From NCBI RefSeq assembly GCF_002160865.1, contig NZ_NFLJ01000019.1, positions 1 to 54,696 on the forward strand: a DNA stretch of 54,696 bases. Direction: 5' to 3'. Source of the DNA: Massiliimicrobium timonense (lineage in GTDB: Bacteria > Bacillota_I > Bacilli_A > Erysipelotrichales > Coprobacillaceae). Numbering within the stretch: position 1 is the stretch's first letter; each line of letters begins with the position of its first letter. The translations under genes and the position numbers were made by a program. Shown piece after piece: positions 1 to 54,696 of the stretch. Below the pieces are notes generated by a model that searched no databases, had not been told where the DNA came from, and saw nothing but the letters and a program-made list of their open reading frames with translations.

Positions 1-140
1 CAGGAGAAATGAAGAAGCGTTATGGATTTATCTATGTCGATAGAGATAATGAAGGACATGGAACGTTAGAAAGAAGCAAAAAAGATTCTTATGACTGGTA
101 TAAGAAAGTGATTGCTTCTAATGGTGAAGATTTAGATTAA
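1..140 (+). CDS. 6-phospho-beta-glucosidase (GH1), C-terminal end only
   Basis: The frame that is open from the window edge ends at 140 and encodes about 45 residues with the GH1 C-terminal pattern KKRYGFIYVDRDNEGHGT, then KKDSYDWYKKVIASNG. This tail is typical of phospho-beta-glucosidases of the BglA/CelF-like GH1 group, which hydrolyse PTS-imported phosphorylated beta-glucosides such as cellobiose-6-P in the cytoplasm. The catalytic residues lie upstream of the window, so only the family can be given. The gene is closed by a hairpin terminator directly after the stop. Confidence 0.8.
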   Translation, partial: GEMKKRYGFIYVDRDNEGHGTLERSKKDSYDWYKKVIASNGEDLD

Positions 141-146
141 AACATG

Positions 147-176
147 AAGAAGGAATGAATTTCCTTCTTTTTTTGT
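147..176 (+). terminator. Rho-independent terminator of GH1 gene
   Basis: A 9-bp perfect stem AAGAAGGAA/TTCCTTCTT (147-155 and 161-169) with a 5-nt loop is followed by a T run. It starts 7 bases after the GH1 stop codon. Confidence 0.85.
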
Positions 177-271
177 TTTGATAAATTTAAAAAAATTTGA
201 AATAAAAAAAGAAAAATGAAGTCTTTTTTGCGTATATATAAATTAGGGAGGGAAATAAAAATTTACAAATA

Positions 272-300
272 TTTACTTATAGCAAATATAATGATATAAT
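272..300 (+). promoter_or_regulatory. Promoter of rpn-like gene
   Basis: TTTACT (272-277) and TATAAT (295-300) are separated by 17 bp, a good sigma-A promoter. Transcription would begin near 307, and a GGGAGG ribosome binding site at 319-324 precedes the ATG at 335. Confidence 0.7.
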
Positions 301-334
301 TTTTATAGACCTTCCTAAGGGAGGAACATGAATA

Positions 335-1306
335 ATGTCTGTTTTAAAGAAAGATCATGTTATGAGGGATTTTTTTGGACATCCGGGTCATTTTGCTGAT
401 TTTTTAAATGTTTTATTTTTTGATGGACAAAAGGTCGTTGATGCTTCATACCTGTTTCCATACCAAAATGATAAAACTTATGCAGATTATCATTTTTCAA
501 TCGAAAAAAGAAATGATATCACAATGAAATGGGATACAGGATTCTGGCAGATTCTTATTAACATGGAAGCACAAAGTCAATCAGATTATACAATGACTTC
601 GAGAATTTTATTGTATGATGCTCTTAATTATGCTTTGCAGGATAAGCATCAAAAAGGTTGTCGTTTCATGCTTGTTATAAGTTTAGTGTTGTATCATGGT
701 GAAGGAAAATGGAAAGCTTTGACATCATTAATGGATCGTATTGAAGCACCAGAATATCTTAAAAGACTTGGTAATGATTGGAAAATAAGAGTTGTTGATC
801 TTAAAGAATTGGATTATCGTCTTTTTAGAAATCAGGAGAACAGGCAGCTGATCAAGGGATTACAATTGATCTGGAAAAAGAATGTAGCAGGGCTTCAAAA
901 CATGGTTGTTACAAAGGGAGTTGCTAAGGTATTGGCAACTTTAACGGGACAGGAAGAATTGGTTGAAATTATTGAAAAGGAAGGTGAAGAAAAAGTGGAA
1001 ATGTATTCATTGTGGAAGGATGCCATTCATATAGGAATGGAAGATGGTAGAAAAAAAGGGAAAGAAGAAGGAATTAAAACAGGACGTGAAGCAGGAATTA
1101 AAGAAGGAATGAAAGAAGGAATTAAAACAGGGCGTAGAGAAGGACAACAGATGTTGATTCTTAATTTACTGCAAAATGTACTTGGACAGTTGACACCAGA
1201 AATCAAAAAACGTATTCAACAATGTGATGAACATATGTTGCAGGTTATAGGTATGCATATTCATCAAATACATAATGAACAAGATGTTTTAAAACTTTTG
1301 ATGTGA
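335..1306 (+). CDS. Rpn family nuclease / transposase_31-like protein
   Basis: This 323-residue protein matches the Rpn (PF04754, PD-(D/E)XK nuclease) layout. The N-terminal part has the conserved MRDFFGHPGHFADFLN region and the active-site strand with D (KWDTGFW) and ExQ (LINMEAQSQ) near residues 69-84. The helical middle is followed by a charged linker of GxxEG/GxxxG repeats (about 235-270) and a compact helical tail. Rpn proteins are DNA endonucleases reported to promote RecA-independent recombination and, in E. coli, to act in toxic antiphage defence. Inside the gene, GTG at 995 lies 10 bases after GGAAGG (979-984) and could start an internal product comprising only the tail. The next gene is a second copy of exactly that tail. 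Confidence 0.85.
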   Translation: MSVLKKDHVMRDFFGHPGHFADFLNVLFFDGQKVVDASYLFPYQNDKTYADYHFSIEKRNDITMKWDTGFWQILINMEAQSQSDYTMTSRILLYDALNYALQDKHQKGCRFMLVISLVLYHGEGKWKALTSLMDRIEAPEYLKRLGNDWKIRVVDLKELDYRLFRNQENRQLIKGLQLIWKKNVAGLQNMVVTKGVAKVLATLTGQEELVEIIEKEGEEKVEMYSLWKDAIHIGMEDGRKKGKEEGIKTGREAGIKEGMKEGIKTGRREGQQMLILNLLQNVLGQLTPEIKKRIQQCDEHMLQVIGMHIHQIHNEQDVLKLLM

Positions 1307-1420
1307 GTTGTTGCATAGTGATTTTATCTGATATGGATAAAGGAAATGATGTTTAAGTATTCTTTACTTGCAAGAAGATGGGGTATTTTGGATAATGAGT
1401 TGTTAAAAGGAAGATGAAAA

Positions 1421-1714
1421 ATGGAAATGTATTCATTATGGAAAGATGCCATTCATATAGGAATGGAAGATGGTAGAAAAAAGGGGAAAGAAGAAGGAAT
1501 TAAAACAGGACGTAGAGAAGGACAACAGATGTTGATTCTTCATTTACTGCAAAATGTACTTGGACAGTTGACACCGGAAATCAAAAAACGTATTCAACAA
1601 TGTGATGAACATATGTTACAGGTTATAGGTATGCATATTCATCAAATACATAATGAACAAGATGTCTTTAAGTTGCTTATAACATGCTATAAAAACAATA
1701 AAGAAAGGGTTTAA
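1421..1714 (+). CDS. Free-standing duplicate of the Rpn C-terminal tail
   Basis: The 97-residue product repeats the last ~100 residues of the upstream Rpn protein almost perfectly, beginning with the same MEMYSLWKDAIHIGMEDG. It lacks one 16-residue block of the GxxEG repeat linker and ends in a new tail (TCYKNNKERV). It has no nuclease domain. AAGGAAG upstream of ATG 1421 is a plausible ribosome binding site, so it may be expressed. E. coli rpn genes are reported to contain internal starts producing C-terminal small proteins that block the full-length toxin, and this could be a separate-gene version of such a protein. The alternative is simply a decayed tandem duplication. The 114 bp between the two genes shows nothing recognisable. 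Confidence 0.6.
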   Translation: MEMYSLWKDAIHIGMEDGRKKGKEEGIKTGRREGQQMLILHLLQNVLGQLTPEIKKRIQQCDEHMLQVIGMHIHQIHNEQDVFKLLITCYKNNKERV

Positions 1715-1731
1715 AAAATCCTTTCTTTATT
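1697..1731. terminator. Bidirectional terminator between rpn tail gene and MATE gene
   Basis: A perfect 12-bp stem AATAAAGAAAGG/CCTTTCTTTATT (1697-1708 and 1720-1731) lies between convergent genes and overlaps the 3' end of the MATE gene on the minus strand. A/T tracts flank both sides. Confidence 0.85.
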
Positions 1732-3064
1732 GATGCTGATTCTCTAACCAATTTTCTTTTTTTATACCATAAATAATGCCAATAGCATCAGCTAAGAACC
1801 AGCCAATAGGGATGGCCCACCAAATTGCCACCGTTCCCCATAATGGTGCAAAAGCATAAGCTAAAACAACACGTGTTCCTAAAGAAGCAATTGTCAAAAC
1901 AACAGAAATACCCGGTTTTCCAATACCACGATAATAACCATAAAGTAAAAATAAACATCCAATACCTAAATAACACATACCTTCAATTTGCAAATATTGT
2001 ACACCTTGACGAATAATTTCTACTTCTTCTGGATGAATAAAAATAAGCATCAATGTTGGAGCGAATATATAGACAATCAATGAAATCAACAAACAAAAAA
2101 TTCCTGAAATAATAACAGCGGATTTTAATCCTTTTTGAATACGTTGTTGTTGATGAGCACCTTGATTTTGAGCGATAAAAGTAGAAAAAGCATTACCAAA
2201 ATCTTGTACAGGCATATATGCAAAAGAGTCAATTTTTACAGCTGCAGCAAAAGCAGACATAGTGATGACACCAAAACTATTGACTAATCCCTGAATCATT
2301 AAAATACCAAAATTCATAACAGATTGTTGAATACATGTGAGGAGAGAGTAATCTTTAATTTTCATAAAAATATCATAGTCAAAATAACAATGCTGACGTG
2401 CTGGTAAAAGATCTTTTTGTTTTATAAAAACATAAATCATAATACCAAAGCCACTGACACCTTGAGCAATAATGGTGGCTAGAGCTGCACCACCAACACC
2501 CATATGAAATGATACAATCAAATAAACATCTAAAAAGATATTAATTAAAGTTGCCACAGCAAGAAAATAAAGAGGAACTCTTGAATTACCTAAAGCTCTT
2601 AATAAAGATGCAAAATAGTTATAAAGAAAAGTAAAAAAGAAACCAATGAAAATAATAAAAAGATAATCATAGCTTTGTTGATAAATATCCTGAGGAATAT
2701 TCATGAAATGAAGAATAGGGTGGATACAAAGTAGACAAAGTATTTCTAATAAAATAGAAAACACAGCAATACCAATAAAAGAAATAAAAAAAGATGTTTT
2801 CATTTTATCTATTTGTTGACCACCATAGTACATTGAAAATAAAATACCACTTCCCATACATAATCCTAAAATAATAGATGTTAAAAAAGTCATTAAAGTA
2901 AAAGAAGATCCAACTGCGGCTAAAGCATCAGAACCTAAAAATTGTCCTACAATAAATGTATCAGCAACATTATAGAACTGTTGTAATAAATTTCCTATAA
3001 TCATAGGAATAGAAAATAAAATTAATGATTTTGTAATAGAACCCTGTGTTAATTGATTATTCAT
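1727..3064 (-). CDS. MATE family multidrug efflux transporter
   Basis: The 445-residue protein is hydrophobic throughout with about 12 membrane segments in two homologous MatE halves (roughly 13-173 and 235-395). The N-terminal half has the family pattern IIGNLLQQFYNVADTFIVG (about 22-40) and the second half the equivalent NFGILMIQGLVNSFG. MATE proteins of this NorM/MepA-like group export cationic drugs using a Na+ or H+ gradient. The gene follows the TetR-type regulator by 10 bp on the same strand, so the two form an operon probably repressed by that regulator. The substrate cannot be read from sequence. Confidence 0.9.
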   Translation of the reverse strand: MNNQLTQGSITKSLILFSIPMIIGNLLQQFYNVADTFIVGQFLGSDALAAVGSSFTLMTFLTSIILGLCMGSGILFSMYYGGQQIDKMKTSFFISFIGIAVFSILLEILCLLCIHPILHFMNIPQDIYQQSYDYLFIIFIGFFFTFLYNYFASLLRALGNSRVPLYFLAVATLINIFLDVYLIVSFHMGVGGAALATIIAQGVSGFGIMIYVFIKQKDLLPARQHCYFDYDIFMKIKDYSLLTCIQQSVMNFGILMIQGLVNSFGVITMSAFAAAVKIDSFAYMPVQDFGNAFSTFIAQNQGAHQQQRIQKGLKSAVIISGIFCLLISLIVYIFAPTLMLIFIHPEEVEIIRQGVQYLQIEGMCYLGIGCLFLLYGYYRGIGKPGISVVLTIASLGTRVVLAYAFAPLWGTVAIWWAIPIGWFLADAIGIIYGIKKENWLENQHQ

Positions 3065-3074
3065 AAAAAAACTC

Positions 3075-3614
3075 CTACAAATTCTCTGTAATCAATGTAG
3101 ACAATGTTTGTGCATACTCATCCATAGATTCAAAATTCCCTTTTTGCAGCCATTCCCTTAATAACATCATAAAGCCACCAATGAATATATGAAGTCTTCT
3201 TTTGGTTTCTGGAGAAAGAGAAAACTCCTGTTGTAATTCTTGAATCATTGCATCTCTCATTTCATTATAAAATTCAAATGTAAAATCCTGATTAGATAAA
3301 ATACAGTATGTTTCATAGTCATTCTTTAAAATATCTAAAATTTTCATTAATAATGTATTGAGCTGTTCAACTAATGTCAGCTTATGATTTTTACGTGTAA
3401 AATATAAAATCTGTTCAATGAATTCACGTTGAAAACTCTCTAGTAAATCCTTTGTATCTAAATAATGGGCATAGAATGTCCCACGACTAATATTGGCTTC
3501 ATGAACAATATCAGTGACTGTCACTTTGCTGGCAGGTTTTTCTTTTAAAAGATCAATAAAAGCTTTTTTTATTAATAATTTTGAACGTGTTGCGTTACGA
3601 TATTCAGTTCTCAT
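3075..3614 (-). CDS. TetR/AcrR family transcriptional regulator
   Basis: The 179-residue protein has an N-terminal TetR helix-turn-helix at about residues 31-52 (VTVTDIVHEANISRGTFYAH) and an all-helical C-terminal ligand domain of the TetR_C type. The ATG at 3614 follows a strong GGAGGGG on the minus strand. It is first in an operon with the MATE exporter, the usual layout of an autoregulated drug-responsive repressor. A long inverted repeat just upstream (3630-3666) is a good operator candidate. Confidence 0.9.
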   Translation of the reverse strand: MRTEYRNATRSKLLIKKAFIDLLKEKPASKVTVTDIVHEANISRGTFYAHYLDTKDLLESFQREFIEQILYFTRKNHKLTLVEQLNTLLMKILDILKNDYETYCILSNQDFTFEFYNEMRDAMIQELQQEFSLSPETKRRLHIFIGGFMMLLREWLQKGNFESMDEYAQTLSTLITENL

Positions 3615-3629
3615 TCAAATCCCCTCCTT

Positions 3630-3666
3630 CAATATTGGACAGTTTGAACCAATGTGTCTAATATTG
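3630..3666. promoter_or_regulatory. Candidate TetR operator
   Basis: CAATATTGGACA (3630-3641) and TGTCTAATATTG (3655-3666) form a 12-bp inverted repeat with one mismatch and a 13-bp spacer. It ends 16 bp upstream of the tetR start codon and overlaps the region where its minus-strand promoter must lie. Position and symmetry suit autorepression; binding is inferred. Confidence 0.6.
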
Positions 3667-3778
3667 TATAAATCATGAATATGTGTACATTGTATACATA
3701 TTTTAAATCTATTATAATATATTTAAATAAGAAAAGTATATAAGAATTTTGTAATATACGTCAAAAGGAGGAATGCTT

Positions 3779-4045
3779 ATGATGAATTTTTATCGCTTGA
3801 ACCATCGTCTACAACAGATGACTTTAAAGATTTTAAAGAATCTTTGTCATCGTCATGATATTGTGATTGAAGATGGTGATTTAAAGATTATTTTACATTT
3901 AATCAAAGATAATCCTCATACTGTCTTAAATGATGAGTATACTCCTATTTTGTTATCAGAGATTTCACAAAAAACAAGTCAAAAAACATGTTTAAGTTTT
4001 AAACCTCTGTTAGATCAAAGTTATTTACTTAAGGAGATTGAATAG
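3779..4045 (+). CDS. Small DUF2624-like protein
   Basis: An 88-residue soluble protein with the pattern ILKNLCHRHDIVI, then IIHLIKDN, then LLSEISQKTS. Helix spacing and the N...LL.EI...TS signature resemble Bacillus YqfT/DUF2624. Family assignment is by eye and moderate; no function is known. Of the clustered ATGs at 3773, 3779 and 3782, the one at 3779 is best placed, 7 nt after AAAAGGAGG (3763-3771); 3773 is too close to it. The gene is single and ends in its own terminator. Confidence 0.6.
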   Translation: MMNFYRLNHRLQQMTLKILKNLCHRHDIVIEDGDLKIILHLIKDNPHTVLNDEYTPILLSEISQKTSQKTCLSFKPLLDQSYLLKEIE

Positions 4046-4067
4046 CCACGTTTGGTGGCTTTTTTTG
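4044..4067 (+). terminator. Terminator after DUF2624-like gene
   Basis: AGCCAC/GTGGCT stem (4044-4049, 4055-4060) with a 5-nt loop is followed by seven Ts. Confidence 0.85.
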
Positions 4068-4116
4068 TTGTTTCATGAAAAAGAAAATGCTAAAATGTGC
4101 AATGGGTGAAGGAAAT

Positions 4117-5097
4117 ATGAAAACAATTGCAATTGTAGCAACAGGAGGAACAATTGCTGGTAGGGGACAGATAGGAAAAGCTGTTGCCTATCATGCAGGT
4201 GAAATGGATGTCAATGAAATTATTCAATCCATTCCCATGTTGAATCAAGTTGCACATATTAAAGAATATCAGTTAATGAATGTTGATAGTAATGAAATGA
4301 CACCACAGCGATGGCTTGTTTTATCTCAAAAAATTAATGAACTTGTAAGACAAGATGATATTGATGGTATCGTTGTCACTCATGGAACAGATACTTTAGA
4401 TGAAACAGCTTATTTTTTAACCTTAACTTTACATACATCTAAACCTGTTGTTGTTACAGGGGCGATGCGACCAGCTACAGCGACTAGTGCAGATGGACCT
4501 TATAATTTATATCAGGCTGTTTGTCTGGCTGCTCATGATGAAGCAAGAAATCAAGGTGTTATGGGACTTTTTTCAAGTACAATATTTTCTGGTAGAGATA
4601 TCCAAAAGGTGAATAACTATAAAGTCGATGCTTTTGAACAAAAAGCTTTCGGATGTTTAGGCTATATGCAAGATCATGAGGTTCATTTCTTTTCTAAAAC
4701 ATTTAAAAAGCACACCATACATTCCTTATTCTCATCATTTGATTATCATGATTTACCAGCAGTAGGAATTGCTTACTTTTATGCTGGAGCAAGTCATGAA
4801 ATTCTTTATTCTTTGGCTTTGAATCATCAGGGAATCATTTTAACGGGTTCAGGAAGTGGAAATTACAGTCAAGACTGGTTACATGCTATTGAGGACTTAT
4901 CAAAGCAAGGTATTATATTTGTACGTTGTTCACGAGTTTCACAAGGAATTGTTTTTGATGATGAAGTTTTTGATCCCCATCATCTTTGTATTCCAGGTAA
5001 TACATTAACACCACAAAAAGCGAGAGTCTTATTGATGTTAGCTCTCACATATACTCATGATTTAGATAAAATAAAGGAGTTATTTAATGAATACTAA
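4117..5097 (+). CDS. L-asparaginase (type II-like, cytoplasmic)
   Basis: A 326-residue asparaginase, hydrolysing L-asparagine to aspartate and ammonia. Both active-site motifs are present: VATGGTIAG (nucleophile Thr12) and VVTHGTDTLDETAYF (Thr88-His-Gly-Thr-Asp92), then the family motif TGAMRPATATSADGPYN (about 114-130). There is no signal peptide, so it is probably cytoplasmic despite its type II-like sequence. By eye, the lysine completing the E. coli AnsB triad is not at the aligned place (AHDEARN here). ATG 4117 follows GAAGGA and begins exactly at the family N-terminus; upstream in-frame ATGs at 4075 and 4102 lack good sites. The stop overlaps the downstream transporter start by 11 bases, so they are co-transcribed. 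Confidence 0.9.
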   Translation: MKTIAIVATGGTIAGRGQIGKAVAYHAGEMDVNEIIQSIPMLNQVAHIKEYQLMNVDSNEMTPQRWLVLSQKINELVRQDDIDGIVVTHGTDTLDETAYFLTLTLHTSKPVVVTGAMRPATATSADGPYNLYQAVCLAAHDEARNQGVMGLFSSTIFSGRDIQKVNNYKVDAFEQKAFGCLGYMQDHEVHFFSKTFKKHTIHSLFSSFDYHDLPAVGIAYFYAGASHEILYSLALNHQGIILTGSGSGNYSQDWLHAIEDLSKQGIIFVRCSRVSQGIVFDDEVFDPHHLCIPGNTLTPQKARVLLMLALTYTHDLDKIKELFNEY

Positions 5098-5962
5098 ACA
5101 GAAAGGAATCATTTTTACAATGATTGCGACGATTTTATTTGGTATCACACCAGCAGTTGGAAAATTAACTTATGCAATGGGTAATAATGGTGTTCAATTG
5201 GCTTTTTTAAGACATCTTTTTGTATTGCCACTCTTTTTTATTATTGTGGTTTATCAAGGGCAATCTTTTCGATTAAATAAATCACAATGGCTGGATGTTT
5301 TTAAAGTAGGTTTTTTTGGTAATACATTAACAATTGTGATGTTATATTCTTCTTATGAATATATTGGTGTAGGAAGTGCTACGGTTTTACATTTTTTATA
5401 TCCACTTTTTGTTGTTTGTATGAATTTTGTTTTGTATCATCAAAAATTAAATAAACAACAATTATGTTGTCTGGTCTTAGCTATTATTGGAATCTTTTGT
5501 TTTATGGACTCATCTTCATCATCCTTGATGGGCGCTTTATTAGCAATTTTATCCGGTGTCTTTTTTGCATACTATATGGTAGGAATGGACCATTCTTCGA
5601 TTCGTTATATGAGTCCGTATGTTTTTAATTTTTATCTTGTTTTGATGAATTCCATTGTTATTTTTATTTTGGCTTTCTTACTTGGACGTATAACAATATT
5701 ACCCATCCAAGCGTATATTCTTTCGGGAGTTGTGGCAGTTTTAACATCTTTAGTTGGTGTTGTTTTACTTCAAAAAGGTATTTATTGTTTAGGGGCTTCT
5801 TTGACAGCTATTTTATCGACATTAGAACCTATCACAAGCATTGTTGTGGGGGTTGTCTGGTTGAATGAAAGTTTAACATTATTAAAGATTATTGGTTGTA
5901 TTCTTGTTTTATTCTCTACTTTTATATTAGTTAAAGCTCAAAATCAAAAGGAGGATATTTAA
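5087..5962 (+). CDS. EamA/DMT family transporter
   Basis: The 291-residue protein has about ten membrane helices in two EamA repeats (about 5-135 and 147-283). It opens with GIIFTMIATILFGITPAVGK and contains the repeat-end pattern LEPITSIVVGVVWLNE near 245-260, typical of drug/metabolite transporters of the RhaT/YdcZ superfamily. Its start lies inside the end of the asparaginase gene and its stop overlaps the kinase start by one base (TAATG). Translational coupling suggests export or uptake of an amino-acid-related metabolite, but the substrate is not deducible. Confidence 0.9.
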   Translation: MNTKQKGIIFTMIATILFGITPAVGKLTYAMGNNGVQLAFLRHLFVLPLFFIIVVYQGQSFRLNKSQWLDVFKVGFFGNTLTIVMLYSSYEYIGVGSATVLHFLYPLFVVCMNFVLYHQKLNKQQLCCLVLAIIGIFCFMDSSSSSLMGALLAILSGVFFAYYMVGMDHSSIRYMSPYVFNFYLVLMNSIVIFILAFLLGRITILPIQAYILSGVVAVLTSLVGVVLLQKGIYCLGASLTAILSTLEPITSIVVGVVWLNESLTLLKIIGCILVLFSTFILVKAQNQKEDI

Positions 5963-6519
5963 TGACATTAGAAGAACTTATTCATGATTTATCTCAACAA
6001 TCGTCATTTCTACTAGCTATTGATGGCATGAGTGGAAGTGGGAAAACAACTTTAGCTCATCATCTGGCACAGAAATTTCATGCGCAAGTTTTTCATATGG
6101 ATGATTTCTTTTTGCCATTAGAAATGCGTACACCTGAAAGATTACAGCAATCGGGCGGAAATGTTCATTATGAGCGTTTTTTAGAAACTGTTTTAAAGCC
6201 TCTTTCTTGTCAGCAGGATGTTGATTATCAGCCCTTTGATTGTCAAGCGATGACTTTGAAAAAGAGTGAACATAAATCTTATTGCCCTTTTTGTATTGTT
6301 GAGGGTAGCTATGCTTTGCATCCCAGTCTGCAGTCTTATTATACTCATGCAGTTGTGTTAAAAATATCAGCCGATACACAAAAAGAACGTTTGTTAAAGC
6401 GAAATCCAGAAAAAATAGAGATGTTTATCAATAAGTGGATACCACTTGAAAATCAATATTTTCAAGCTTTTGATCTTTTTGGTCAGTATCCTGTTTTAGA
6501 TGCAACACATATTTTTTAA
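5962..6519 (+). CDS. Uridine kinase-like P-loop kinase
   Basis: The 185-residue protein has a Walker A loop GMSGSGKTT at residues 22-30 after a beta strand, a VFHMDDFF segment (about 45-53) resembling the substrate-binding Asp of uridine/phosphoribulokinase-like kinases, and a lid-like KERLLKRNP near 135. It belongs to the uridine kinase/CoaA-like P-loop superfamily. Length is a little short of true Udk, and the substrate is unknown. It starts with a strong AAAGGAGG and is translationally coupled to the transporter before it. Confidence 0.8.
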   Translation: MTLEELIHDLSQQSSFLLAIDGMSGSGKTTLAHHLAQKFHAQVFHMDDFFLPLEMRTPERLQQSGGNVHYERFLETVLKPLSCQQDVDYQPFDCQAMTLKKSEHKSYCPFCIVEGSYALHPSLQSYYTHAVVLKISADTQKERLLKRNPEKIEMFINKWIPLENQYFQAFDLFGQYPVLDATHIF

Positions 6520-6548
6520 TTCCCTGCATAGAATGTAGGGGTGATAAA

Positions 6549-6956
6549 GTGATTTTAAATGAAGAAGAAGTACAAACAGGGTTATCGTTTGTTTTAAAAG
6601 ATGTTTTTAAAAAATATGATATTGTGATGCAGGAAATGCATATCAAATTAGCTGATGAAAAACTATTGATGAATGCTGTTTTATTGTATAATCAATATCA
6701 TGTAGATGTTGTTTGTGATTTTCAAATACAATATGAAAATCAAAGTTTTATTTTTAAAAATATTCATGGCAAAATAGAATACCTGTTTTTACAATTTCCA
6801 ATAATAAGTTTTTTGAAATCATTTTTGAAAGATTCACATATAATCTTTCAAGACAATCAAATTCAGTATCAAATAGCTTTACCTATTCAACAAATGCATA
6901 TGGGAGAAGGATATTTATCTATTCTATTAAAAAACAATCAAAGTGTTTCACTTTGA
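6549..6956 (+). CDS. Hypothetical protein
   Basis: I do not recognise this 135-residue, mainly beta-rich soluble protein (alternating [18 protein letters not shown] pattern, no signal or membrane segment). The likely start is GTG 6549 behind AGGGGTGAT; no better ATG is available in the frame. It follows the kinase by 29 bp and probably belongs to the asparaginase operon. Its last residues ([10 protein letters not shown]) are encoded by the palindromic terminator that also encodes the end of ClpP on the other strand. Confidence 0.65.
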
Positions 6957-6964
6957 TTGTTTTT
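6930..6964. terminator. Bidirectional terminator inside two convergent gene ends
   Basis: A perfect 16-bp stem, AAAAACAATCAAAGTG (6930-6945) and its complement (6949-6964), has a 3-nt loop and T runs on both strands. It contains the stop codons and last codons of both convergent genes. Confidence 0.9.
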
Positions 6965-7534
6965 TAAAACTTCATCAATCAAACCGTATTCTAAAGCATC
7001 ATAAGCATTCATGAAATAATCACGATCAGTATCTTTTTTGATACGACGTAAGGATTGAGATGTCATTTGCGATAGCAGACGGTTTAATTTGTCTTTTTGT
7101 TTTAAGATATGACGTGTAGAAATTTCTATATCACTGGCTTGACCTTGTGCACCACCTAGTGGTTGATGAATCATGATTTCACTATTTTCTAAAGCATAAC
7201 GTTTTCCTTTTTTTCCAGCTGCCAATAAAAAAGCACCCATACTTGCTGCTAAACCAATACTAATTGTTGACACATCACATTTGATAAAGTTCATTGTATC
7301 AAAAATGGCTAATCCAGCCGATACACTACCACCTGGTGAATGAATATACATATCAATATCAGCCTGTTGATCAAGGGATTCTAAATATAACAGCTGACTA
7401 ACAATAGAACTGGCCATTTCATCATTGATTTCACCGCAAAGCATAATAATACGATCTTCCAGCAATCTGGAAAAAATATCATAGGCATACTCCTTAGAAT
7501 TCTTTTTTAATATCACTGTGGGTATAAAATGCAT
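6938..7534 (-). CDS. clpP: ATP-dependent Clp protease proteolytic subunit
   Basis: The 198-residue protein is ClpP, the serine peptidase barrel that degrades substrates unfolded by ClpX/ClpC. The catalytic triad is visible: Ser98 in GLAASMGAF, His123 in IMIHQPLGG and Asp172 in DTDRDYFM, along with the [18 protein letters not shown] strand (about 64-81). Start choice: a minus-strand GGAGG lies 6 nt before the ATG at 7534, so the upstream in-frame ATG at 7555 is rejected. The gene converges on the hypothetical gene at 6549 and the coding ends overlap by 19 bp. Confidence 0.95.
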
Positions 7535-7688
7535 AAAGTTACCTCCATAATTCATTATAGAGAAATTTGTGTGGATTATTCATAGAAAATTGATTTTTTC
7601 TTGGGTTAATATTGAGTTAAGCAAAGTTAAAAAACAAGAAAAGATTTTCGCTCTTGTGAAAAAATTTATATAAAGCGCACAACTTTTA

Positions 7689-7717
7689 TTGATTTATTTG
7701 GGTTTGTGGACTATAAT
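7689..7717 (+). promoter_or_regulatory. Promoter of gap gene
   Basis: TTGATT (7689-7694) and TATAAT (7712-7717) are spaced 17 bp. AAGGAGG precedes the gap ATG at 7755. The rest of the ~200 bp between clpP and gap holds no gene. Confidence 0.75.
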
Positions 7718-7754
7718 ATAGACATAAATTATTAGTAAGGAGGATGTCATAAAA

Positions 7755-8771
7755 ATGGCAGTAAAAGTAGCAATTAACGGTTTTGGACGTATTGGACGTC
7801 TAGCATTCAGACAAATGTTTGGAGCTGAAGGATATGAAGTAGTTGCAATCAACGACTTAACAGATCCTAAAATGTTAGCACATTTATTAAAATATGATTC
7901 AGCTCAAGGTAAATATGCTTTAGCTGATACAGTAGAAGCTAAAGAATCTTCAATCGTAGTAGATGGAAAAGAAATCGAAATCTACAAAGAAGCAGATGCT
8001 TCTAAATTACCTTGGGGAGAATTAGGAGTAGATGTAGTATTAGAATGTACAGGTTTCTATACTTCTAAAGCTAAATCTCAAGCTCATATTGATGCAGGAG
8101 CTAAAAAAGTTGTTATTTCTGCACCAGCTGGAAATGATTTACCAACTGTTGTATTCGGAGTAAACGAAGGAACATTAACTGCTGATGATACAATCATTTC
8201 AGCTGCATCTTGTACAACTAACTGTTTAGCACCTATGGCTAACGCATTAAACAAATTAGCACCAATCAAATCTGGTATCATGTTAACAGTACATGCTTAT
8301 ACTGGTGACCAAATGGTATTAGATGGACCTCATAGAAAAGGTGACTTAAGAAGAGCACGTGCTGCTGCAGTTAATATCGTGCCTAACTCAACTGGAGCTG
8401 CTAAAGCTATCGGTTTAGTTATCCCTGAATTAAATGGAAAATTAATCGGTTCTGCTCAACGTGTACCTGTTCCTACAGGATCTACAACTATCTTAACTTC
8501 AGTTGTTGAAGGTGAAGTTACTGTAGAACAAGTTAACGAAGCTATGAAAGCAGCTGTAACTCCATCATTTGGATACACTGAAGAACCATTAGTATCTTCA
8601 GATATTATTGGAATGACTTATGGTTCATTATTTGATGCAACTCAAACTATGGTTAAAGCATTAGATAACGGAACTACTGAAGTTCAAACTGTTGCTTGGT
8701 ATGACAACGAAAATTCTTATACTTCTAACATGGTTAGAACTATTAAATATTTCGCTGAATTAACTAAATAA
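7755..8771 (+). CDS. gap: Glyceraldehyde-3-phosphate dehydrogenase
   Basis: The 338-residue protein is NAD-dependent GAPDH, converting glyceraldehyde-3-phosphate to 1,3-bisphosphoglycerate in glycolysis. The Rossmann start INGFGRIGR (7-15), catalytic Cys153 in [10 protein letters not shown], His180 in [10 protein letters not shown] and the C-terminal [12 protein letters not shown] are all present. Codon use differs from neighbours (more AAC, ATC, GGA and almost no rare codons), as expected for one of the most expressed genes. It is a single-gene unit with its own promoter and terminator. Confidence 0.98.
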
Positions 8772-8782
8772 TTTAGAAACTT

Positions 8783-8814
8783 CTTGGGAGTACATTGTAT
8801 TCCCAAGATTTTTT
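8783..8814 (+). terminator. gap terminator
   Basis: CTTGGGA/TCCCAAG stem (8783-8789, 8801-8807), extended by TACA/TGTA, is followed by a T run. Confidence 0.85.
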
Positions 8815-8933
8815 TATGTCAAAAGATGATTTGAGTCTTTTAACAAATGTATGTCAGATATTTTTTATCATATATTTTGAAAGATAAAATGATATATAGT
8901 AAGATAATGCCTAAAGAAAAGAGGTGTTAAAAC

Positions 8934-9713
8934 ATGAATACATCTGTTTTGATTGGTATTATGATACCATTTATTGGGACAACATTAGGTGCGGCCTGTG
9001 TTTTCTTTATGAAACAAAAAATGGATAATCGTGTTCAAAAAGTTCTGCTGGGATTTGCTTCTGGAGTGATGATTGCTGCTTCAGTCTGGTCACTTTTGAT
9101 TCCAGCTTTAGATATGTCAGCAAGTTTAGGAAAATTATCTTTTATACCTGCGGCAGTTGGTTTTTTATTGGGAATTTTCTTTCTATTATTTTTAGATCGT
9201 ACTATTCCACATATGCATTTGGATCATCAGGTAGAAGGAAAGAAATCTCACTTGCAACGTACAACAATGTTAATTTTAGCAGTCACAATGCATAATTTTC
9301 CTGAAGGGATGGCAGTTGGAGTTGTTTTTGCAGGAGCCTTGATGGGAAATAGTGATGTTTCTATTGCTGGAGCAATTGCCTTATCATTGGGTATTGCGAT
9401 ACAGAATTTTCCAGAAGGGGCTATTATTTCTATGCCGTTAAAAAGTGAAGGAGTGTCTAAAGGAAAAGCCTTTATGTATGGTACTTTATCAGGTATTGTT
9501 GAACCTATGGGTGCTATATTAACGATTGTCCTGTCACAGTTTTTTGTGCCGATCTTGCCTTATCTGTTATCTTTTTCCGCTGGCGCAATGGCATATGTCG
9601 TTGTAGAAGAGCTGATTCCTGAAGGTTCACAAGGTACACATTCAAATATTGCGACGATTGGCTTTGCGATTGGATTTGTTATCATGATGATATTAGATGT
9701 AGCATTAGGCTGA
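8934..9713 (+). CDS. ZIP family metal transporter
   Basis: The 259-residue membrane protein has about eight helices and both ZIP metal-binding signatures: MHNFPEGMAVGVVFAG in TM4 (about 119-134) and IQNFPEGAIISMP in TM5 (about 156-168). The second has Gln-Asn where many ZIPs have His-Asn. A short histidine-containing loop (PHMHLDHQ) separates the early helices. Bacterial ZIPs import Zn2+, Fe2+ or Mn2+. The DtxR-type regulator 43 bp downstream is a likely metal-dependent controller. Confidence 0.88.
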   Translation: MNTSVLIGIMIPFIGTTLGAACVFFMKQKMDNRVQKVLLGFASGVMIAASVWSLLIPALDMSASLGKLSFIPAAVGFLLGIFFLLFLDRTIPHMHLDHQVEGKKSHLQRTTMLILAVTMHNFPEGMAVGVVFAGALMGNSDVSIAGAIALSLGIAIQNFPEGAIISMPLKSEGVSKGKAFMYGTLSGIVEPMGAILTIVLSQFFVPILPYLLSFSAGAMAYVVVEELIPEGSQGTHSNIATIGFAIGFVIMMILDVALG

Positions 9714-9756
9714 TGAGTTGTGCTATAATGATATAAATTGATATGAGGTGACAAAA

Positions 9757-10125
9757 ATGGACTTGCATGAATCAGGTGAAATGTATTTAGAAACGATTTT
9801 AATTTTAAAGAATCAAAATGAATATGTCCGTTCTATTGATATTGCACATACCATGGATTTTTCTAAACCAAGCGTATCACGTGCAATCAAACTTTTAAAA
9901 GAATCTCAATTGATTGTTGTAGATGATAAGGGATATATTGATTTTACTGATGAAGGACGTCGTATTGCAGAAAAAGTATATAATCGTCATCAGATTTTAA
10001 CGGCTTTTTTGATTTCTATTGGTGTAAGCGATAAACAAGCTGAAGATGATGCTTGTCGTATTGAACATATTATTAGTGATGAAACACAACAATGTATTCA
10101 AAATTTTTTAAAGAAGCAGTCTTAG
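9757..10125 (+). CDS. DtxR/MntR-type metal-dependent regulator
   Basis: The 122-residue protein begins LHESGEMYLETILIL, the DtxR/MntR opening with metal-site Asp/Glu/His positions. It continues with a winged helix (SIDIAHTMDFSKPSVSRAIKLLKE, about 27-50) and the dimerization helices with HQILTAFLISIGVS and EDDACRIEHIIS, which carry the His and Glu ligands. No SH3-like third domain is present, as in MntR. GAGGTGA lies 9 nt before ATG 9757; the in-frame GTG at 9748 is part of that site. The gene sits behind the ZIP transporter. Which metal it senses is not certain. Confidence 0.85.
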   Translation: MDLHESGEMYLETILILKNQNEYVRSIDIAHTMDFSKPSVSRAIKLLKESQLIVVDDKGYIDFTDEGRRIAEKVYNRHQILTAFLISIGVSDKQAEDDACRIEHIISDETQQCIQNFLKKQS

Positions 10126-10213
10126 GATTGCTTTTCTTTGTTTCAAGAAAATAGTGGCTTGTGAGTTAAAAAAATGATGAATCTATGGTAGAATAAGAAA
10201 ATGAGGTGGAAAT

Positions 10214-11647
10214 ATGGATGATTTTCAGTTTGAGTATGATCAAAAAAAGAAAACAAGATTAAAAAAAGGACCTATATGTGTTCTTATGTGTATCATATGT
10301 TTAATGATAGGTGGAGTTGCTGGCTATTTTATACATGGCTTTCAAATGAGTTATCATCACGATGAGAGTGATATTTATAATGAAATTGCTCAAATTATTG
10401 AAAGTGATTTTTTGGATACCAGTGATTCCAAAATGAGTTTGCAGGAACGTATGCTAAGTGGTATGGTTTTAGCTTTAGGAGATCCTTATTCTTCTTATTT
10501 ATCATTAGAACAATCACAATCTTTAAATGCATCTATTAATGGGACATTTGAAGGTATTGGTATTACTTTTACAATGGTTGATGATGGGGCTATTGTTTTA
10601 GATGTTTATCAAGATACACCTGCTAAAAAAGCAGGAATTTTAAGTGGTGATATCATCACTCATATTGAAGGAACATCTATTGCAGGATATAGTTCTGATA
10701 AAGTCAAAGAAATGATTCAAGGGGAAAAGCAGAGTCAAGTCAAGTTACGTTTGTTGAGAGATGGAAAAGTTCATGAAGTGACAGCAGTTCGTCAAAATGT
10801 GGATACTTCTGTTACTTCTTCCATTATGACAATCAATCATCAATCAGTTGGTTATTTGCGTATTGTGACTTTTGGTGAGAATATAAGTGAAAATATAGAA
10901 AAGATTTTGCAGGAGATGAAGGCACAGAATGTTGAAAAAATCATTATTGATTTAAGAGATAATAGTGGTGGTTATTTAAATGCGGCACAAGAAATTTTAG
11001 ACTTGTTTATACCTAAAGGGCAGATTCTTTTCTCTTTGGAAGATAAGGATGGAGAGAGTGAAGAATATAAAGCGACAAGTCGGGAAAAATATGTTTTTGA
11101 ACAGGGTTATATATTTGTCAATGATCAAACAGCAAGTGCATCAGAAGTATTGAGTGCTGGATTAAAGGAAAATTTGGGTTATCTTTTGGTTGGGGAAACA
11201 ACTTATGGAAAAGGGGTTGCGCAAACACAGGTGACTCTCTCTCAATCAGCAGTTTTAAAATATACTCATGAAAAATGGTTGACACCACATGGGACATGGA
11301 TTAATGGAACAGGGTTAAAACCGGATTATGAGGTTAGTACAACAAGTATTCAAGATTTTCATTTTGGTGAAATGACAACATCTTATCAATATGATGATGT
11401 TGATGATAATATTCAATATATGCAAGAAATGTTGAAAGCATTAGGGTATCCTGTAGAACGGCAGGATGGATATTTTTCAAAACAAACAACAAAAGCCTTA
11501 CAGGCATTTGAAAAAGATTATCATTTAACACAGGATGGTGTGTATTCTACCAATGACCGATTTATTTTATTGAGTGCTTTAACTTATCATTTATATCAAG
11601 AAAAAGAGGATGCTTATTTACAAAAAATGAATCAATTGATTCAATAG
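10214..11647 (+). CDS. S41 family C-terminal processing peptidase
   Basis: The 477-residue protein is CtpA/CtpB-like. It has an N-terminal membrane anchor (about 19-41), a PDZ domain opened by GTFEGIGITF (about 112-195), and an S41 protease core with IIIDLRDNSGGYLNAAQ (about 245-261). The catalytic serine is in NDQTASASEVLSAG (about 300-313), the general-base lysine in TTYGKGVAQ (about 332), and a C-terminal peptidoglycan-binding-like module (DNIQYMQEMLKALGYP) follows. The active site faces outside the cell. In B. subtilis, CtpB of this layout cleaves a regulator in sporulation; the substrate here is unknown. The uvrB site starts only a few bases after the stop, suggesting an operon. Confidence 0.92.
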   Translation: MDDFQFEYDQKKKTRLKKGPICVLMCIICLMIGGVAGYFIHGFQMSYHHDESDIYNEIAQIIESDFLDTSDSKMSLQERMLSGMVLALGDPYSSYLSLEQSQSLNASINGTFEGIGITFTMVDDGAIVLDVYQDTPAKKAGILSGDIITHIEGTSIAGYSSDKVKEMIQGEKQSQVKLRLLRDGKVHEVTAVRQNVDTSVTSSIMTINHQSVGYLRIVTFGENISENIEKILQEMKAQNVEKIIIDLRDNSGGYLNAAQEILDLFIPKGQILFSLEDKDGESEEYKATSREKYVFEQGYIFVNDQTASASEVLSAGLKENLGYLLVGETTYGKGVAQTQVTLSQSAVLKYTHEKWLTPHGTWINGTGLKPDYEVSTTSIQDFHFGEMTTSYQYDDVDDNIQYMQEMLKALGYPVERQDGYFSKQTTKALQAFEKDYHLTQDGVYSTNDRFILLSALTYHLYQEKEDAYLQKMNQLIQ

Positions 11648-11659
11648 GAGGTGATAAGA

Positions 11660-13636
11660 ATGGAAAAATTTAAATTGGTTTCGCAGTACTCTCCAATGGG
11701 AGATCAGCCTACAGCTATTAAGCAACTTGTCGAAGGTATACGAGCTGGTAAAAAAGAACAGGTTTTATTAGGGGGAACAGGAACGGGAAAAACTTTTACC
11801 GTTTCTAATGTGATTGCACAGGTGAATAAACCGACACTGGTTCTGGCTCATAATAAAACTTTGGCAGGGCAGCTGTATTCGGAATTGAAAGAGTTTTTTC
11901 CAGAAAATCGTGTAGAGTATTTTGTTTCTAATTTCGATTTTTATCAGCCAGAGGCTTATATTCCTAAAAGTGATACTTATATTGATAAAAATGCAAAGAC
12001 AAATTATGAAATTGAAATGTTACGTTCCGCAGCAATGAATTCTTTGTTAGAAAGAAGGGATACCATTGTTGTGGCTTCAGTGGCTTCAATTTATGGATTG
12101 GGAAATCCAGAACAATATCGTGAAATGATTTTTTCTTTACGTGTAGGACAAGAGATTGATCGTCGTGAACTGTTGACTTATCTTGTTGATCGTCAATATC
12201 AAAGAAATGATATTGAACAGTCTAAAGGAACTTTCAGAGTACGTGGAGATGTTATTGAAATTGTACCCGGACATACAGAAAGCTGGTTGATTCGTATTGA
12301 ACTGTTTGGGGATGAAGTAGAAGGAATCAGTGAGGTTGATCCTTTAACAGGAAAGGTTTTAGGACGTTATAAAACATATACGATTTATCCAGCATATGGT
12401 TATGTGACGAAAAAAGAACAGATGTTACGCGCCTGTGACACGATTTCAGAGGAATTAAAGGAGCGTCTACAATATTTTAAAGATGCGATGAAACCTTTGG
12501 AATATGAACGTCTTGATCAACGTACCAGACATGATATTGAGATGTTAAGAGAAGTAGGAATGTGTCCCGGTATTGAAAACTATTCTCGTCATATTGATGG
12601 ACGTCTGGCAGGACAGCGACCTTATACACTGATTGATTATTTTCCAGATGATTTCTTGATGATTATTGATGAGAGTCATGTGATGTTACCACAGGTGAGA
12701 GGGATGTTTAATGGGGATCGCAGTCGAAAAGAAACGTTGGTTGAATATGGTTTTCGTTTACCAAGTGCTTTGGATAATCGACCATTGCGCTTTGAAGAAT
12801 TTGAAGATATTATTCATCAAGTCATCTATGTTTCAGCAACACCGGGTGATTATGAATTAGAAAAAACTCATGGAGAATATGCTGAACAGATTATTCGACC
12901 AACAGGATTATTAGATCCAATTATTGATGTTCGTCCAACAAAAAATCAGATTGATGATTTGATTGATGAAATTCATGAACGTATTGAAAAAAATGAACGT
13001 GTGCTTATTACAACACTGACAAAACGTATGGCCGAGGATTTAAGTGCCTATTTAAAAGAAGTAGGGTTAAAGGTGGCTTATTTACATTCAGATACGAAGA
13101 CTTTAGAAAGAACGGAAATTCTAAGAGATTTAAGACTTGGTAAATATGATGTTTTAGTAGGTATCAACTTATTAAGAGAAGGTTTAGATTTGCCAGAAGT
13201 TTCACTTGTCTGTATTTTGGATGCTGATAAAGAAGGGTTTTTAAGAAGTGAACGTTCTTTGATTCAGACGATTGGTCGTGCGGCTAGAAATGCGAATGGA
13301 AAGGTTATTATGTATGGAGATCATATAACAGAATCTATGCAAAAAGCAATTGATGAAACCAATCGTCGTCGTCAGATTCAAGAAGCTTATAATAAGGAAC
13401 ATCATATTATTCCACAAACAATTCATAAGGAAATTCATGATTTGATTCAAGGAAAGGAAACAATGGAGGAAGCTTCATCGTTGCTTCAAAAAGGTAAGAA
13501 AGCGACAAAACAGGCGAAAAAGAAATTGATTGATGATTTAGAAAAAGAAATGAAAGAAGCGGCGAAAGTTCTTGACTTTGAACGTGCAATGGAATTAAGA
13601 GATATTATTTTAGAACTTAAAGGTGAAAAATCATGA
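11660..13636 (+). CDS. uvrB: Excinuclease ABC subunit B
   Basis: UvrB (658 residues) is the damage-verification helicase of nucleotide excision repair. It shows Walker [11 protein letters not shown] (about 39-48), the beta-hairpin region around YYQPEAY-like [11 protein letters not shown], the Walker B-type DESH motif in [11 protein letters not shown], motif [11 protein letters not shown], and the C-terminal UVR domain (about 620-655) that contacts UvrC. AGGAGGTGAT lies 6-9 nt before ATG 11660; the GTG at 11651 lies within that site. It leads a cluster with cca, uvrA, hprK and lgt, with overlaps of a few bases between several genes. Confidence 0.98.
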
Positions 13637-14976
13637 AAATAGATGTTCTCGCAAAAACTGTTTTTGATGATATTATAAGTCATGGTGGTCAAGTTTATAT
13701 TGTAGGCGGATCAGTGCGTGATGATGTCCTGGGATGTCAGGATCTTCATGATATAGATGTAGAAGTTTATCATATTTCATATCAACAACTTTGTGATATT
13801 TTACAAAAATATGGGCAAGTCAATACTTTTGGTCAGTCTTTTGCGATTGTTCAATTGGATACTTTACCTCATTATGATTTTGCTTTACCACGTCAAGAAA
13901 AGAAAACAGGTGTCAAACATCAAGATTTTGAAACAATGATTGATCAAAATTTACCAATAGAAAAAGCCATTTTAAGACGTGATTTAACGATTAATGCTTT
14001 AATGTATGATTATCAACAAAAAAAGATTATTGATTTATGTCATGGTTTAGATGATATCAAACATCATATCATCCGTTGTGTTGATGCTTCACGTTTTATT
14101 GAAGATCCATTACGTGTTTTAAGAGTGGCTCGTTTTGTCGCAAAGCTACAATTTCAAGTCGATAGCCAAACTAAAGAGCTTTGTCGACAAATGGTTTCTC
14201 AACATATGTTAGATCATTTGTCTGTTGAAAGAATTTATCAAGAATATTGTCAAATCCTTATGACAGACATGCCTTCACTTGGATTTCAGTTTTTAAAAGA
14301 AATCGGTGCCTTACCACCTTATTTACAAGCCCTCACAACAACGCATCAACGCTTAGATTATCATCCTGAAGGTGATGTCTTTACGCATACCATGCTAGTC
14401 ATTGATGTAGCTAGTCATGTCAAGCAAAAAACTGATCATCCTTTATGGTTTATGTGGGCATGTTTATTACATGATATTGGTAAGCCACTTGTCACAACAA
14501 GTGATGGTCATGCGCCATTACATAATGAAGCAGGTGTTCAAGTTTTTCATGGTGTGCCTTTGATTACTTCTAAAAAAGAAAGACAATATATTTCAACAAT
14601 GATTATGTATCATATGCATTTAATGAATATGTCACGTCATCAAGCCAGAGATATATCTTATTTAAGGTTATTAAAGAAAATTGATGGAAAAGTTTCAATG
14701 AATGATTTGATTTATATCAGCTGTTGTGATAAGTTAGGTAGAGGAAAAGTTGCCCAAGAACAATATGATGCTTTTTGGACTTTTATTCAGGATAAACAAC
14801 AGCGCTTAGGGTGCCAGGCGATGCCTGCTTTGATAGATGGTCATGATTTGATTGAATATGGTTTCCATAATCATCAATGTTTTAAAGATATGCTGGAAGA
14901 AGCTTATGATTTACAGTTACAGGGTTATAGTAAGGAAAAGATATTAAGGAGTTTGAAAAAGTATGAACAAAGATAA
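13633..14976 (+). CDS. CCA tRNA nucleotidyltransferase / poly(A) polymerase family, HD domain
   Basis: The 447-residue protein has the class II nucleotidyltransferase head: [10 protein letters not shown] (about 25-34), the metal Asp pair in DIDVEVY (about 39-45), [12 protein letters not shown], and the helical [12 protein letters not shown] segment. The C-terminal HD phosphohydrolase domain has LLHDIGKP (about 277-284). Such proteins add or repair the tRNA 3' CCA; the HD domain may add phosphatase/phosphodiesterase activity. All seven tRNA genes at 26.4-27.0 kb encode CCA, so repair is the likelier role. Its ATG overlaps the uvrB stop by 4 bases (ATGA) and its end overlaps uvrA by 14 bases. 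Confidence 0.85.
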
Positions 14977-17788
14977 AATTATTATCAAAGGTGCAAGAGT
15001 AAATAATTTAAAAAATATAAATGTTGAAATTCCACGTGATCAATTGGTAATTATGACGGGATTATCAGGGAGTGGAAAAACCTCTTTAGCCTTTGATACG
15101 ATTTATGCCGAAGGACAAAGACGCTATGTAGAATCTTTAAGTGCCTATGCCAGACAATTTTTAGGTGGAATTGAAAAACCGGATGTCGATAGTATTGATG
15201 GTTTATCTCCTGCCATTGCGATTGATCAGAAAACAACTTCTAACAATCCACGTTCAACAGTTGGAACAGTAACAGAGATTTTTGATTATTTAAGACTCCT
15301 TTATGCCAGAGTTGGTCATGCTTATTGTCCAACTCATCATGTTTTGATTGAATCACAGACGATTAAGCAGATGGTAGATACCATTGATCAGTATGAAGAT
15401 GGTACAAAATTACAAGTTCTGGCAAGAATGTGTCGCAATCAAAAAGGAACGCATAAGGATTTATTTGAACAGCTTGTTAAAGATGGATTTTTGCGTGTCA
15501 AAGTGGATGGAGAAATGCGTCTTTTAGATGAAGATATTGTTTTGGATAAAAATAAAAAACATAATATTGATGTTGTGGTGGATCGTATTATTAAAAAAGA
15601 AGGATATCGTTCACGTTTGGCTGATTCTTTAGAAACAGGATTAAAATTAACAGGGGGAGAAGTGATTGTTGAAAACTTGAATGAAAAAACAGAAAAGCTT
15701 TTTTCTCAACATTTGGCTTGTCCTTATTGTGGATTTAGTGTTCCTAAATTAGAACCACGTTTATTTTCTTTTAATAACCCTTTAGGTGCTTGTCCAGATT
15801 GTAAAGGAATTGGTGTGAAAAATGAAGTTGATAATGATTTATTGATTCTAGACTGGTCATTAAGTATTAATCAAGGTGGTATTCGTTATTTTAAGACATC
15901 AGTAGGAACTGATCGTATTGAATGGCAGAGATTTCTGGTTTTATGTCGAGAATATCATATTGATTTAGATAAACCACTTAAAGATTTTAGTAAGAAAGAA
16001 TTAGATATTATTTTATATGGTTCTGATAAACCTATTACATATACATTACAATCAAGTTCAGGTAATGTTTCTAAAACAACCAAACCTATTGAAGGTGTGA
16101 AAACATTGATTCAAAGACGTTATGAAGAAACAACATCGTCATGGTCTAAAGAATGGTATGCGTCATTTATGGCTGAACATACTTGTCCGACATGTCAAGG
16201 TAAACGTTTAAATGAACAGGTTTTAAGTGTTCAGGTAGGTGGTTTAAACATCAGTGAATTTACAGATATGTCCATTGAAAAAGCTTTGGACTTTGTACAG
16301 AACTTAAAACTGAATGAAACGGAAACAAATATTGCCAGATTAATCATCAAAGAAATCAAAGATCGCTTGACTTTCTTAAATGATGTCGGTTTAGGATATT
16401 TGACTTTATCCAGACGAGCAGGTGGTTTGTCTGGAGGAGAAGCGCAACGTATTCGTTTAGCAACACAGATTGGTTCACGTTTAACAGGTGTTCTTTATGT
16501 TTTAGATGAACCATCAATTGGTTTACATCAAAGGGATAATGAAAAGTTAATTAAAACGCTTTGCAATATGCGTGATTTAGGTAACAGTGTGATTGTTGTT
16601 GAACATGATGAAGATACGATGCGTGCTTCTGATTATATTATTGATATTGGTCCGGGAGCAGGTGTTCATGGTGGAGAAGTTGTGGCTGCTGGAACCCCAG
16701 AAGAAGTGATGAAGAATCCCAATTCTATTACTGGAAAATATCTTTCTGGTGAATATAAGATTCCAGTTCCTAAAAAACGTCGTAAAGGAAATGGCTTATT
16801 TGTAGAAGTCAAAGGGGCTAAGGAAAATAATTTGAAGAATATCAATGTGAAATTTCCATTAGGAAAATTTGTTTGTGTGACAGGTGTTTCAGGAAGTGGA
16901 AAGTCAACATTGGTTAATGAGATTTTATGTAAAGCGATGCGTGCCAAATTGTATCATTCTAAAGAAAAGCCCGGTAAACATAGAGAAATATTAGGACTGG
17001 AAAATGTTGATAAAGTGATTGAAGTGTCACAAGATCCTATTGGACGTACACCACGTTCCAATCCAGTCACTTATACAGGGGTCTTTGATGATATTCGTGA
17101 ATTATTTGCGAAGACACCGGAAGCCAAAATGCGTGGATATGATAAAGGACGTTTTTCTTTCAATGTGAAAGGTGGGCGTTGTGAAGCTTGTCAAGGTGAC
17201 GGGGTCAAACGTATCAGTATGCACTTTTTACCAGATGTCTATGTTCCATGTGAGGAATGTGGTGGTAAGCGTTATAATGAAGAAACTTTACAAGTGACAT
17301 ATAAGGATAAAACAATCTACGATGTTTTGGAAATGACGATTGAGGATTCATTGTCTTTCTTTGATAATTTACCTCGTATTCGTTCTAAATTACAAACAAT
17401 CTATGATGTAGGGTTAGGTTATATTAAATTAGGACAAAGTGCAACAACATTGTCCGGTGGTGAAGCACAGCGTGTCAAACTGGCTAGTGAATTACAAAAG
17501 AAAGCTACAGGAAAAACGGTCTATATTTTAGATGAACCAACGACTGGTTTACATAGTCATGATGTGGCACGTTTAATTGAAGTTTTAAATCGTATTGTTG
17601 ATCAGGGCGATACTGTGATTGTGATTGAACATAATCTGGATGTGATTAAAGTTGCTGATCATATTATTGATTTAGGATTGGAAGGTGGCGATAATGGTGG
17701 TACAATTGTTGTATCAGGTACACCAGAAAAAGTTGCTGCCTGCCAAAAAAGTCATACAGGACGTTTTTTGAAAATGGTTCTGGAATAG
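14963..17788 (+). CDS. uvrA: Excinuclease ABC subunit A
   Basis: UvrA (941 residues) is the dimeric ABC-type damage sensor that loads UvrB. It contains two ATPase halves with Walker A GLSGSGKTSLAFDT (about 32-45) and [14 protein letters not shown] (about 640-653). Both signature loops (LSGGEAQRIRLA and LSGGEAQRVKLA) and Walker B motifs (LYVLDEPSIGL and VYILDEPTTGL) are present. The zinc modules are CPYCGFSVP...CPDCKG and CEACQGDGV...CEECGGKRY. Length is normal. It overlaps the preceding gene and precedes hprK by 10 bp. Confidence 0.98.
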   Translation: MNKDKIIIKGARVNNLKNINVEIPRDQLVIMTGLSGSGKTSLAFDTIYAEGQRRYVESLSAYARQFLGGIEKPDVDSIDGLSPAIAIDQKTTSNNPRSTVGTVTEIFDYLRLLYARVGHAYCPTHHVLIESQTIKQMVDTIDQYEDGTKLQVLARMCRNQKGTHKDLFEQLVKDGFLRVKVDGEMRLLDEDIVLDKNKKHNIDVVVDRIIKKEGYRSRLADSLETGLKLTGGEVIVENLNEKTEKLFSQHLACPYCGFSVPKLEPRLFSFNNPLGACPDCKGIGVKNEVDNDLLILDWSLSINQGGIRYFKTSVGTDRIEWQRFLVLCREYHIDLDKPLKDFSKKELDIILYGSDKPITYTLQSSSGNVSKTTKPIEGVKTLIQRRYEETTSSWSKEWYASFMAEHTCPTCQGKRLNEQVLSVQVGGLNISEFTDMSIEKALDFVQNLKLNETETNIARLIIKEIKDRLTFLNDVGLGYLTLSRRAGGLSGGEAQRIRLATQIGSRLTGVLYVLDEPSIGLHQRDNEKLIKTLCNMRDLGNSVIVVEHDEDTMRASDYIIDIGPGAGVHGGEVVAAGTPEEVMKNPNSITGKYLSGEYKIPVPKKRRKGNGLFVEVKGAKENNLKNINVKFPLGKFVCVTGVSGSGKSTLVNEILCKAMRAKLYHSKEKPGKHREILGLENVDKVIEVSQDPIGRTPRSNPVTYTGVFDDIRELFAKTPEAKMRGYDKGRFSFNVKGGRCEACQGDGVKRISMHFLPDVYVPCEECGGKRYNEETLQVTYKDKTIYDVLEMTIEDSLSFFDNLPRIRSKLQTIYDVGLGYIKLGQSATTLSGGEAQRVKLASELQKKATGKTVYILDEPTTGLHSHDVARLIEVLNRIVDQGDTVIVIEHNLDVIKVADHIIDLGLEGGDNGGTIVVSGTPEKVAACQKSHTGRFLKMVLE

Positions 17789-17798
17789 GAGGAAAATC

Positions 17799-18734
17799 AT
17801 GGGAAAGTCAGTCAAAATCAAAGATCTATTAAAACCGACTTTGTTTCATCAAGTATCAGGGGATGAAACAGCGTTGGAAAGAGAGGTTTTTGTGCCAGAA
17901 ATGAATCGTCCTGGTTTTGAATTAGCAGGATTTTTCAAGCACACTGATTTTAGAAGAATTATATTATTTGGTGAAAAAGAGATTTCTTTCGTGAAAGAAA
18001 TGAGTAAAGAATCACAGTTAGCTTGTTTTTCTAAACTGGCTAATGATGAAACACCTTGTATCATTATTGCGAAAGGGTATGAATGTCCAGAAATATTAAA
18101 AAATATAGCCATCAAAAGAAATTTTCCAATTTTTGAAACAACACAGGCGACAGGACGTGTTTCCATTGATTTAACAGGAACATTGGATGAAGCTTTAGCT
18201 GCTGAAACATTGATGCATGGTGTTTTCTTAAATATTTATGGAAAAGGTGTTGTGATTCGTGGTGATAGTGGTATTGGGAAATCAGAGATTGCATTAGAAC
18301 TAATTAAGCGTGGACATTTTCTAATTGCAGATGATGCTGTAGAACTTTATCATATTGGTCAAGGTATTGTGGGACGTGCACCAGAAGTCTTACGAAACTT
18401 ATTAGAAATACGTGGGATTGGTGTCATTGATGTTTCTAAGATGTTTGGGGTGGCATCTGTTTTACCAAAGGATAATGTTGATTTGATTATTCAGTTAGAA
18501 CGCTGGTTACCTTCACGTGAATATACGAGAATTGGGATGGAAGAAGATGATGTGATGGAAGAAATCTTAGGAATACAAATTCCTAAAATTGTCGTGCCAG
18601 TCACTGGTGGAAGAAGTATGTCGGCCATTATTGAAGCTGCTGTGATGAATATGCAATTAAAAGATTCTGGATTTGATTCAAGTAAAGAATTTGTGAATCG
18701 TATTCTTGATAATATCAAAAATAAATCGTCATGA
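17799..18734 (+). CDS. hprK: HPr kinase/phosphorylase
   Basis: The 311-residue protein is the bifunctional enzyme that phosphorylates or dephosphorylates Ser46 of HPr, the switch for carbon catabolite control in Firmicutes. It has an N-terminal regulatory domain, the Walker A loop GDSGIGKSE (about 152-160) and the HprK signature LEIRGIGVIDVSKMFG (about 203-218). The start follows a perfect AGGAGG. The stop overlaps the lgt start by 4 bases, the conserved hprK-lgt pairing of Firmicutes. Confidence 0.97.
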   Translation: MGKSVKIKDLLKPTLFHQVSGDETALEREVFVPEMNRPGFELAGFFKHTDFRRIILFGEKEISFVKEMSKESQLACFSKLANDETPCIIIAKGYECPEILKNIAIKRNFPIFETTQATGRVSIDLTGTLDEALAAETLMHGVFLNIYGKGVVIRGDSGIGKSEIALELIKRGHFLIADDAVELYHIGQGIVGRAPEVLRNLLEIRGIGVIDVSKMFGVASVLPKDNVDLIIQLERWLPSREYTRIGMEEDDVMEEILGIQIPKIVVPVTGGRSMSAIIEAAVMNMQLKDSGFDSSKEFVNRILDNIKNKSS

Positions 18735-19546
18735 CATTTTTTGAAGATTTTTCAACGTTTGTATCCATTGGACCGATTCACATTCAATGGTATGCGGTAT
18801 GTATTCTCACAGGAGCCTGTATTGCCTATTTTCTAGGTCAATATCGCTTTAAGCAGTTAGGCTATGCTTCATCTATTCTATCTGATTATTTCTTTGCTTT
18901 ATTGTTGATTGGTATTGCTGGAGCAAGAATCTGGTACGTTATTTTTACTTTTGATGAAATGTATGCCACTTCGCCTTTAGAGATTTTTGCGATATGGCAT
19001 GGTGGTTTGGCTATTCAAGGAGGTATTATTGCCGGACTGATTTATAGTTATTATTTCTTTAAAAAGCATGATATTCCCTTTTTCATTGCCGGTGATGCAA
19101 TTATGCCGGGCGTATTAATTGCACAGGCCTTTGGTAGATGGGGTAATTTTTTCAACCATGAAGCCTTTGGAGGAGAAGTCAGTTTACAATTTTTACAGTC
19201 CTTACATCTTCCTCAATTTATTATTGATCAAATGTATATTCAAGGAGCTTATCATCATCCAACCTTTCTGTATGAATCGATTGGTAATTTAATGGCTTTT
19301 GTTTTGATTGTTTTTGTCATTCGTCGTTTTCAAAAGCATGTTGGTATTCAATTCTTTAGTTATTTCTTATTTTATGGATTGGTTCGTTTTCCAGTGGAAG
19401 GATTACGTACTGATAGTTTGATGTTTGGACCGATTCGTATGGCACAGCTGATTTCGGTTGTTTTTGTGGTCGTTGGTATTGGTGGTATTCTTTATCTCCA
19501 TTTCAAAGGAAAACCTATCAGTTATATTGATAAAAATGTGGAGTGA
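18731..19546 (+). CDS. lgt: Prolipoprotein diacylglyceryl transferase
   Basis: The 271-residue integral membrane enzyme transfers diacylglyceryl from phosphatidylglycerol to the lipobox cysteine of prolipoproteins. Family motifs are IQWYAVCILTGACIAY (TM1), HGGLAIQGGIIAGL (about 95-108) and the signature GRWGNFFNHEAFGG (about 136-149), with seven predicted helices. It is last in the uvrB-uvrA-hprK-lgt cluster, and the ABC solute-binding lipoprotein at 20983 is an expected substrate. Confidence 0.97.
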   Translation: MTFFEDFSTFVSIGPIHIQWYAVCILTGACIAYFLGQYRFKQLGYASSILSDYFFALLLIGIAGARIWYVIFTFDEMYATSPLEIFAIWHGGLAIQGGIIAGLIYSYYFFKKHDIPFFIAGDAIMPGVLIAQAFGRWGNFFNHEAFGGEVSLQFLQSLHLPQFIIDQMYIQGAYHHPTFLYESIGNLMAFVLIVFVIRRFQKHVGIQFFSYFLFYGLVRFPVEGLRTDSLMFGPIRMAQLISVVFVVVGIGGILYLHFKGKPISYIDKNVE

Positions 19547-19562
19547 TTCACATTTTTTTCTT
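19533..19562 (+). terminator. Terminator after lgt
   Basis: AAAATGTG/CACATTTT (19533-19540, 19549-19556) overlaps the end of lgt and is followed by Ts. Confidence 0.8.
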
Positions 19563-19623
19563 TTTTCTATTGTTCATGAATATTTCATATAAAGAGCGTA
19601 TAATCAAAATATGAGGTGATTTT

Positions 19624-20685
19624 ATGCATAACTCTGCAAAGAAGATTATTAAACAATATCATGATAATCAGGAGGTTTATCGTTCTTTAAAACATGATAT
19701 AGAAGATATTTTTACACGTATTATTGAAACGCATCATTTTCGTATTTCTAATATGGCTATTAGAATTAAAAGTGAAGATGCTTTGATGAAAAAGATTACT
19801 TACAAGAATAAATATCAGGATATTTCACAGATTACTGATGTTGTTGCATGTCGAATCATTACTTTGTTTGAAAATGATGTTGATCGTATTTATGAATGTG
19901 TTAAGGATAATTTTGATATTGTTGAATATAATGATAAAAGAAAAAAGAATTATGATGATCGTATTGATTTTGGATACAATTCTTTACATTTATTGATTAA
20001 ATTTAATGATGAAAGATGTCAGCTCATAGAGTATTCAGCTTATCAGGATATTGTCTTTGAATTACAAATTCGTACAACATTACAACATTCATGGGCTGAA
20101 ATTGAACATGGTTTAGGATATAAATCACAATATGAGATTCCTAAAGATATTCGTAGACGATTAACACGTCTTTCAGCATCATTAGAATTGTTAGATGAAG
20201 AATTTGTACAGATTGCAAAAGAAGTGGATGAATATAATAAAGGAATTGTACATATTGAAAAAGTTTTAAAGACGGATATTAATGCTAATTCTTTAGCTCA
20301 ATATGTCAATACATCACCACGTATTAATAATATTTTAGAAAAATTGCATACAGAATTTCAATTTCAGTTTGAACGTGATTCTGAATTGATTTCACAATCT
20401 CGTATTGTTCAAAGATTTCATTATATGGGATATACCTATATTAATGAACTAGATGATTTTGTGGAAAATCATCTTAAAGAGATTGAATGGCTTTCTCGTG
20501 AACGAATTGAAAATTATAAAGAGCATCAAAAAATTAATATCTACAATGTTTTGATTTGGATTTCGTTGGTGATGTTGGCAAATGAGGGATCAGCTGATCC
20601 AGAGAACATTTTTACTCAGGAAAGTATTGAACGTTTACAAGTTTTAAAAGAATTGATTGAAGAAAAACAGATGAGTGTGTCATAA
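19624..20685 (+). CDS. RelA/SpoT synthetase-domain protein (GTP pyrophosphokinase family)
   Basis: The 353-residue protein carries a RelA/SpoT synthetase fold (about 20-205). It shows the basic AIRIKSEDALMKKI segment, ITDVVACRIITLF, DFGYNSLHLLI (equivalent of GYRSxH) and the catalytic-loop FELQIRTTLQHSWAEIEHGLGYK. There is no hydrolase (HD), TGS or ACT domain, so it is neither a full Rel nor a typical ~210-residue small alarmone synthetase: about 150 extra, mostly helical residues follow. It is likely a (p)ppGpp-type synthetase; because some toxic RelA/SpoT proteins pyrophosphorylate tRNA, the true acceptor is open. It stands alone with a GAGGTGAT site. Confidence 0.85.
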   Translation: MHNSAKKIIKQYHDNQEVYRSLKHDIEDIFTRIIETHHFRISNMAIRIKSEDALMKKITYKNKYQDISQITDVVACRIITLFENDVDRIYECVKDNFDIVEYNDKRKKNYDDRIDFGYNSLHLLIKFNDERCQLIEYSAYQDIVFELQIRTTLQHSWAEIEHGLGYKSQYEIPKDIRRRLTRLSASLELLDEEFVQIAKEVDEYNKGIVHIEKVLKTDINANSLAQYVNTSPRINNILEKLHTEFQFQFERDSELISQSRIVQRFHYMGYTYINELDDFVENHLKEIEWLSRERIENYKEHQKINIYNVLIWISLVMLANEGSADPENIFTQESIERLQVLKELIEEKQMSVS

Positions 20686-20711
20686 AATAAGTGAAAACAT
20701 GTGAAAAAACG

Positions 20712-20740
20712 TTGACATGAATCATAAAACGGTATAGGAT
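20712..20740 (+). promoter_or_regulatory. Promoter of lysine riboswitch operon
   Basis: A consensus TTGACA (20712-20717) and TAGGAT (20735-20740) are spaced 17 bp. Transcription would begin just before the riboswitch. Confidence 0.75.
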
Positions 20741-20756
20741 AAAAAAGAAAATAAAA

Positions 20757-20958
20757 GAATTAGAGGCAGCAATGCATCAGAGTACCATTGGGAGTTGGCA
20801 GACTGTGAACAATGGGAAAGGTAATCATTGCCGAAAGGTAGTTATTGGCAAATAATTATCTTGGGGTTATAGGAAAGACTTATAACACTCCTTCATCGAG
20901 GTGGAGAGGCGCTATTAATATGATCAATAGTCGTGTTAATAGCACGACTTTTATTTTT
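20757..20958 (+). ncRNA. Lysine riboswitch (L box) with terminator
   Basis: The leader carries the L-box conserved blocks in order: TAGAGGCAGC (20761-20770), AGAGTA (20780-20785), GGGAAAGGTAATCATTGCCGAAA (core GCCGAA at 20830-20835), CTTGGGG, and CGAGGTGGAGAGGC before the 3' closing helix. An expression platform follows. The terminator hairpin AGTCGTG/CACGACT (20929-20935, 20943-20949) ends in a T-rich run. An alternative helix GCTATTAA/TTAATAGC (20911-20918, 20936-20943) shares its bases. Lysine binding should favour termination, so the transporter downstream is expressed when lysine is scarce. It matches the Rfam lysine riboswitch family by eye. Confidence 0.9.
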
Positions 20959-20982
20959 AAATAGAATAGAGGAGAGATAAAA

Positions 20983-21810
20983 ATGAAAAAGATTGGAAAA
21001 ACTTTAATAGCTATGGCGATGGTTTCATTGTTGTTTGGATGTGGTGGTCAACAACAGGAAACAGCTGAGAGTGAACAATTTGTGGTAGGAATGGAATGTT
21101 CCTATGCACCATTTAACTGGCAGACAAGTCAAGAAAGTGAAACAACTGTATCATTGGGGAATGCTGGTTATGCTGATGGTTATGATGTACAGATTGCTAA
21201 AAGAATTGCTGATGATTTAGGAAAAGAATTGGTGATTAAGAAAATTTCATGGGATGGATTATCAGTGGCTTTGGAATCTGGAGAAATTGATGCCATTATT
21301 GCAGGAATGACAGCGAATGAAACAAGAGAAGAAGGTATTGATTTTACAACACCATATTATGATAGTGAAGGTATGATTATGATTGTACGTAAAGATGGTG
21401 AAGAAGCTAAGTTTACTGATATTCAACAGTTTAGTGGTAAAAATGTTGTTGGACAAAAAGGAACAAATTATGATGATGTCATTGATCAGATCAAAGGTGT
21501 TCATCATGCTACAGCAAAAGCCACTTATCCTGAAATGGTTGTTGCTTTACAACAGGGAGATGTTGATGGAATCACTGCAGAAATGGCTGTTGCTGAAGGT
21601 GTTGTTTCAGCCAATAAAGATTTAACAATTGTACATTTTGATGAAGGAAAAGGTTTTGAATGTGATACAACAGTATCTATTGGTTTAAAAGAAGGAACAA
21701 GAGATAGTGAATTCTTTAAACAGGTACAGGCATCTTTAGATAAAATTACTCCAGAAGAAAGAAAACAATTAATGACTGAAGCTGTGAATAGACAGCCAGC
21801 AGGAGAATAA
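20983..21810 (+). CDS. Amino acid ABC transporter, solute-binding lipoprotein
   Basis: The 275-residue protein has a lipoprotein signal with lipobox LLFGC (Cys20) and a family 3 solute-binding domain: VVGMECSYAPFNW near the N-terminus, GYDVQIAKRIADDLGKEL (about 68-85), and the hinge pattern GEIDAIIAGMTANETREEGIDFT. Ligand-contact Arg and Asp residues typical of polar amino acid binding are in place. Being directly behind a lysine riboswitch, lysine or a close relative is the probable ligand. It is first gene of an SBP-permease-ATPase operon. Confidence 0.93.
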   Translation: MKKIGKTLIAMAMVSLLFGCGGQQQETAESEQFVVGMECSYAPFNWQTSQESETTVSLGNAGYADGYDVQIAKRIADDLGKELVIKKISWDGLSVALESGEIDAIIAGMTANETREEGIDFTTPYYDSEGMIMIVRKDGEEAKFTDIQQFSGKNVVGQKGTNYDDVIDQIKGVHHATAKATYPEMVVALQQGDVDGITAEMAVAEGVVSANKDLTIVHFDEGKGFECDTTVSIGLKEGTRDSEFFKQVQASLDKITPEERKQLMTEAVNRQPAGE

Positions 21811-21813
21811 TTT

Positions 21814-22536
21814 ATGAGTATTGATTTTGTAAAAGCATGGGAAATATTTATTGAAAATATTCCTTTGTTTACTTATGGTATTCAAATTACTTTATTATAT
21901 GCCATTGTAGGAACTGTTTGTGGTTTTCTTATAGGGTTAGTTGTAGGTGGTATTAGAGCTATTGAAATCAATGACTATGATTCTCCATTCAGTCAATTAC
22001 TTAAACGTTTTGGGAAACTGATTACAGGTTTTTATATCTGGGTTTTTAGAGGAACACCAATGATGGTTCAAGCCATGTTCTTATATTATTTATTAAAACC
22101 TGCTTTCAATTGGACTCCTTTAGTTGCTGGATTATTCATTATCTCTATTAATACAGGAGCATATATGGCTGAAATCATTCGTGCCGGTATTCAATCTGTT
22201 GATGCAGGACAGAGTGAAGCTGCAAAGAGTTTAGGAATGACAACAAGTCAAACACTTATATCAGTGATTTTCCCACAAGCCATTAAAAATACATTTCCAT
22301 CAATTGGGAATCAGTTAATTGTCAATATTAAAGACAGTTCTATGTTGAATGTTATTTCAGTAACAGAATTATATTTTCAAACAACATCTGTGGCAGGATC
22401 AAATATGAAATATATTGAATGTTTCTTGGTTGCTGCAATCATTTATTTATTTTTAACAACGATCAGCACCTTTATTTTAAATTATATCGAAAAAAGATTA
22501 AATTCTAAAAAACAAAGCAAGGACTTTTGCAGTTAG
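21814..22536 (+). CDS. Amino acid ABC transporter permease
   Basis: The 240-residue HisM/ArtQ-type permease has about five helices. The EAA loop facing the ATPase is recognisable at [18 protein letters not shown] (about 129-146), as is the conserved [15 protein letters not shown] (about 78-92). It begins 4 bp after the binding-protein gene with AGGAGAA as its ribosome binding site. Confidence 0.93.
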
Positions 22537-22544
22537 GAGATATT

Positions 22545-23288
22545 ATGGATGCAATTATTCAAGTACAACATTTAAAGAAAAGATTTAAACAATTAGAAGT
22601 TTTGCATGATATCAATTTTGATATACATAAAGGTGAAGTTGTGACAATTATTGGTTCAAGTGGAAGTGGAAAATCAACATTATTACGTTGTATTAACTTA
22701 TTAGAACGATTAGATGATGGACATATTTTATATCATGGACAAGATATTTTAGGTCATCATTTTGATGTCAATGCCTATCGTTCTAAAGTTGGCATGGTGT
22801 TTCAGGGATTTAATTTATTCAACAATTTAACAGTATTAGAAAACTGTATGATTGGACAAATCAAGGTTTTAAAAAGAAATAAAGAAGAAGCGAAACAAAT
22901 GGCTTTCAAATATTTAGAAAAAGTGGGTATGAGTGCTTTTGCAAATAAAAGCAGTGTACAATTATCAGGTGGGCAAAAACAAAGGGTTGCTATCGCAAGA
23001 GCGTTATGTATGAGTCCTGAAGTTTTGCTTTTTGATGAACCAACAAGTGCATTAGACCCAGAAATGGTTGGCGATATCTTGAACATTATGAAAGAACTCG
23101 CTGATGAAGGTTTGACAATGATTGTTGTTACTCATGAAATGGAATTTGCAAAAGATGTATCAACACGTGTTGTTTTCATGGATCAGGGTGTGATTGCAGA
23201 AGAAGGAACACCTGAACAAATCTTCGAACATCCTCAAGAAGAACGTACACGAACATTTTTAAAACGTTATTTAAAAGCAAATGGATAA
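22545..23288 (+). CDS. Amino acid ABC transporter ATP-binding protein
   Basis: The 247-residue GlnQ/HisP-type ATPase has Walker [14 protein letters not shown] (about 36-48), Q-loop MVFQGFNLF, signature [15 protein letters not shown] (about 141-155) and Walker [17 protein letters not shown] 22545 follows TTAGGAG at proper spacing; the in-frame start at 22527 lies within the permease gene and lacks a site. It powers uptake by the preceding permease. Confidence 0.95.
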
Positions 23289-23313
23289 AGTATCAGAAAT
23301 GATACTTTTTTTG
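23289..23313 (+). terminator. Terminator of the lysine transporter operon
   Basis: AGTATCA/TGATACT (23289-23295, 23300-23306) with a GAAA tetraloop is followed by seven Ts. Confidence 0.9.
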
Positions 23314-23344
23314 TTGACATTGACCTAAGGGGATAGTTTATGAT
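23314..23344 (+). promoter_or_regulatory. MerR-type promoter with 19-bp spacer
   Basis: TTGACA (23314-23319) and TATGAT (23339-23344) are separated by 19 bp, the long spacing characteristic of promoters activated by MerR proteins. The spacer contains CCTAAGGGGATAG, a weak dyad (CTA/TAG). It lies directly before the merR-like gene, suggesting autoregulation. A second TTGACC overlaps, so the -35 choice is not certain. Confidence 0.5.
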
Positions 23345-23367
23345 AAAACTAGGAGATGAAATGAGAT

Positions 23368-24240
23368 ATGAAAATACAGGAAGTTTGCAGTCAATGTCAT
23401 GTGACAAAAAAAGCCATTTATTATTATGAAAAACAACAGTTACTTCATGTTTATAAAAATCAAAATGGATATCGTGAATTCAATGACGAAGATATTCAAA
23501 GATTAAAGGAAATTGTAATGTATCGTAGCTGGTCTATCTCTATTGCAGATATCCGTTATTTACTAGATTTAGATATTGATAAGAAAAAAGAATATCTTCA
23601 ACAGATTTATAAACAAAGACAAAAAGAACTTTCTTATCAACAAGAAAGTTTAAAACAATTACGTTATTTTATTGAAAGGGATCATATTGAAGATACTTTT
23701 TCAATAGATGATATATATCAGATCATGTCCGATAATATTCCTCAACCATTCTTTGATATGTTTTATGAGCATTTTTCACCTTATCTTCATATTCGTATTC
23801 ATACGCAAAAACAGCAGAAAGCTTATGATTGTATGATTGATTTTTGGGATCATTTCCATATCAAAATACCTTTCTCCTATCGTTTGTTGATGTTGATGTC
23901 TAGAATGAATCGTAAACAGTTGAAACAAGTATGGCATGATGTCAATGTATATAAAAATCAATTGTTAGACTCAGAAGATGCCTATGAATCCATTAAGCAA
24001 ATGGTTATCAAAAACTATGAGTTACAACAAAAATGGTGGTATCGTATATTGAGCTATCCAAATCGTCAGATGAAGATCAGATTAAGAGATAGTGGCTATT
24101 ATGATATTTTGATACCTGCCATGTGTGAATTATCTGATGAATATGATCAATACTATCATCGCCTTATGGAACTCAATCAAAGAGTTTGTCAAGAATTGCA
24201 TCTTTATTATGATTCAAAGTTTCGGCTTATAAAAAAATAA
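23368..24240 (+). CDS. MerR family transcriptional regulator
   Basis: The 290-residue protein has an N-terminal MerR winged helix: QEVCSQCHVTKKAIYYYEKQQLL (helix-turn-helix about 3-25), wing NGYREFNDEDIQRLKEI, then the dimerization coiled coil (about 80-110). The long C-terminal part (about 120-290) is alpha-helical with many aromatic and His residues and no recognisable cysteine metal site, so a drug- or metabolite-sensing type is likelier than a metal sensor. No clear target gene is adjacent other than its own promoter. Confidence 0.85.
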   Translation: MKIQEVCSQCHVTKKAIYYYEKQQLLHVYKNQNGYREFNDEDIQRLKEIVMYRSWSISIADIRYLLDLDIDKKKEYLQQIYKQRQKELSYQQESLKQLRYFIERDHIEDTFSIDDIYQIMSDNIPQPFFDMFYEHFSPYLHIRIHTQKQQKAYDCMIDFWDHFHIKIPFSYRLLMLMSRMNRKQLKQVWHDVNVYKNQLLDSEDAYESIKQMVIKNYELQQKWWYRILSYPNRQMKIRLRDSGYYDILIPAMCELSDEYDQYYHRLMELNQRVCQELHLYYDSKFRLIKK

Positions 24241-24259
24241 AGCCGAAGCTTTATTTTTT
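24232..24259. terminator. Bidirectional terminator between merR and PII-like gene
   Basis: AAAAAATAAAGC (24232-24243) and GCTTTATTTTTT (24248-24259) form a perfect 12-bp stem with a CGAA loop. An overlapping TTCGGCTT/AAGCCGAA pair gives an alternative fold. It includes the stop codons of both convergent genes. Confidence 0.85.
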
Positions 24260-24589
24260 CATTAAACCATCAGCAAATGATAGCGGAAGTCCAAAAACAA
24301 TACCAGTATTTGGATTGTCAATTCCTCCTACCGAATCATCCACAGTTTTACGGACAAGATCAACTTGACTATCATCAACAATAAAGAAGATGGTTTTGCT
24401 TTCTGGACGTGGATTTTCAAGGAATAGACGCAATGAGCCTAAAAGATAACTTTCATCAGAATCATCAATCGTTTTAATCATACCGGTTGATTCAATAATG
24501 GTTCCTCCACGTACACCTGCTCTTTTTAAGTTCGCAAGTAAATCATCTAAGCGATCAAGTTTATTTAAAACAACAACAATAACCTGCAT
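24251..24589 (-). CDS. PII-like protein
   Basis: The 112-residue protein starts MQVIVVVLNKLDRLDDLLANLKRAG and shows the ferredoxin-like beta-alpha-beta order of PII-like proteins, including TIIESTGMIK and a C-terminal NPNTGIVFGLPLS strand. It lacks the conserved PII T-loop tyrosine and ATP-loop signatures as far as I can see, so it is probably a degenerate or specialised member. Minus-strand TAGGTGG precedes ATG 24589, and the in-frame GTG at 24601 falls inside that site. It is monocistronic and converges on merR. Function unknown. Confidence 0.65.
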   Translation of the reverse strand: MQVIVVVLNKLDRLDDLLANLKRAGVRGGTIIESTGMIKTIDDSDESYLLGSLRLFLENPRPESKTIFFIVDDSQVDLVRKTVDDSVGGIDNPNTGIVFGLPLSFADGLMKK

Positions 24590-24692
24590 ATTTATCACCA
24601 CCTAAGTCTATTATATCTCTTGTTTTGATAAATATCTAGTTATTATCATGAATTTGGTTTATAATAAAACATATGGTAAGGGGGTTTTAATC

Positions 24693-25880
24693 ATGAAATA
24701 TCAATTTGCTCATCGTATGTTAAATGTTAAAGCATCAGCAATTAGAGAAATATTAAAAGCAACAGCGAATCCGGATGTGATAAGTTTTGCAGGTGGAAAT
24801 CCTTCGACAGAAGCCTTTCCTGTAAAAGAAATTGAAAAAATATCTGGTGACTTATTAGCTCATCAGCCTATCAGTGTTTTACAGTATGGAATTACTGAAG
24901 GAGATCAGGAATTAATTAAACAGGCCACAGCATTTTTTAATCGTCATGAACAAGTGACGAAAGATGGAGATCAGATGTTGATTACTTCAGGGTCACAACA
25001 AATCATGGAGTTTGCAGCAAAGATTTTATGCAATGAAGGAGATGTTGTTGTTTGTGAAAATCCTAGTTTTTTAGGTGCTTTAAATGCTTTTAAATCACTA
25101 GGAGCTATGTTGAGAGGGATTACATATCATAATGGACAGTTAGATTTAGAAAAACTTGAAGCAGCTTTATCAATGGAGCCTAGACCTAAATTTATGTACT
25201 TAATCCCTAATTTTCAAAATCCAACAGGTATGACTATGTCATTGGATGTCAGACGAGCAGTTTTAAAACTGGCCAAAAAATATGGTGTATTGATTTTAGA
25301 GGATAATCCTTATGGTGATTTAAGATTTGGAGGAGAAGCTGTTCCTTCTATGAAATCTTTAGATGAAGATGGTTTGGTGATTTATGCTGCCAGTCTTTCT
25401 AAGATTATTGCACCAGGTATGCGTGTAGCATGTTGTATTGCACCTCGTGATATCATTCAAAAAATGGTTGTCGCTAAACAGGCAAGTGATGTTCATTCTA
25501 ATTTATGGGCACAAAAAGTTATGGCCCGTTATCTTCGTGATTATGATATGAATGAACATATTGATCGTATTTCAAAAATTTATAAAAAGAAATGTCATTT
25601 GATGCTGGATGAAATGAAAAAGCATTTTCATCCTGATGTTCAATATACAATACCAACAGGTGGAATGTTTATATGGGCGACATTGCCTGATCATGTTGAT
25701 ATGTTATCGTTTGTTCAAAAGGCATTAGAAAAAAATGTGGCTGTTGTACCGGGAAATGCTTTTTTAGATGATGATACAAAAGAATGCCATAGTTTTAGAA
25801 TGAACTACTCTACACCAACTGATGAAAAAATTATTGAGGGAGTCAAAATATTAGGTCAAATAACATATGAAATGTTATAA
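24693..25880 (+). CDS. PLP-dependent aminotransferase (class I/II, 2-aminoadipate-like)
   Basis: The 395-residue fold-type I aminotransferase has the N-terminal pattern VISFAGGNPSTEAFP (about 30-44), YGITEGDQELIK, GSQQIMEFAAKIL, NFQNPTGMTMS, EDNPYGDLRF, and the PLP-binding Lys237 in YAASLSKIIAPGMRVA. The C-terminal arginine lies in SFRMNYSTP. It resembles the LysN/2-aminoadipate and AvtA-like group; the real substrate pair is uncertain, though proximity to a lysine-regulated transporter (1.4 kb upstream) is noted. ATG 24693 follows AAGGGGG; the upstream in-frame ATG at 24648 has no site. Confidence 0.9.
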   Translation: MKYQFAHRMLNVKASAIREILKATANPDVISFAGGNPSTEAFPVKEIEKISGDLLAHQPISVLQYGITEGDQELIKQATAFFNRHEQVTKDGDQMLITSGSQQIMEFAAKILCNEGDVVVCENPSFLGALNAFKSLGAMLRGITYHNGQLDLEKLEAALSMEPRPKFMYLIPNFQNPTGMTMSLDVRRAVLKLAKKYGVLILEDNPYGDLRFGGEAVPSMKSLDEDGLVIYAASLSKIIAPGMRVACCIAPRDIIQKMVVAKQASDVHSNLWAQKVMARYLRDYDMNEHIDRISKIYKKKCHLMLDEMKKHFHPDVQYTIPTGGMFIWATLPDHVDMLSFVQKALEKNVAVVPGNAFLDDDTKECHSFRMNYSTPTDEKIIEGVKILGQITYEML

Positions 25881-25938
25881 AGTTCGTCATTATTTTTGAA
25901 TGTTATCATATATAATTGATAAATGGGAGGGAAATTGT

Positions 25939-26280
25939 ATGCCATTTATAACTTTTACAACAACAAAAACATTAACTTTAAATCAAGAAAAAGCACTCAA
26001 AGAAAGTGCAGGTCAACTTATTTCTATTTTACCTCATAAAAAAGAAGAAAACTTAATGATTCATATAGAAGATAACCAAGTGATGTATTTTAGAGGACAA
26101 GAAATGGAATGTATGAAAATATCTTGTCAATTGTTTCATACAACAGAATATGCACACAAAAAAGAATTTGCTGAAAAACTGTTGAAAGAAGTTGAACGTA
26201 TTACCAAAATACCTGTAGAACAACAATATCTTTCTATTGAAGAATTTGAAAATTGGGGTAAAAATGGTGAATACTTATAG
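25939..26280 (+). CDS. MIF / phenylpyruvate tautomerase-like protein
   Basis: The 113-residue protein begins MPFITFTTTK, exposing Pro2, the catalytic base of the tautomerase superfamily after Met removal. It continues with the MIF-type patterns LPHKKEENLMIHIEDNQVMYF (about 37-57, given here as the central strand region) and CMKISCQLF. Length equals that of MIF rather than the 60-residue 4-OT. GGGAGG lies 9 nt before ATG 25939. Bacterial members tautomerise phenylpyruvate-type enols; the physiological role is not established. Confidence 0.82.
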   Translation: MPFITFTTTKTLTLNQEKALKESAGQLISILPHKKEENLMIHIEDNQVMYFRGQEMECMKISCQLFHTTEYAHKKEFAEKLLKEVERITKIPVEQQYLSIEEFENWGKNGEYL

Positions 26281-26308
26281 AAGTCATTTTGACTTCTATA
26301 TTTTTTTA
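26276..26308 (+). terminator. Terminator after MIF-like gene
   Basis: A perfect 11-bp stem TATAGAAGTCA/TGACTTCTATA (26276-26286, 26290-26300) is followed by seven Ts and overlaps the stop codon. Confidence 0.9.
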
Positions 26309-26328
26309 TTGTATTTTGAAAAAAAGAC

Positions 26329-26357
26329 TTGCATTCGATATATGGATATGCTATTAT
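26329..26357 (+). promoter_or_regulatory. Promoter of the seven-tRNA operon
   Basis: TTGCAT (26329-26334) and TATTAT (26352-26357) are spaced 17 bp, 19 bp before tRNA-Asn. No other promoter is visible between the tRNA genes. Confidence 0.65.
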
Positions 26358-26375
26358 GTTTAAGCAACAAGAAAT

Positions 26376-26451
26376 GCTTGAATAGCTCAGTTGGTAGAGC
26401 AATCGGCTGTTAACCGATCGGTCGTAGGTTCGAGTCCTACTTCAAGCGCCA
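26376..26451 (+). tRNA. tRNA-Asn (GTT)
   Basis: The acceptor GCTTGAA pairs with TTCAAGC. Anticodon GTT is at 26409-26411 in loop CTGTTAA, the TTCGAGT T-loop is present, and the CCA end is encoded. It is the first gene of a seven-tRNA operon. Confidence 0.97.
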
Positions 26452-26458
26452 TTTTTGT

Positions 26459-26534
26459 GGCCTGTTGGAGAAACGGTTAACTCACATGCCTTTCACGCAT
26501 GCATTCACGGGTTCGAATCCCGTACAGGTCACCA
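26459..26534 (+). tRNA. tRNA-Glu (TTC)
   Basis: The acceptor GGCCTGT pairs with ACAGGTC (one G-U). Anticodon TTC is at 26492-26494 between CATGC/GCATG arms, and CCA is encoded. Confidence 0.95.
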
Positions 26535-26537
26535 TAT

Positions 26538-26613
26538 GGAGGTTTAGCTCAGTTGGGAGAGCATCTGCCTTACAAGCAGAGGGTCAGCGGTTCGAGCCCG
26601 TTAACCTCCACCA
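26538..26613 (+). tRNA. tRNA-Val (TAC)
   Basis: The acceptor GGAGGTT pairs with AACCTCC. Anticodon TAC is at 26571-26573 in loop CTTACAA, and CCA is encoded. Confidence 0.96.
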
Positions 26614-26622
26614 TTTTTTTAT

Positions 26623-26698
<76 letters not shown>

Positions 26699-26705
26699 TG
26701 TTTTT

Positions 26706-26781
26706 GACCCGCTAGCTCAGTAGGTAGAGCATCTGACTTTTAATCAGAGGGTCAGGCGTTCGAGTCGCCTGCGGGTCACCA
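26706..26781 (+). tRNA. tRNA-Lys (TTT)
   Basis: The acceptor GACCCGC pairs with GCGGGTC. Anticodon TTT is at 26739-26741 in loop CTTTTAA, and CCA is encoded. Confidence 0.96.
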
Positions 26782-26788
26782 TTTATAT

Positions 26789-26871
26789 GCGGATGTGGTG
26801 AAACTGGCAGACACGCTAGACTTAGGATCTAGTGCTTCGGCGTGCAGGTTCAAGTCCTGTCATCCGCACCA
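26789..26871 (+). tRNA. tRNA-Leu (TAG)
   Basis: The 83-nt class II tRNA has acceptor GCGGATG/CATCCGC, anticodon TAG at 26823-26825 and a long variable arm (TGCTTCGGCG). CCA is encoded. Confidence 0.96.
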
Positions 26872-26876
26872 GACAA

Positions 26877-26950
26877 GCGGGTGTAGTTCAATGGTAGAAC
26901 TTCAGCCTTCCAAGCTGACTACGTGGGTTCGATTCCCATCACCCGCTCCA
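26877..26950 (+). tRNA. tRNA-Gly (TCC), copy 1
   Basis: The acceptor GCGGGTG pairs with CACCCGC. Anticodon TCC is at 26909-26911, and CCA is encoded. The 74-nt sequence is identical to the tRNA-Gly copies at 42023 and 53233. Confidence 0.97.
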
Positions 26951-26961
26951 AATTTAAAACG

Positions 26962-26995
26962 ACTTACAGGCTTTAATGTTTGTAAGTTTTTTTTG
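26962..26995 (+). terminator. Terminator of tRNA operon
   Basis: ACTTACA/TGTAAGT (26962-26968, 26981-26987) is followed by a run of Ts, 11 bp after tRNA-Gly. Confidence 0.85.
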
Positions 26996-27054
26996 TTTAT
27001 AGAAATCTTTTTTATTGTATTGAAAGAAAAATAAATAAAATATGTCAATCACTG

Positions 27055-27107
27055 TTGACAAAGAATATGAATAGGTATATAGTAAATATATGAAGAAGTG
27101 TTCATAT
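27055..27107 (+). promoter_or_regulatory. Promoter and ArsR-type operator of metal efflux operon
   Basis: TTGACA (27055-27060) and TATAGT (27078-27083) are spaced 17 bp. Immediately downstream, ATATGAA (27088-27094) and TTCATAT (27101-27107) form a perfect 7-bp inverted repeat with a 6-bp spacer, the form seen in CadC/SmtB-type operators. It sits on the transcription start, so regulator binding would block initiation. Confidence 0.75.
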
Positions 27108-27128
27108 GTTCATTGAAAGGATGATGTT

Positions 27129-27476
27129 ATGGGAATGAATCAAGAAAATATAGAAGTTCATGAAGATATTGTCAAGCGTGTTCAGGATAAACAACCGGAT
27201 GATGAATATTTATATGAATTAGCTGATTTATTTAAAGTTTTTGGAGATACAACACGTATTAAGATTCTCTATGCGTTGTTTGAAAGTGAATTATGTGTAG
27301 GGGATATTGCTTTAGTTTTAGGAATGAGTCAGTCAGCAGTGAGTCATCAGCTGAGAGTACTTAAAGATAGTAAATTGATTAAATTCAGACGTGAAGGAAA
27401 GGTTATTTTTTATTCATTAGATGATGATCATGTCAGAACAATTATGTCTATGGGTATGGAACATGTAGAAGAATAA
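27129..27476 (+). CDS. ArsR/SmtB family metal-sensing repressor
   Basis: The 115-residue protein has a winged helix (LADLFKVFGDTTRIKILYAL, about 31-50; recognition helix MSQSAVSHQLRVLKD, about 66-80). The alpha-5 zinc-site spacing is intact: Asp99-x-His101, ten residues, His112-x-x-Glu115, comparable to CzrA/SmtB. In the alpha-3 motif (ELCVGDIA) only one cysteine of the CadC ELCVCD pair remains, so this is likely a Zn(II)-type alpha-5 sensor rather than a Cd/Pb alpha-3N sensor. It leads an operon with an HMA protein and a P1B-ATPase and has an operator on its own promoter. Confidence 0.9.
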   Translation: MGMNQENIEVHEDIVKRVQDKQPDDEYLYELADLFKVFGDTTRIKILYALFESELCVGDIALVLGMSQSAVSHQLRVLKDSKLIKFRREGKVIFYSLDDDHVRTIMSMGMEHVEE

Positions 27477-27493
27477 GAAAGGGGAAAAGGAAG

Positions 27494-27712
27494 ATGAAAA
27501 AGACTTATAAAGTGGATGTGGATTGTGCAAACTGTGCAGCTAAAATGGAAGAAGCTGTTAAAAAAACAGAAGGTGTCAAAGATGCAACTTTAAGCTTTAT
27601 GACTTTAAAGTTAAAAGTTGAATTTGAAGATGGAGTCAATGTTGATGAAGTGATGCAAAAAGCTTATAAGAATTGTAAAGTTGTTGAAGATGACTGTGAA
27701 ATTTATTTATAA
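27494..27712 (+). CDS. Stand-alone HMA heavy-metal-binding protein
   Basis: This 72-residue protein is one ferredoxin-like HMA domain with the metal-binding CxxC motif in VDCANCAAKMEE (Cys11, Cys14) and a further cysteine pair near the end (NCKVVEDDCE). In most Zn/Cd ATPases this domain is the N-terminus of the pump; here it is a separate gene 17 bp after the repressor. The following ATPase lacks it, so it probably acts as a split metal-delivery or sensor domain. Confidence 0.9.
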   Translation: MKKTYKVDVDCANCAAKMEEAVKKTEGVKDATLSFMTLKLKVEFEDGVNVDEVMQKAYKNCKVVEDDCEIYL

Positions 27713-27715
27713 AAT

Positions 27716-27770
27716 AAATTCCCTTTAAAAGGGATATTTATTTGATTTATATATGAATGAATGAACATAT
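27716..27770 (+). promoter_or_regulatory. Intercistronic hairpin and second ArsR-like half-site pair
   Basis: CCCTTTAAAAGGG (27721-27733) is a short palindrome without a T run. At 27751-27770 ATATGAA and AACATAT, 6 bp apart, resemble the operator at 27088 with two mismatches in the right half. Either a second, weaker operator gives the ATPase gene its own metal response, or this is chance similarity. Confidence 0.4.
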
Positions 27771-27794
27771 ATTAAAATGAATAGGAGCGTTTTT

Positions 27795-29669
27795 ATGAAT
27801 AAAAAACAAAAGAAAGTTCTTTATAGAATTCTGTTGTCTTTAGGATTTATGATTGGAATCATCATTGTCACTTCATATGTTTCTTTAAATTTATATGTTG
27901 AAGTGATTCTTTATTTGATACCTTATGTCATTATTGGGTATGATATTTTAAAAAAAGCGATAAAAGGTATATTAAAAAGACAGGTTTTTGATGAAAACTT
28001 TTTAATGGCAGTAGCCACTGTAGGAGCCATGTGTTTGGGTGAATTTAGAGAAGGTGTGGCTGTTATGTTGTTTTATCAGATTGGAGAATTGTTTCAAAGT
28101 GTTGCAGTCGGTAAAAGCCGTCGTAATATTGCAGCATTAATGGATATTCGTCCTGATTATGCAAATATGGTCATAGATGGTGAAATTCAAAAAGTGGATC
28201 CAGATGATGTAGAGATTGGTAGTGAAATCATTGTGAATCCTGGAGAAAAAGTACCTATTGATGGGATTATTGTGGAAGGGAATACAACATTTAATACAAG
28301 TGCTTTGACAGGAGAAAGTGTACCAAGAGATGCACATTGCGGTGATGAAGTCATCAGTGGTTTTATTAATATGACTGGTGAAATTAAAGTGAAAACGACA
28401 AAAGAATTTGGTGAATCAACAGTATCTAAAATTCTTGATCTGGTAGAAAATTCAAGTATGAAGAAATCACGTTCAGAAAACTTTATTACTAAGTTTGCCA
28501 GATACTATACACCAGCCGTTTGTTATAGTGCGTTGGCATTAGCAATTATTCCACCCATTGTTTTGATGCTGATGGGTCAAGATGCCTCATGGGGTGATTG
28601 GATTATTCGAGCTTTAACATTCCTCGTTATCAGTTGTCCATGTGCTTTGGTTATCTCTATACCTCTCAGTTTCTTTGGTGGTATTGGCTGTGCTTCAACA
28701 AAAGGAATTTTGGTGAAGGGATCTAATTATCTTGAAGCACTTGCCAGTGCGAAATATATTGTTTTTGATAAAACAGGAACATTGACAAAAGGTGTTTTTG
28801 AAGTGACACATATTGATCCCGTTGGCAATTATGATTCACAACAGTTATTGTATTATGCAGCCCATGTGGAAATGGCTTCTAGTCATCCTATCAGTTTAAG
28901 TTTACAAAAAGCTTATGGACAAACACTAAATCGAGATGTTGTGCATAATATTGAAGAAATAGCAGGACATGGTATTCGTGGAACTGTTCAAGGACATGAA
29001 GTTTATGCGGGTAATGAAAAATTGATGCATAAGATAGGTATAGAAATCAATGGTCATCATCCTGAAGGAACAGTTGTGTATATGGCAATAGATCATCAAT
29101 ATGCTGGATGTATTGTGATTTCTGATGTTGTGAAGGCAACTTCTCAAGTGGCTATAAAATCATTGAAAGATCAAGGTATCAAAGAAACAATCATGTTGAC
29201 AGGAGATTCAAATCAAGTGGCCCAAAAGGTTGCGAAAGAGATTGGTATTGATCGTGTTTATAGTGAACTTTTACCAGCGGATAAAGTTGAAAAAGTAGAA
29301 GATATATTACAAAACAAGGGTGAAAAAGAAAAAGTTGCTTTTGTAGGAGATGGGATTAATGATGCACCGGTTTTATCACGTGTAGATATTGGTATTGCGA
29401 TGGGTGCTTTAGGTTCAGATGCAGCCATTGAAGCAGCGGATATTGTTTTAATGGATGATGATCCAGCCAAGATTTCATTAGCAATGAAAATCTCTTTAAA
29501 AACTTTAAGAATTGTAAAAGAAAATATTGTATTTGCTTTAGCTGTGAAGTTTATCTGTTTATTCTTAGGAGCAATTGGTATTGCGAATATGTGGTTAGCC
29601 ATCTTTGCAGATGTAGGTGTTATGGTTATTGCAGTTATTAATGCAACACGTGCTTTAAAAATAAGGTAA
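27795..29669 (+). CDS. Zn/Cd/Pb-type P1B heavy-metal-exporting ATPase
   Basis: The 624-residue P-type ATPase shows TGES in the actuator domain, the transmembrane CPC motif (VISCPCALVISIP, about 278-290), the phosphorylation loop DKTGTLTKG (about 325-333), the HP dipeptide (SSHPIS), and GDGINDAPVLSRVDIGIAMG. The last helix pair contains the FADVGVMVI Asp typical of Zn2+/Cd2+/Pb2+ pumps (ZntA/CadA). It begins directly with membrane helices; no fused HMA domain. AGGAG precedes ATG 27795; the ATG at 27777 lies before that site. Product in the plasma membrane; role metal export. Confidence 0.95.
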   Translation: MNKKQKKVLYRILLSLGFMIGIIIVTSYVSLNLYVEVILYLIPYVIIGYDILKKAIKGILKRQVFDENFLMAVATVGAMCLGEFREGVAVMLFYQIGELFQSVAVGKSRRNIAALMDIRPDYANMVIDGEIQKVDPDDVEIGSEIIVNPGEKVPIDGIIVEGNTTFNTSALTGESVPRDAHCGDEVISGFINMTGEIKVKTTKEFGESTVSKILDLVENSSMKKSRSENFITKFARYYTPAVCYSALALAIIPPIVLMLMGQDASWGDWIIRALTFLVISCPCALVISIPLSFFGGIGCASTKGILVKGSNYLEALASAKYIVFDKTGTLTKGVFEVTHIDPVGNYDSQQLLYYAAHVEMASSHPISLSLQKAYGQTLNRDVVHNIEEIAGHGIRGTVQGHEVYAGNEKLMHKIGIEINGHHPEGTVVYMAIDHQYAGCIVISDVVKATSQVAIKSLKDQGIKETIMLTGDSNQVAQKVAKEIGIDRVYSELLPADKVEKVEDILQNKGEKEKVAFVGDGINDAPVLSRVDIGIAMGALGSDAAIEAADIVLMDDDPAKISLAMKISLKTLRIVKENIVFALAVKFICLFLGAIGIANMWLAIFADVGVMVIAVINATRALKIR

Positions 29670-29690
29670 CAAAACTGTTACCTTTTCTTT
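29663..29690 (+). terminator. Terminator of metal efflux operon
   Basis: AAGGTAACA/TGTTACCTT (29663-29671, 29676-29684) with an AAAC loop is followed by a T-rich tract. Confidence 0.88.
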
Positions 29691-29740
29691 TGATTTTTAA
29701 CGTGATATAATAGGCTTCTGGATAGGAAGGTGTGTTTGAT

Positions 29741-30601
29741 ATGAGTCATCGAATGATTAAAAACATAGCAGGAGTTTTCATTGGAAATACACTTTATGCT
29801 TTAGCTGTATTATTGTTTATTGTTCCTAATGGATTGATTACAGGGGGATCAACTGGTTTATCTATAGGTGCTTTTCATCTTTTCGGTATACCGATGACAT
29901 TATTTTTATCAGTTTTTAATATTATAATGTTTTGTTTAGGTTTCTTTGTTTTAGGAAAAACCTTTGCATTCACAACATTAATCAGTACTTTTTATTATCC
30001 ATTGATTTTAAATGTTTTTGAAAATACCATTGGTTATACTCAAATGACAACAGATCCTTTATTAGCTGCATTGCTTGGTGGGGTTATGATAGGAAGTGCT
30101 ATAGGTCTTGTGATTAAGTGTAATGCTTCTACGGGAGGAATGGATATTCCACCATTAATCATTAATAAAAAGACAGGTATTCCTGTCTCTGTTTCAATGT
30201 ATGCTTTTGATTTTTTAATTTTATTAGTTCAGATTTTTTATACAAATAGAGAAATGGTTTTGTATGGAATTGTTTTAGTAGCTACTTATACAATTATTTT
30301 GGATAAGGTTTTGGTTGTGGGGAAAGCACAAACAGAAGTTATGATTGTTTCCAAAGAATATGAACGTATCAATGAAATGATTATCCATGAATTAGATCGT
30401 GGAACAACAATGTTGAAATCTATTTCAGGTTATATGAAAAATGAATATCCAGTGATTTTAACAGTTATTTCTCATCGTGAATTGCCACGATTAAATCAAC
30501 GGGTTTTAAATATTGATGAACATGCTTTTATGATTGTCAGTAAAGTCAATGAAGTTAAAGGAAGAGGTTTTACATTTAAAAAAGAATATATTGAATCATA
30601 A
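29741..30601 (+). CDS. YitT family membrane protein
   Basis: The 286-residue protein has an N-terminal block of about five membrane helices (YitT/DUF161; PNGLITGGSTGLSIG and NASTGGMDIPPLI are family signatures). A cytoplasmic DUF2179 domain lies at about 200-286 (AQTEVMIVSKEYERINEMII, HELDRGTTMLKSISGY). Function is unknown, probably transport. ATG 29741 is preferred because AGGAAGG ends 11 nt upstream; the GTG at 29732 is too close. It is followed closely by mrp. Confidence 0.85.
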   Translation: MSHRMIKNIAGVFIGNTLYALAVLLFIVPNGLITGGSTGLSIGAFHLFGIPMTLFLSVFNIIMFCLGFFVLGKTFAFTTLISTFYYPLILNVFENTIGYTQMTTDPLLAALLGGVMIGSAIGLVIKCNASTGGMDIPPLIINKKTGIPVSVSMYAFDFLILLVQIFYTNREMVLYGIVLVATYTIILDKVLVVGKAQTEVMIVSKEYERINEMIIHELDRGTTMLKSISGYMKNEYPVILTVISHRELPRLNQRVLNIDEHAFMIVSKVNEVKGRGFTFKKEYIES

Positions 30602-30636
30602 TGATAAAAGATATAATGAAAGAATGGAGGGAAATT

Positions 30637-31455
30637 ATGAGTCAAGATTGTAATCATGATTGTCAATCATGTCAGGAAGATTGTCAAGAAAGAAGTTTTT
30701 TAGCACCAATGAATAAAGATTCACATATTAAAAAAGTGATAGGTGTTGTAAGTGGTAAGGGTGGTGTAGGAAAATCATCTATAACATCTTTATTGGCCGT
30801 TTTAAAACAAAGACAAGGATATCAATGTGCCATTTTAGATGGAGATATTACAGGTCCTTCTATTGCAAAAACATTTGGTGTTGAAGGAACACAGATTTAT
30901 TCTAATGGAGAGTCCATTATTCCAGCGAAGTCTTTAGAAGGTATTCGTATTATGTCAACAAACCTTTTATTAAACGATAGTGAAGAACCTGTTGTCTGGC
31001 GTGGCCCTATTTTAGCGGGAATGATTAAACAGTTCTGGAGTGATGTGCAATGGGGAGATGTCGATTATATGTTTGTAGATATGCCTCCAGGTACTGGAGA
31101 TGTGCCATTAACGATTTTTCAATCATTACCATTAGATGGTATTGTTATTGTGACAAGTCCTCAGGAACTTGTCAGTATGATTGTTTCTAAAGCTGTTAAT
31201 ATGGCTAGAACAATGAATATTCCTATTCTTGGTATTGTAGAAAATATGAGTTATGTTCAATGTCCTGATTGTGAAAAGAAGATTTTTGTATTTGGGAAAA
31301 GTCATTTACAGGATGTTGCGAAAAAGTATGACTTACATATTTTAGGTCAATTACCTTTGGATAGCGAATTAACTCAGCTTTCTGATATGGGAATGATAGA
31401 AAACTACTCATCTAAGTGGTTGGATGCCTTTGAAAAGGAAATTGAATTTTTTTAA
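30637..31455 (+). CDS. Mrp/NBP35 family ATP-binding Fe-S carrier protein
   Basis: The 272-residue MinD-superfamily ATPase has the deviant Walker A SGKGGVGKSS (about 37-46), DGDITGPSIAK, and VDMPPGTGDVPLTIFQ. The cysteine pair lies in VQCPDCEKKIFVFG (about 208-221). The N-terminus adds a cysteine-rich stretch (CNHDCQSCQEDCQE, about 5-18) like eukaryotic NBP35. Such proteins carry and transfer [4Fe-4S] clusters. GGAGG precedes ATG 30637; the ATG at 30601 overlaps the yitT stop but has no site. Confidence 0.93.
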   Translation: MSQDCNHDCQSCQEDCQERSFLAPMNKDSHIKKVIGVVSGKGGVGKSSITSLLAVLKQRQGYQCAILDGDITGPSIAKTFGVEGTQIYSNGESIIPAKSLEGIRIMSTNLLLNDSEEPVVWRGPILAGMIKQFWSDVQWGDVDYMFVDMPPGTGDVPLTIFQSLPLDGIVIVTSPQELVSMIVSKAVNMARTMNIPILGIVENMSYVQCPDCEKKIFVFGKSHLQDVAKKYDLHILGQLPLDSELTQLSDMGMIENYSSKWLDAFEKEIEFF

Positions 31456-31470
31456 TTTGATAGTATTTTA

Positions 31471-31503
31471 AAAAATCATGGCGATGTCGTTATGATTTTT
31501 TAT
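31471..31503 (+). terminator. Terminator after mrp
   Basis: AAAAATCAT/ATGATTTTT (31471-31479, 31492-31500), with an inner CGA/TCG pair, runs into Ts. Confidence 0.85.
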
Positions 31504-31620
31504 ATTCCTTTTTTGTTGATTTGATTATAAAATAGATAATAATGTATTTAATTTGTTCTTATAAATATTTGATATATCTTTATTGTTATGATATTCTTTT
31601 CTATAGGTGGTGAAAACATT

Positions 31621-32322
31621 ATGGCAAAATATAAAAATGTTGCAAGTGATATAATTGAGAGAATAAAAAAACATGAATTTAAAGATATTGGAAAATTACC
31701 AACTGAGGATGAGATGATAGAATATTATAATGTATCAAGAAATACAATTCGTTCTGCTTTGAAAACACTGACAAGTCAGGGAGTTATTTATTCAAGACAA
31801 GGAAGTGGCTTTTATATACGTCAACGAAGTAATGATAATTGTATACCTATTACGGGAACGAATGGATTAACATATGATTTTCCGCATAATACTTTTACAA
31901 ATGTTGTGCTTTCGATAGAATTATTAAAAGCTGATGAAATACTAGCAAAGAAAATGTTTTGTGAAGTAGGTGATTCAATTTATTTTTGTAAACGATTGAG
32001 AATTCTTGATGATAAGAAATTTGCATTGGAATTTAGTTATTATAATCAAAAGATTGTTCCTTATTTAGGAAAAGAAATAGCTGAAAAATCAATTTATAAT
32101 TATTTGCAAGATAATTTAAAATTGAAGTTCGGATTTGCTGATAAACACATTTCTGCGATTAAATTAAATAAAGAACAAGCAGAACTTCTTGAATTAGAGA
32201 CTGGAGATCCAGGATTGGTTATTGCAGATACAGTTTATTTGGATAATGGAATGATGTTTAATACTTCACAAGTTATCTATAATTATAAATATGCAAATTT
32301 TTATGCGATGGCAGTTAGGTAA
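31621..32322 (+). CDS. GntR/HutC family transcriptional regulator
   Basis: The 233-residue protein has an N-terminal GntR winged helix (KLPTEDEMIEYYNVSRNTIRSALKTL in its middle, about 24-50; wing GVIYSRQGSGFYI) and a UTRA effector domain from about 85 onward with SIYNYLQDNLKLKFG. UTRA regulators usually sense sugars or sugar phosphates. GGTGG precedes ATG 31621. The only large neighbour is the GH5 glycosidase 230 bp downstream, whose promoter has a perfect palindrome, so this regulator is its likely controller. Confidence 0.88.
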   Translation: MAKYKNVASDIIERIKKHEFKDIGKLPTEDEMIEYYNVSRNTIRSALKTLTSQGVIYSRQGSGFYIRQRSNDNCIPITGTNGLTYDFPHNTFTNVVLSIELLKADEILAKKMFCEVGDSIYFCKRLRILDDKKFALEFSYYNQKIVPYLGKEIAEKSIYNYLQDNLKLKFGFADKHISAIKLNKEQAELLELETGDPGLVIADTVYLDNGMMFNTSQVIYNYKYANFYAMAVR

Positions 32323-32462
32323 GAAGAGATGAAATTTATAATTGTATAATTCAGTTATGGGAAGAAATTTTAATAAAAAAATTTCTTTTTTTATTAAAAT
32401 ATATTTAAAGACTAGATTGTTATTGAAAATTAAATTTATACCAACAAATTTTTTGAAAGGGC

Positions 32463-32517
32463 TTTACATTTTTAAGATAATGGGATATAATGCATAATGT
32501 AAATATTGGTACCAATA
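32463..32517 (+). promoter_or_regulatory. Promoter and palindromic GntR operator of GH5 gene
   Basis: TTTACA (32463-32468) and TATAAT (32486-32491) are spaced 17 bp. A perfect 14-bp palindrome TATTGGTACCAATA (32504-32517) covers about +7 to +20 of the transcript. A half-site-like TATACCAA lies near 32436. Position and symmetry are those of a roadblock repressor site. Confidence 0.7.
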
Positions 32518-32551
32518 AATAAAAAAAATTCTAACAAATCGGAGGGAACAA

Positions 32552-35500
32552 ATGAAAGGTAAAACGATATGCAAATTATTAAAAATTGTCATGTTATTGA
32601 TTTTTGTTTTAGGTAGTACACCCGTAGAGATTTATGCTTTAGAAAATGAAGCAAAGGCGCCTTTAATGTTTGAAGATTTTGAAGGAACAGAAGAGGGGAT
32701 TATAGCAACGAACGATGCTGAATTTAGTCTTGTTGAAGGTAGTGCAACAGGTCAAGGAAATAAGGTTGCTCAATTAAAGGTTACATCTAGTGATTGGCCT
32801 AGTATTACTCATCGAAGTTTAAAGATTGAAAAAGATGAGTCTGTAGATGTATCTCATTATAAATATATAACTTTTTGGATTAAAGACACTACGGGGCAAT
32901 CAAATAGTGTGAGATTATCTTTGATTGATAAGAATGGAAAATTTGTAGAAGGTGAATGGAGCGAAAATGCAGCCATTGGAAAATGGTGTCAATTATCGAT
33001 TGATCTAGATAAATTTTCTAGTCTTGATTTAACATCAATTACTGGTTTATATATTGGAGAATGGAATGAAGGTACATATCTTATAGATGATATACAGTTT
33101 AGTGATGTTTTAGCAAAAGATTTAAGTGTAAGTGCTAGTATACCATCAGGGACTTATTTTGACTCATTTTCTGTTGATTTAAGTAGTAAAGATGGTCAGA
33201 ATATTTATTATACAACTGATGGAAGTCAACCAACCACATCTAGCAAAAAATATCAAGATTCTATAGATGTTCACGATGATATGGATATTAAAGCTATTGT
33301 AGAAGTCAATGGAAATATCAGTGAAGTTTATGAATTTCATTATACAATTGACCATAATCTAAAGACATACTATACACCAGTTGTTGTTCAAACGTTTGAA
33401 GAAAGAATAAGTGCAACAGCAAGTGCAAATGCTAAAGTCGAATTAACAAGTGATGAAAAACATAAAGGTCAACAAAGTTTAAAGTATGAAAGAACAGCTA
33501 GCGGTGGGACTAGTGCATCTGATGGAAGTATAAAAGTTGATTTTAATCATCCTGTTAATGGAACAGATTTGAAATATTTAATTTTTTATATTAAAGATAC
33601 GCAAGGAAGTAACACAATGCAGATTTCTTTGATTGATGAAGATGGCAAAGAATCAAGCTATGATTGGCAAACTCCTTCAACACTAAAAAATAGCTGGAGC
33701 CAATATTTTATTGAACTTGATGATATTCAGGGAATTGATAAGACAAAAATTTCAGGAATGAGATTAGGTCAATGGAATGCAGGAACATATTATATTGATG
33801 ATATTTATTTAGATAATTATTTATCAACAGGAATTCCAGAATTAAAACCATCAGCTGTGGAAATGAGTATTGATGATGGGTATCGTTTTAAAGATACATT
33901 ATCTTTATCATTGAGTAATGATCAAAATGCACCCATATATTATACAGTTGATGGAACTCAACCAACAAAGGATAGCCAATTATATAGTAATAGGATTACG
34001 CTTAATGGGACAACAACGATTAAAGCAGTGACTTATGATAATGGTGTATATGGCGATGTTGTCACAAGAACGTATACAAAAGATGAAAATGTCTTAACTG
34101 ATGTTACAAGTGATAAAGAAACTGGTAAATATGTGAAACCGATGGAAGTAACTTTACAAACAGTTGATTCTCTTGATATTTACTATACAACTGATGGAAG
34201 TACACCAACTGTTAATAGTACAAAATATAAAACTCCAATATCAGTTGATCATACAACAGTTATTAAAGCTGTATCTAGTAAAGATAATCAATTAGGAAAT
34301 GTTATGACGTTTGAATATCAATACCCAAGTGTACCTGCAAAAGTTACAGCAAGTAAGGATCAATTGTTATTCAATAGTGCGACTACAGTAGAATTTATCA
34401 GTGATCCAGATGCAACTATATATTATACAACAGATGGTAGTCAGCCTGATACAAACAGTCAAGTTGCTGAAGGATATGTAAATATTGATAAAACAATGAC
34501 AGTTAAAGCGATGGCTTATCGTGATGGAATGGCTAGTGGTGTGTCTACTTTTGAATATGTTATTGTACCAAAAGCAGTTGTTGCAGATAAAAAAGCAGGA
34601 ACATATCAAGGGTCAGTTGTTGTTGAGATGAGAGTACCAGATACAGATCAAGTAGAAATTTATTATACAACTGATGGTAGTGATGTTACTGTTGAAAATG
34701 CTATACATTATACACAACCAATTCTGGTAAGTGAGAATACAACTTTTCGTGTTGCAGCTACTTATAAAAATAGCTCAAGTTTAGGTGAACAAAGCACACA
34801 TCAATATATTATTAAACCAATTGAAAAAGTTGTGAAACCTGTTATTACACCAGCTAGTGGATGTTATGGACAAAGACAACTTGTTTCTATGCATACTGAT
34901 ACAAATCAAGGAAAGATTTATTATACATTAGATGGTTCAACTCCTAATTTAAATAGTCAATTATTTGAAAAAGATTTTTATGTTGATCAAACCACAACTG
35001 TTAAAGCTGTAACGGTTAAAGGAAATCAAATGAGTGATATTGTGACAAACACTATTGAAGTTACTGAGCAATCAAGTCCTTTCTTAAAAACTGATGGTAA
35101 AGTTATTCGTAATAATTATGGTGGTGGAGAAGTTGTCCAATTAAAAGGAACAAATATTGGAGGCTGGCTTGTGATGGAAAATTGGCAGTGTCCAGTGAAT
35201 TCACCAGATCAGAAAACGACGTTAAAAGTACTGACTGAACGTTTTGGAGAAGAAAAGGCGTGGCAACTTATTAATACTTATCAAGATAATTGGTTTACTG
35301 AAAAAGATTTTGATGTATTAAAGGACGAAGGTGTTAATTGTTTAAGATTACCAGTAACATATTTTGAAATGGCTAATGAAGATGGAACACTTAAGTCAAG
35401 TGCTTTTGAAAGAATTGATTGGGTGATTGAAAATGCTTCAAAACATGATATGTATGTATTGATTGATATGCATGGAGCTTTCGGGTCACAGAATGGTAAA

Positions 35501-36709
35501 GATCATTCTGGAGATGTGACTTATCCTGATGTGGGTAATTTCTTTGGAAATGAGCAAAATATTCAAAAAACAATTCAATTATGGAAAGCTATTGCTAATA
35601 GATATAAAGATAATGCATGGGTAGCAGGTTATGATTTATTGAATGAACCAGGTGGTGCAGTTGGTACAGAACAATTTGAGATATATGATCGTCTTTACGA
35701 TGCGATTAGATCTATTGATCAAAATCATATTATTCAAATGCAGGCAATTTGGGAACCAACACACTTGCCAAATCCTGAATTATATGGATGGGAAAATGTT
35801 GTTTATCAGTATCATTTCTATGGATGGGATGTAGAAAAAGATGCAGAGGGACAAAAAGCTTTTATTGAAAGTAAGGTTCAGTATCTTGAAGATACAAATT
35901 ATAATGTACCTGTATTTGTTGGTGAATTTACTTTCTTTTCTAATGAGAAAAGTTGGGATTATGGTTTAGAAATATTTAATGAACAAGGATGGTCATATAC
36001 AAGTTGGACATATAAAGTATCAGGAGATAACAGTAGTTGGGGTATGTATACAATGCCAGATAATGAAAATACAAAAGTTGATATTTATAATGATACTTTT
36101 GAAATGATAATGCAAAAATGGTCTCATTTTGAATTTACACGTAATGATGTGTTTGCTGATAAATTATCAAAATATTTCAAAGAAGCATTTGTGGATACGA
36201 CAGCTCCAATTATTGAAGGAAATGATGCTAAAGTTTCTTTAAATGATGAAAGAGACGTTTCAAAGATTATTAATTTATATGTTAAAGATCAATACGATGG
36301 AGTCATTAAGGGAGATAAATTAAAAATAACTACAGATTATTCTTCTCAAAATGCTGGACAATATAATGTTCATGTTATTGCAAGTGATAATGCTGGAAAT
36401 ACAAGTGAAGCAAATTTCGTGATTACGGTTTCTAATGCAGACATTAACGATAATGATGACAATATAGACCAGGGTATTGATAAACCATCACACAATCAAA
36501 ATGAGGGTATGAATTCTGATACAGATAATAACGTAACAGATACTACAAATACAGAGAATCATTCAAATATAACTTCAACGACTAATATTAATAAAGTGGC
36601 ACAGACTGGTGATGATACAAATGTGATTTTATTAGTCATCATCATGTCAATATCTTTAGTAGGGATACTCTATTGTATCAGTAAATATTATCTTCAATCT
36701 GAAAAATAA
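32552..36709 (+). CDS. Secreted multi-domain GH5 glycoside hydrolase with chitobiase-like repeats
   Basis: The 1385-residue surface protein has a signal peptide (about 1-29). Two carbohydrate-binding-like beta domains (about 36-185 and 283-425) each end in GTYxIDDI. Six chitobiase C-terminal-like modules (repeated IYYTTDGSxPT motif, one at about 192-265 and five from about 433 to 840) follow. A GH5 (beta/alpha)8 domain (about 850-1180) has acid/base Glu1032 in DLLNEPGG and nucleophile Glu1125 in VFVGEFT. A bacterial Ig-like module (about 1195-1290), an Asn/Thr-rich stretch, and a C-terminal membrane helix preceded by VAQTGD complete it. The tail resembles an LPxTG sorting signal but lacks the Leu-Pro. 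GH5 enzymes cleave beta-glucans or mannans; specificity is not readable. Probably controlled by the GntR regulator upstream. Confidence 0.92.
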   Translation: MKGKTICKLLKIVMLLIFVLGSTPVEIYALENEAKAPLMFEDFEGTEEGIIATNDAEFSLVEGSATGQGNKVAQLKVTSSDWPSITHRSLKIEKDESVDVSHYKYITFWIKDTTGQSNSVRLSLIDKNGKFVEGEWSENAAIGKWCQLSIDLDKFSSLDLTSITGLYIGEWNEGTYLIDDIQFSDVLAKDLSVSASIPSGTYFDSFSVDLSSKDGQNIYYTTDGSQPTTSSKKYQDSIDVHDDMDIKAIVEVNGNISEVYEFHYTIDHNLKTYYTPVVVQTFEERISATASANAKVELTSDEKHKGQQSLKYERTASGGTSASDGSIKVDFNHPVNGTDLKYLIFYIKDTQGSNTMQISLIDEDGKESSYDWQTPSTLKNSWSQYFIELDDIQGIDKTKISGMRLGQWNAGTYYIDDIYLDNYLSTGIPELKPSAVEMSIDDGYRFKDTLSLSLSNDQNAPIYYTVDGTQPTKDSQLYSNRITLNGTTTIKAVTYDNGVYGDVVTRTYTKDENVLTDVTSDKETGKYVKPMEVTLQTVDSLDIYYTTDGSTPTVNSTKYKTPISVDHTTVIKAVSSKDNQLGNVMTFEYQYPSVPAKVTASKDQLLFNSATTVEFISDPDATIYYTTDGSQPDTNSQVAEGYVNIDKTMTVKAMAYRDGMASGVSTFEYVIVPKAVVADKKAGTYQGSVVVEMRVPDTDQVEIYYTTDGSDVTVENAIHYTQPILVSENTTFRVAATYKNSSSLGEQSTHQYIIKPIEKVVKPVITPASGCYGQRQLVSMHTDTNQGKIYYTLDGSTPNLNSQLFEKDFYVDQTTTVKAVTVKGNQMSDIVTNTIEVTEQSSPFLKTDGKVIRNNYGGGEVVQLKGTNIGGWLVMENWQCPVNSPDQKTTLKVLTERFGEEKAWQLINTYQDNWFTEKDFDVLKDEGVNCLRLPVTYFEMANEDGTLKSSAFERIDWVIENASKHDMYVLIDMHGAFGSQNGKDHSGDVTYPDVGNFFGNEQNIQKTIQLWKAIANRYKDNAWVAGYDLLNEPGGAVGTEQFEIYDRLYDAIRSIDQNHIIQMQAIWEPTHLPNPELYGWENVVYQYHFYGWDVEKDAEGQKAFIESKVQYLEDTNYNVPVFVGEFTFFSNEKSWDYGLEIFNEQGWSYTSWTYKVSGDNSSWGMYTMPDNENTKVDIYNDTFEMIMQKWSHFEFTRNDVFADKLSKYFKEAFVDTTAPIIEGNDAKVSLNDERDVSKIINLYVKDQYDGVIKGDKLKITTDYSSQNAGQYNVHVIASDNAGNTSEANFVITVSNADINDNDDNIDQGIDKPSHNQNEGMNSDTDNNVTDTTNTENHSNITSTTNINKVAQTGDDTNVILLVIIMSISLVGILYCISKYYLQSEK

Positions 36710-36720
36710 TAGAAATTAAA

Positions 36721-36755
36721 AAAAGAAGGTTTTAAATTTATGACCTTCTTTTTCG
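36721..36755 (+). terminator. Terminator after GH5 gene
   Basis: AAAAGAAGGT/ACCTTCTTTT (36721-36730, 36743-36752) is followed by more Ts, 11 bp after the stop. Confidence 0.88.
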
Positions 36756-36759
36756 GTTT

Positions 36760-37315
36760 TGTTTCACTCTTCTTTTATGGATTTAGTCATTTTAAATGGT
36801 TATAAATATATAGAATATCTTTGAATAAGTTCTATAGACATAATATAATACTTTTCATTATTAATGGATTTTTATTCTTTTATAAAAGCATGTGATTTTG
36901 TTGTCTTTAGAAACGAGAATATGATTTTCTGTTAGAGTCACAACAACTCCATAACACGTTAATTGTTTGTTGAAAATAAATCATCTAAGAGAATGTTAGA
37001 TTGAATAAAAATTTTTACTTATACATCTGACACCATCTTAACTAGAAGAAATGTCTAATAAGATTTGTAATTATTTATAGATTGTTAATTTATAGTCTTT
37101 TAGAACTTATCGATAACCTTCAAGATGATTTTAATTTACAGATAATGGTTTTATGTAAAACAACTGCAATTGAGATACCATCAATTTTAGCGATTTCTTT
37201 AAATGAATAAATTTTCCTAGAAAAATCACATCATGTCATAGAATATTCTTTAGTCATAAAATATGCCAGAAATTGATATAGAATCTATCCAAAAAACGAG
37301 TATAATATAAATGAA
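36760..37315. other. Gene-free 550-bp AT-rich region, possible decayed remnants
   Basis: No open frame with a start and ribosome binding site is visible. On the minus strand, 37150-37206 reads as SFKEIAKIDGISIAVVLHK in one frame, faintly like a degraded HTH, and 36880-36950 has a short coding-like stretch in another frame, both bounded by stops. These may be remains of an inactivated gene, but I cannot assign a family. Confidence 0.35.
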
Positions 37316-37329
37316 TGGAGGTTTCTACA

Positions 37330-38277
37330 ATGATTCAATGGGGAATTTTAGGTATTGGAAATATTGCTGGACGTTTTATCAAAAGTTTAGAAAATAGTCA
37401 GCAAGGTGTTTTATATGCAGCAGCATCTTATACACCGTCAAAATGTGAATCATTTTCAAAAAAATACGAGAATGTGAAAGTTTATCATGATTATGAGGAG
37501 TTATTAAATGATGAACATGTTGATGCTGTTTATCTGGCTATGCGACATAGTGATCATTATCGTTGGGCTAAAAAAGCATTACAGCATCATAAAGCCGTTT
37601 TATGTGAAAAACCGGCAACTCTTTATAAGTGGCAGATGGAAGATCTAAAACAGGAAGCTATCAACAATCAGACGTTTTTTATGGAAGCTATGAAAACACG
37701 TTTTATTCCTTTGATAGAAGATATCAAAACATGTTTAGATGAAAAAGAGATTGGTGATATTTTGAGTGTTGAAACAAGATTTTGTTATTACAGGGATTAT
37801 CAGGAAGGGCATTATTTATTTGATGAGCAACAGGGTGGTATTTTAAATGATGTAGGAAGTTATAATATTGCCAGTACATTAGATTATATTCATTCACCTC
37901 TTGTTTCTGTTGATTCAAAAGTCAGATATCGTTATGGTGTTGATAGTTATGAAAAAGTGACTCTTGTTTTTGAAAATGGGCAAAAGGCATTTTTGGAAAT
38001 GGCAATGGATGAAAAGAAGGAACCTATTTTAGAAATGATAGGAACAAAAGGAAAGATACAGGCGAATCCTTTTTATCGTCCAACACAGGCAACGATTATT
38101 TATCAAAATGGAGAAAAACGTTTATTAGAAAAACCTTATGTTTATGATGATTTCTTTGGTGAAATCGAAGAAGTTCATCGCTGTTTAAGTAAACATTTGA
38201 TAGAAAGTCCACGTATGAGTTTACAGGATTCTATTGATTGTGTTGACTTGATAGAAAAAATACGACAAAGTTTTTAA
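37330..38277 (+). CDS. Gfo/Idh/MocA family oxidoreductase
   Basis: The 315-residue protein has a Rossmann start WGILGIGNIAGRFI (about 4-17), the conserved CEKPATL loop (about 94-100) with the catalytic-region lysine, and the mixed beta-sheet C-terminal domain with GGILNDVGSYNI (about 174-185). Such enzymes are NAD(P)-dependent sugar or cyclitol dehydrogenases. GGAGG (37317-37321) precedes ATG 37330. It stands alone, so the substrate is not suggested by context beyond the carbohydrate gene upstream. Confidence 0.92.
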   Translation: MIQWGILGIGNIAGRFIKSLENSQQGVLYAAASYTPSKCESFSKKYENVKVYHDYEELLNDEHVDAVYLAMRHSDHYRWAKKALQHHKAVLCEKPATLYKWQMEDLKQEAINNQTFFMEAMKTRFIPLIEDIKTCLDEKEIGDILSVETRFCYYRDYQEGHYLFDEQQGGILNDVGSYNIASTLDYIHSPLVSVDSKVRYRYGVDSYEKVTLVFENGQKAFLEMAMDEKKEPILEMIGTKGKIQANPFYRPTQATIIYQNGEKRLLEKPYVYDDFFGEIEEVHRCLSKHLIESPRMSLQDSIDCVDLIEKIRQSF

Positions 38278-38318
38278 AATGATGATCAAAAGGTGCGTTG
38301 TTTTGATAATAATAAATA

Positions 38319-38359
38319 AAAGAATCTAAAAGAATGATATTTATTCTTTTAGATTCTTT
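38319..38359. terminator. Shared terminator between oxidoreductase and luxS
   Basis: A perfect 17-bp stem AAAGAATCTAAAAGAAT (38319-38335) and its complement (38343-38359) has a 7-nt loop. It lies between convergent genes. Confidence 0.8.
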
Positions 38360-38365
38360 GTGTGT

Positions 38366-38812
38366 TTAAAGATAATGATATTCATGTTCCCAGTGACTTT
38401 GAATAAAGAAAGAAGCAGATTGTTTTGCTTTGTCTAAATCCATATAAGTATAATTACCACATTCTTCTTTTTTTGCACCAGGAATGTCTTGATTCCAATT
38501 TGCAATTGTTTCAAATGTGTCTTTAACAAGAGATTTTATAGTATCAAAACTTAAATCTTTTGTAATCAGATAAAATCCTGTCATACAACCCATTGGACCA
38601 AAATAAATAATATGTTTTTTATATTTTCCATTTCTTAATAGTGTTGCACCAATATGTTCAATCGTATGAGCAGCTTTAGGATCTAAAGGTTTATCAATAT
38701 TTGGTTCACACATTCTAATATCATATGTTGTTAGATGATCATCAATACGTGAAATATAAACTCCCTTTTTCAGTTGAGTATGATCAACACTAAAACTTGT
38801 AATTCTTTCCAA
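38366..38812 (-). CDS. luxS: S-ribosylhomocysteine lyase (LuxS)
   Basis: The 148-residue protein is LuxS, which splits S-ribosylhomocysteine into homocysteine and DPD, the AI-2 precursor. The N-terminus MERITSFSVDHTQLK matches the family start, the metal ligands are in HTIEHIGATLLR (HxxEH, about 49-60) and GNYTYMDL-adjacent EECGNY, and the catalytic-region Cys lies in GPMGCMTGFYL. The start is a TTG at 38812 placed 7 nt after AGAGAGGTG; no ATG at the family position exists, and longer in-frame starts would add unrelated residues. Confidence 0.93.
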   Translation of the reverse strand: MERITSFSVDHTQLKKGVYISRIDDHLTTYDIRMCEPNIDKPLDPKAAHTIEHIGATLLRNGKYKKHIIYFGPMGCMTGFYLITKDLSFDTIKSLVKDTFETIANWNQDIPGAKKEECGNYTYMDLDKAKQSASFFIQSHWEHEYHYL

Positions 38813-38939
38813 TTTTATGCACCTCTCTTTGTCTTTCTTATTGTATAAATAGCTCTCTCTTTTTTCAAGAGGGGATGATTCATTTTGTTTGTTTTTTTCA
38901 GTTCTATTGACTATAATAAAAGAAAAGAAGGTGGCAAAG

Positions 38940-39224
38940 ATGAAAGATATTTTTGATAATGTAGAAGTTGAAGTATTGAATGGTGAAATGTGTGAAGAAG
39001 AAATGAAAGAATACATTCAATATGTCAAACAAAAATTTCCTCAGGATACTTTAACAGCTTTAACATTAACAATTGATGGTGATTTTGTAGATATGCATTA
39101 TCATTTACAGCCTCAACCTATGCAAAGAATTCGTCGTATTACAGGATATCTGGTGGGAACGTTGGATCGTTTTAATGATGCGAAAAGGGCAGAGGAACAT
39201 GATCGAGTGAAACATCAACTTTAA
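38940..39224 (+). CDS. Small NRDD-like protein (anaerobic NTP reductase C-terminal-like)
   Basis: The 94-residue protein ends with RRITGYLVGTLDRFNDAKRA and EEHDRVKH, resembling the C-terminal segment of class III ribonucleotide reductase NrdD around RxxGYL...WN.GK. It lacks the radical glycine context and any zinc-finger cysteines except one, and is far too short to be a reductase. It may be a regulator or partner derived from NrdD. ATG 38940 follows AAGGTGG. A promoter TTGTTT-17-TATAAT (38889-38917) is present. It is divergent from luxS. Confidence 0.6.
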   Translation: MKDIFDNVEVEVLNGEMCEEEMKEYIQYVKQKFPQDTLTALTLTIDGDFVDMHYHLQPQPMQRIRRITGYLVGTLDRFNDAKRAEEHDRVKHQL

Positions 39225-39241
39225 AATGGAAAATATTGTAT

Positions 39242-39291
39242 AGAAAAGTTGCATAAATAAGATTGAATATGCAACTTTTCTTTTGTATAAT
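39242..39291 (+). terminator. Terminator overlapping the next promoter
   Basis: A perfect 14-bp stem AGAAAAGTTGCATA (39242-39255) and its complement (39268-39281) runs into Ts. The loop and right arm contain TTGAAT (39263-39268), which with TATAAT (39286-39291) at 17-bp spacing makes the polymerase promoter. Terminator and promoter therefore share DNA. Confidence 0.75.
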
Positions 39292-39314
39292 AGCCATGTA
39301 AGGGTGGTGAGAAT

Positions 39315-40571
39315 ATGAATAAAGCATATTTATGCATTGATTTTAAGAGCTTTTATGCTTCTGTTGAATGTGTAGAAAGAGGGTTGGATCCATATCAGGT
39401 TAATTTGGTTGTTGCTGATAGTTCACGAGGAAAAAGTACAATCTGTCTGGCTGTTTCACCACATTTGAAACAACTGGGTGTAAAAAACAGATGTCGTTTA
39501 TTTGAAATTCCAAGACATCTTCATTATATTGTGGCTAAACCAAGAATGAAACTTTATATGGAATATTCTGCGAATATTTATGGTTTGTATTTAAAATATA
39601 TAAGTGCTGATGATATTTATGTTTATTCGATAGATGAAGCTTTTTTTGATGTGACGCAATATTTACGTTTTTATAATAAGAATGCAAAAGAACTGGCACA
39701 AATGCTTATTGATGAGGTTTATCAAAAAACAGGTATTCCGGCAACAGCAGGAGTAGGAACAAATCTTTATCTTGCGAAAGTGGCTTTGGATATTACAGCC
39801 AAACACAATCAAAGTCATATTGCTTATCTGGATGAAGAATTATATCAGAAGACTTTATGGAATCATACCCAGCTTACTGATTTCTGGCAAATTGGACAAG
39901 GGATAGAAAAAAGACTTCATAAACATGGACTGATGACGATGCAGGATGTTGCCATGTGTCCACAAGATATCTTGTATAAGGAGTTTGGAGTGAATGCTCG
40001 TTTTTTAATTCAACATGCATGGGGCAAAGAACCTGCAACGCTCCAACAAATTAAAAGTTATCAACCACGCCATCGTTCTATTTCCAATGGTCAAGTTTTA
40101 TTTGGTGATTATGATTTTCATGATGGATTGCTTGTTTTAAAAGAAATGGTGGAAGATAACGCTTTAGAACTGGTAGAACAAAGATTAGTCACAAATCATA
40201 TTTCTTTACATGTCAGATATGTAGATGCTTCACTGCCTTCTACAGGTGGAAGTCGTACAATGGGTGTTGTGACAAACTCTTGTCGTTTACTTGTGAAAGA
40301 GTTTATTGAACTGTTTCAATCTACAACATTTAGAAATCAACTGATTAGAAAGATTTCAATCGCTTTTGGAGATGTTAAAGATGAAAGATATGAAGCATAT
40401 GATTTATTTACAGACTATGAAGATATTCAAAAAGAAAGGCAATTACAGCAAGCTATTGTTCATATTAAGAATCAATATGGAAAGGATGCAGTCTTAAAAG
40501 CAATGAATATGTTGGATAAAGCAACTGCGAGAAAGCGTCATCAATTAATAGGAGGACATAATGCACAATAA
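39315..40571 (+). CDS. Y-family DNA polymerase (UmuC/DinB-like)
   Basis: The 418-residue translesion polymerase has metal Asp in CIDFKSFYASVEC (about 7-19), the SIDEAFFDV catalytic Asp-Glu (about 105-113), the steric region SRGKSTICLAVSP, and the helix-hairpin-helix FWQIGQGIEKRLHKHGL. A little-finger domain follows. The sequence is nearer the Firmicutes UvrX/YqjW plasmid/phage-type group than DinB. It is coupled to a YolD-like gene with an 11-bp overlap, the standard pairing of this group. No LexA box was recognised at its promoter. Confidence 0.92.
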   Translation: MNKAYLCIDFKSFYASVECVERGLDPYQVNLVVADSSRGKSTICLAVSPHLKQLGVKNRCRLFEIPRHLHYIVAKPRMKLYMEYSANIYGLYLKYISADDIYVYSIDEAFFDVTQYLRFYNKNAKELAQMLIDEVYQKTGIPATAGVGTNLYLAKVALDITAKHNQSHIAYLDEELYQKTLWNHTQLTDFWQIGQGIEKRLHKHGLMTMQDVAMCPQDILYKEFGVNARFLIQHAWGKEPATLQQIKSYQPRHRSISNGQVLFGDYDFHDGLLVLKEMVEDNALELVEQRLVTNHISLHVRYVDASLPSTGGSRTMGVVTNSCRLLVKEFIELFQSTTFRNQLIRKISIAFGDVKDERYEAYDLFTDYEDIQKERQLQQAIVHIKNQYGKDAVLKAMNMLDKATARKRHQLIGGHNAQ

Positions 40572-40878
40572 TCATGATCAATCCACTCAGTTTCAACCCT
40601 TTGATTCATTAAAGGGATTTAGAGAATATCTTCGTGAAAAAGAAAAAAAGCCTGTACAAAGAAAAGAATTGCTGGAAGATGAATGTGAAAGACTGAATTG
40701 TTTATTTCAACAGCTTCAAAAAGGTATGGTTGTGAATATTGTTTATTATCACCATCAACAATATCAAACAATTCAAGGAATGATTACTCAAATAGATATA
40801 GATTATCGTAAAGTTTTATTTATAGATAATCAAAGAATAGAATTTTATGATATCAGAGATATCGAGATTATGAAATAA
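40561..40878 (+). CDS. YolD-like protein
   Basis: The 105-residue protein matches YolD-like companions of Y-family polymerases: a short N-terminal segment FDSLKGFREYL, a coiled region, then a beta-barrel-like end VVNIVYYHHQQYQTIQGMIT, LFIDNQRIEFYDIRDIEI. It overlaps the polymerase gene and starts behind ATAGGAGG. It presumably regulates or assists the polymerase. Confidence 0.88.
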   Translation: MHNNHDQSTQFQPFDSLKGFREYLREKEKKPVQRKELLEDECERLNCLFQQLQKGMVVNIVYYHHQQYQTIQGMITQIDIDYRKVLFIDNQRIEFYDIRDIEIMK

Positions 40879-40910
40879 AACAAGGAAGACAAATTGATCT
40901 TCCTTGTTTT
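40877..40910. terminator. Terminator between yolD and the frameshifted minus-strand gene
   Basis: A perfect 13-bp stem AAAACAAGGAAGA (40877-40889) and its complement (40898-40910) overlaps the stop codons of both convergent genes. Confidence 0.9.
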
Positions 40911-41411
40911 ATTTCAGGGTGCCAACAAAGTGAATTTCATGTGTCTGATCTTGTGAAGAAGTTATGTCTATACCATATGTTAGATCATGTGATTCATTAT
41001 TGGACATTTTTTCTAATTGTGATTCGAAATCTTTTAATTTGTTTTTATCTTGAATGAGAGTTTTATCAAGAGAATAATCAATATCTAAAGTTGAATGAAT
41101 ATCCCATTCTATAGGATCGAAAGACATATAAAGATTATCAGAAGTGTTTTTAAATAATTTAACAGTAACGGTATAATGTTGGAGATATTGTGAATTATCA
41201 ACAACATAAAGACTTTCGGGAGAAATGGATAAAGATGTTATCAGATGATTGGAAGAATACTGAACAGGCTCTAATATGATATCTTTTTCGTTAATGAGTT
41301 GTTTTGTTTTTTCTATAGGTTTGGTTGTTTCTTTGGAATCATAATGAATAAGCCAGTAAATCCCCCCACACAAATGATAAATCCTAATATAAATAATAAT
41401 TTCTTTTTCAT
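40909..41411 (-). pseudogene. Membrane-anchored extracellular protein, frameshifted in a G tract
   Basis: From ATG 41411 (after AAGGTG) the frame encodes KKKLLFILGFIICVGG, a signal anchor, and then stops after about 30 codons. The other frame continues IYWLIHYDSKETTKP and runs to 40909 with 140 residues of an extracellular beta-rich domain. Restoring one G to the six-G tract (plus-strand Cs at 41362-41367) fuses the two into a continuous ~168-residue anchored protein. Thus a one-base deletion, a phase-variable tract, or an assembly error separates them. I do not recognise the extracellular domain. Confidence 0.7.
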
Positions 41412-41476
41412 GATCATCACCTTCTTTGTATTTATTATAACAAAAAGAAGTGTATGTTTTGTGAATTTCTTTGTAT

Positions 41477-41749
41477 TTATATTATTTTATGTCCACAGTA
41501 AGAACAAAAAATACTATCATTTAAAAATGGTAGAAATCTTGCTCTATGATGACAATAAGGACATCTCCATAAAATAAAATGACAAATCCATGATATAATA
41601 CATATAATACTTATCATAGCTACGAGTACAGTTATAGGTAAGTTATAAAAATCCTGATCAATGGTATACATAGCACAGAGCATGATCATGAGGATAGATA
41701 TGACTATAATCAAAATTTCAATAATCTTTTTATAAGTCGTTAATTTCAT
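41477..41749 (-). CDS. Small membrane protein with zinc-ribbon end
   Basis: The 90-residue protein has two hydrophobic helices (about 8-28 and 37-60) and a C-terminal CPYCHHRA...CSYCGHK zinc-ribbon pair. It is likely a two-helix membrane protein with a cytoplasmic or outside zinc knuckle. Family not recognised. The ATG has only a weak, distant AAGGAA site on the minus strand. Confidence 0.65.
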   Translation of the reverse strand: MKLTTYKKIIEILIIVISILMIMLCAMYTIDQDFYNLPITVLVAMISIICIISWICHFILWRCPYCHHRARFLPFLNDSIFCSYCGHKII

Positions 41750-41879
41750 AAGTAATCACTGTTCCTTATTTAATATAACAAATTATTGAAGATGAAACGT
41801 GATTATCATGTAAATTTTATGTAAAGAGAGGATGAAATGATATTTGAAAATATTTTTTTCTAAAAAATGAAAAAACATC

Positions 41880-41908
41880 TTTACAAATGATTAAAAATCT
41901 TATATACT
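41880..41908 (+). promoter_or_regulatory. Promoter of tRNA-His / tRNA-Gly
   Basis: TTTACA (41880-41885) and TATACT (41903-41908) are spaced 17 bp, 31 bp upstream of tRNA-His. Confidence 0.65.
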
Positions 41909-41938
41909 TGTACTTGCCTAATTGAGATAAGTCAATAT

Positions 41939-42016
41939 GGCGGACGTGGCGAAGTGGTTAACGCACCGGATTGTGGCTCCGGCATTTCGTGGGTTCGATT
42001 CCCATCGTCCGCCCCA
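41939..42016 (+). tRNA. tRNA-His (GTG)
   Basis: The extra 5' G(-1) at 41939 pairs with C73 as in all tRNA-His. The acceptor is GCGGACG/CGTCCGC, anticodon GTG is at 41973-41975, and CCA is encoded. Its last 17 bases recur at 53210, the other end of the mobile element. Confidence 0.95.
42000..42016 (+). other. attL core candidate in tRNA-His 3' end
   Basis: TCCCATCGTCCGCCCCA forms the 3' T-arm, acceptor strand and CCA of tRNA-His. The identical 17 bases occur at 53210 without the rest of the tRNA, so similarity begins inside the tRNA-His gene. This is what recombination into a tRNA 3' end leaves. Confidence 0.7.
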
Positions 42017-42022
42017 GAGTAT

Positions 42023-42096
42023 GCGGGTGTAGTTCAATGGTAGAACTTCAGCCTTCCAAGCTGACTACGTGGGTTCGATTCCCATCACCCGCTCCA
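42023..42096 (+). tRNA. tRNA-Gly (TCC), copy 2
   Basis: The 74-nt sequence is identical to the tRNA-Gly at 26877. It follows tRNA-His by 6 bp. It lies inside the 260-bp repeat that recurs at the right end, so it may be element-borne or the host's original gene. Confidence 0.96.
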
Positions 42097-42106
42097 TTGA
42101 AACAAT

Positions 42107-42134
42107 AAAGTCCTTATTTTAAGGGCTTTTTTTT
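42107..42134 (+). terminator. Terminator after tRNA-Gly copy 2
   Basis: AAAGTCCTT/AAGGGCTTT (42107-42115, 42121-42129, one G-U pair) is followed by Ts. It is repeated at 53317-53344. Confidence 0.85.
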
Positions 42135-42250
42135 GTTTTCAAACACAAAATTCAAATAAATATTTTTTGTTTGATGAGTCTATTTGGTTCAAAATTTATT
42201 TCTATACTCTCTTTAAAAGGATGGATTTTTTATATAGAATCTCTTTTTTT

Positions 42251-42271
42251 GCACCAAATTTGCACCAAATT
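42251..42271 (+). promoter_or_regulatory. Candidate integrase arm-type sites, left
   Basis: CACCAAA occurs at 42252-42258 and 42263-42269, exactly 11 bp apart in the same orientation. A pair with the same spacing lies near the right end (53091-53108) and a degenerate pair in the second unit (53463, 53474). Helically phased direct repeats at both ends suit arm-type integrase sites; binding is inferred. Confidence 0.5.
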
Positions 42272-42274
42272 CTT

Positions 42275-42547
42275 TTATTTTACCAATCTTCCTAGTTCTA
42301 AACCTAGTTTTATACCATCTTCAAAAGCATTAAGTATAACAAAGTTATCTACATCTATCCAAGAATTAATGACTTCATCAATTAATTTTTCAGAATTTTG
42401 AATTTGTTTTTCTTTCATGATTTGTAATACCTGATTAATTGTATCTTCATTGTGCTTTAATGCTGTTTGATATTCCTTTGTATAAGGCATTTCTTTTTCG
42501 CTAGGTATAAATCTTCCAAAATATAAATCTTTTATAAAATCATTCAT
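42275..42547 (-). CDS. Small conserved protein (DUF6809-like)
   Basis: The 90-residue acidic helical protein starts MNDFIKDLYFGRFIPSEKE and ends DGIKLGLELGRLVK. It is like the small phage/element-associated DUF6809 proteins (start with F.KDLYYG, end with a G..LG motif). Function unknown. GGGAGG lies 8 nt before its ATG. It is the last gene of the leftward element operon, next to the left end. Confidence 0.7.
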   Translation of the reverse strand: MNDFIKDLYFGRFIPSEKEMPYTKEYQTALKHNEDTINQVLQIMKEKQIQNSEKLIDEVINSWIDVDNFVILNAFEDGIKLGLELGRLVK

Positions 42548-42578
42548 TATATATTTCCTCCCATCATGACATCAACCT

Positions 42579-43910
42579 CTATTTTATAGAGGTTGATTGA
42601 TTTTCAATAACCCGATCAAACTCCTGAATAAGAGCCTGTTCAGTTTCTGTAAATAAATGAGAGTATGTGTTCAGCATTGTTTCGACACTGTGTCCAAAGT
42701 GATAAGCCATAGCCACTAAAGATTGTTGTGTTTTTGCATTATTGACCATTAAAGATACGCAACTATGTCTTAAATCATGTATACGTAAGTAGGGTAATGC
42801 AATTTCTACAACATAATTCAATCCATACGGATTGTCAATAATGTCTTTGATTTTCACATGTATCTTCCATTCTTTATATCCACCTTTTTTCTCCTCATTG
42901 TAATAAACTTTTCCATCTAACATCACGGTTGCACCAATTTTTATTTTTCCACTTAAACAAGAGGCATACGTATATCCATAACCTTTAGAACCGATTCTTA
43001 AATGCTTTCTAAATTGATTATGAACTGTATTTCTTGCAAGGGGATAGATAAAACCAAAAACATAAGCCTCTTGATTAAAATTGATTTTTTGACTTTCTAT
43101 TTGATACCATTTCTCTAATATATTGATAAGAATTTGAGGTATACAAATTAGTCGTGTTGAATTTTTTGTCTTAGGTGGTGTTAAGACTTCTTCTTTGACA
43201 GAATGAATATTGGATAGAGTCTGTTGAATATTAATAGTTCCCTTTTTCAAATCAATATGTTTCCACTGTAATGATAAAGCTTCACCACGTCGCATACCTG
43301 TATAATAAAGTAATGAGAATAACGTATAATATAGGGGTTCTTTCACATTATAGATGAACTCTTGGAATTCTGAAGGCTTCCATACATTATAATTGGTTTG
43401 ATTGAGTTCATCAGGTTTTTTAATTCTTCGTACTTTTCTTAAAGGATTTGTTTGAATATATTCGTTTTCTAAAGCATATTTAAAGACAAGATTAAGTTTG
43501 TAATAGATTTTATCAATGGTAGCGATACTTAGATTTTTCTTTTCTAATGAAAGAATAATCTGTCTTAAATCTTGTGAAGTGATACTTACAATTGGTTTAT
43601 CAAATAAATTTTTAGCATGTTGTAATGCCTGTTTGGTTGTTTTGATAGAAGTTTCTTTCATATAATACTGACAATCTAAAATAACTTCATCAATAACTTC
43701 TTTGAGTGTTTTTTGATTGTTTTCTTCTTGAGTCTTTAACAATTTTCTTTCTATATCATATTTAACTTTTGATTCTTTTTCTAACGCTTCTTTTTTTGTT
43801 TCAAAACCACTTTTTCCTGTATAAACTTGTTTTTGTCGCCATTTATTATCATTATCTTTGTATTTAAATCTTATCGACCATAAACCATATTTGTTTTTAT
43901 ATACTGCCAT
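42579..43910 (-). CDS. int: Tyrosine recombinase (integrase) with insertion in catalytic domain
   Basis: The 443-residue integrase has an N-terminal arm-binding domain (VYKNKYGLWSIRFKYKD), a core-binding SAM-like domain (about 65-165) and a catalytic domain. Catalytic residues are Arg207 in TGMRRGEALSL, His378 and Arg381 in IHDLRHSCVSLM, His407 in YHFGHSVETM and nucleophile Tyr416 in TYSHL. Between about residues 310 and 371 lies a ~60-residue insertion (starts near KGYGYTYASC, ends near YVVEIALPY) where relatives pass directly to the HxxR motif. GGAG precedes ATG 43910, which overlaps none of mobV; the ATG at 43928 would overlap it by 17 bp. Confidence 0.92.
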   Translation of the reverse strand: MAVYKNKYGLWSIRFKYKDNDNKWRQKQVYTGKSGFETKKEALEKESKVKYDIERKLLKTQEENNQKTLKEVIDEVILDCQYYMKETSIKTTKQALQHAKNLFDKPIVSITSQDLRQIILSLEKKNLSIATIDKIYYKLNLVFKYALENEYIQTNPLRKVRRIKKPDELNQTNYNVWKPSEFQEFIYNVKEPLYYTLFSLLYYTGMRRGEALSLQWKHIDLKKGTINIQQTLSNIHSVKEEVLTPPKTKNSTRLICIPQILINILEKWYQIESQKINFNQEAYVFGFIYPLARNTVHNQFRKHLRIGSKGYGYTYASCLSGKIKIGATVMLDGKVYYNEEKKGGYKEWKIHVKIKDIIDNPYGLNYVVEIALPYLRIHDLRHSCVSLMVNNAKTQQSLVAMAYHFGHSVETMLNTYSHLFTETEQALIQEFDRVIENQSTSIK

Positions 43911-43911
43911 T

Positions 43912-45159
43912 TTAAAGCTCCATATCACGATATTGTCGATCGTTTTTTGACTGTATTGTTATTTCTAATGATTCATGTGGATGTTTTTCTTCAAAATAAT
44001 GTATTTTTTCCTTTAAAGAAGATATGACTCTTGTTATGGCATTTTGAGCTTTATGATACAATTCTTTTAAATCATAGGCATTGATAGTATTAGGTTCTTT
44101 TTGAAACATTTGCTTGAAACGTTTAAATATTTTATCCAATCCTAACAAAGAAATAAATTGTTTATATAGATTTACATTTTCTTTAAGACAATCGTTTTTC
44201 TTTTCTAGTTCGTCATAATTTTCTCTCAATCTTTGAAATTGATTTTCTTCATAAGATATTCTCTGTTCGAGATGGTCAATTGATGAATATAAATGATGAA
44301 TAACTTCTTCCTTTTGCTTAAGTTGTTTCGCTAAAGGCATGGATCTATACATGTCTAGTTCTTCTTTTTGAATCGTGACAAGATGTGTTAGACCTATTAC
44401 TTCTTTTTGGTATTGATTTAGGCTATATTTAAGCCCATCAATAATCTGATTGCATTTTTTAAGTGTTCTTGTCTTTTCCAACAGACCGGATGGATTGTAA
44501 TCAATATGATTAGCTTCATCAATAATGTTTTGAGTTGCTTCTTTATGCTTATAAATGTTTTCTAAGCTCTTTTTAAAACTTAAATCTTCTTGTTGTTTCA
44601 ACTCTTTTATTGTGCGATTTCCGTTGATTGTAGCGTTGTTTTGAATGGAAGGCATATAACCTAAGGCTTGTTCAAGAAACGCCCCTAAATCTGGATGAAA
44701 TCGCTTGAGTTCTTTCTTTGTGAGAATATCCTTGCATTTCAATCTTTCAATCCCATCTATTTCAACAACTGGTATAAATGAAAAGTGTATATGTGGTGTT
44801 GCTTCATCATTGTGTACCCAAGCACTGACAACATTCTTTTGATTATATTTTTGGGTAAGAAATTGGAATGTCGATTCAAAAAATTTCTCTTGATCTTCTT
44901 GAGGTACATCTTTAGGAAGTGTCACAATCCAATCCACCATATAAATAATATCATCTCTCTTGATGTGTTTGACTTCACTTATTCTTTTCTTTAAAAACTG
45001 TTCAGGTTTCATTGGTTGAATATCACATGCCAGATTGTAATTAAGATGAGTTCTACTTTTATCTATATCCTGATTAGACAGTTCACAGCCCTCTCGTCTT
45101 TCACAATGGATAACCAATCCAATGACACCTTGCTTTTTTATTTTTTGGGCATGAGCCAT
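43912..45159 (-). CDS. MobV family relaxase (plasmid recombination enzyme)
   Basis: The 415-residue relaxase nicks oriT and pilots the strand during mobilization. The MobV motifs are RTHLNYNL (about 36-43) and the metal-binding motif HNDEATPHIHFSFIP (His116, Glu119, His123, His125). A long coiled-coil C-terminal half (about 195-345) follows. It starts 22 bp from a hairpin-rich region that looks like its oriT and lies directly upstream of int. Confidence 0.92.
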   Translation of the reverse strand: MAHAQKIKKQGVIGLVIHCERREGCELSNQDIDKSRTHLNYNLACDIQPMKPEQFLKKRISEVKHIKRDDIIYMVDWIVTLPKDVPQEDQEKFFESTFQFLTQKYNQKNVVSAWVHNDEATPHIHFSFIPVVEIDGIERLKCKDILTKKELKRFHPDLGAFLEQALGYMPSIQNNATINGNRTIKELKQQEDLSFKKSLENIYKHKEATQNIIDEANHIDYNPSGLLEKTRTLKKCNQIIDGLKYSLNQYQKEVIGLTHLVTIQKEELDMYRSMPLAKQLKQKEEVIHHLYSSIDHLEQRISYEENQFQRLRENYDELEKKNDCLKENVNLYKQFISLLGLDKIFKRFKQMFQKEPNTINAYDLKELYHKAQNAITRVISSLKEKIHYFEEKHPHESLEITIQSKNDRQYRDMEL

Positions 45160-45180
45160 ATGATTTCATCCTTTCCAAAA

Positions 45181-45251
45181 GCCCCCGGCAGGGCAAGTTT
45201 CCAAAAGGCTTTAGCATTTTGGTATAACTTGCTAGACCAATGTTTTGGTCT
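45181..45251. other. Candidate oriT of the MobV relaxase
   Basis: GCAAGTTTCCAAAA (45193-45206) pairs with TTTTGGTATAACTTGC (45217-45232) with a small bulge. A second hairpin AGACCAA/TTGGTCT (45234-45240, 45245-45251) abuts it, and GCCCCCGGCAGGGC lies at 45181. Strong adjacent hairpins immediately upstream of a mob gene are the usual oriT layout. The nick site is not known. Confidence 0.6.
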
Positions 45252-45314
45252 TTCTTTTTAAAGATTGCCGATAGGCTTCATATTTTATTTTCAATGTTCT
45301 TGTTTTGTGACAGA

Positions 45315-45357
45315 ATGACACTTTATTGTACGCACTATAAAGTGTCATAAGTGTCAT
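45315..45357. repeat. Inverted and direct AAGTGTCAT repeats beside repA-like gene
   Basis: ATGACACTTTAT (45315-45326) and ATAAAGTGTCAT (45337-45348) are a perfect 12-bp inverted repeat, and AAGTGTCAT recurs directly at 45349-45357 across the end of the repA-like gene. No T run follows, so this looks more like a binding or replication site (iteron-like) than a terminator. Confidence 0.5.
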
Positions 45358-46313
45358 TTTTCAGGGGAAAATTCTAATTTTATTAATCTTTCATGTCCAT
45401 TTCTTTCTTTTGAAAAATAGATATGATTTTCATCAAGTATTGTCTTATTTTTTACAAGAAATCTATAAAGACCTTTAGGATTAATAGTTAAATTCATTTT
45501 AGCAGTGAGTGTTTGACAGTTATCTTTCATGCAATGAGATTCATTGATAGCTAACGCTTTAATTATCAACAATACGTTTGGATCAATAAACTCATCACCA
45601 TCATCGCTATCGTTAAAAACCCAATTAATATTATGATCATCTTTTTTGATAGGAATTTTTTCTTTGCGTGAACGTAAAATAAAATTTAATGTACCTGTCG
45701 TACTGAATTCATTTTCCGTTTCAATGATGATAGTTCCTGTGGTTGCTGAAGTTAGCGATTTTGAACCTAAAACACTATCTTGCAATTTGGCTTTTCCCTT
45801 TTTTGTGTGGTGAGTTAAAACACAACATAAATTCTTGTTAACAATAAAATCTCTAAATTCTTTAATCATTGCATAATTCTCACTAAAATTATCAACATCA
45901 CTAAATTCGTAAAGATTAGCTAAGCAATCTATAATAATCAAACTCACTTCATTGATTCTTGAAAAACCCATGATAAATTCTTTGATGTCATATAAACTAC
46001 TGGAATCATCAAAATTATAGAGGACATTGTCATTTTCTTGAAATTGTTGTGCTTTAATCCTTGATTTTGCTTCAAAATCATAATTATCATTATCAAAATA
46101 TAAAACAAGTCCTTTCTTGGTTTTCTTGCTTAAAAATGGTTCACCATTGGCAACAGCATTAGCTAAGCTCGTTGTTAGTAGAGATTTCCCAATTTTACTC
46201 GTACCGGCAAATATATACAATCCTACTTTAAGCAATCCTTCCAGAATATCGTCTTGTTTATTTTCAAAATGAGTATTTAATAATTCGCTTTGTGAGTAAA
46301 GTTTATGATTCAT
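45354..46313 (-). CDS. RepA-like AAA/RecA-fold ATPase
   Basis: The 319-residue protein has Walker A GTSKIGKSLLTT (about 37-48), a Walker B strand VSLIIIDCL (about 121-129) and the DnaB/RepA-like sensor region LTHHTKKGKAKLQDSVLGS. The C-terminal winged-helix-like part (from about 245) may bind DNA. It resembles hexameric RSF1010 RepA-type helicases found on mobilizable elements, suggesting replication of the excised circle. ATP use is certain; the helicase role is inferred. Confidence 0.82.
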   Translation of the reverse strand: MNHKLYSQSELLNTHFENKQDDILEGLLKVGLYIFAGTSKIGKSLLTTSLANAVANGEPFLSKKTKKGLVLYFDNDNYDFEAKSRIKAQQFQENDNVLYNFDDSSSLYDIKEFIMGFSRINEVSLIIIDCLANLYEFSDVDNFSENYAMIKEFRDFIVNKNLCCVLTHHTKKGKAKLQDSVLGSKSLTSATTGTIIIETENEFSTTGTLNFILRSRKEKIPIKKDDHNINWVFNDSDDGDEFIDPNVLLIIKALAINESHCMKDNCQTLTAKMNLTINPKGLYRFLVKNKTILDENHIYFSKERNGHERLIKLEFSPEK

Positions 46314-46345
46314 ATTTTGACTTTATTCCTTTCAAATTTGTTTGA

Positions 46346-46405
46346 AAAGAAACATATTCTTTGATATACTTTAAGAGAAAAGAGCATATAAAAATATGTT
46401 TCTTT
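46346..46405 (-). promoter_or_regulatory. Long inverted repeat between HTH gene and repA
   Basis: AAAGAAACATATT (46346-46358) and AATATGTTTCTTT (46393-46405) form a perfect 13-bp stem around a 34-nt loop in the leader of the repA gene. The loop includes TTGATATACTTT, a word that also ends the right-end palindrome at 53147. It could attenuate repA expression. Confidence 0.45.
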
Positions 46406-46425
46406 ACTTGGAATCATTCATATTC

Positions 46426-46656
46426 TTACTTGGCGGTTGGAATGAATGATTCTTTTCTTTTCTCAATAGGATGAGTTACATCAAAGTATTGTTCACATGC
46501 TTCAATAGGAAGTAATCCAGCTTTAGGAAGTCTATTTTTATCAATGCCAAACAATTCAATGATGCGTTTTGCATGAACTTTAGCAATCTGTTGATAACTA
46601 CACCCAACGGCATCTGCGAGTTCCTGATACGTACAAAATTTTTGTCTAATTTCCAT
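46426..46656 (-). CDS. Small HTH DNA-binding protein (possible excisionase)
   Basis: The 76-residue protein has a helix-turn-helix in TYQELADAVGCSYQQIAKVHAK (about 9-28) and a basic C-terminus. It is first in the leftward operon to repA, mobV and int, divergent from the XRE repressor. Size and place suit an excisionase or replication regulator; neither can be told from the sequence. Confidence 0.75.
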   Translation of the reverse strand: MEIRQKFCTYQELADAVGCSYQQIAKVHAKRIIELFGIDKNRLPKAGLLPIEACEQYFDVTHPIEKRKESFIPTAK

Positions 46657-46740
46657 ATGTTTTCACCTGCCTTTCGTTGTTGGTACATAAAATATATATT
46701 TTTCATAACATCAAATACATATAATACTTACCACGACTTT

Positions 46741-46811
46741 ATTATACCATTATATATGATTATTGCAATATATATTTATATAAATTTTAGTATATTATGA
46801 ATTTCGCAATA
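46741..46811 (-). promoter_or_regulatory. Leftward element promoter with candidate repressor sites
   Basis: On the minus strand TTGCAA (46763-46768) and TATAAT (plus-strand ATTATA, 46741-46746), 16 bp apart, form a promoter for the HTH-repA-mob-int operon. TTGCAATA (46763-46770) and TCGCAATA (46804-46811) recur between the divergent genes and one overlaps the -35. They are candidate XRE binding sites. The rightward xre gene has TATAAT at 46831-46836 without a clear -35. Confidence 0.5.
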
Positions 46812-46855
46812 CTTATTTATAAAAATAATGTATAATGTTTATGAGGTGAACATTC

Positions 46856-47509
46856 ATGTCAATAACAACATATATACATAAATTAAGAGAAGAAAAGGAT
46901 ATATCTTTTCGTCAGTTATCCATAGATTCAAAAATCAGTTATGGTAATATTATGGATATTAAAAATGGGCGAATAGCTTATCCAACTGATTCTATTCTAA
47001 GCAAATTATCAAAATATCTTAATCAACCAAAAGAAGATATTCTTTTTGATATTTTGAAAGATGATGTTGATGAAGATTATTCTTTGACATCACTTCGTTA
47101 CTTATGTTATTTAAACACACATAATTATACGATTGCGATTAAACCAAATGTTCCAAATCATTTGAGAACGGGAGTTATGATTTTTGATGGATATGCATAT
47201 AAAAAACGTTCTGGAAATACTTTTACAATTGTAGATTCATGGTCACGTATAAAAAAAGAGCATTGGTCAATGCTCAGGGTTCATTTTCGTACAAAATTGG
47301 ATAGAGATTCATGGACTGAAGTATTTATTAATGAAGATATGTACATAACTAATGTTTTGTATTTTGAAATATTCAGAATAGAAACCAGTGGATTTGAAAA
47401 CGTTAAAGAAGTTGTCATTACATATGATGAAAAAGATCACGATGTTAAATATGTTGAAAAGTTTGTTCCTAAAAAAATGACCTATAAAATAAAATTTGTA
47501 TCTTTATAA
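46856..47509 (+). CDS. XRE family regulator of the element
   Basis: The 217-residue protein has an N-terminal Cro/CI-type helix-turn-helix (LREEKDISFRQLSIDSKISY, about 9-28; NGRIAYPTDSILSKLSKYL). A C-terminal region of about 140 residues is beta-rich with no peptidase or metallo motif seen. It is divergent from the mobilization operon and probably represses it. A truncated, decayed copy lies at 53500. GAGGTGA precedes the ATG. Confidence 0.85.
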   Translation: MSITTYIHKLREEKDISFRQLSIDSKISYGNIMDIKNGRIAYPTDSILSKLSKYLNQPKEDILFDILKDDVDEDYSLTSLRYLCYLNTHNYTIAIKPNVPNHLRTGVMIFDGYAYKKRSGNTFTIVDSWSRIKKEHWSMLRVHFRTKLDRDSWTEVFINEDMYITNVLYFEIFRIETSGFENVKEVVITYDEKDHDVKYVEKFVPKKMTYKIKFVSL

Positions 47510-47515
47510 ATATTG

Positions 47516-47554
47516 AAAGCCAATTTAAGGTGATGCTTAAATTGGCTTTTTATC
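47516..47554 (+). terminator. Terminator after xre gene
   Basis: A perfect 14-bp stem AAAGCCAATTTAAG (47516-47529) and its complement (47536-47549) is followed by Ts. Confidence 0.9.
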
Positions 47555-47592
47555 ATATATCAATATATATCAATTTAAAATGAATTTTTTAA

Positions 47593-48183
47593 TTAAAGAT
47601 TAAAGTTTACAGTAAAAGATTTATTTCCTGCAACTCCTGTGACACTGACTATTTTTCCGTATGCTGTAACAGAGTATGTACTATTAGAATTTTTAAATTT
47701 TCCAGTATGTGAATCCATATCAAAGAATATAGATGTTGTGATTCTGTTGACCGTTACTGTAGGTTTATAAGAAGTATCAAATTTACTTCCACTATATTTA
47801 TAACGCAATGTCATGCTGTTATGTCCTGAGAAAAATAAGACAGTCTTACTACCAAGTGAAGATTTTGTGTTTGGGCTAAGCGTGGCATTAATTGTTTCAT
47901 CTTTGCTATCATTTGCTAAGTTTATTAATTCTTCCTTGAATGTTGAAAGATTTGTATTTTGAATATCAAGTAAATATTCGTCGTAATTTTTATTAAGCAG
48001 TTGGTCTAAATGAGAATCATAGAAATCAGATTGAGTCATTAAATAGAAAGATGTATCATACATCTTATTGACTTCCTCAATGATTTCTTTATGTTCTCTT
48101 AATTCATCATCATAAGCTCTTACGTTACTAAATGGAAAAATTATTAATAACAGGCTGATCATCAATAGTATTTTCTTTTTCAT
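47593..48183 (-). CDS. Secreted protein of unknown function
   Basis: The 196-residue protein has a clear signal peptide (KKK start, hydrophobic 5-18, cleavage after VRA at about 23). A helical N-terminal half and a beta-rich C-terminal half with NSTYSVTAYGKIVSVTG follow. No cysteines or enzymatic motifs are visible. ATG 48183 is 9 nt after AAAGGAGG; the 5' end overlaps the regulator gene by 56 bp, so it is translated from the same mRNA. Family not recognised. Confidence 0.75.
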   Translation of the reverse strand: MKKKILLMISLLLIIFPFSNVRAYDDELREHKEIIEEVNKMYDTSFYLMTQSDFYDSHLDQLLNKNYDEYLLDIQNTNLSTFKEELINLANDSKDETINATLSPNTKSSLGSKTVLFFSGHNSMTLRYKYSGSKFDTSYKPTVTVNRITTSIFFDMDSHTGKFKNSNSTYSVTAYGKIVSVTGVAGNKSFTVNFNL

Positions 48184-48481
48184 TTTCAGTTTCCTCCTTT
48201 TCAATCACCGCTTTTAGCATTTTAACGTATTTTATGAATTCATTTCTTCCATAATCTGTTAAATGATATGTTGTTAATGGTTTATCTTTGTAAATTCTTT
48301 TATGTTTTAAAATGAATTGGCTTTGAATAAGCTTATTTAGATGTGTTGCCATATTACCATCACTACAATTACATATCTCTTTTAACTGTCGATATGAAAG
48401 ATCGCTTTTATATAAACTTGCAATAATTTGTAAACGTATATTTGATTCAAATGCTTTAGATTGTTCGTATATTTTGTTCAT
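48128..48481 (-). CDS. Winged-helix transcriptional regulator (HTH_34-like)
   Basis: The 117-residue protein has a winged helix: SNIRLQIIASLYKSDLSYRQ (about 12-31), recognition helix SDGNMATHLNKLIQSQ, wing KDKPLTTYHLTDYG. This is the small ArsR/MarR-like domain often encoded next to a membrane protein. ATG 48481 follows GGAGGTGA. It lies between the membrane protein gene (26-bp overlap) and the secreted protein gene (56-bp overlap). It probably regulates this operon through the inverted repeat at 49174. Confidence 0.85.
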   Translation of the reverse strand: MNKIYEQSKAFESNIRLQIIASLYKSDLSYRQLKEICNCSDGNMATHLNKLIQSQFILKHKRIYKDKPLTTYHLTDYGRNEFIKYVKMLKAVIEKEETENEKENTIDDQPVINNFSI

Positions 48482-49148
48482 CTTTCTCACCTCCTATACA
48501 TAGCACAACAAATAAGTTTGATAAAATGCAAGTTATAAGATATGTTTTAACAATGTCTATTAATGAGAATAATGTCTTTGAGAGTAAAGAAACATCAGTT
48601 AGTGTAGGAAAATATATCGAGTATAGAAAGCTGAATATTAAATAAGCAATATTTATTCCTGCAATCCATAGAATATATTTCTGCCTTATATAGTAATGAA
48701 TATAAAATAGCATGATGATGTTAATAATTATAGACATGGGAAAAGTTAAATAAAAGGTTAAAAGGAAATCAGCGTTTATATAAGTCATTGTACAACTCAT
48801 AATTTGTTCTAAAGAAATAAGTACAGGAAATATGAACCAAGTTTTTAAAAATCTTCTTTCTTGTAATGAGGTTACTTTGTTGATTGATTTCCATAATAGA
48901 ATTAAAAGAATACAGTTAAATCCAATTTGACATAAATTTTTTATTGGGTAATAAAAAGGAAAATTGTATAGTTGATAATATATATTAATATTATCAATTG
49001 CAAAACAAAATATTGAGTATAGAGATAATCCTACTATCCAAAAAGTGAGGATTTTTTGAATATAATGACATGATGTTTTTTTATTTAAGAGATAATCTAC
49101 ATCGTCTTGTGTCTGTGATATTAATGATAATTTTTCAGATGCTTTCAT
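48456..49148 (-). CDS. Multi-pass membrane protein, partner of wHTH regulator
   Basis: The 230-residue protein has a cytoplasmic N-terminus (about 1-30) and about six hydrophobic helices. There are no catalytic motifs or transporter signatures. Such wHTH/membrane protein pairs are widespread in Firmicutes but poorly understood; the membrane protein could signal to or restrain the regulator. First gene of the leftward cargo operon; AAGGAG precedes the ATG. Confidence 0.75.
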   Translation of the reverse strand: MKASEKLSLISQTQDDVDYLLNKKTSCHYIQKILTFWIVGLSLYSIFCFAIDNINIYYQLYNFPFYYPIKNLCQIGFNCILLILLWKSINKVTSLQERRFLKTWFIFPVLISLEQIMSCTMTYINADFLLTFYLTFPMSIIINIIMLFYIHYYIRQKYILWIAGINIAYLIFSFLYSIYFPTLTDVSLLSKTLFSLIDIVKTYLITCILSNLFVVLCIGGEKDEQNIRTI

Positions 49149-49173
49149 AAAAATAATTCTCCTTTATTTATTT

Positions 49174-49244
49174 AAAATCTTAAGGCATTTTTAAGATTTT
49201 TTTATGAAACATTCATTATAATAATTATAGCATAAATTTGTAAA
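49174..49244 (-). promoter_or_regulatory. Promoter and candidate operator of wHTH cargo operon
   Basis: On the minus strand TTTACA (plus TGTAAA, 49239-49244) and TATAAT (plus ATTATA, 49215-49220) are 18 bp apart. Just downstream, AAAATCTTAA (49174-49183) and TTAAGATTTT (49191-49200) form a perfect 10-bp inverted repeat at about +7 to +33. It could be the operator of the operon's own wHTH protein or an mRNA hairpin before the ribosome binding site. Confidence 0.6.
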
Positions 49245-49711
49245 AAAAAGAACCTATTAAAAAAATATAATTATTTATCAAAAGAACTTTTAAAATGAAA
49301 GTATATATGATAAACTAAATGTAGGAAGTAAAATATTTTATCATTAACTGTTTTCTTAATAAAAATTTAATGGTTTATACGTATACATAATAATAAATAT
49401 TAATACATATTATTTTAGATTATCATGATAGATAACCTATTTATGGTTAATTTTCATTAATAGTTATATTCAAAAAAAGAGGGTGATTCCAATGTGCTTT
49501 TTAAAGAGTATTATATATTTGTAAGATATTTACATATCTGTATTCTCATTCATTTACACATATAATATTAATTAATTGTCCTTGAATATAATATGATTTC
49601 TACTACTATAAAAATGTTTTCTTTTTATGGATATATTAAATCTTTGACATTTATGTTGTGAAATAATTTATATATTTGTAATGAAATTAACAATGAAAGA
49701 AGGGAAATACG
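49245..49711. other. Gene-free region between divergent cargo operons
   Basis: About 470 bp of very AT-rich DNA with no plausible gene. Near its right end TTGACA (49644-49649), with an AT-rich -10 near 49667-49673, is a possible promoter for the amidase gene, whose site GAAGGGAA lies at 49698. I see no repeat or RNA signature in the rest. Confidence 0.5.
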
Positions 49712-50740
49712 ATGAAGAAAATAATATTGATTATTTCGTTGATTTTGTCATTTGGAATTGGATTTGTAAATGATGCTTATGCAATGGAATCATCACCTTA
49801 CAAAGAAATTGAATCGTTTATTGAATTGAAAAAGGGACCAGTATATGTGATTAATGGTCAAGAAAATGAAACTTTTTGGGAATTTAAAGATGAAGAAGAA
49901 GCATTTGATGCTATAAAAGAACATTCTTCAAATTTCATTGAAGATTTGAAACAGAATTATGGGTTAGATGAACTTTCTGTATCAACATGGAAAGATTATA
50001 GAGATGCTTTAGAACAATATTATTCAGTCAATGCAATTTCAGATGTTGAATATAATCAATCAGTTTTGAGAATTTTCTTTGAAGTTTGTGACAACATGGA
50101 AAGAAATCAACAAATTAAAGAATTATATGGCCATAATGATTTTGGAGAAGAAATGGCTATGCTTTTACCATATTTCACACCATTTTCTCAAGATTATCAA
50201 GAAAATCATAAATCAGTACAGACTAGAGCAGGTTTAAATGTTACTGCGATGGTACAATACGCTATAAAGTGGTGGTATTACTATAATCCTGGATATGTAA
50301 AACAATCTTCAGATTGTACTAATTTTGCTTCTCAGATTTTAGATGCAGGAGGTAAATCTCCTGATAATTATAAAAAATCTCCTGACAGTGTTTCATCTTG
50401 GTGGTATGTAATTGGAAAGAATCCTAGTTGGTCTGTTTCGTGGGTAAGAGCAGACTATTTTGTAAGACATTTTGGTGTTGCTTATTCTTATACAGACTTT
50501 AATAGTTTCACTCAAAAAGCAAATAAAGGAAGTTTTATTGCGTATGATTCAGAAGCAGATGGAAAATGGAATCACGTTGCATTTGTGACAGAAGTTGGAT
50601 CAACAGGAACATATGGTGGAAAAAGATATAGAAATTTAAGGATTGCTCAACATACTACTAATTATCATGAATGGGTCTCTAGTGATAAGAATGGCTGGGA
50701 AAATGTTGGAGGCATTAAAGCTGTATTAAACATTTCATGA
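49712..50740 (+). CDS. Secreted Amidase_6-domain protein
   Basis: The 342-residue protein has a signal peptide (about 1-24, cleavage after AYA), an N-terminal helical region (about 28-170) and a C-terminal Amidase_6-like domain. The domain starts MVQYAIKWWYYYNPGY (about 180) with catalytic-type Cys202 in SSDCTNFASQIL and His288 in KWNHVAFVTEV, and aromatic ligands SWWYV. This papain/NlpC-like fold is expected to cut peptide or amide bonds in cell wall material, but the substrate is unknown. It heads a rightward cluster of secreted and anchored proteins and could be an effector or a surface remodelling enzyme. Confidence 0.88.
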   Translation: MKKIILIISLILSFGIGFVNDAYAMESSPYKEIESFIELKKGPVYVINGQENETFWEFKDEEEAFDAIKEHSSNFIEDLKQNYGLDELSVSTWKDYRDALEQYYSVNAISDVEYNQSVLRIFFEVCDNMERNQQIKELYGHNDFGEEMAMLLPYFTPFSQDYQENHKSVQTRAGLNVTAMVQYAIKWWYYYNPGYVKQSSDCTNFASQILDAGGKSPDNYKKSPDSVSSWWYVIGKNPSWSVSWVRADYFVRHFGVAYSYTDFNSFTQKANKGSFIAYDSEADGKWNHVAFVTEVGSTGTYGGKRYRNLRIAQHTTNYHEWVSSDKNGWENVGGIKAVLNIS

Positions 50741-50767
50741 TTTATCAATATCATAATATTTTATAAT

Positions 50768-50814
50768 TTCACTGCTCATAGTGATATTTCATATATTGAC
50801 TACTGAGCAGTGAA
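50768..50814. repeat. Large inverted repeat after the amidase gene
   Basis: TTCACTGCTCATAGT (50768-50782) pairs with ACTACTGAGCAGTGAA (50799-50814), 15 pairs with a single bulged C and a 16-nt loop. There is no T run, so termination is uncertain; it may limit read-through or stabilise the amidase mRNA end. Confidence 0.55.
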
Positions 50815-50851
50815 TTATCTACTTACAATTATATGAAAAGGAAACAATACT

Positions 50852-51436
50852 ATGAAAAAAAGTAAAAAAGTCACAATCATATCAATCGTTGCTATTATAA
50901 TGATTATGGGGATATTACAAATCTATCATTATTCTATGAATTTATCTGTCGAATTGCCTAAAGAAATGGATTCTGCTGTTAAAGAAGGACTTGAAACAAT
51001 GATTAATCCTAATAAGTACTTTCCAGGTAAATATAAAAATGTAGATTTTATCTTTTCTGTTTCAGCTTATCATACTTTTGACTATACTGTTAATGGTGCA
51101 TCTATTAAAGTATATGGGTTATTTGATTTGATGAAATTAGATGAAGAATGTATTAATGACTATAGAGAAAATGATAATTTTACTTGTAGGTTTGGATCAG
51201 GAGGATATTTTGTTGCCTATTTAAAAAAAGATGAACAAGGAAAAATAGTCCCAGAAAGGATTTGGACGCAATATTCAATAAACGATTCTACACTAGATAT
51301 TTTGAAGAAATTTCCCATAAAGACATGGCTTTTTATACTTATAGGTAATTCTCATAAATACGATGAAATACATGTCAAAGAAATGGAATGGCAATTACAT
51401 GATTATGTATATAGTGGCACTGAGAAAACCGAATAA
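50852..51436 (+). CDS. Membrane-anchored extracellular protein, paralog 1
   Basis: The 194-residue protein has an uncleaved N-terminal anchor (about 6-26) after KKSKK, then an extracellular domain. Its core pattern is FIFSVSAYHTFDY, KVYGLFDL, SGGYFVAYLKKDEQGKI, LDILKKFP. A similar order (FAT...Y...VYxxxxY...SG...V...K...Y.L.E...P.DG...I...FP) occurs in the domain that follows BlaR1-type M56 peptidases and in small stand-alone proteins, so a sensor-type domain is possible. It is the first of three tandem paralogs behind the amidase. Confidence 0.75.
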   Translation: MKKSKKVTIISIVAIIMIMGILQIYHYSMNLSVELPKEMDSAVKEGLETMINPNKYFPGKYKNVDFIFSVSAYHTFDYTVNGASIKVYGLFDLMKLDEECINDYRENDNFTCRFGSGGYFVAYLKKDEQGKIVPERIWTQYSINDSTLDILKKFPIKTWLFILIGNSHKYDEIHVKEMEWQLHDYVYSGTEKTE

Positions 51437-51507
51437 CTATAATTCATATTTCAATAGAAAACAATGATTTTATTTTAAGATGATTCAGACAATAAAGGAA
51501 TGGTAAG

Positions 51508-52112
51508 ATGAAAAAAGTAAGAAAGTCACAATCATATCAATTGTTGTTATTGCATTTGTGATGGGGCTATTACAAATCTATCATTATTGTTTGAATTTAT
51601 CAGTGGAATTGCCTCAAGAAGTTGACCAGGCTGTGACAGAATGTCTTGAAACAATGATAGAACCGGATGAATATTTAGCAACATTTATGCCTTTGCATTA
51701 TGATTTTGCTACATCAGCATATCATGCTTTTGGATATACAGAAGATGATACATATATCAAAGTTTATGGATATTGTGTATTATTCGAATGTAATAATGAA
51801 ACTCTCAAAGAAAACAAAGAGAGAAAAGAAAAACATATTGATATGTATTCTGCTGATTTTTGGGAAGCTAATTATTTTATTGCATACTTAAAAAAAGATG
51901 GACAAAGCAAGGTCACACCAGAGAAAATATGGATTGCACAATACCCACAAACCCTAACAGATATACTAAAGAAAATGCCTATAAGAACATGGCTTTATAT
52001 ATTTCTAGATGATCCTAAAGGATATATGGAAAAGCTATCTACAAAATGTGCAAAACAAATGTATGAATATATTGATAGTCATGATATTCCAGAAAGCAAT
52101 GAAGAAAAGTGA
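51508..52112 (+). pseudogene. Paralog 2, frameshifted in an A tract at its start
   Basis: ATG 51508 with an AAAGGA site opens MKKVRKSQSYQ and stops after 17 codons. The other frame, from about 51523, reads TIISIVVIAFVMGLLQIYHY, the same anchor as paralog 1, and continues to 52112. Six As follow the ATG here, seven in paralog 1. Adding one A restores a full ~201-residue protein close to paralog 1. No good start exists for the main frame (GTG 51558 has no site and would lose half the anchor). The domain body is intact, so the damage is recent, switchable or a sequencing error. Confidence 0.75.
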
Positions 52113-52138
52113 GATGATAGTATTTGGAGGACAAAATA

Positions 52139-52642
52139 ATGAGCAGAAAGAAAAAGATAGTTTTGATTATTTTAGGAATTATAGCCTCTTTAGGAGTATT
52201 ATTGTTTTATTGGGATCATCAGGTTGTAACACCAACACAAGAACTTGATGAAAGTTTAAGGTATGAATTGGCGCATATGGACGATGAATATATTGAATAT
52301 GATTTTGCAACAGTATCATATAGATTGTTTAAAATTAATGAATCAAAAGATAAAGCCATTGTCTATGGGATGTTTTATATAGAACAATATAAAAAAGACA
52401 GTGAATTTTCAGAAAGTGGTTATTTTGATTATATGAAAGTGACATTAAAGAAAGAAAATGAAAAATATATATTAGATGAGGTTTGGGTTCCAGAAGATGG
52501 TGACCAGTATCAAATATCTTTATTAAAGAATTTTCCTATTAGTACATGGAGTCGTATTTTGTTGACAGGAGATAGATATAGACTAGAATTGATAGAGGAA
52601 AATGAACAACAATACAACAAATATATCACAAAAAATGACTAA
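52139..52642 (+). CDS. Membrane-anchored extracellular protein, paralog 3
   Basis: The 167-residue protein has a KKK-preceded anchor (about 6-24) and the same extracellular pattern as paralogs 1 and 2: YDFATVSYRLFKI, IVYGMFYIEQY, SGYFDYMKVTLKKENEKYIL, VWVPEDGDQYQISLLKNFP. It is the member closest to the BlaR1-tail-like pattern. GGAGG lies 8 nt before ATG 52139; the ATG at 52124 lies upstream of that site. It is intact, unlike paralog 2. Confidence 0.78.
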   Translation: MSRKKKIVLIILGIIASLGVLLFYWDHQVVTPTQELDESLRYELAHMDDEYIEYDFATVSYRLFKINESKDKAIVYGMFYIEQYKKDSEFSESGYFDYMKVTLKKENEKYILDEVWVPEDGDQYQISLLKNFPISTWSRILLTGDRYRLELIEENEQQYNKYITKND

Positions 52643-52684
52643 GAATAGGGATTATAAATTGTAAAAGTAAAGGAGTAAATATAT

Positions 52685-53050
52685 ATGAAAATTAAGAAAT
52701 TATTGAGCTTATTTTTTGTTTTCTTGTCAATATTTTGTTTTATAATGAAACCAAAAGATGTATATGCAGCTGATATTCAACAAAGAGTTTATTCTACGGA
52801 TATGGTAGTTCCTACTTATGGAACTATATCAATGGCATTTATATATGATTATAATGCAGATACAAAGAAGAAAACATTTGTAAAATGGACTACCTATAAA
52901 GTTAAACCTGTAAATGGAAGTACTTGTTGGTATATTTCTCGTGATGTTAAACAGAATGGTAATGGGTTGATAATGACTGTTACAGCACAAGGATATAACT
53001 ATAATACTAGAGTAACAAGCCCAGTATATAAGTTTGTTAGAAATGTATGA
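52685..53050 (+). CDS. Small secreted protein
   Basis: The 121-residue protein has a signal peptide (about 1-28, cleavage after VYA) and a ~92-residue beta-rich mature part with DIQQRVYSTDMVVPTYGT, a single Cys, and LIMTVTAQGYNYNTRVTS. Function unknown. The end pattern recalls that of the secreted protein at 47593 (VTAYGK...), but this similarity is weak. AAAGGAG precedes the ATG. It is last in the rightward cargo cluster. Confidence 0.75.
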   Translation: MKIKKLLSLFFVFLSIFCFIMKPKDVYAADIQQRVYSTDMVVPTYGTISMAFIYDYNADTKKKTFVKWTTYKVKPVNGSTCWYISRDVKQNGNGLIMTVTAQGYNYNTRVTSPVYKFVRNV

Positions 53051-53089
53051 TAATAACTCTATTATGCTTTAATGGAGGCAATTATGCTC

Positions 53090-53110
53090 TCACCAAAATT
53101 ACACCAAAAA
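53090..53110 (+). promoter_or_regulatory. Candidate integrase arm-type sites, right
   Basis: CACCAAA at 53091-53097 and 53102-53108, spaced 11 bp and in the same orientation as the left pair at 42252 and 42263. They lie about 100 bp inside the right junction. Confidence 0.5.
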
Positions 53111-53116
53111 TAATAA

Positions 53117-53159
53117 AAAAGTATATCTTAGTATATAAATTATACTTTGATATACTTTT
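53117..53159. repeat. 43-bp near-perfect palindrome at the right end
   Basis: AAAAGTATATC (53117-53127) and GATATACTTTT (53149-53159) enclose AGTATA/TATACT (53130-53135, 53141-53146), with only TT/TT mismatched between the two arms: 17 of 19 positions pair. Its right half and following bases recur at 54101-54150. Confidence 0.75.
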
Positions 53160-53209
53160 AAAATAGCTTAAATACAGTGTTTTTTATCATCTTTTATGCG
53201 TTGACATGC

Positions 53210-53469
53210 TCCCATCGTCCGCCCCAGAGTATGCGGGTGTAGTTCAATGGTAGAACTTCAGCCTTCCAAGCTGACTACGTGGGTTCGATTCCCATCACCC
53301 GCTCCATTGAAACGCTAAAGTCCTTATTTTAAGGGCTTTTTTTGTGTTTTCAAACACAAAATTCAAATAAATATTTTTTGTTTGATGAGTCTATTTGGTT
53401 TAAAATTTGTTTCTATACTCTCTTTAAAAGTATATATTTTTTATATAGAATTTCTTTTTTTGCACCAAA
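53210..53469 (+). repeat. 260-bp direct repeat, right copy
   Basis: This copy of 42000-42258 starts with the 17-base tRNA-His 3' end (53210-53226), then has tRNA-Gly, its terminator and the AT-rich left-end sequence up to GCACCAAA. A degenerate second CACCA follows 11 bp later. It is at once the right junction of unit 1 and the left end of unit 2. Confidence 0.92.
53233..53306 (+). tRNA. tRNA-Gly (TCC), copy 3
   Basis: The 74-nt sequence is identical to copies 1 and 2. The tRNA-His promoter and gene body are replaced upstream by element DNA. A TTGACA (53201-53206) has no matching -10, so whether this copy is transcribed is unclear. Confidence 0.93.
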
Positions 53470-53499
53470 AAACCACCAGATTATTTGATCAATCTTACC

Positions 53500-53693
53500 A
53501 GTTATCAAAATATCTTAATCAAAAAAATATTCTTTTTGATATTTTGAAAGATGATATTAATGAAGATTATTTGACACCACTTTGTTACTTATGTTATTTA
53601 AATGCACATAATTATGCATGAGCAATGAAATCTAATGTATCTAATCATTTAAAAACGTTAAAGAAGTTGCCATTACATACGACGAAAAAGATC
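53500..53693 (+). pseudogene. Truncated, decayed copy of the XRE regulator
   Basis: Frames here read LSKYLNQ, NILFDILKDDINEDY, LCYLCYLNAHNYA, stop, then AMKSNVSNHLK joined to NVKEVAITYDEKD. These match the middle and a late segment of the XRE protein at 46856 (about residues 50-108 and 180-195), with the N-terminal helix-turn-helix and ~75 inner residues deleted and a stop inside. It belongs to the degraded second element. Confidence 0.85.
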
Positions 53694-53802
53694 TAAGAAA
53701 ATTATTTAGCAATAAACGTATTATCAATCTTATATATTACATTTTATATTTAGCATTATAGCAATAAAAGATATGCTTCTAATATATTTTTAATGATACA
53801 AA

Positions 53803-53833
53803 AAAGTGAATCGATTTCGATCCACTTTCTTTT
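53803..53833. terminator. Hairpin terminator in the remnant unit
   Basis: AAAGTGAATCG (53803-53813) pairs with CGATCCACTTT (53818-53828, one mismatch), followed by a T-rich tract. No intact gene precedes it. Confidence 0.6.
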
Positions 53834-53984
53834 TACAAGCATTACAAACCAGTAAATAACGAATGAAATTATAATGACTAATTATGTATATGTACCAATC
53901 AGTGTAGAATTATCCAATTACCAAGTCAACCAGTTGCGTGCAAAACTTTCATTTTGATGAATCTGATCATTAATGATTGGTCAA

Positions 53985-54090
53985 CTTCAGCAGAATAATC
54001 ACTTTTTCTATCATAAAATACTGTTCTTCTATATTTTGGTACAAATATAACATGATATTTACAATTTCACTTTGTGTGTGTAAGTCATTT
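53985..54090 (-). pseudogene. IS200/IS605-type TnpA N-terminal remnant
   Basis: On the minus strand the frame reads LTHTK, stop, NCKYHVIFVPKYRRTVFYD, matching the start of IS200-type Y1 transposases (LxHTKWNCKYHIVFxPKYRR), with the Trp codon changed to a stop. The match fades after about 35 residues; the catalytic HUH and tyrosine parts are missing. Confidence 0.8.
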
Positions 54091-54100
54091 GATTATCCTG

Positions 54101-54150
54101 GTATATAAATCATACTTCGATATACTTTTAATACAGTGTTTTTATTGTTT
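54101..54150 (+). repeat. Second copy of the element right-end sequence
   Basis: GTATATAAAT-C-ATACTTCGATATACTTTTA and then ATACAGTGTTTTTAT repeat 53131-53190 with two substitutions and a 10-bp deletion. It may mark the right end of the degraded unit 2. It also lies just upstream of the IS200 remnant, so it could instead be an IS end. Confidence 0.65.
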
Positions 54151-54214
54151 ACTTTTATGACTTTTTTATGGAAATTGTTGTGTTTTTTTTGAAATTTATA
54201 GATTTTTAGTATTA

Positions 54215-54538
54215 TTATCGTGCTTTAAAATAATACCATACCACAGCGTAATAAATAATCATACATAATAAAATGTATTTTATAAATAATTGATACATCA
54301 TATAAACCATGTTTATATGATTCGTATACTCATAATAAGAGCCAATACTAAAATAAATAGCTAAAAACAACCACATAATCCCTAAACAAATATTATACTT
54401 TTTGACATTTTTTATTCTATGAGATGAAATTTTATGACCAGCCCAGAAGTTCATAGGTTTTGAAGTAATGAAAGTATATATAGCAAGTCCATAAAAAGCG
54501 ATGGCTACAATCCATACTCCCGAAAGATGTGATTCCAT
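54215..54538 (-). CDS. Small membrane protein
   Basis: The 107-residue protein has three hydrophobic helices (about 8-26, 50-67 and 78-103) and a conserved-looking cytoplasmic loop SKPMNFWAGHKI..IKNVKKYN. This loop pattern occurs in uncharacterised Firmicutes membrane proteins; no function is known. AAGGAGA precedes the ATG on the minus strand. It lies outside the element units and is probably host. Confidence 0.7.
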   Translation of the reverse strand: MESHLSGVWIVAIAFYGLAIYTFITSKPMNFWAGHKISSHRIKNVKKYNICLGIMWLFLAIYFSIGSYYEYTNHINMVYMMYQLFIKYILLCMIIYYAVVWYYFKAR

Positions 54539-54696
54539 AAATGATATTCTCCTTTTGATTGTATATTTTTACAACTTTATTATACAACGCTTTGCTGATA
54601 GTTACGAGAATAAAATGATGTTTTAAAAATAAACCTTTTTTATAAAGATACAAGATGATTTTGTGTTATGATAAAAGAAGAAAGCGAGGAATATCT
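54539..54696. other. Right edge, no gene seen
   Basis: AT-rich sequence upstream of the minus-strand membrane protein. The last bases (GAAAGCGAGG) may be a ribosome binding region for a plus-strand gene beyond the window. Confidence 0.4.

What the first reader, a model, noticed from the sequence alone, without database searches (positions are those of the whole stretch)
47593..49244. Membrane protein, wHTH regulator and secreted protein in one overlapping cargo operon
Three genes overlapping by 26 and 56 bp pair a membrane protein and regulator with a secreted product, with a perfect inverted repeat right after the promoter. It could be a self-controlled signalling or release system: the membrane protein senses, the wHTH acts on 49174-49200, and the secreted protein is the output.
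Basis: partly seen in the sequence, partly recalled or inferred. Interest (0 to 1): 0.55.

Follow-up and report, generated by a model that had tools for sequence, protein, structure and literature searches.

The report
Sensor-repressor-secreted protein operon in gut bacteria
In a small group of gut bacteria, three overlapping genes make a membrane protein, a DNA-binding regulator and a secreted protein of unknown family; they look like a self-regulated switch for releasing the secreted protein, probably built like a known Bacillus toxin-and-immunity circuit but from unrelated parts.

Summary
With ATG starts the three minus-strand genes overlap by 26 and 56 bp behind a promoter-like sequence, and pairwise dN/dS points to purifying selection. 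Five genomes of one family carry the same operon. In 11 genomes of the order the membrane gene is followed by the regulator gene (11 of 11). The secreted gene follows intact in 5, truncated in 1, is absent in 4, and cannot be judged in 1 (contig end). The secreted protein matched no Pfam, NCBIfam, PHROGs or PDB family.

The flagged inverted repeat is probably not the operator: such arms occur in 17% of shuffles, and it is kept only in the closest relative. A better candidate is two AAAAGTWCTTTT-like boxes 34-35 bp apart, the second over the -35 position of a conserved TGnTATAAT promoter, in the four genomes of the genus that carry the genes. Such boxes cluster around the operon.

"Cargo of the mobile element" is not supported: one relative keeps the gene pair beside the tRNA without the element.

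Most likely mechanism, inferred: the wHTH represses its own operon and perhaps neighbouring secreted-protein genes, and the membrane protein relieves repression on an outside signal, possibly the secreted product. This resembles SdpC-SdpI-SdpR of Bacillus subtilis, but family membership fails.

The parts
48456..49148 (-). membrane protein gene (230 aa), predicted multi-helix sensor (six helices in several orthologues)
   Evidence: no Pfam or NCBIfam family at E<=1. dN/dS 0.12 against G002.
48128..48481 (-). HTH_34 winged-helix regulator gene (117 aa), overlaps the membrane gene by 26 bp
   Evidence: Pfam PF13601 E 2.6e-17; only PDB sequence relative at E<=0.001 is 1ub9, PH1061; dN/dS 0.11-0.15 (window against G002, G003, G001).
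47593..48183 (-). secreted protein gene (196 aa): signal peptide by its look, variable region, conserved C-terminal domain (about residues 100-196); overlaps the wHTH gene by 56 bp
   Evidence: no family above cut-off in Pfam or NCBIfam and none at E<=0.01 in PHROGs; no convincing PDB sequence relative (best E 0.038).
49224..49232 (-). extended -10 element TGCTATAAT, conserved in G002 (TGCTATACT), G003 and G001
49215..49244 (-). alternative promoter match TTTACA-18-TATAAT, its -10 not conserved in G002 and G003
   Evidence: 11 of 12 matches.
49280..49291 (-). box 1, AAAAGTTCTTTT, candidate operator
   Evidence: exact in G002 and G001; inverted (AAAAGAACTTTT) at the matching place in G003.
49246..49257 (-). 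box 2, ATAGGTTCTTTT (2 mismatches to box 1), 34 bp from box 1, at the -35 position of the conserved promoter
   Evidence: spacing 34, 34, 34 and 35 bp in G000, G002, G003 and G001.
   Evidence: chance P 0.17; of the relatives, present in G002 only. Probably not the operator.
47516..47549 (-). terminator-like stem-loop downstream of the secreted gene
   Evidence: 1 found, 0.2 expected in shuffles.
49712..50740 (+). divergent secreted Amidase_6 protein, possible member of the same regulon
   Evidence: Pfam PF12671 E 3.4e-20; shares the 563-bp intergenic region that holds the boxes. Regulation is inferred only.

Best explanation
The operon is an autoregulated sensor-repressor module whose output is secreted. 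Shown by sequence: three co-directional overlapping genes, their conservation and selection, the hydrophobic pattern of the membrane protein, and the conserved paired boxes at the promoter. Inferred: the HTH_34 protein binds the AAAAGTWCTTTT boxes, one of which covers the -35 position, and represses its own operon and perhaps some neighbouring secreted-protein genes. The membrane protein perceives an extracellular cue and relieves repression, probably by holding the regulator at the membrane. Overlap of the reading frames couples production of the secreted protein to that of its sensor and repressor. Most speculative: the secreted protein's conserved C-terminal domain is itself the cue or a weapon against neighbours, and the membrane protein also protects the producer, as SdpC, SdpI and SdpR do in Bacillus subtilis.
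For: Three-gene operon in G000, G001, G003, G033 and G036, overlapping in all. Membrane gene followed by the wHTH gene in 11 of 11 true hits among 309 genomes of the order (gaps of 3 and 74 bp in G027 and G195, overlaps in the others); a twelfth hit lies in an unrelated 521-aa open frame and was dropped. Paired boxes 34-35 bp apart, the second starting 27-30 bp upstream of the conserved TATAAT (TATACT in G002), in the four genomes of the genus that carry the genes. AAAGTWC or its complement lies within 200 bp upstream in 11 of 14 starts examined, against about 1.2 expected from shuffles (sum of the per-start chances). AAAAGTWCTTTT: 10 of 53 places in five genomes (14.8 Mb) fall in the 19-kb stretches around the operon (G001 3 of 14, G002 1 of 4, G003 4 of 11, G033 1 of 15, G036 1 of 9), where about 0.3 are expected (places counted by hand, palindromes once). 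In G001 two of these lie upstream of short or broken secreted-protein-like ORFs, one followed by a C39-like peptidase frame. Six segments in 4 of 7 membrane proteins scanned, with basic residues in the N-terminal and the second inner loop. Two-gene versions in G020, G021 and G041 lie beside ABC ATPases (see the rival). Sdp mechanism: passages read in PMC1626106 and PMC11995493.
Against: The box was found by looking at these same loci, so its statistics are partly circular; the four genomes of the genus share ancestry, G020 and G021 are near-identical, and 7 of the 10 clustered places come from G001 and G003. Exact 10-base boxes are in 5 of 11 upstream regions and in none of the five two-gene loci. 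Of ten starts at other loci of the wHTH subfamily (nine loci, mostly lone genes, one of them L084 also in the set of 14), one has even the 7-base core. G027 and G024 have no box; in G036 it lies two genes upstream of the membrane gene, with a terminator-like inverted repeat between. Genome-wide the box is not in excess: reversed-pattern controls are mostly more frequent (rows 16/23, 4/34, 13/29, 16/29, 13/15 for G001, G002, G003, G033, G036; 9/7 in the own genome). In G001 the membrane gene is split into two frames. In G002 the secreted gene is truncated while the pair stays under purifying selection, so the pair has a use without it. No toxin or ligand domain was recognised. Structure prediction was poor and gave no fold match.
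Confidence: 0.5

Rival explanations
1. Envelope-stress response: the membrane protein senses foreign antimicrobial peptides or wall damage, and the secreted protein is a protective or cell-surface protein, not a weapon or a ligand.
For: Two-gene versions sit beside ABC ATPases. Best NCBIfam hit is the lantibiotic-protection type in G041 (TIGR03740, 177.7 bits, cut-off 309.75) and the bacteriocin-export type in G020 (TIGR03608, 93.7, cut-off 254.85); in G021 that type is only fourth, behind an ABC-F model. The pair persists without the secreted gene in four genomes.
Against: All the ABC ATPases score below the curated cut-offs. In the five three-gene loci the secreted gene always overlaps the regulator gene, so its link to the sensor looks specific.
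Confidence: 0.25
2. Ordinary secreted surface or colonisation protein under a local regulator that answers to a host or nutrient cue; no feedback and no conflict role.
For: Strong matches to the secreted protein were found only in one family (6 of 315 genomes of the order; no genome but the window's own in a 392-genome phylum sample). Neighbouring loci carry many other small secreted-looking proteins.
Against: Does not explain why sensor, repressor and product share one overlapping operon in five genomes.
Confidence: 0.2
3. The inverted repeat 49174-49200 is the operator, as first proposed.
For: Perfect 10-bp arms just downstream of the promoter; also present in G002.
Against: Expected by chance in 17% of shuffles; absent at this position from G001, G003, G033 and G036.
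Confidence: 0.05

Closest known systems
SdpC-SdpI-SdpR signalling and immunity system of Bacillus subtilis
   Same: A secreted protein, a polytopic membrane protein (six helices in SdpI) and a small autorepressor; genes of sensor and repressor in one operon. The mechanism is from passages of PMC1626106 and PMC11995493. That SdpR is a small winged-helix (ArsR-type) protein and that the precursor sizes are alike is recalled.
   Different: Here the secreted gene is in the same operon as sensor and repressor, whereas sdpABC is a separate convergent operon. No SdpI, SdpC or SdpR family was matched above cut-off. No gene recognised as SdpA or SdpB was noted nearby, but none was searched for.
PadR plus DUF6120 membrane-protein pairs
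   Same: wHTH (PadR) and membrane protein (DUF6120) overlapping, followed by a secreted-looking protein gene, near the tRNA-Gly of G003 (L036:4519-5652).
   Different: Different regulator family and different membrane-protein family; the secreted proteins are not detectably related.
HTH_34 winged-helix proteins such as PH1061 (PDB 1ub9)
   Same: Regulator matches by profile, E 5.5e-9.
   Different: Only the regulator is compared; the membrane partner and the secreted output are not part of that family's definition.

Membership tests
SdpI/SdpR/SdpC system | membrane protein belongs to the SdpI family | tested here: not met
   No Pfam or NCBIfam family at E<=1 for the window protein. That Pfam holds an SdpI model is recalled.
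SdpI/SdpR/SdpC system | repressor belongs to the SdpR subfamily | tested here: not met
   NF033789 (SdpR autorepressor) scores 20 bits, curated cut-off 100.
SdpI/SdpR/SdpC system | secreted protein is SdpC-like | tested here: not met
   No SdpC family among the Pfam or NCBIfam hits at E<=1. Whether both libraries hold an SdpC model was not checked.
SdpI/SdpR/SdpC system | six-helix membrane sensor next to a small winged-helix regulator | tested here: inconclusive
   wHTH adjacent in 11 of 11. Six segments in 4 of 7 proteins scanned; 4 in the window protein, 5 in G036 and in the unrelated G024 protein (simple hydropathy).
SdpI/SdpR/SdpC system | ligand-induced sequestration of the repressor; immunity | not testable with these tools
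   Needs experiments.
HTH_34 regulators (PF13601) | profile match above gathering score over the whole domain | tested here: met
   63.2 bits, cut-off 27, profile 1-80 of 80; regulators of G195, G041, G027 and G021 too.
Lactococcin 972 family (considered for the C-terminal domain) | match to the family's profile | tested here: not met
   Not among Pfam or NCBIfam hits of the window protein at E<=1 nor Pfam hits of four orthologues at E<=0.1. The likeness was recalled, not computed.

The most novel reading that the evidence does not exclude
A class of plug-in cassettes in gut Erysipelotrichales: a winged-helix repressor, a multi-helix membrane sensor and a secreted effector in one gene row, in which sensor and effector are swapped while the order stays (the G024 version, where the secreted gene lies downstream without overlap, and the PadR-DUF6120 trio of G003). 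The secreted product would feed back on its own sensor, giving contact- or density-triggered release, with a local regulon of secreted enzymes under the same AAAAGTWCTTTT boxes.
Probability: 0.25. Interest if true: 0.7.

Novelty: new variant of a known kind. Interest (0 to 1): 0.5.

Why it matters
It offers a compact, testable extracellular-signal circuit in poorly studied gut Firmicutes, with a secreted protein family for which I found no description and a defined candidate operator. If it is self-inducing, it would show that Sdp-type toxin-sensor-repressor logic arose again from unrelated parts.

Tried and rejected
Secreted protein in viral contigs, plasmids and phages: no match; membrane protein in plasmids: none; wHTH in viral contigs: none. 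Secreted protein beyond the family: in 392 genomes drawn from the phylum only the window's own genome matched at E<=1e-5; the sample evidently did not hold the other known carriers. In the order (315 genomes), 22 genomes matched at E<=0.01: six matches are strong (E 2e-52 or better), G002 is the truncated remnant, and the other 15 genomes' matches (E 3e-4 to 0.009), with a second weak one in the own genome, were dropped as weak partial hits; only one of them (L020) was looked at. G023's copy lies at a contig end, so its upstream genes cannot be seen.

Structure of the secreted protein: folded alone, mean pLDDT 38.6 (whole) and 52.8 (C-terminal domain, strands only); no fold match better than E 0.89. 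The relatives' sequences were not handed to the folding tool, because its stated rule names other sources for them.

Relatedness of the secreted protein to other small secreted-looking proteins (L084, L010, window 52685-53050, L036:5221-5652): none supported. Relation of the membrane protein to that of L084: none supported; L084's membrane protein found no relative in a 392-genome phylum sample. Genome-wide regulon in the window's own genome: AAAAGTTCTTTT has 9 places against 7 for the reversed control, so no genome-wide signal. Defence-system models: only weak HTH hits. Literature: no paper found that joins PF13601 with 'membrane protein', none for the PadR / 'HTH-associated' combination, none for Massilimicrobiota with mobile and secreted, and one unrelated listing for a wHTH three-gene-operon search; these searches cover only the held library.

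Rows dropped: G001's split membrane gene was left out of alignment A2; G020's wHTH, cut by the contig end, was left out of A3; the G207 hit was dropped as unrelated.

Full report
What is there. On the minus strand, a 230-aa membrane protein gene (49148-48456), a 117-aa winged-helix gene (48481-48128) and a 196-aa secreted-protein gene (48183-47593) overlap by 26 and 56 bp, each with a ribosome-binding-site-like sequence. A promoter match TTTACA-18-TATAAT is at 49244-49215 and a terminator-like stem at 47549-47516; the promoter element conserved in relatives is TGCTATAAT at 49232-49224. The winged-helix protein is HTH_34. The other two match no family above cut-off.

Relatives. NCBI places Massilimicrobiota in Erysipelotrichaceae. 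The membrane protein was found in 9 of 43 genomes of the family; with a profile, in 12 of 309 genomes of the order, one hit being unrelated. In all 11 true cases (10 in the family, G195 in another family of the order) an HTH_34 gene follows. The secreted protein follows intact in G000, G001, G003, G033 and G036, is a truncated remnant in G002, is absent in G021, G027, G041 and G195, and cannot be judged in G020, where the contig ends. A strong profile match to the secreted protein occurs in 6 of 315 genomes of the order; in the sixth, G023, the contig ends just upstream. In a sample of 392 genomes of the phylum only the window's own genome matched. The wHTH subfamily is wider: 18 of 43 genomes of the family, with lone genes in several.

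Selection and anatomy. Pairwise dN/dS is 0.12-0.26 for the membrane gene (3 pairs), 0.10-0.22 for the wHTH gene (6 pairs) and 0.15-0.38 for the secreted gene (8 of 10 pairs; 2 saturated); dS is above 1 in most pairs, so these are rough. The C-terminal 96 columns of the secreted protein are 56-64 of 96 identical between any two of five sequences, against 18-39 of 73-75 in the middle region, as in a propeptide plus effector layout. From the first possible start the secreted gene overlaps the wHTH gene by 56 bp in G003 and G001 (56 bp from the ATG in G000), 4 bp in G033 and 20 bp in G036. Membrane proteins show six segments in 4 of 7 scanned and 4-5 in the rest.

Operator. The flagged inverted repeat is exact but expected in 17% of shuffles and, of the relatives, present only in G002. 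The four genomes of the genus with these genes (G004, the fifth, has no membrane gene) share instead two boxes, AAAAGTTCTTTT and a near or inverted copy, 34, 34, 34 and 35 bp apart. The second starts 27-30 bp upstream of the TATAAT (TATACT in G002) of a conserved TGnTATAAT, so it covers the -35 position. G003 joins two boxes in a 19-bp inverted repeat not reached in 200 shuffles. G033 has AAAAAGTACTTTTT 36 bp upstream of its membrane gene. G036 has a box 43 bp upstream of a same-strand gene that lies two genes before the membrane gene, with a terminator-like inverted repeat between, so its link to the operon is uncertain. Around the operon, 10 places of AAAAGTWCTTTT fall in five 19-kb stretches; the other 43 places are spread over the rest of 14.8 Mb. 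The motif was defined on these loci, so only the extra copies count as a test, and the genomes are related. Against a general role: other wHTH genes of the subfamily mostly lack it (1 of 10 starts), the two-gene loci have no exact 10-base box, and reversed-pattern controls show no genome-wide excess.

Surroundings. The operon lies between two tRNA-Gly(TCC) genes, inside imperfect repeats at 42000-42278 and 53210-53489, beside a Mob_Pre relaxase and an integrase. In G002 window positions 42121-48083 have no BLAST counterpart at the locus, yet the membrane-wHTH pair is there next to the tRNA-Gly. In G001 the order is as in the window but with about 3.4 kb between; in G003 it differs; in G033 and G036 no tRNA was found in the 19-kb stretches. 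The operon is therefore a resident of a tRNA-Gly hotspot in the genus, not shown to be cargo of this element.

Mechanism. Autorepression by the wHTH through the boxes, relief by the membrane protein, and a secreted output is the simplest reading (confidence 0.5). The nearest known logic is SdpC-SdpI-SdpR: SdpI is both immunity protein and receptor and sequesters the autorepressor SdpR at the membrane (passages of PMC1626106); six helices, with helices 1-3 binding SdpC and 4-6 binding SdpR (passages of PMC11995493). Family membership fails for all three proteins, so this is likeness in layout only.

Noticed in passing
window 53502-53693: Degenerate pieces of a second copy of the Cro-type HTH gene 46856-47509 beyond the second tRNA-Gly, suggesting an older, decayed insertion of a similar element.
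   Followed up: partly
window 50852-52642: Three neighbouring membrane-anchored-looking proteins, the first two clear tandem duplicates (D3, D5), with no family; similar DNA stands in G003.
   Followed up: no
L036:4519-5652: Overlapping PadR - DUF6120 membrane protein - secreted-looking protein trio near the tRNA-Gly of G003: same layout, other families.
   Followed up: partly
L084:750-2552: G024: membrane protein, HTH_34 and secreted-looking protein in a row, with membrane and secreted sequences not detectably related to the window's.
   Followed up: partly
L037:11557-13188: G033: second pair of a 96-aa membrane protein and HTH_34, with two box-like 10-mers between it and a divergent secreted C39-like peptidase.
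   Followed up: partly
L086 (own genome, contig C59) and L072: Lone HTH_34 paralogue of the same subfamily with no membrane partner seen in G000 and G004.
   Followed up: no
window 335-1714: Two ORFs sharing a C-terminal part, the second a short partial copy of the first.
   Followed up: no
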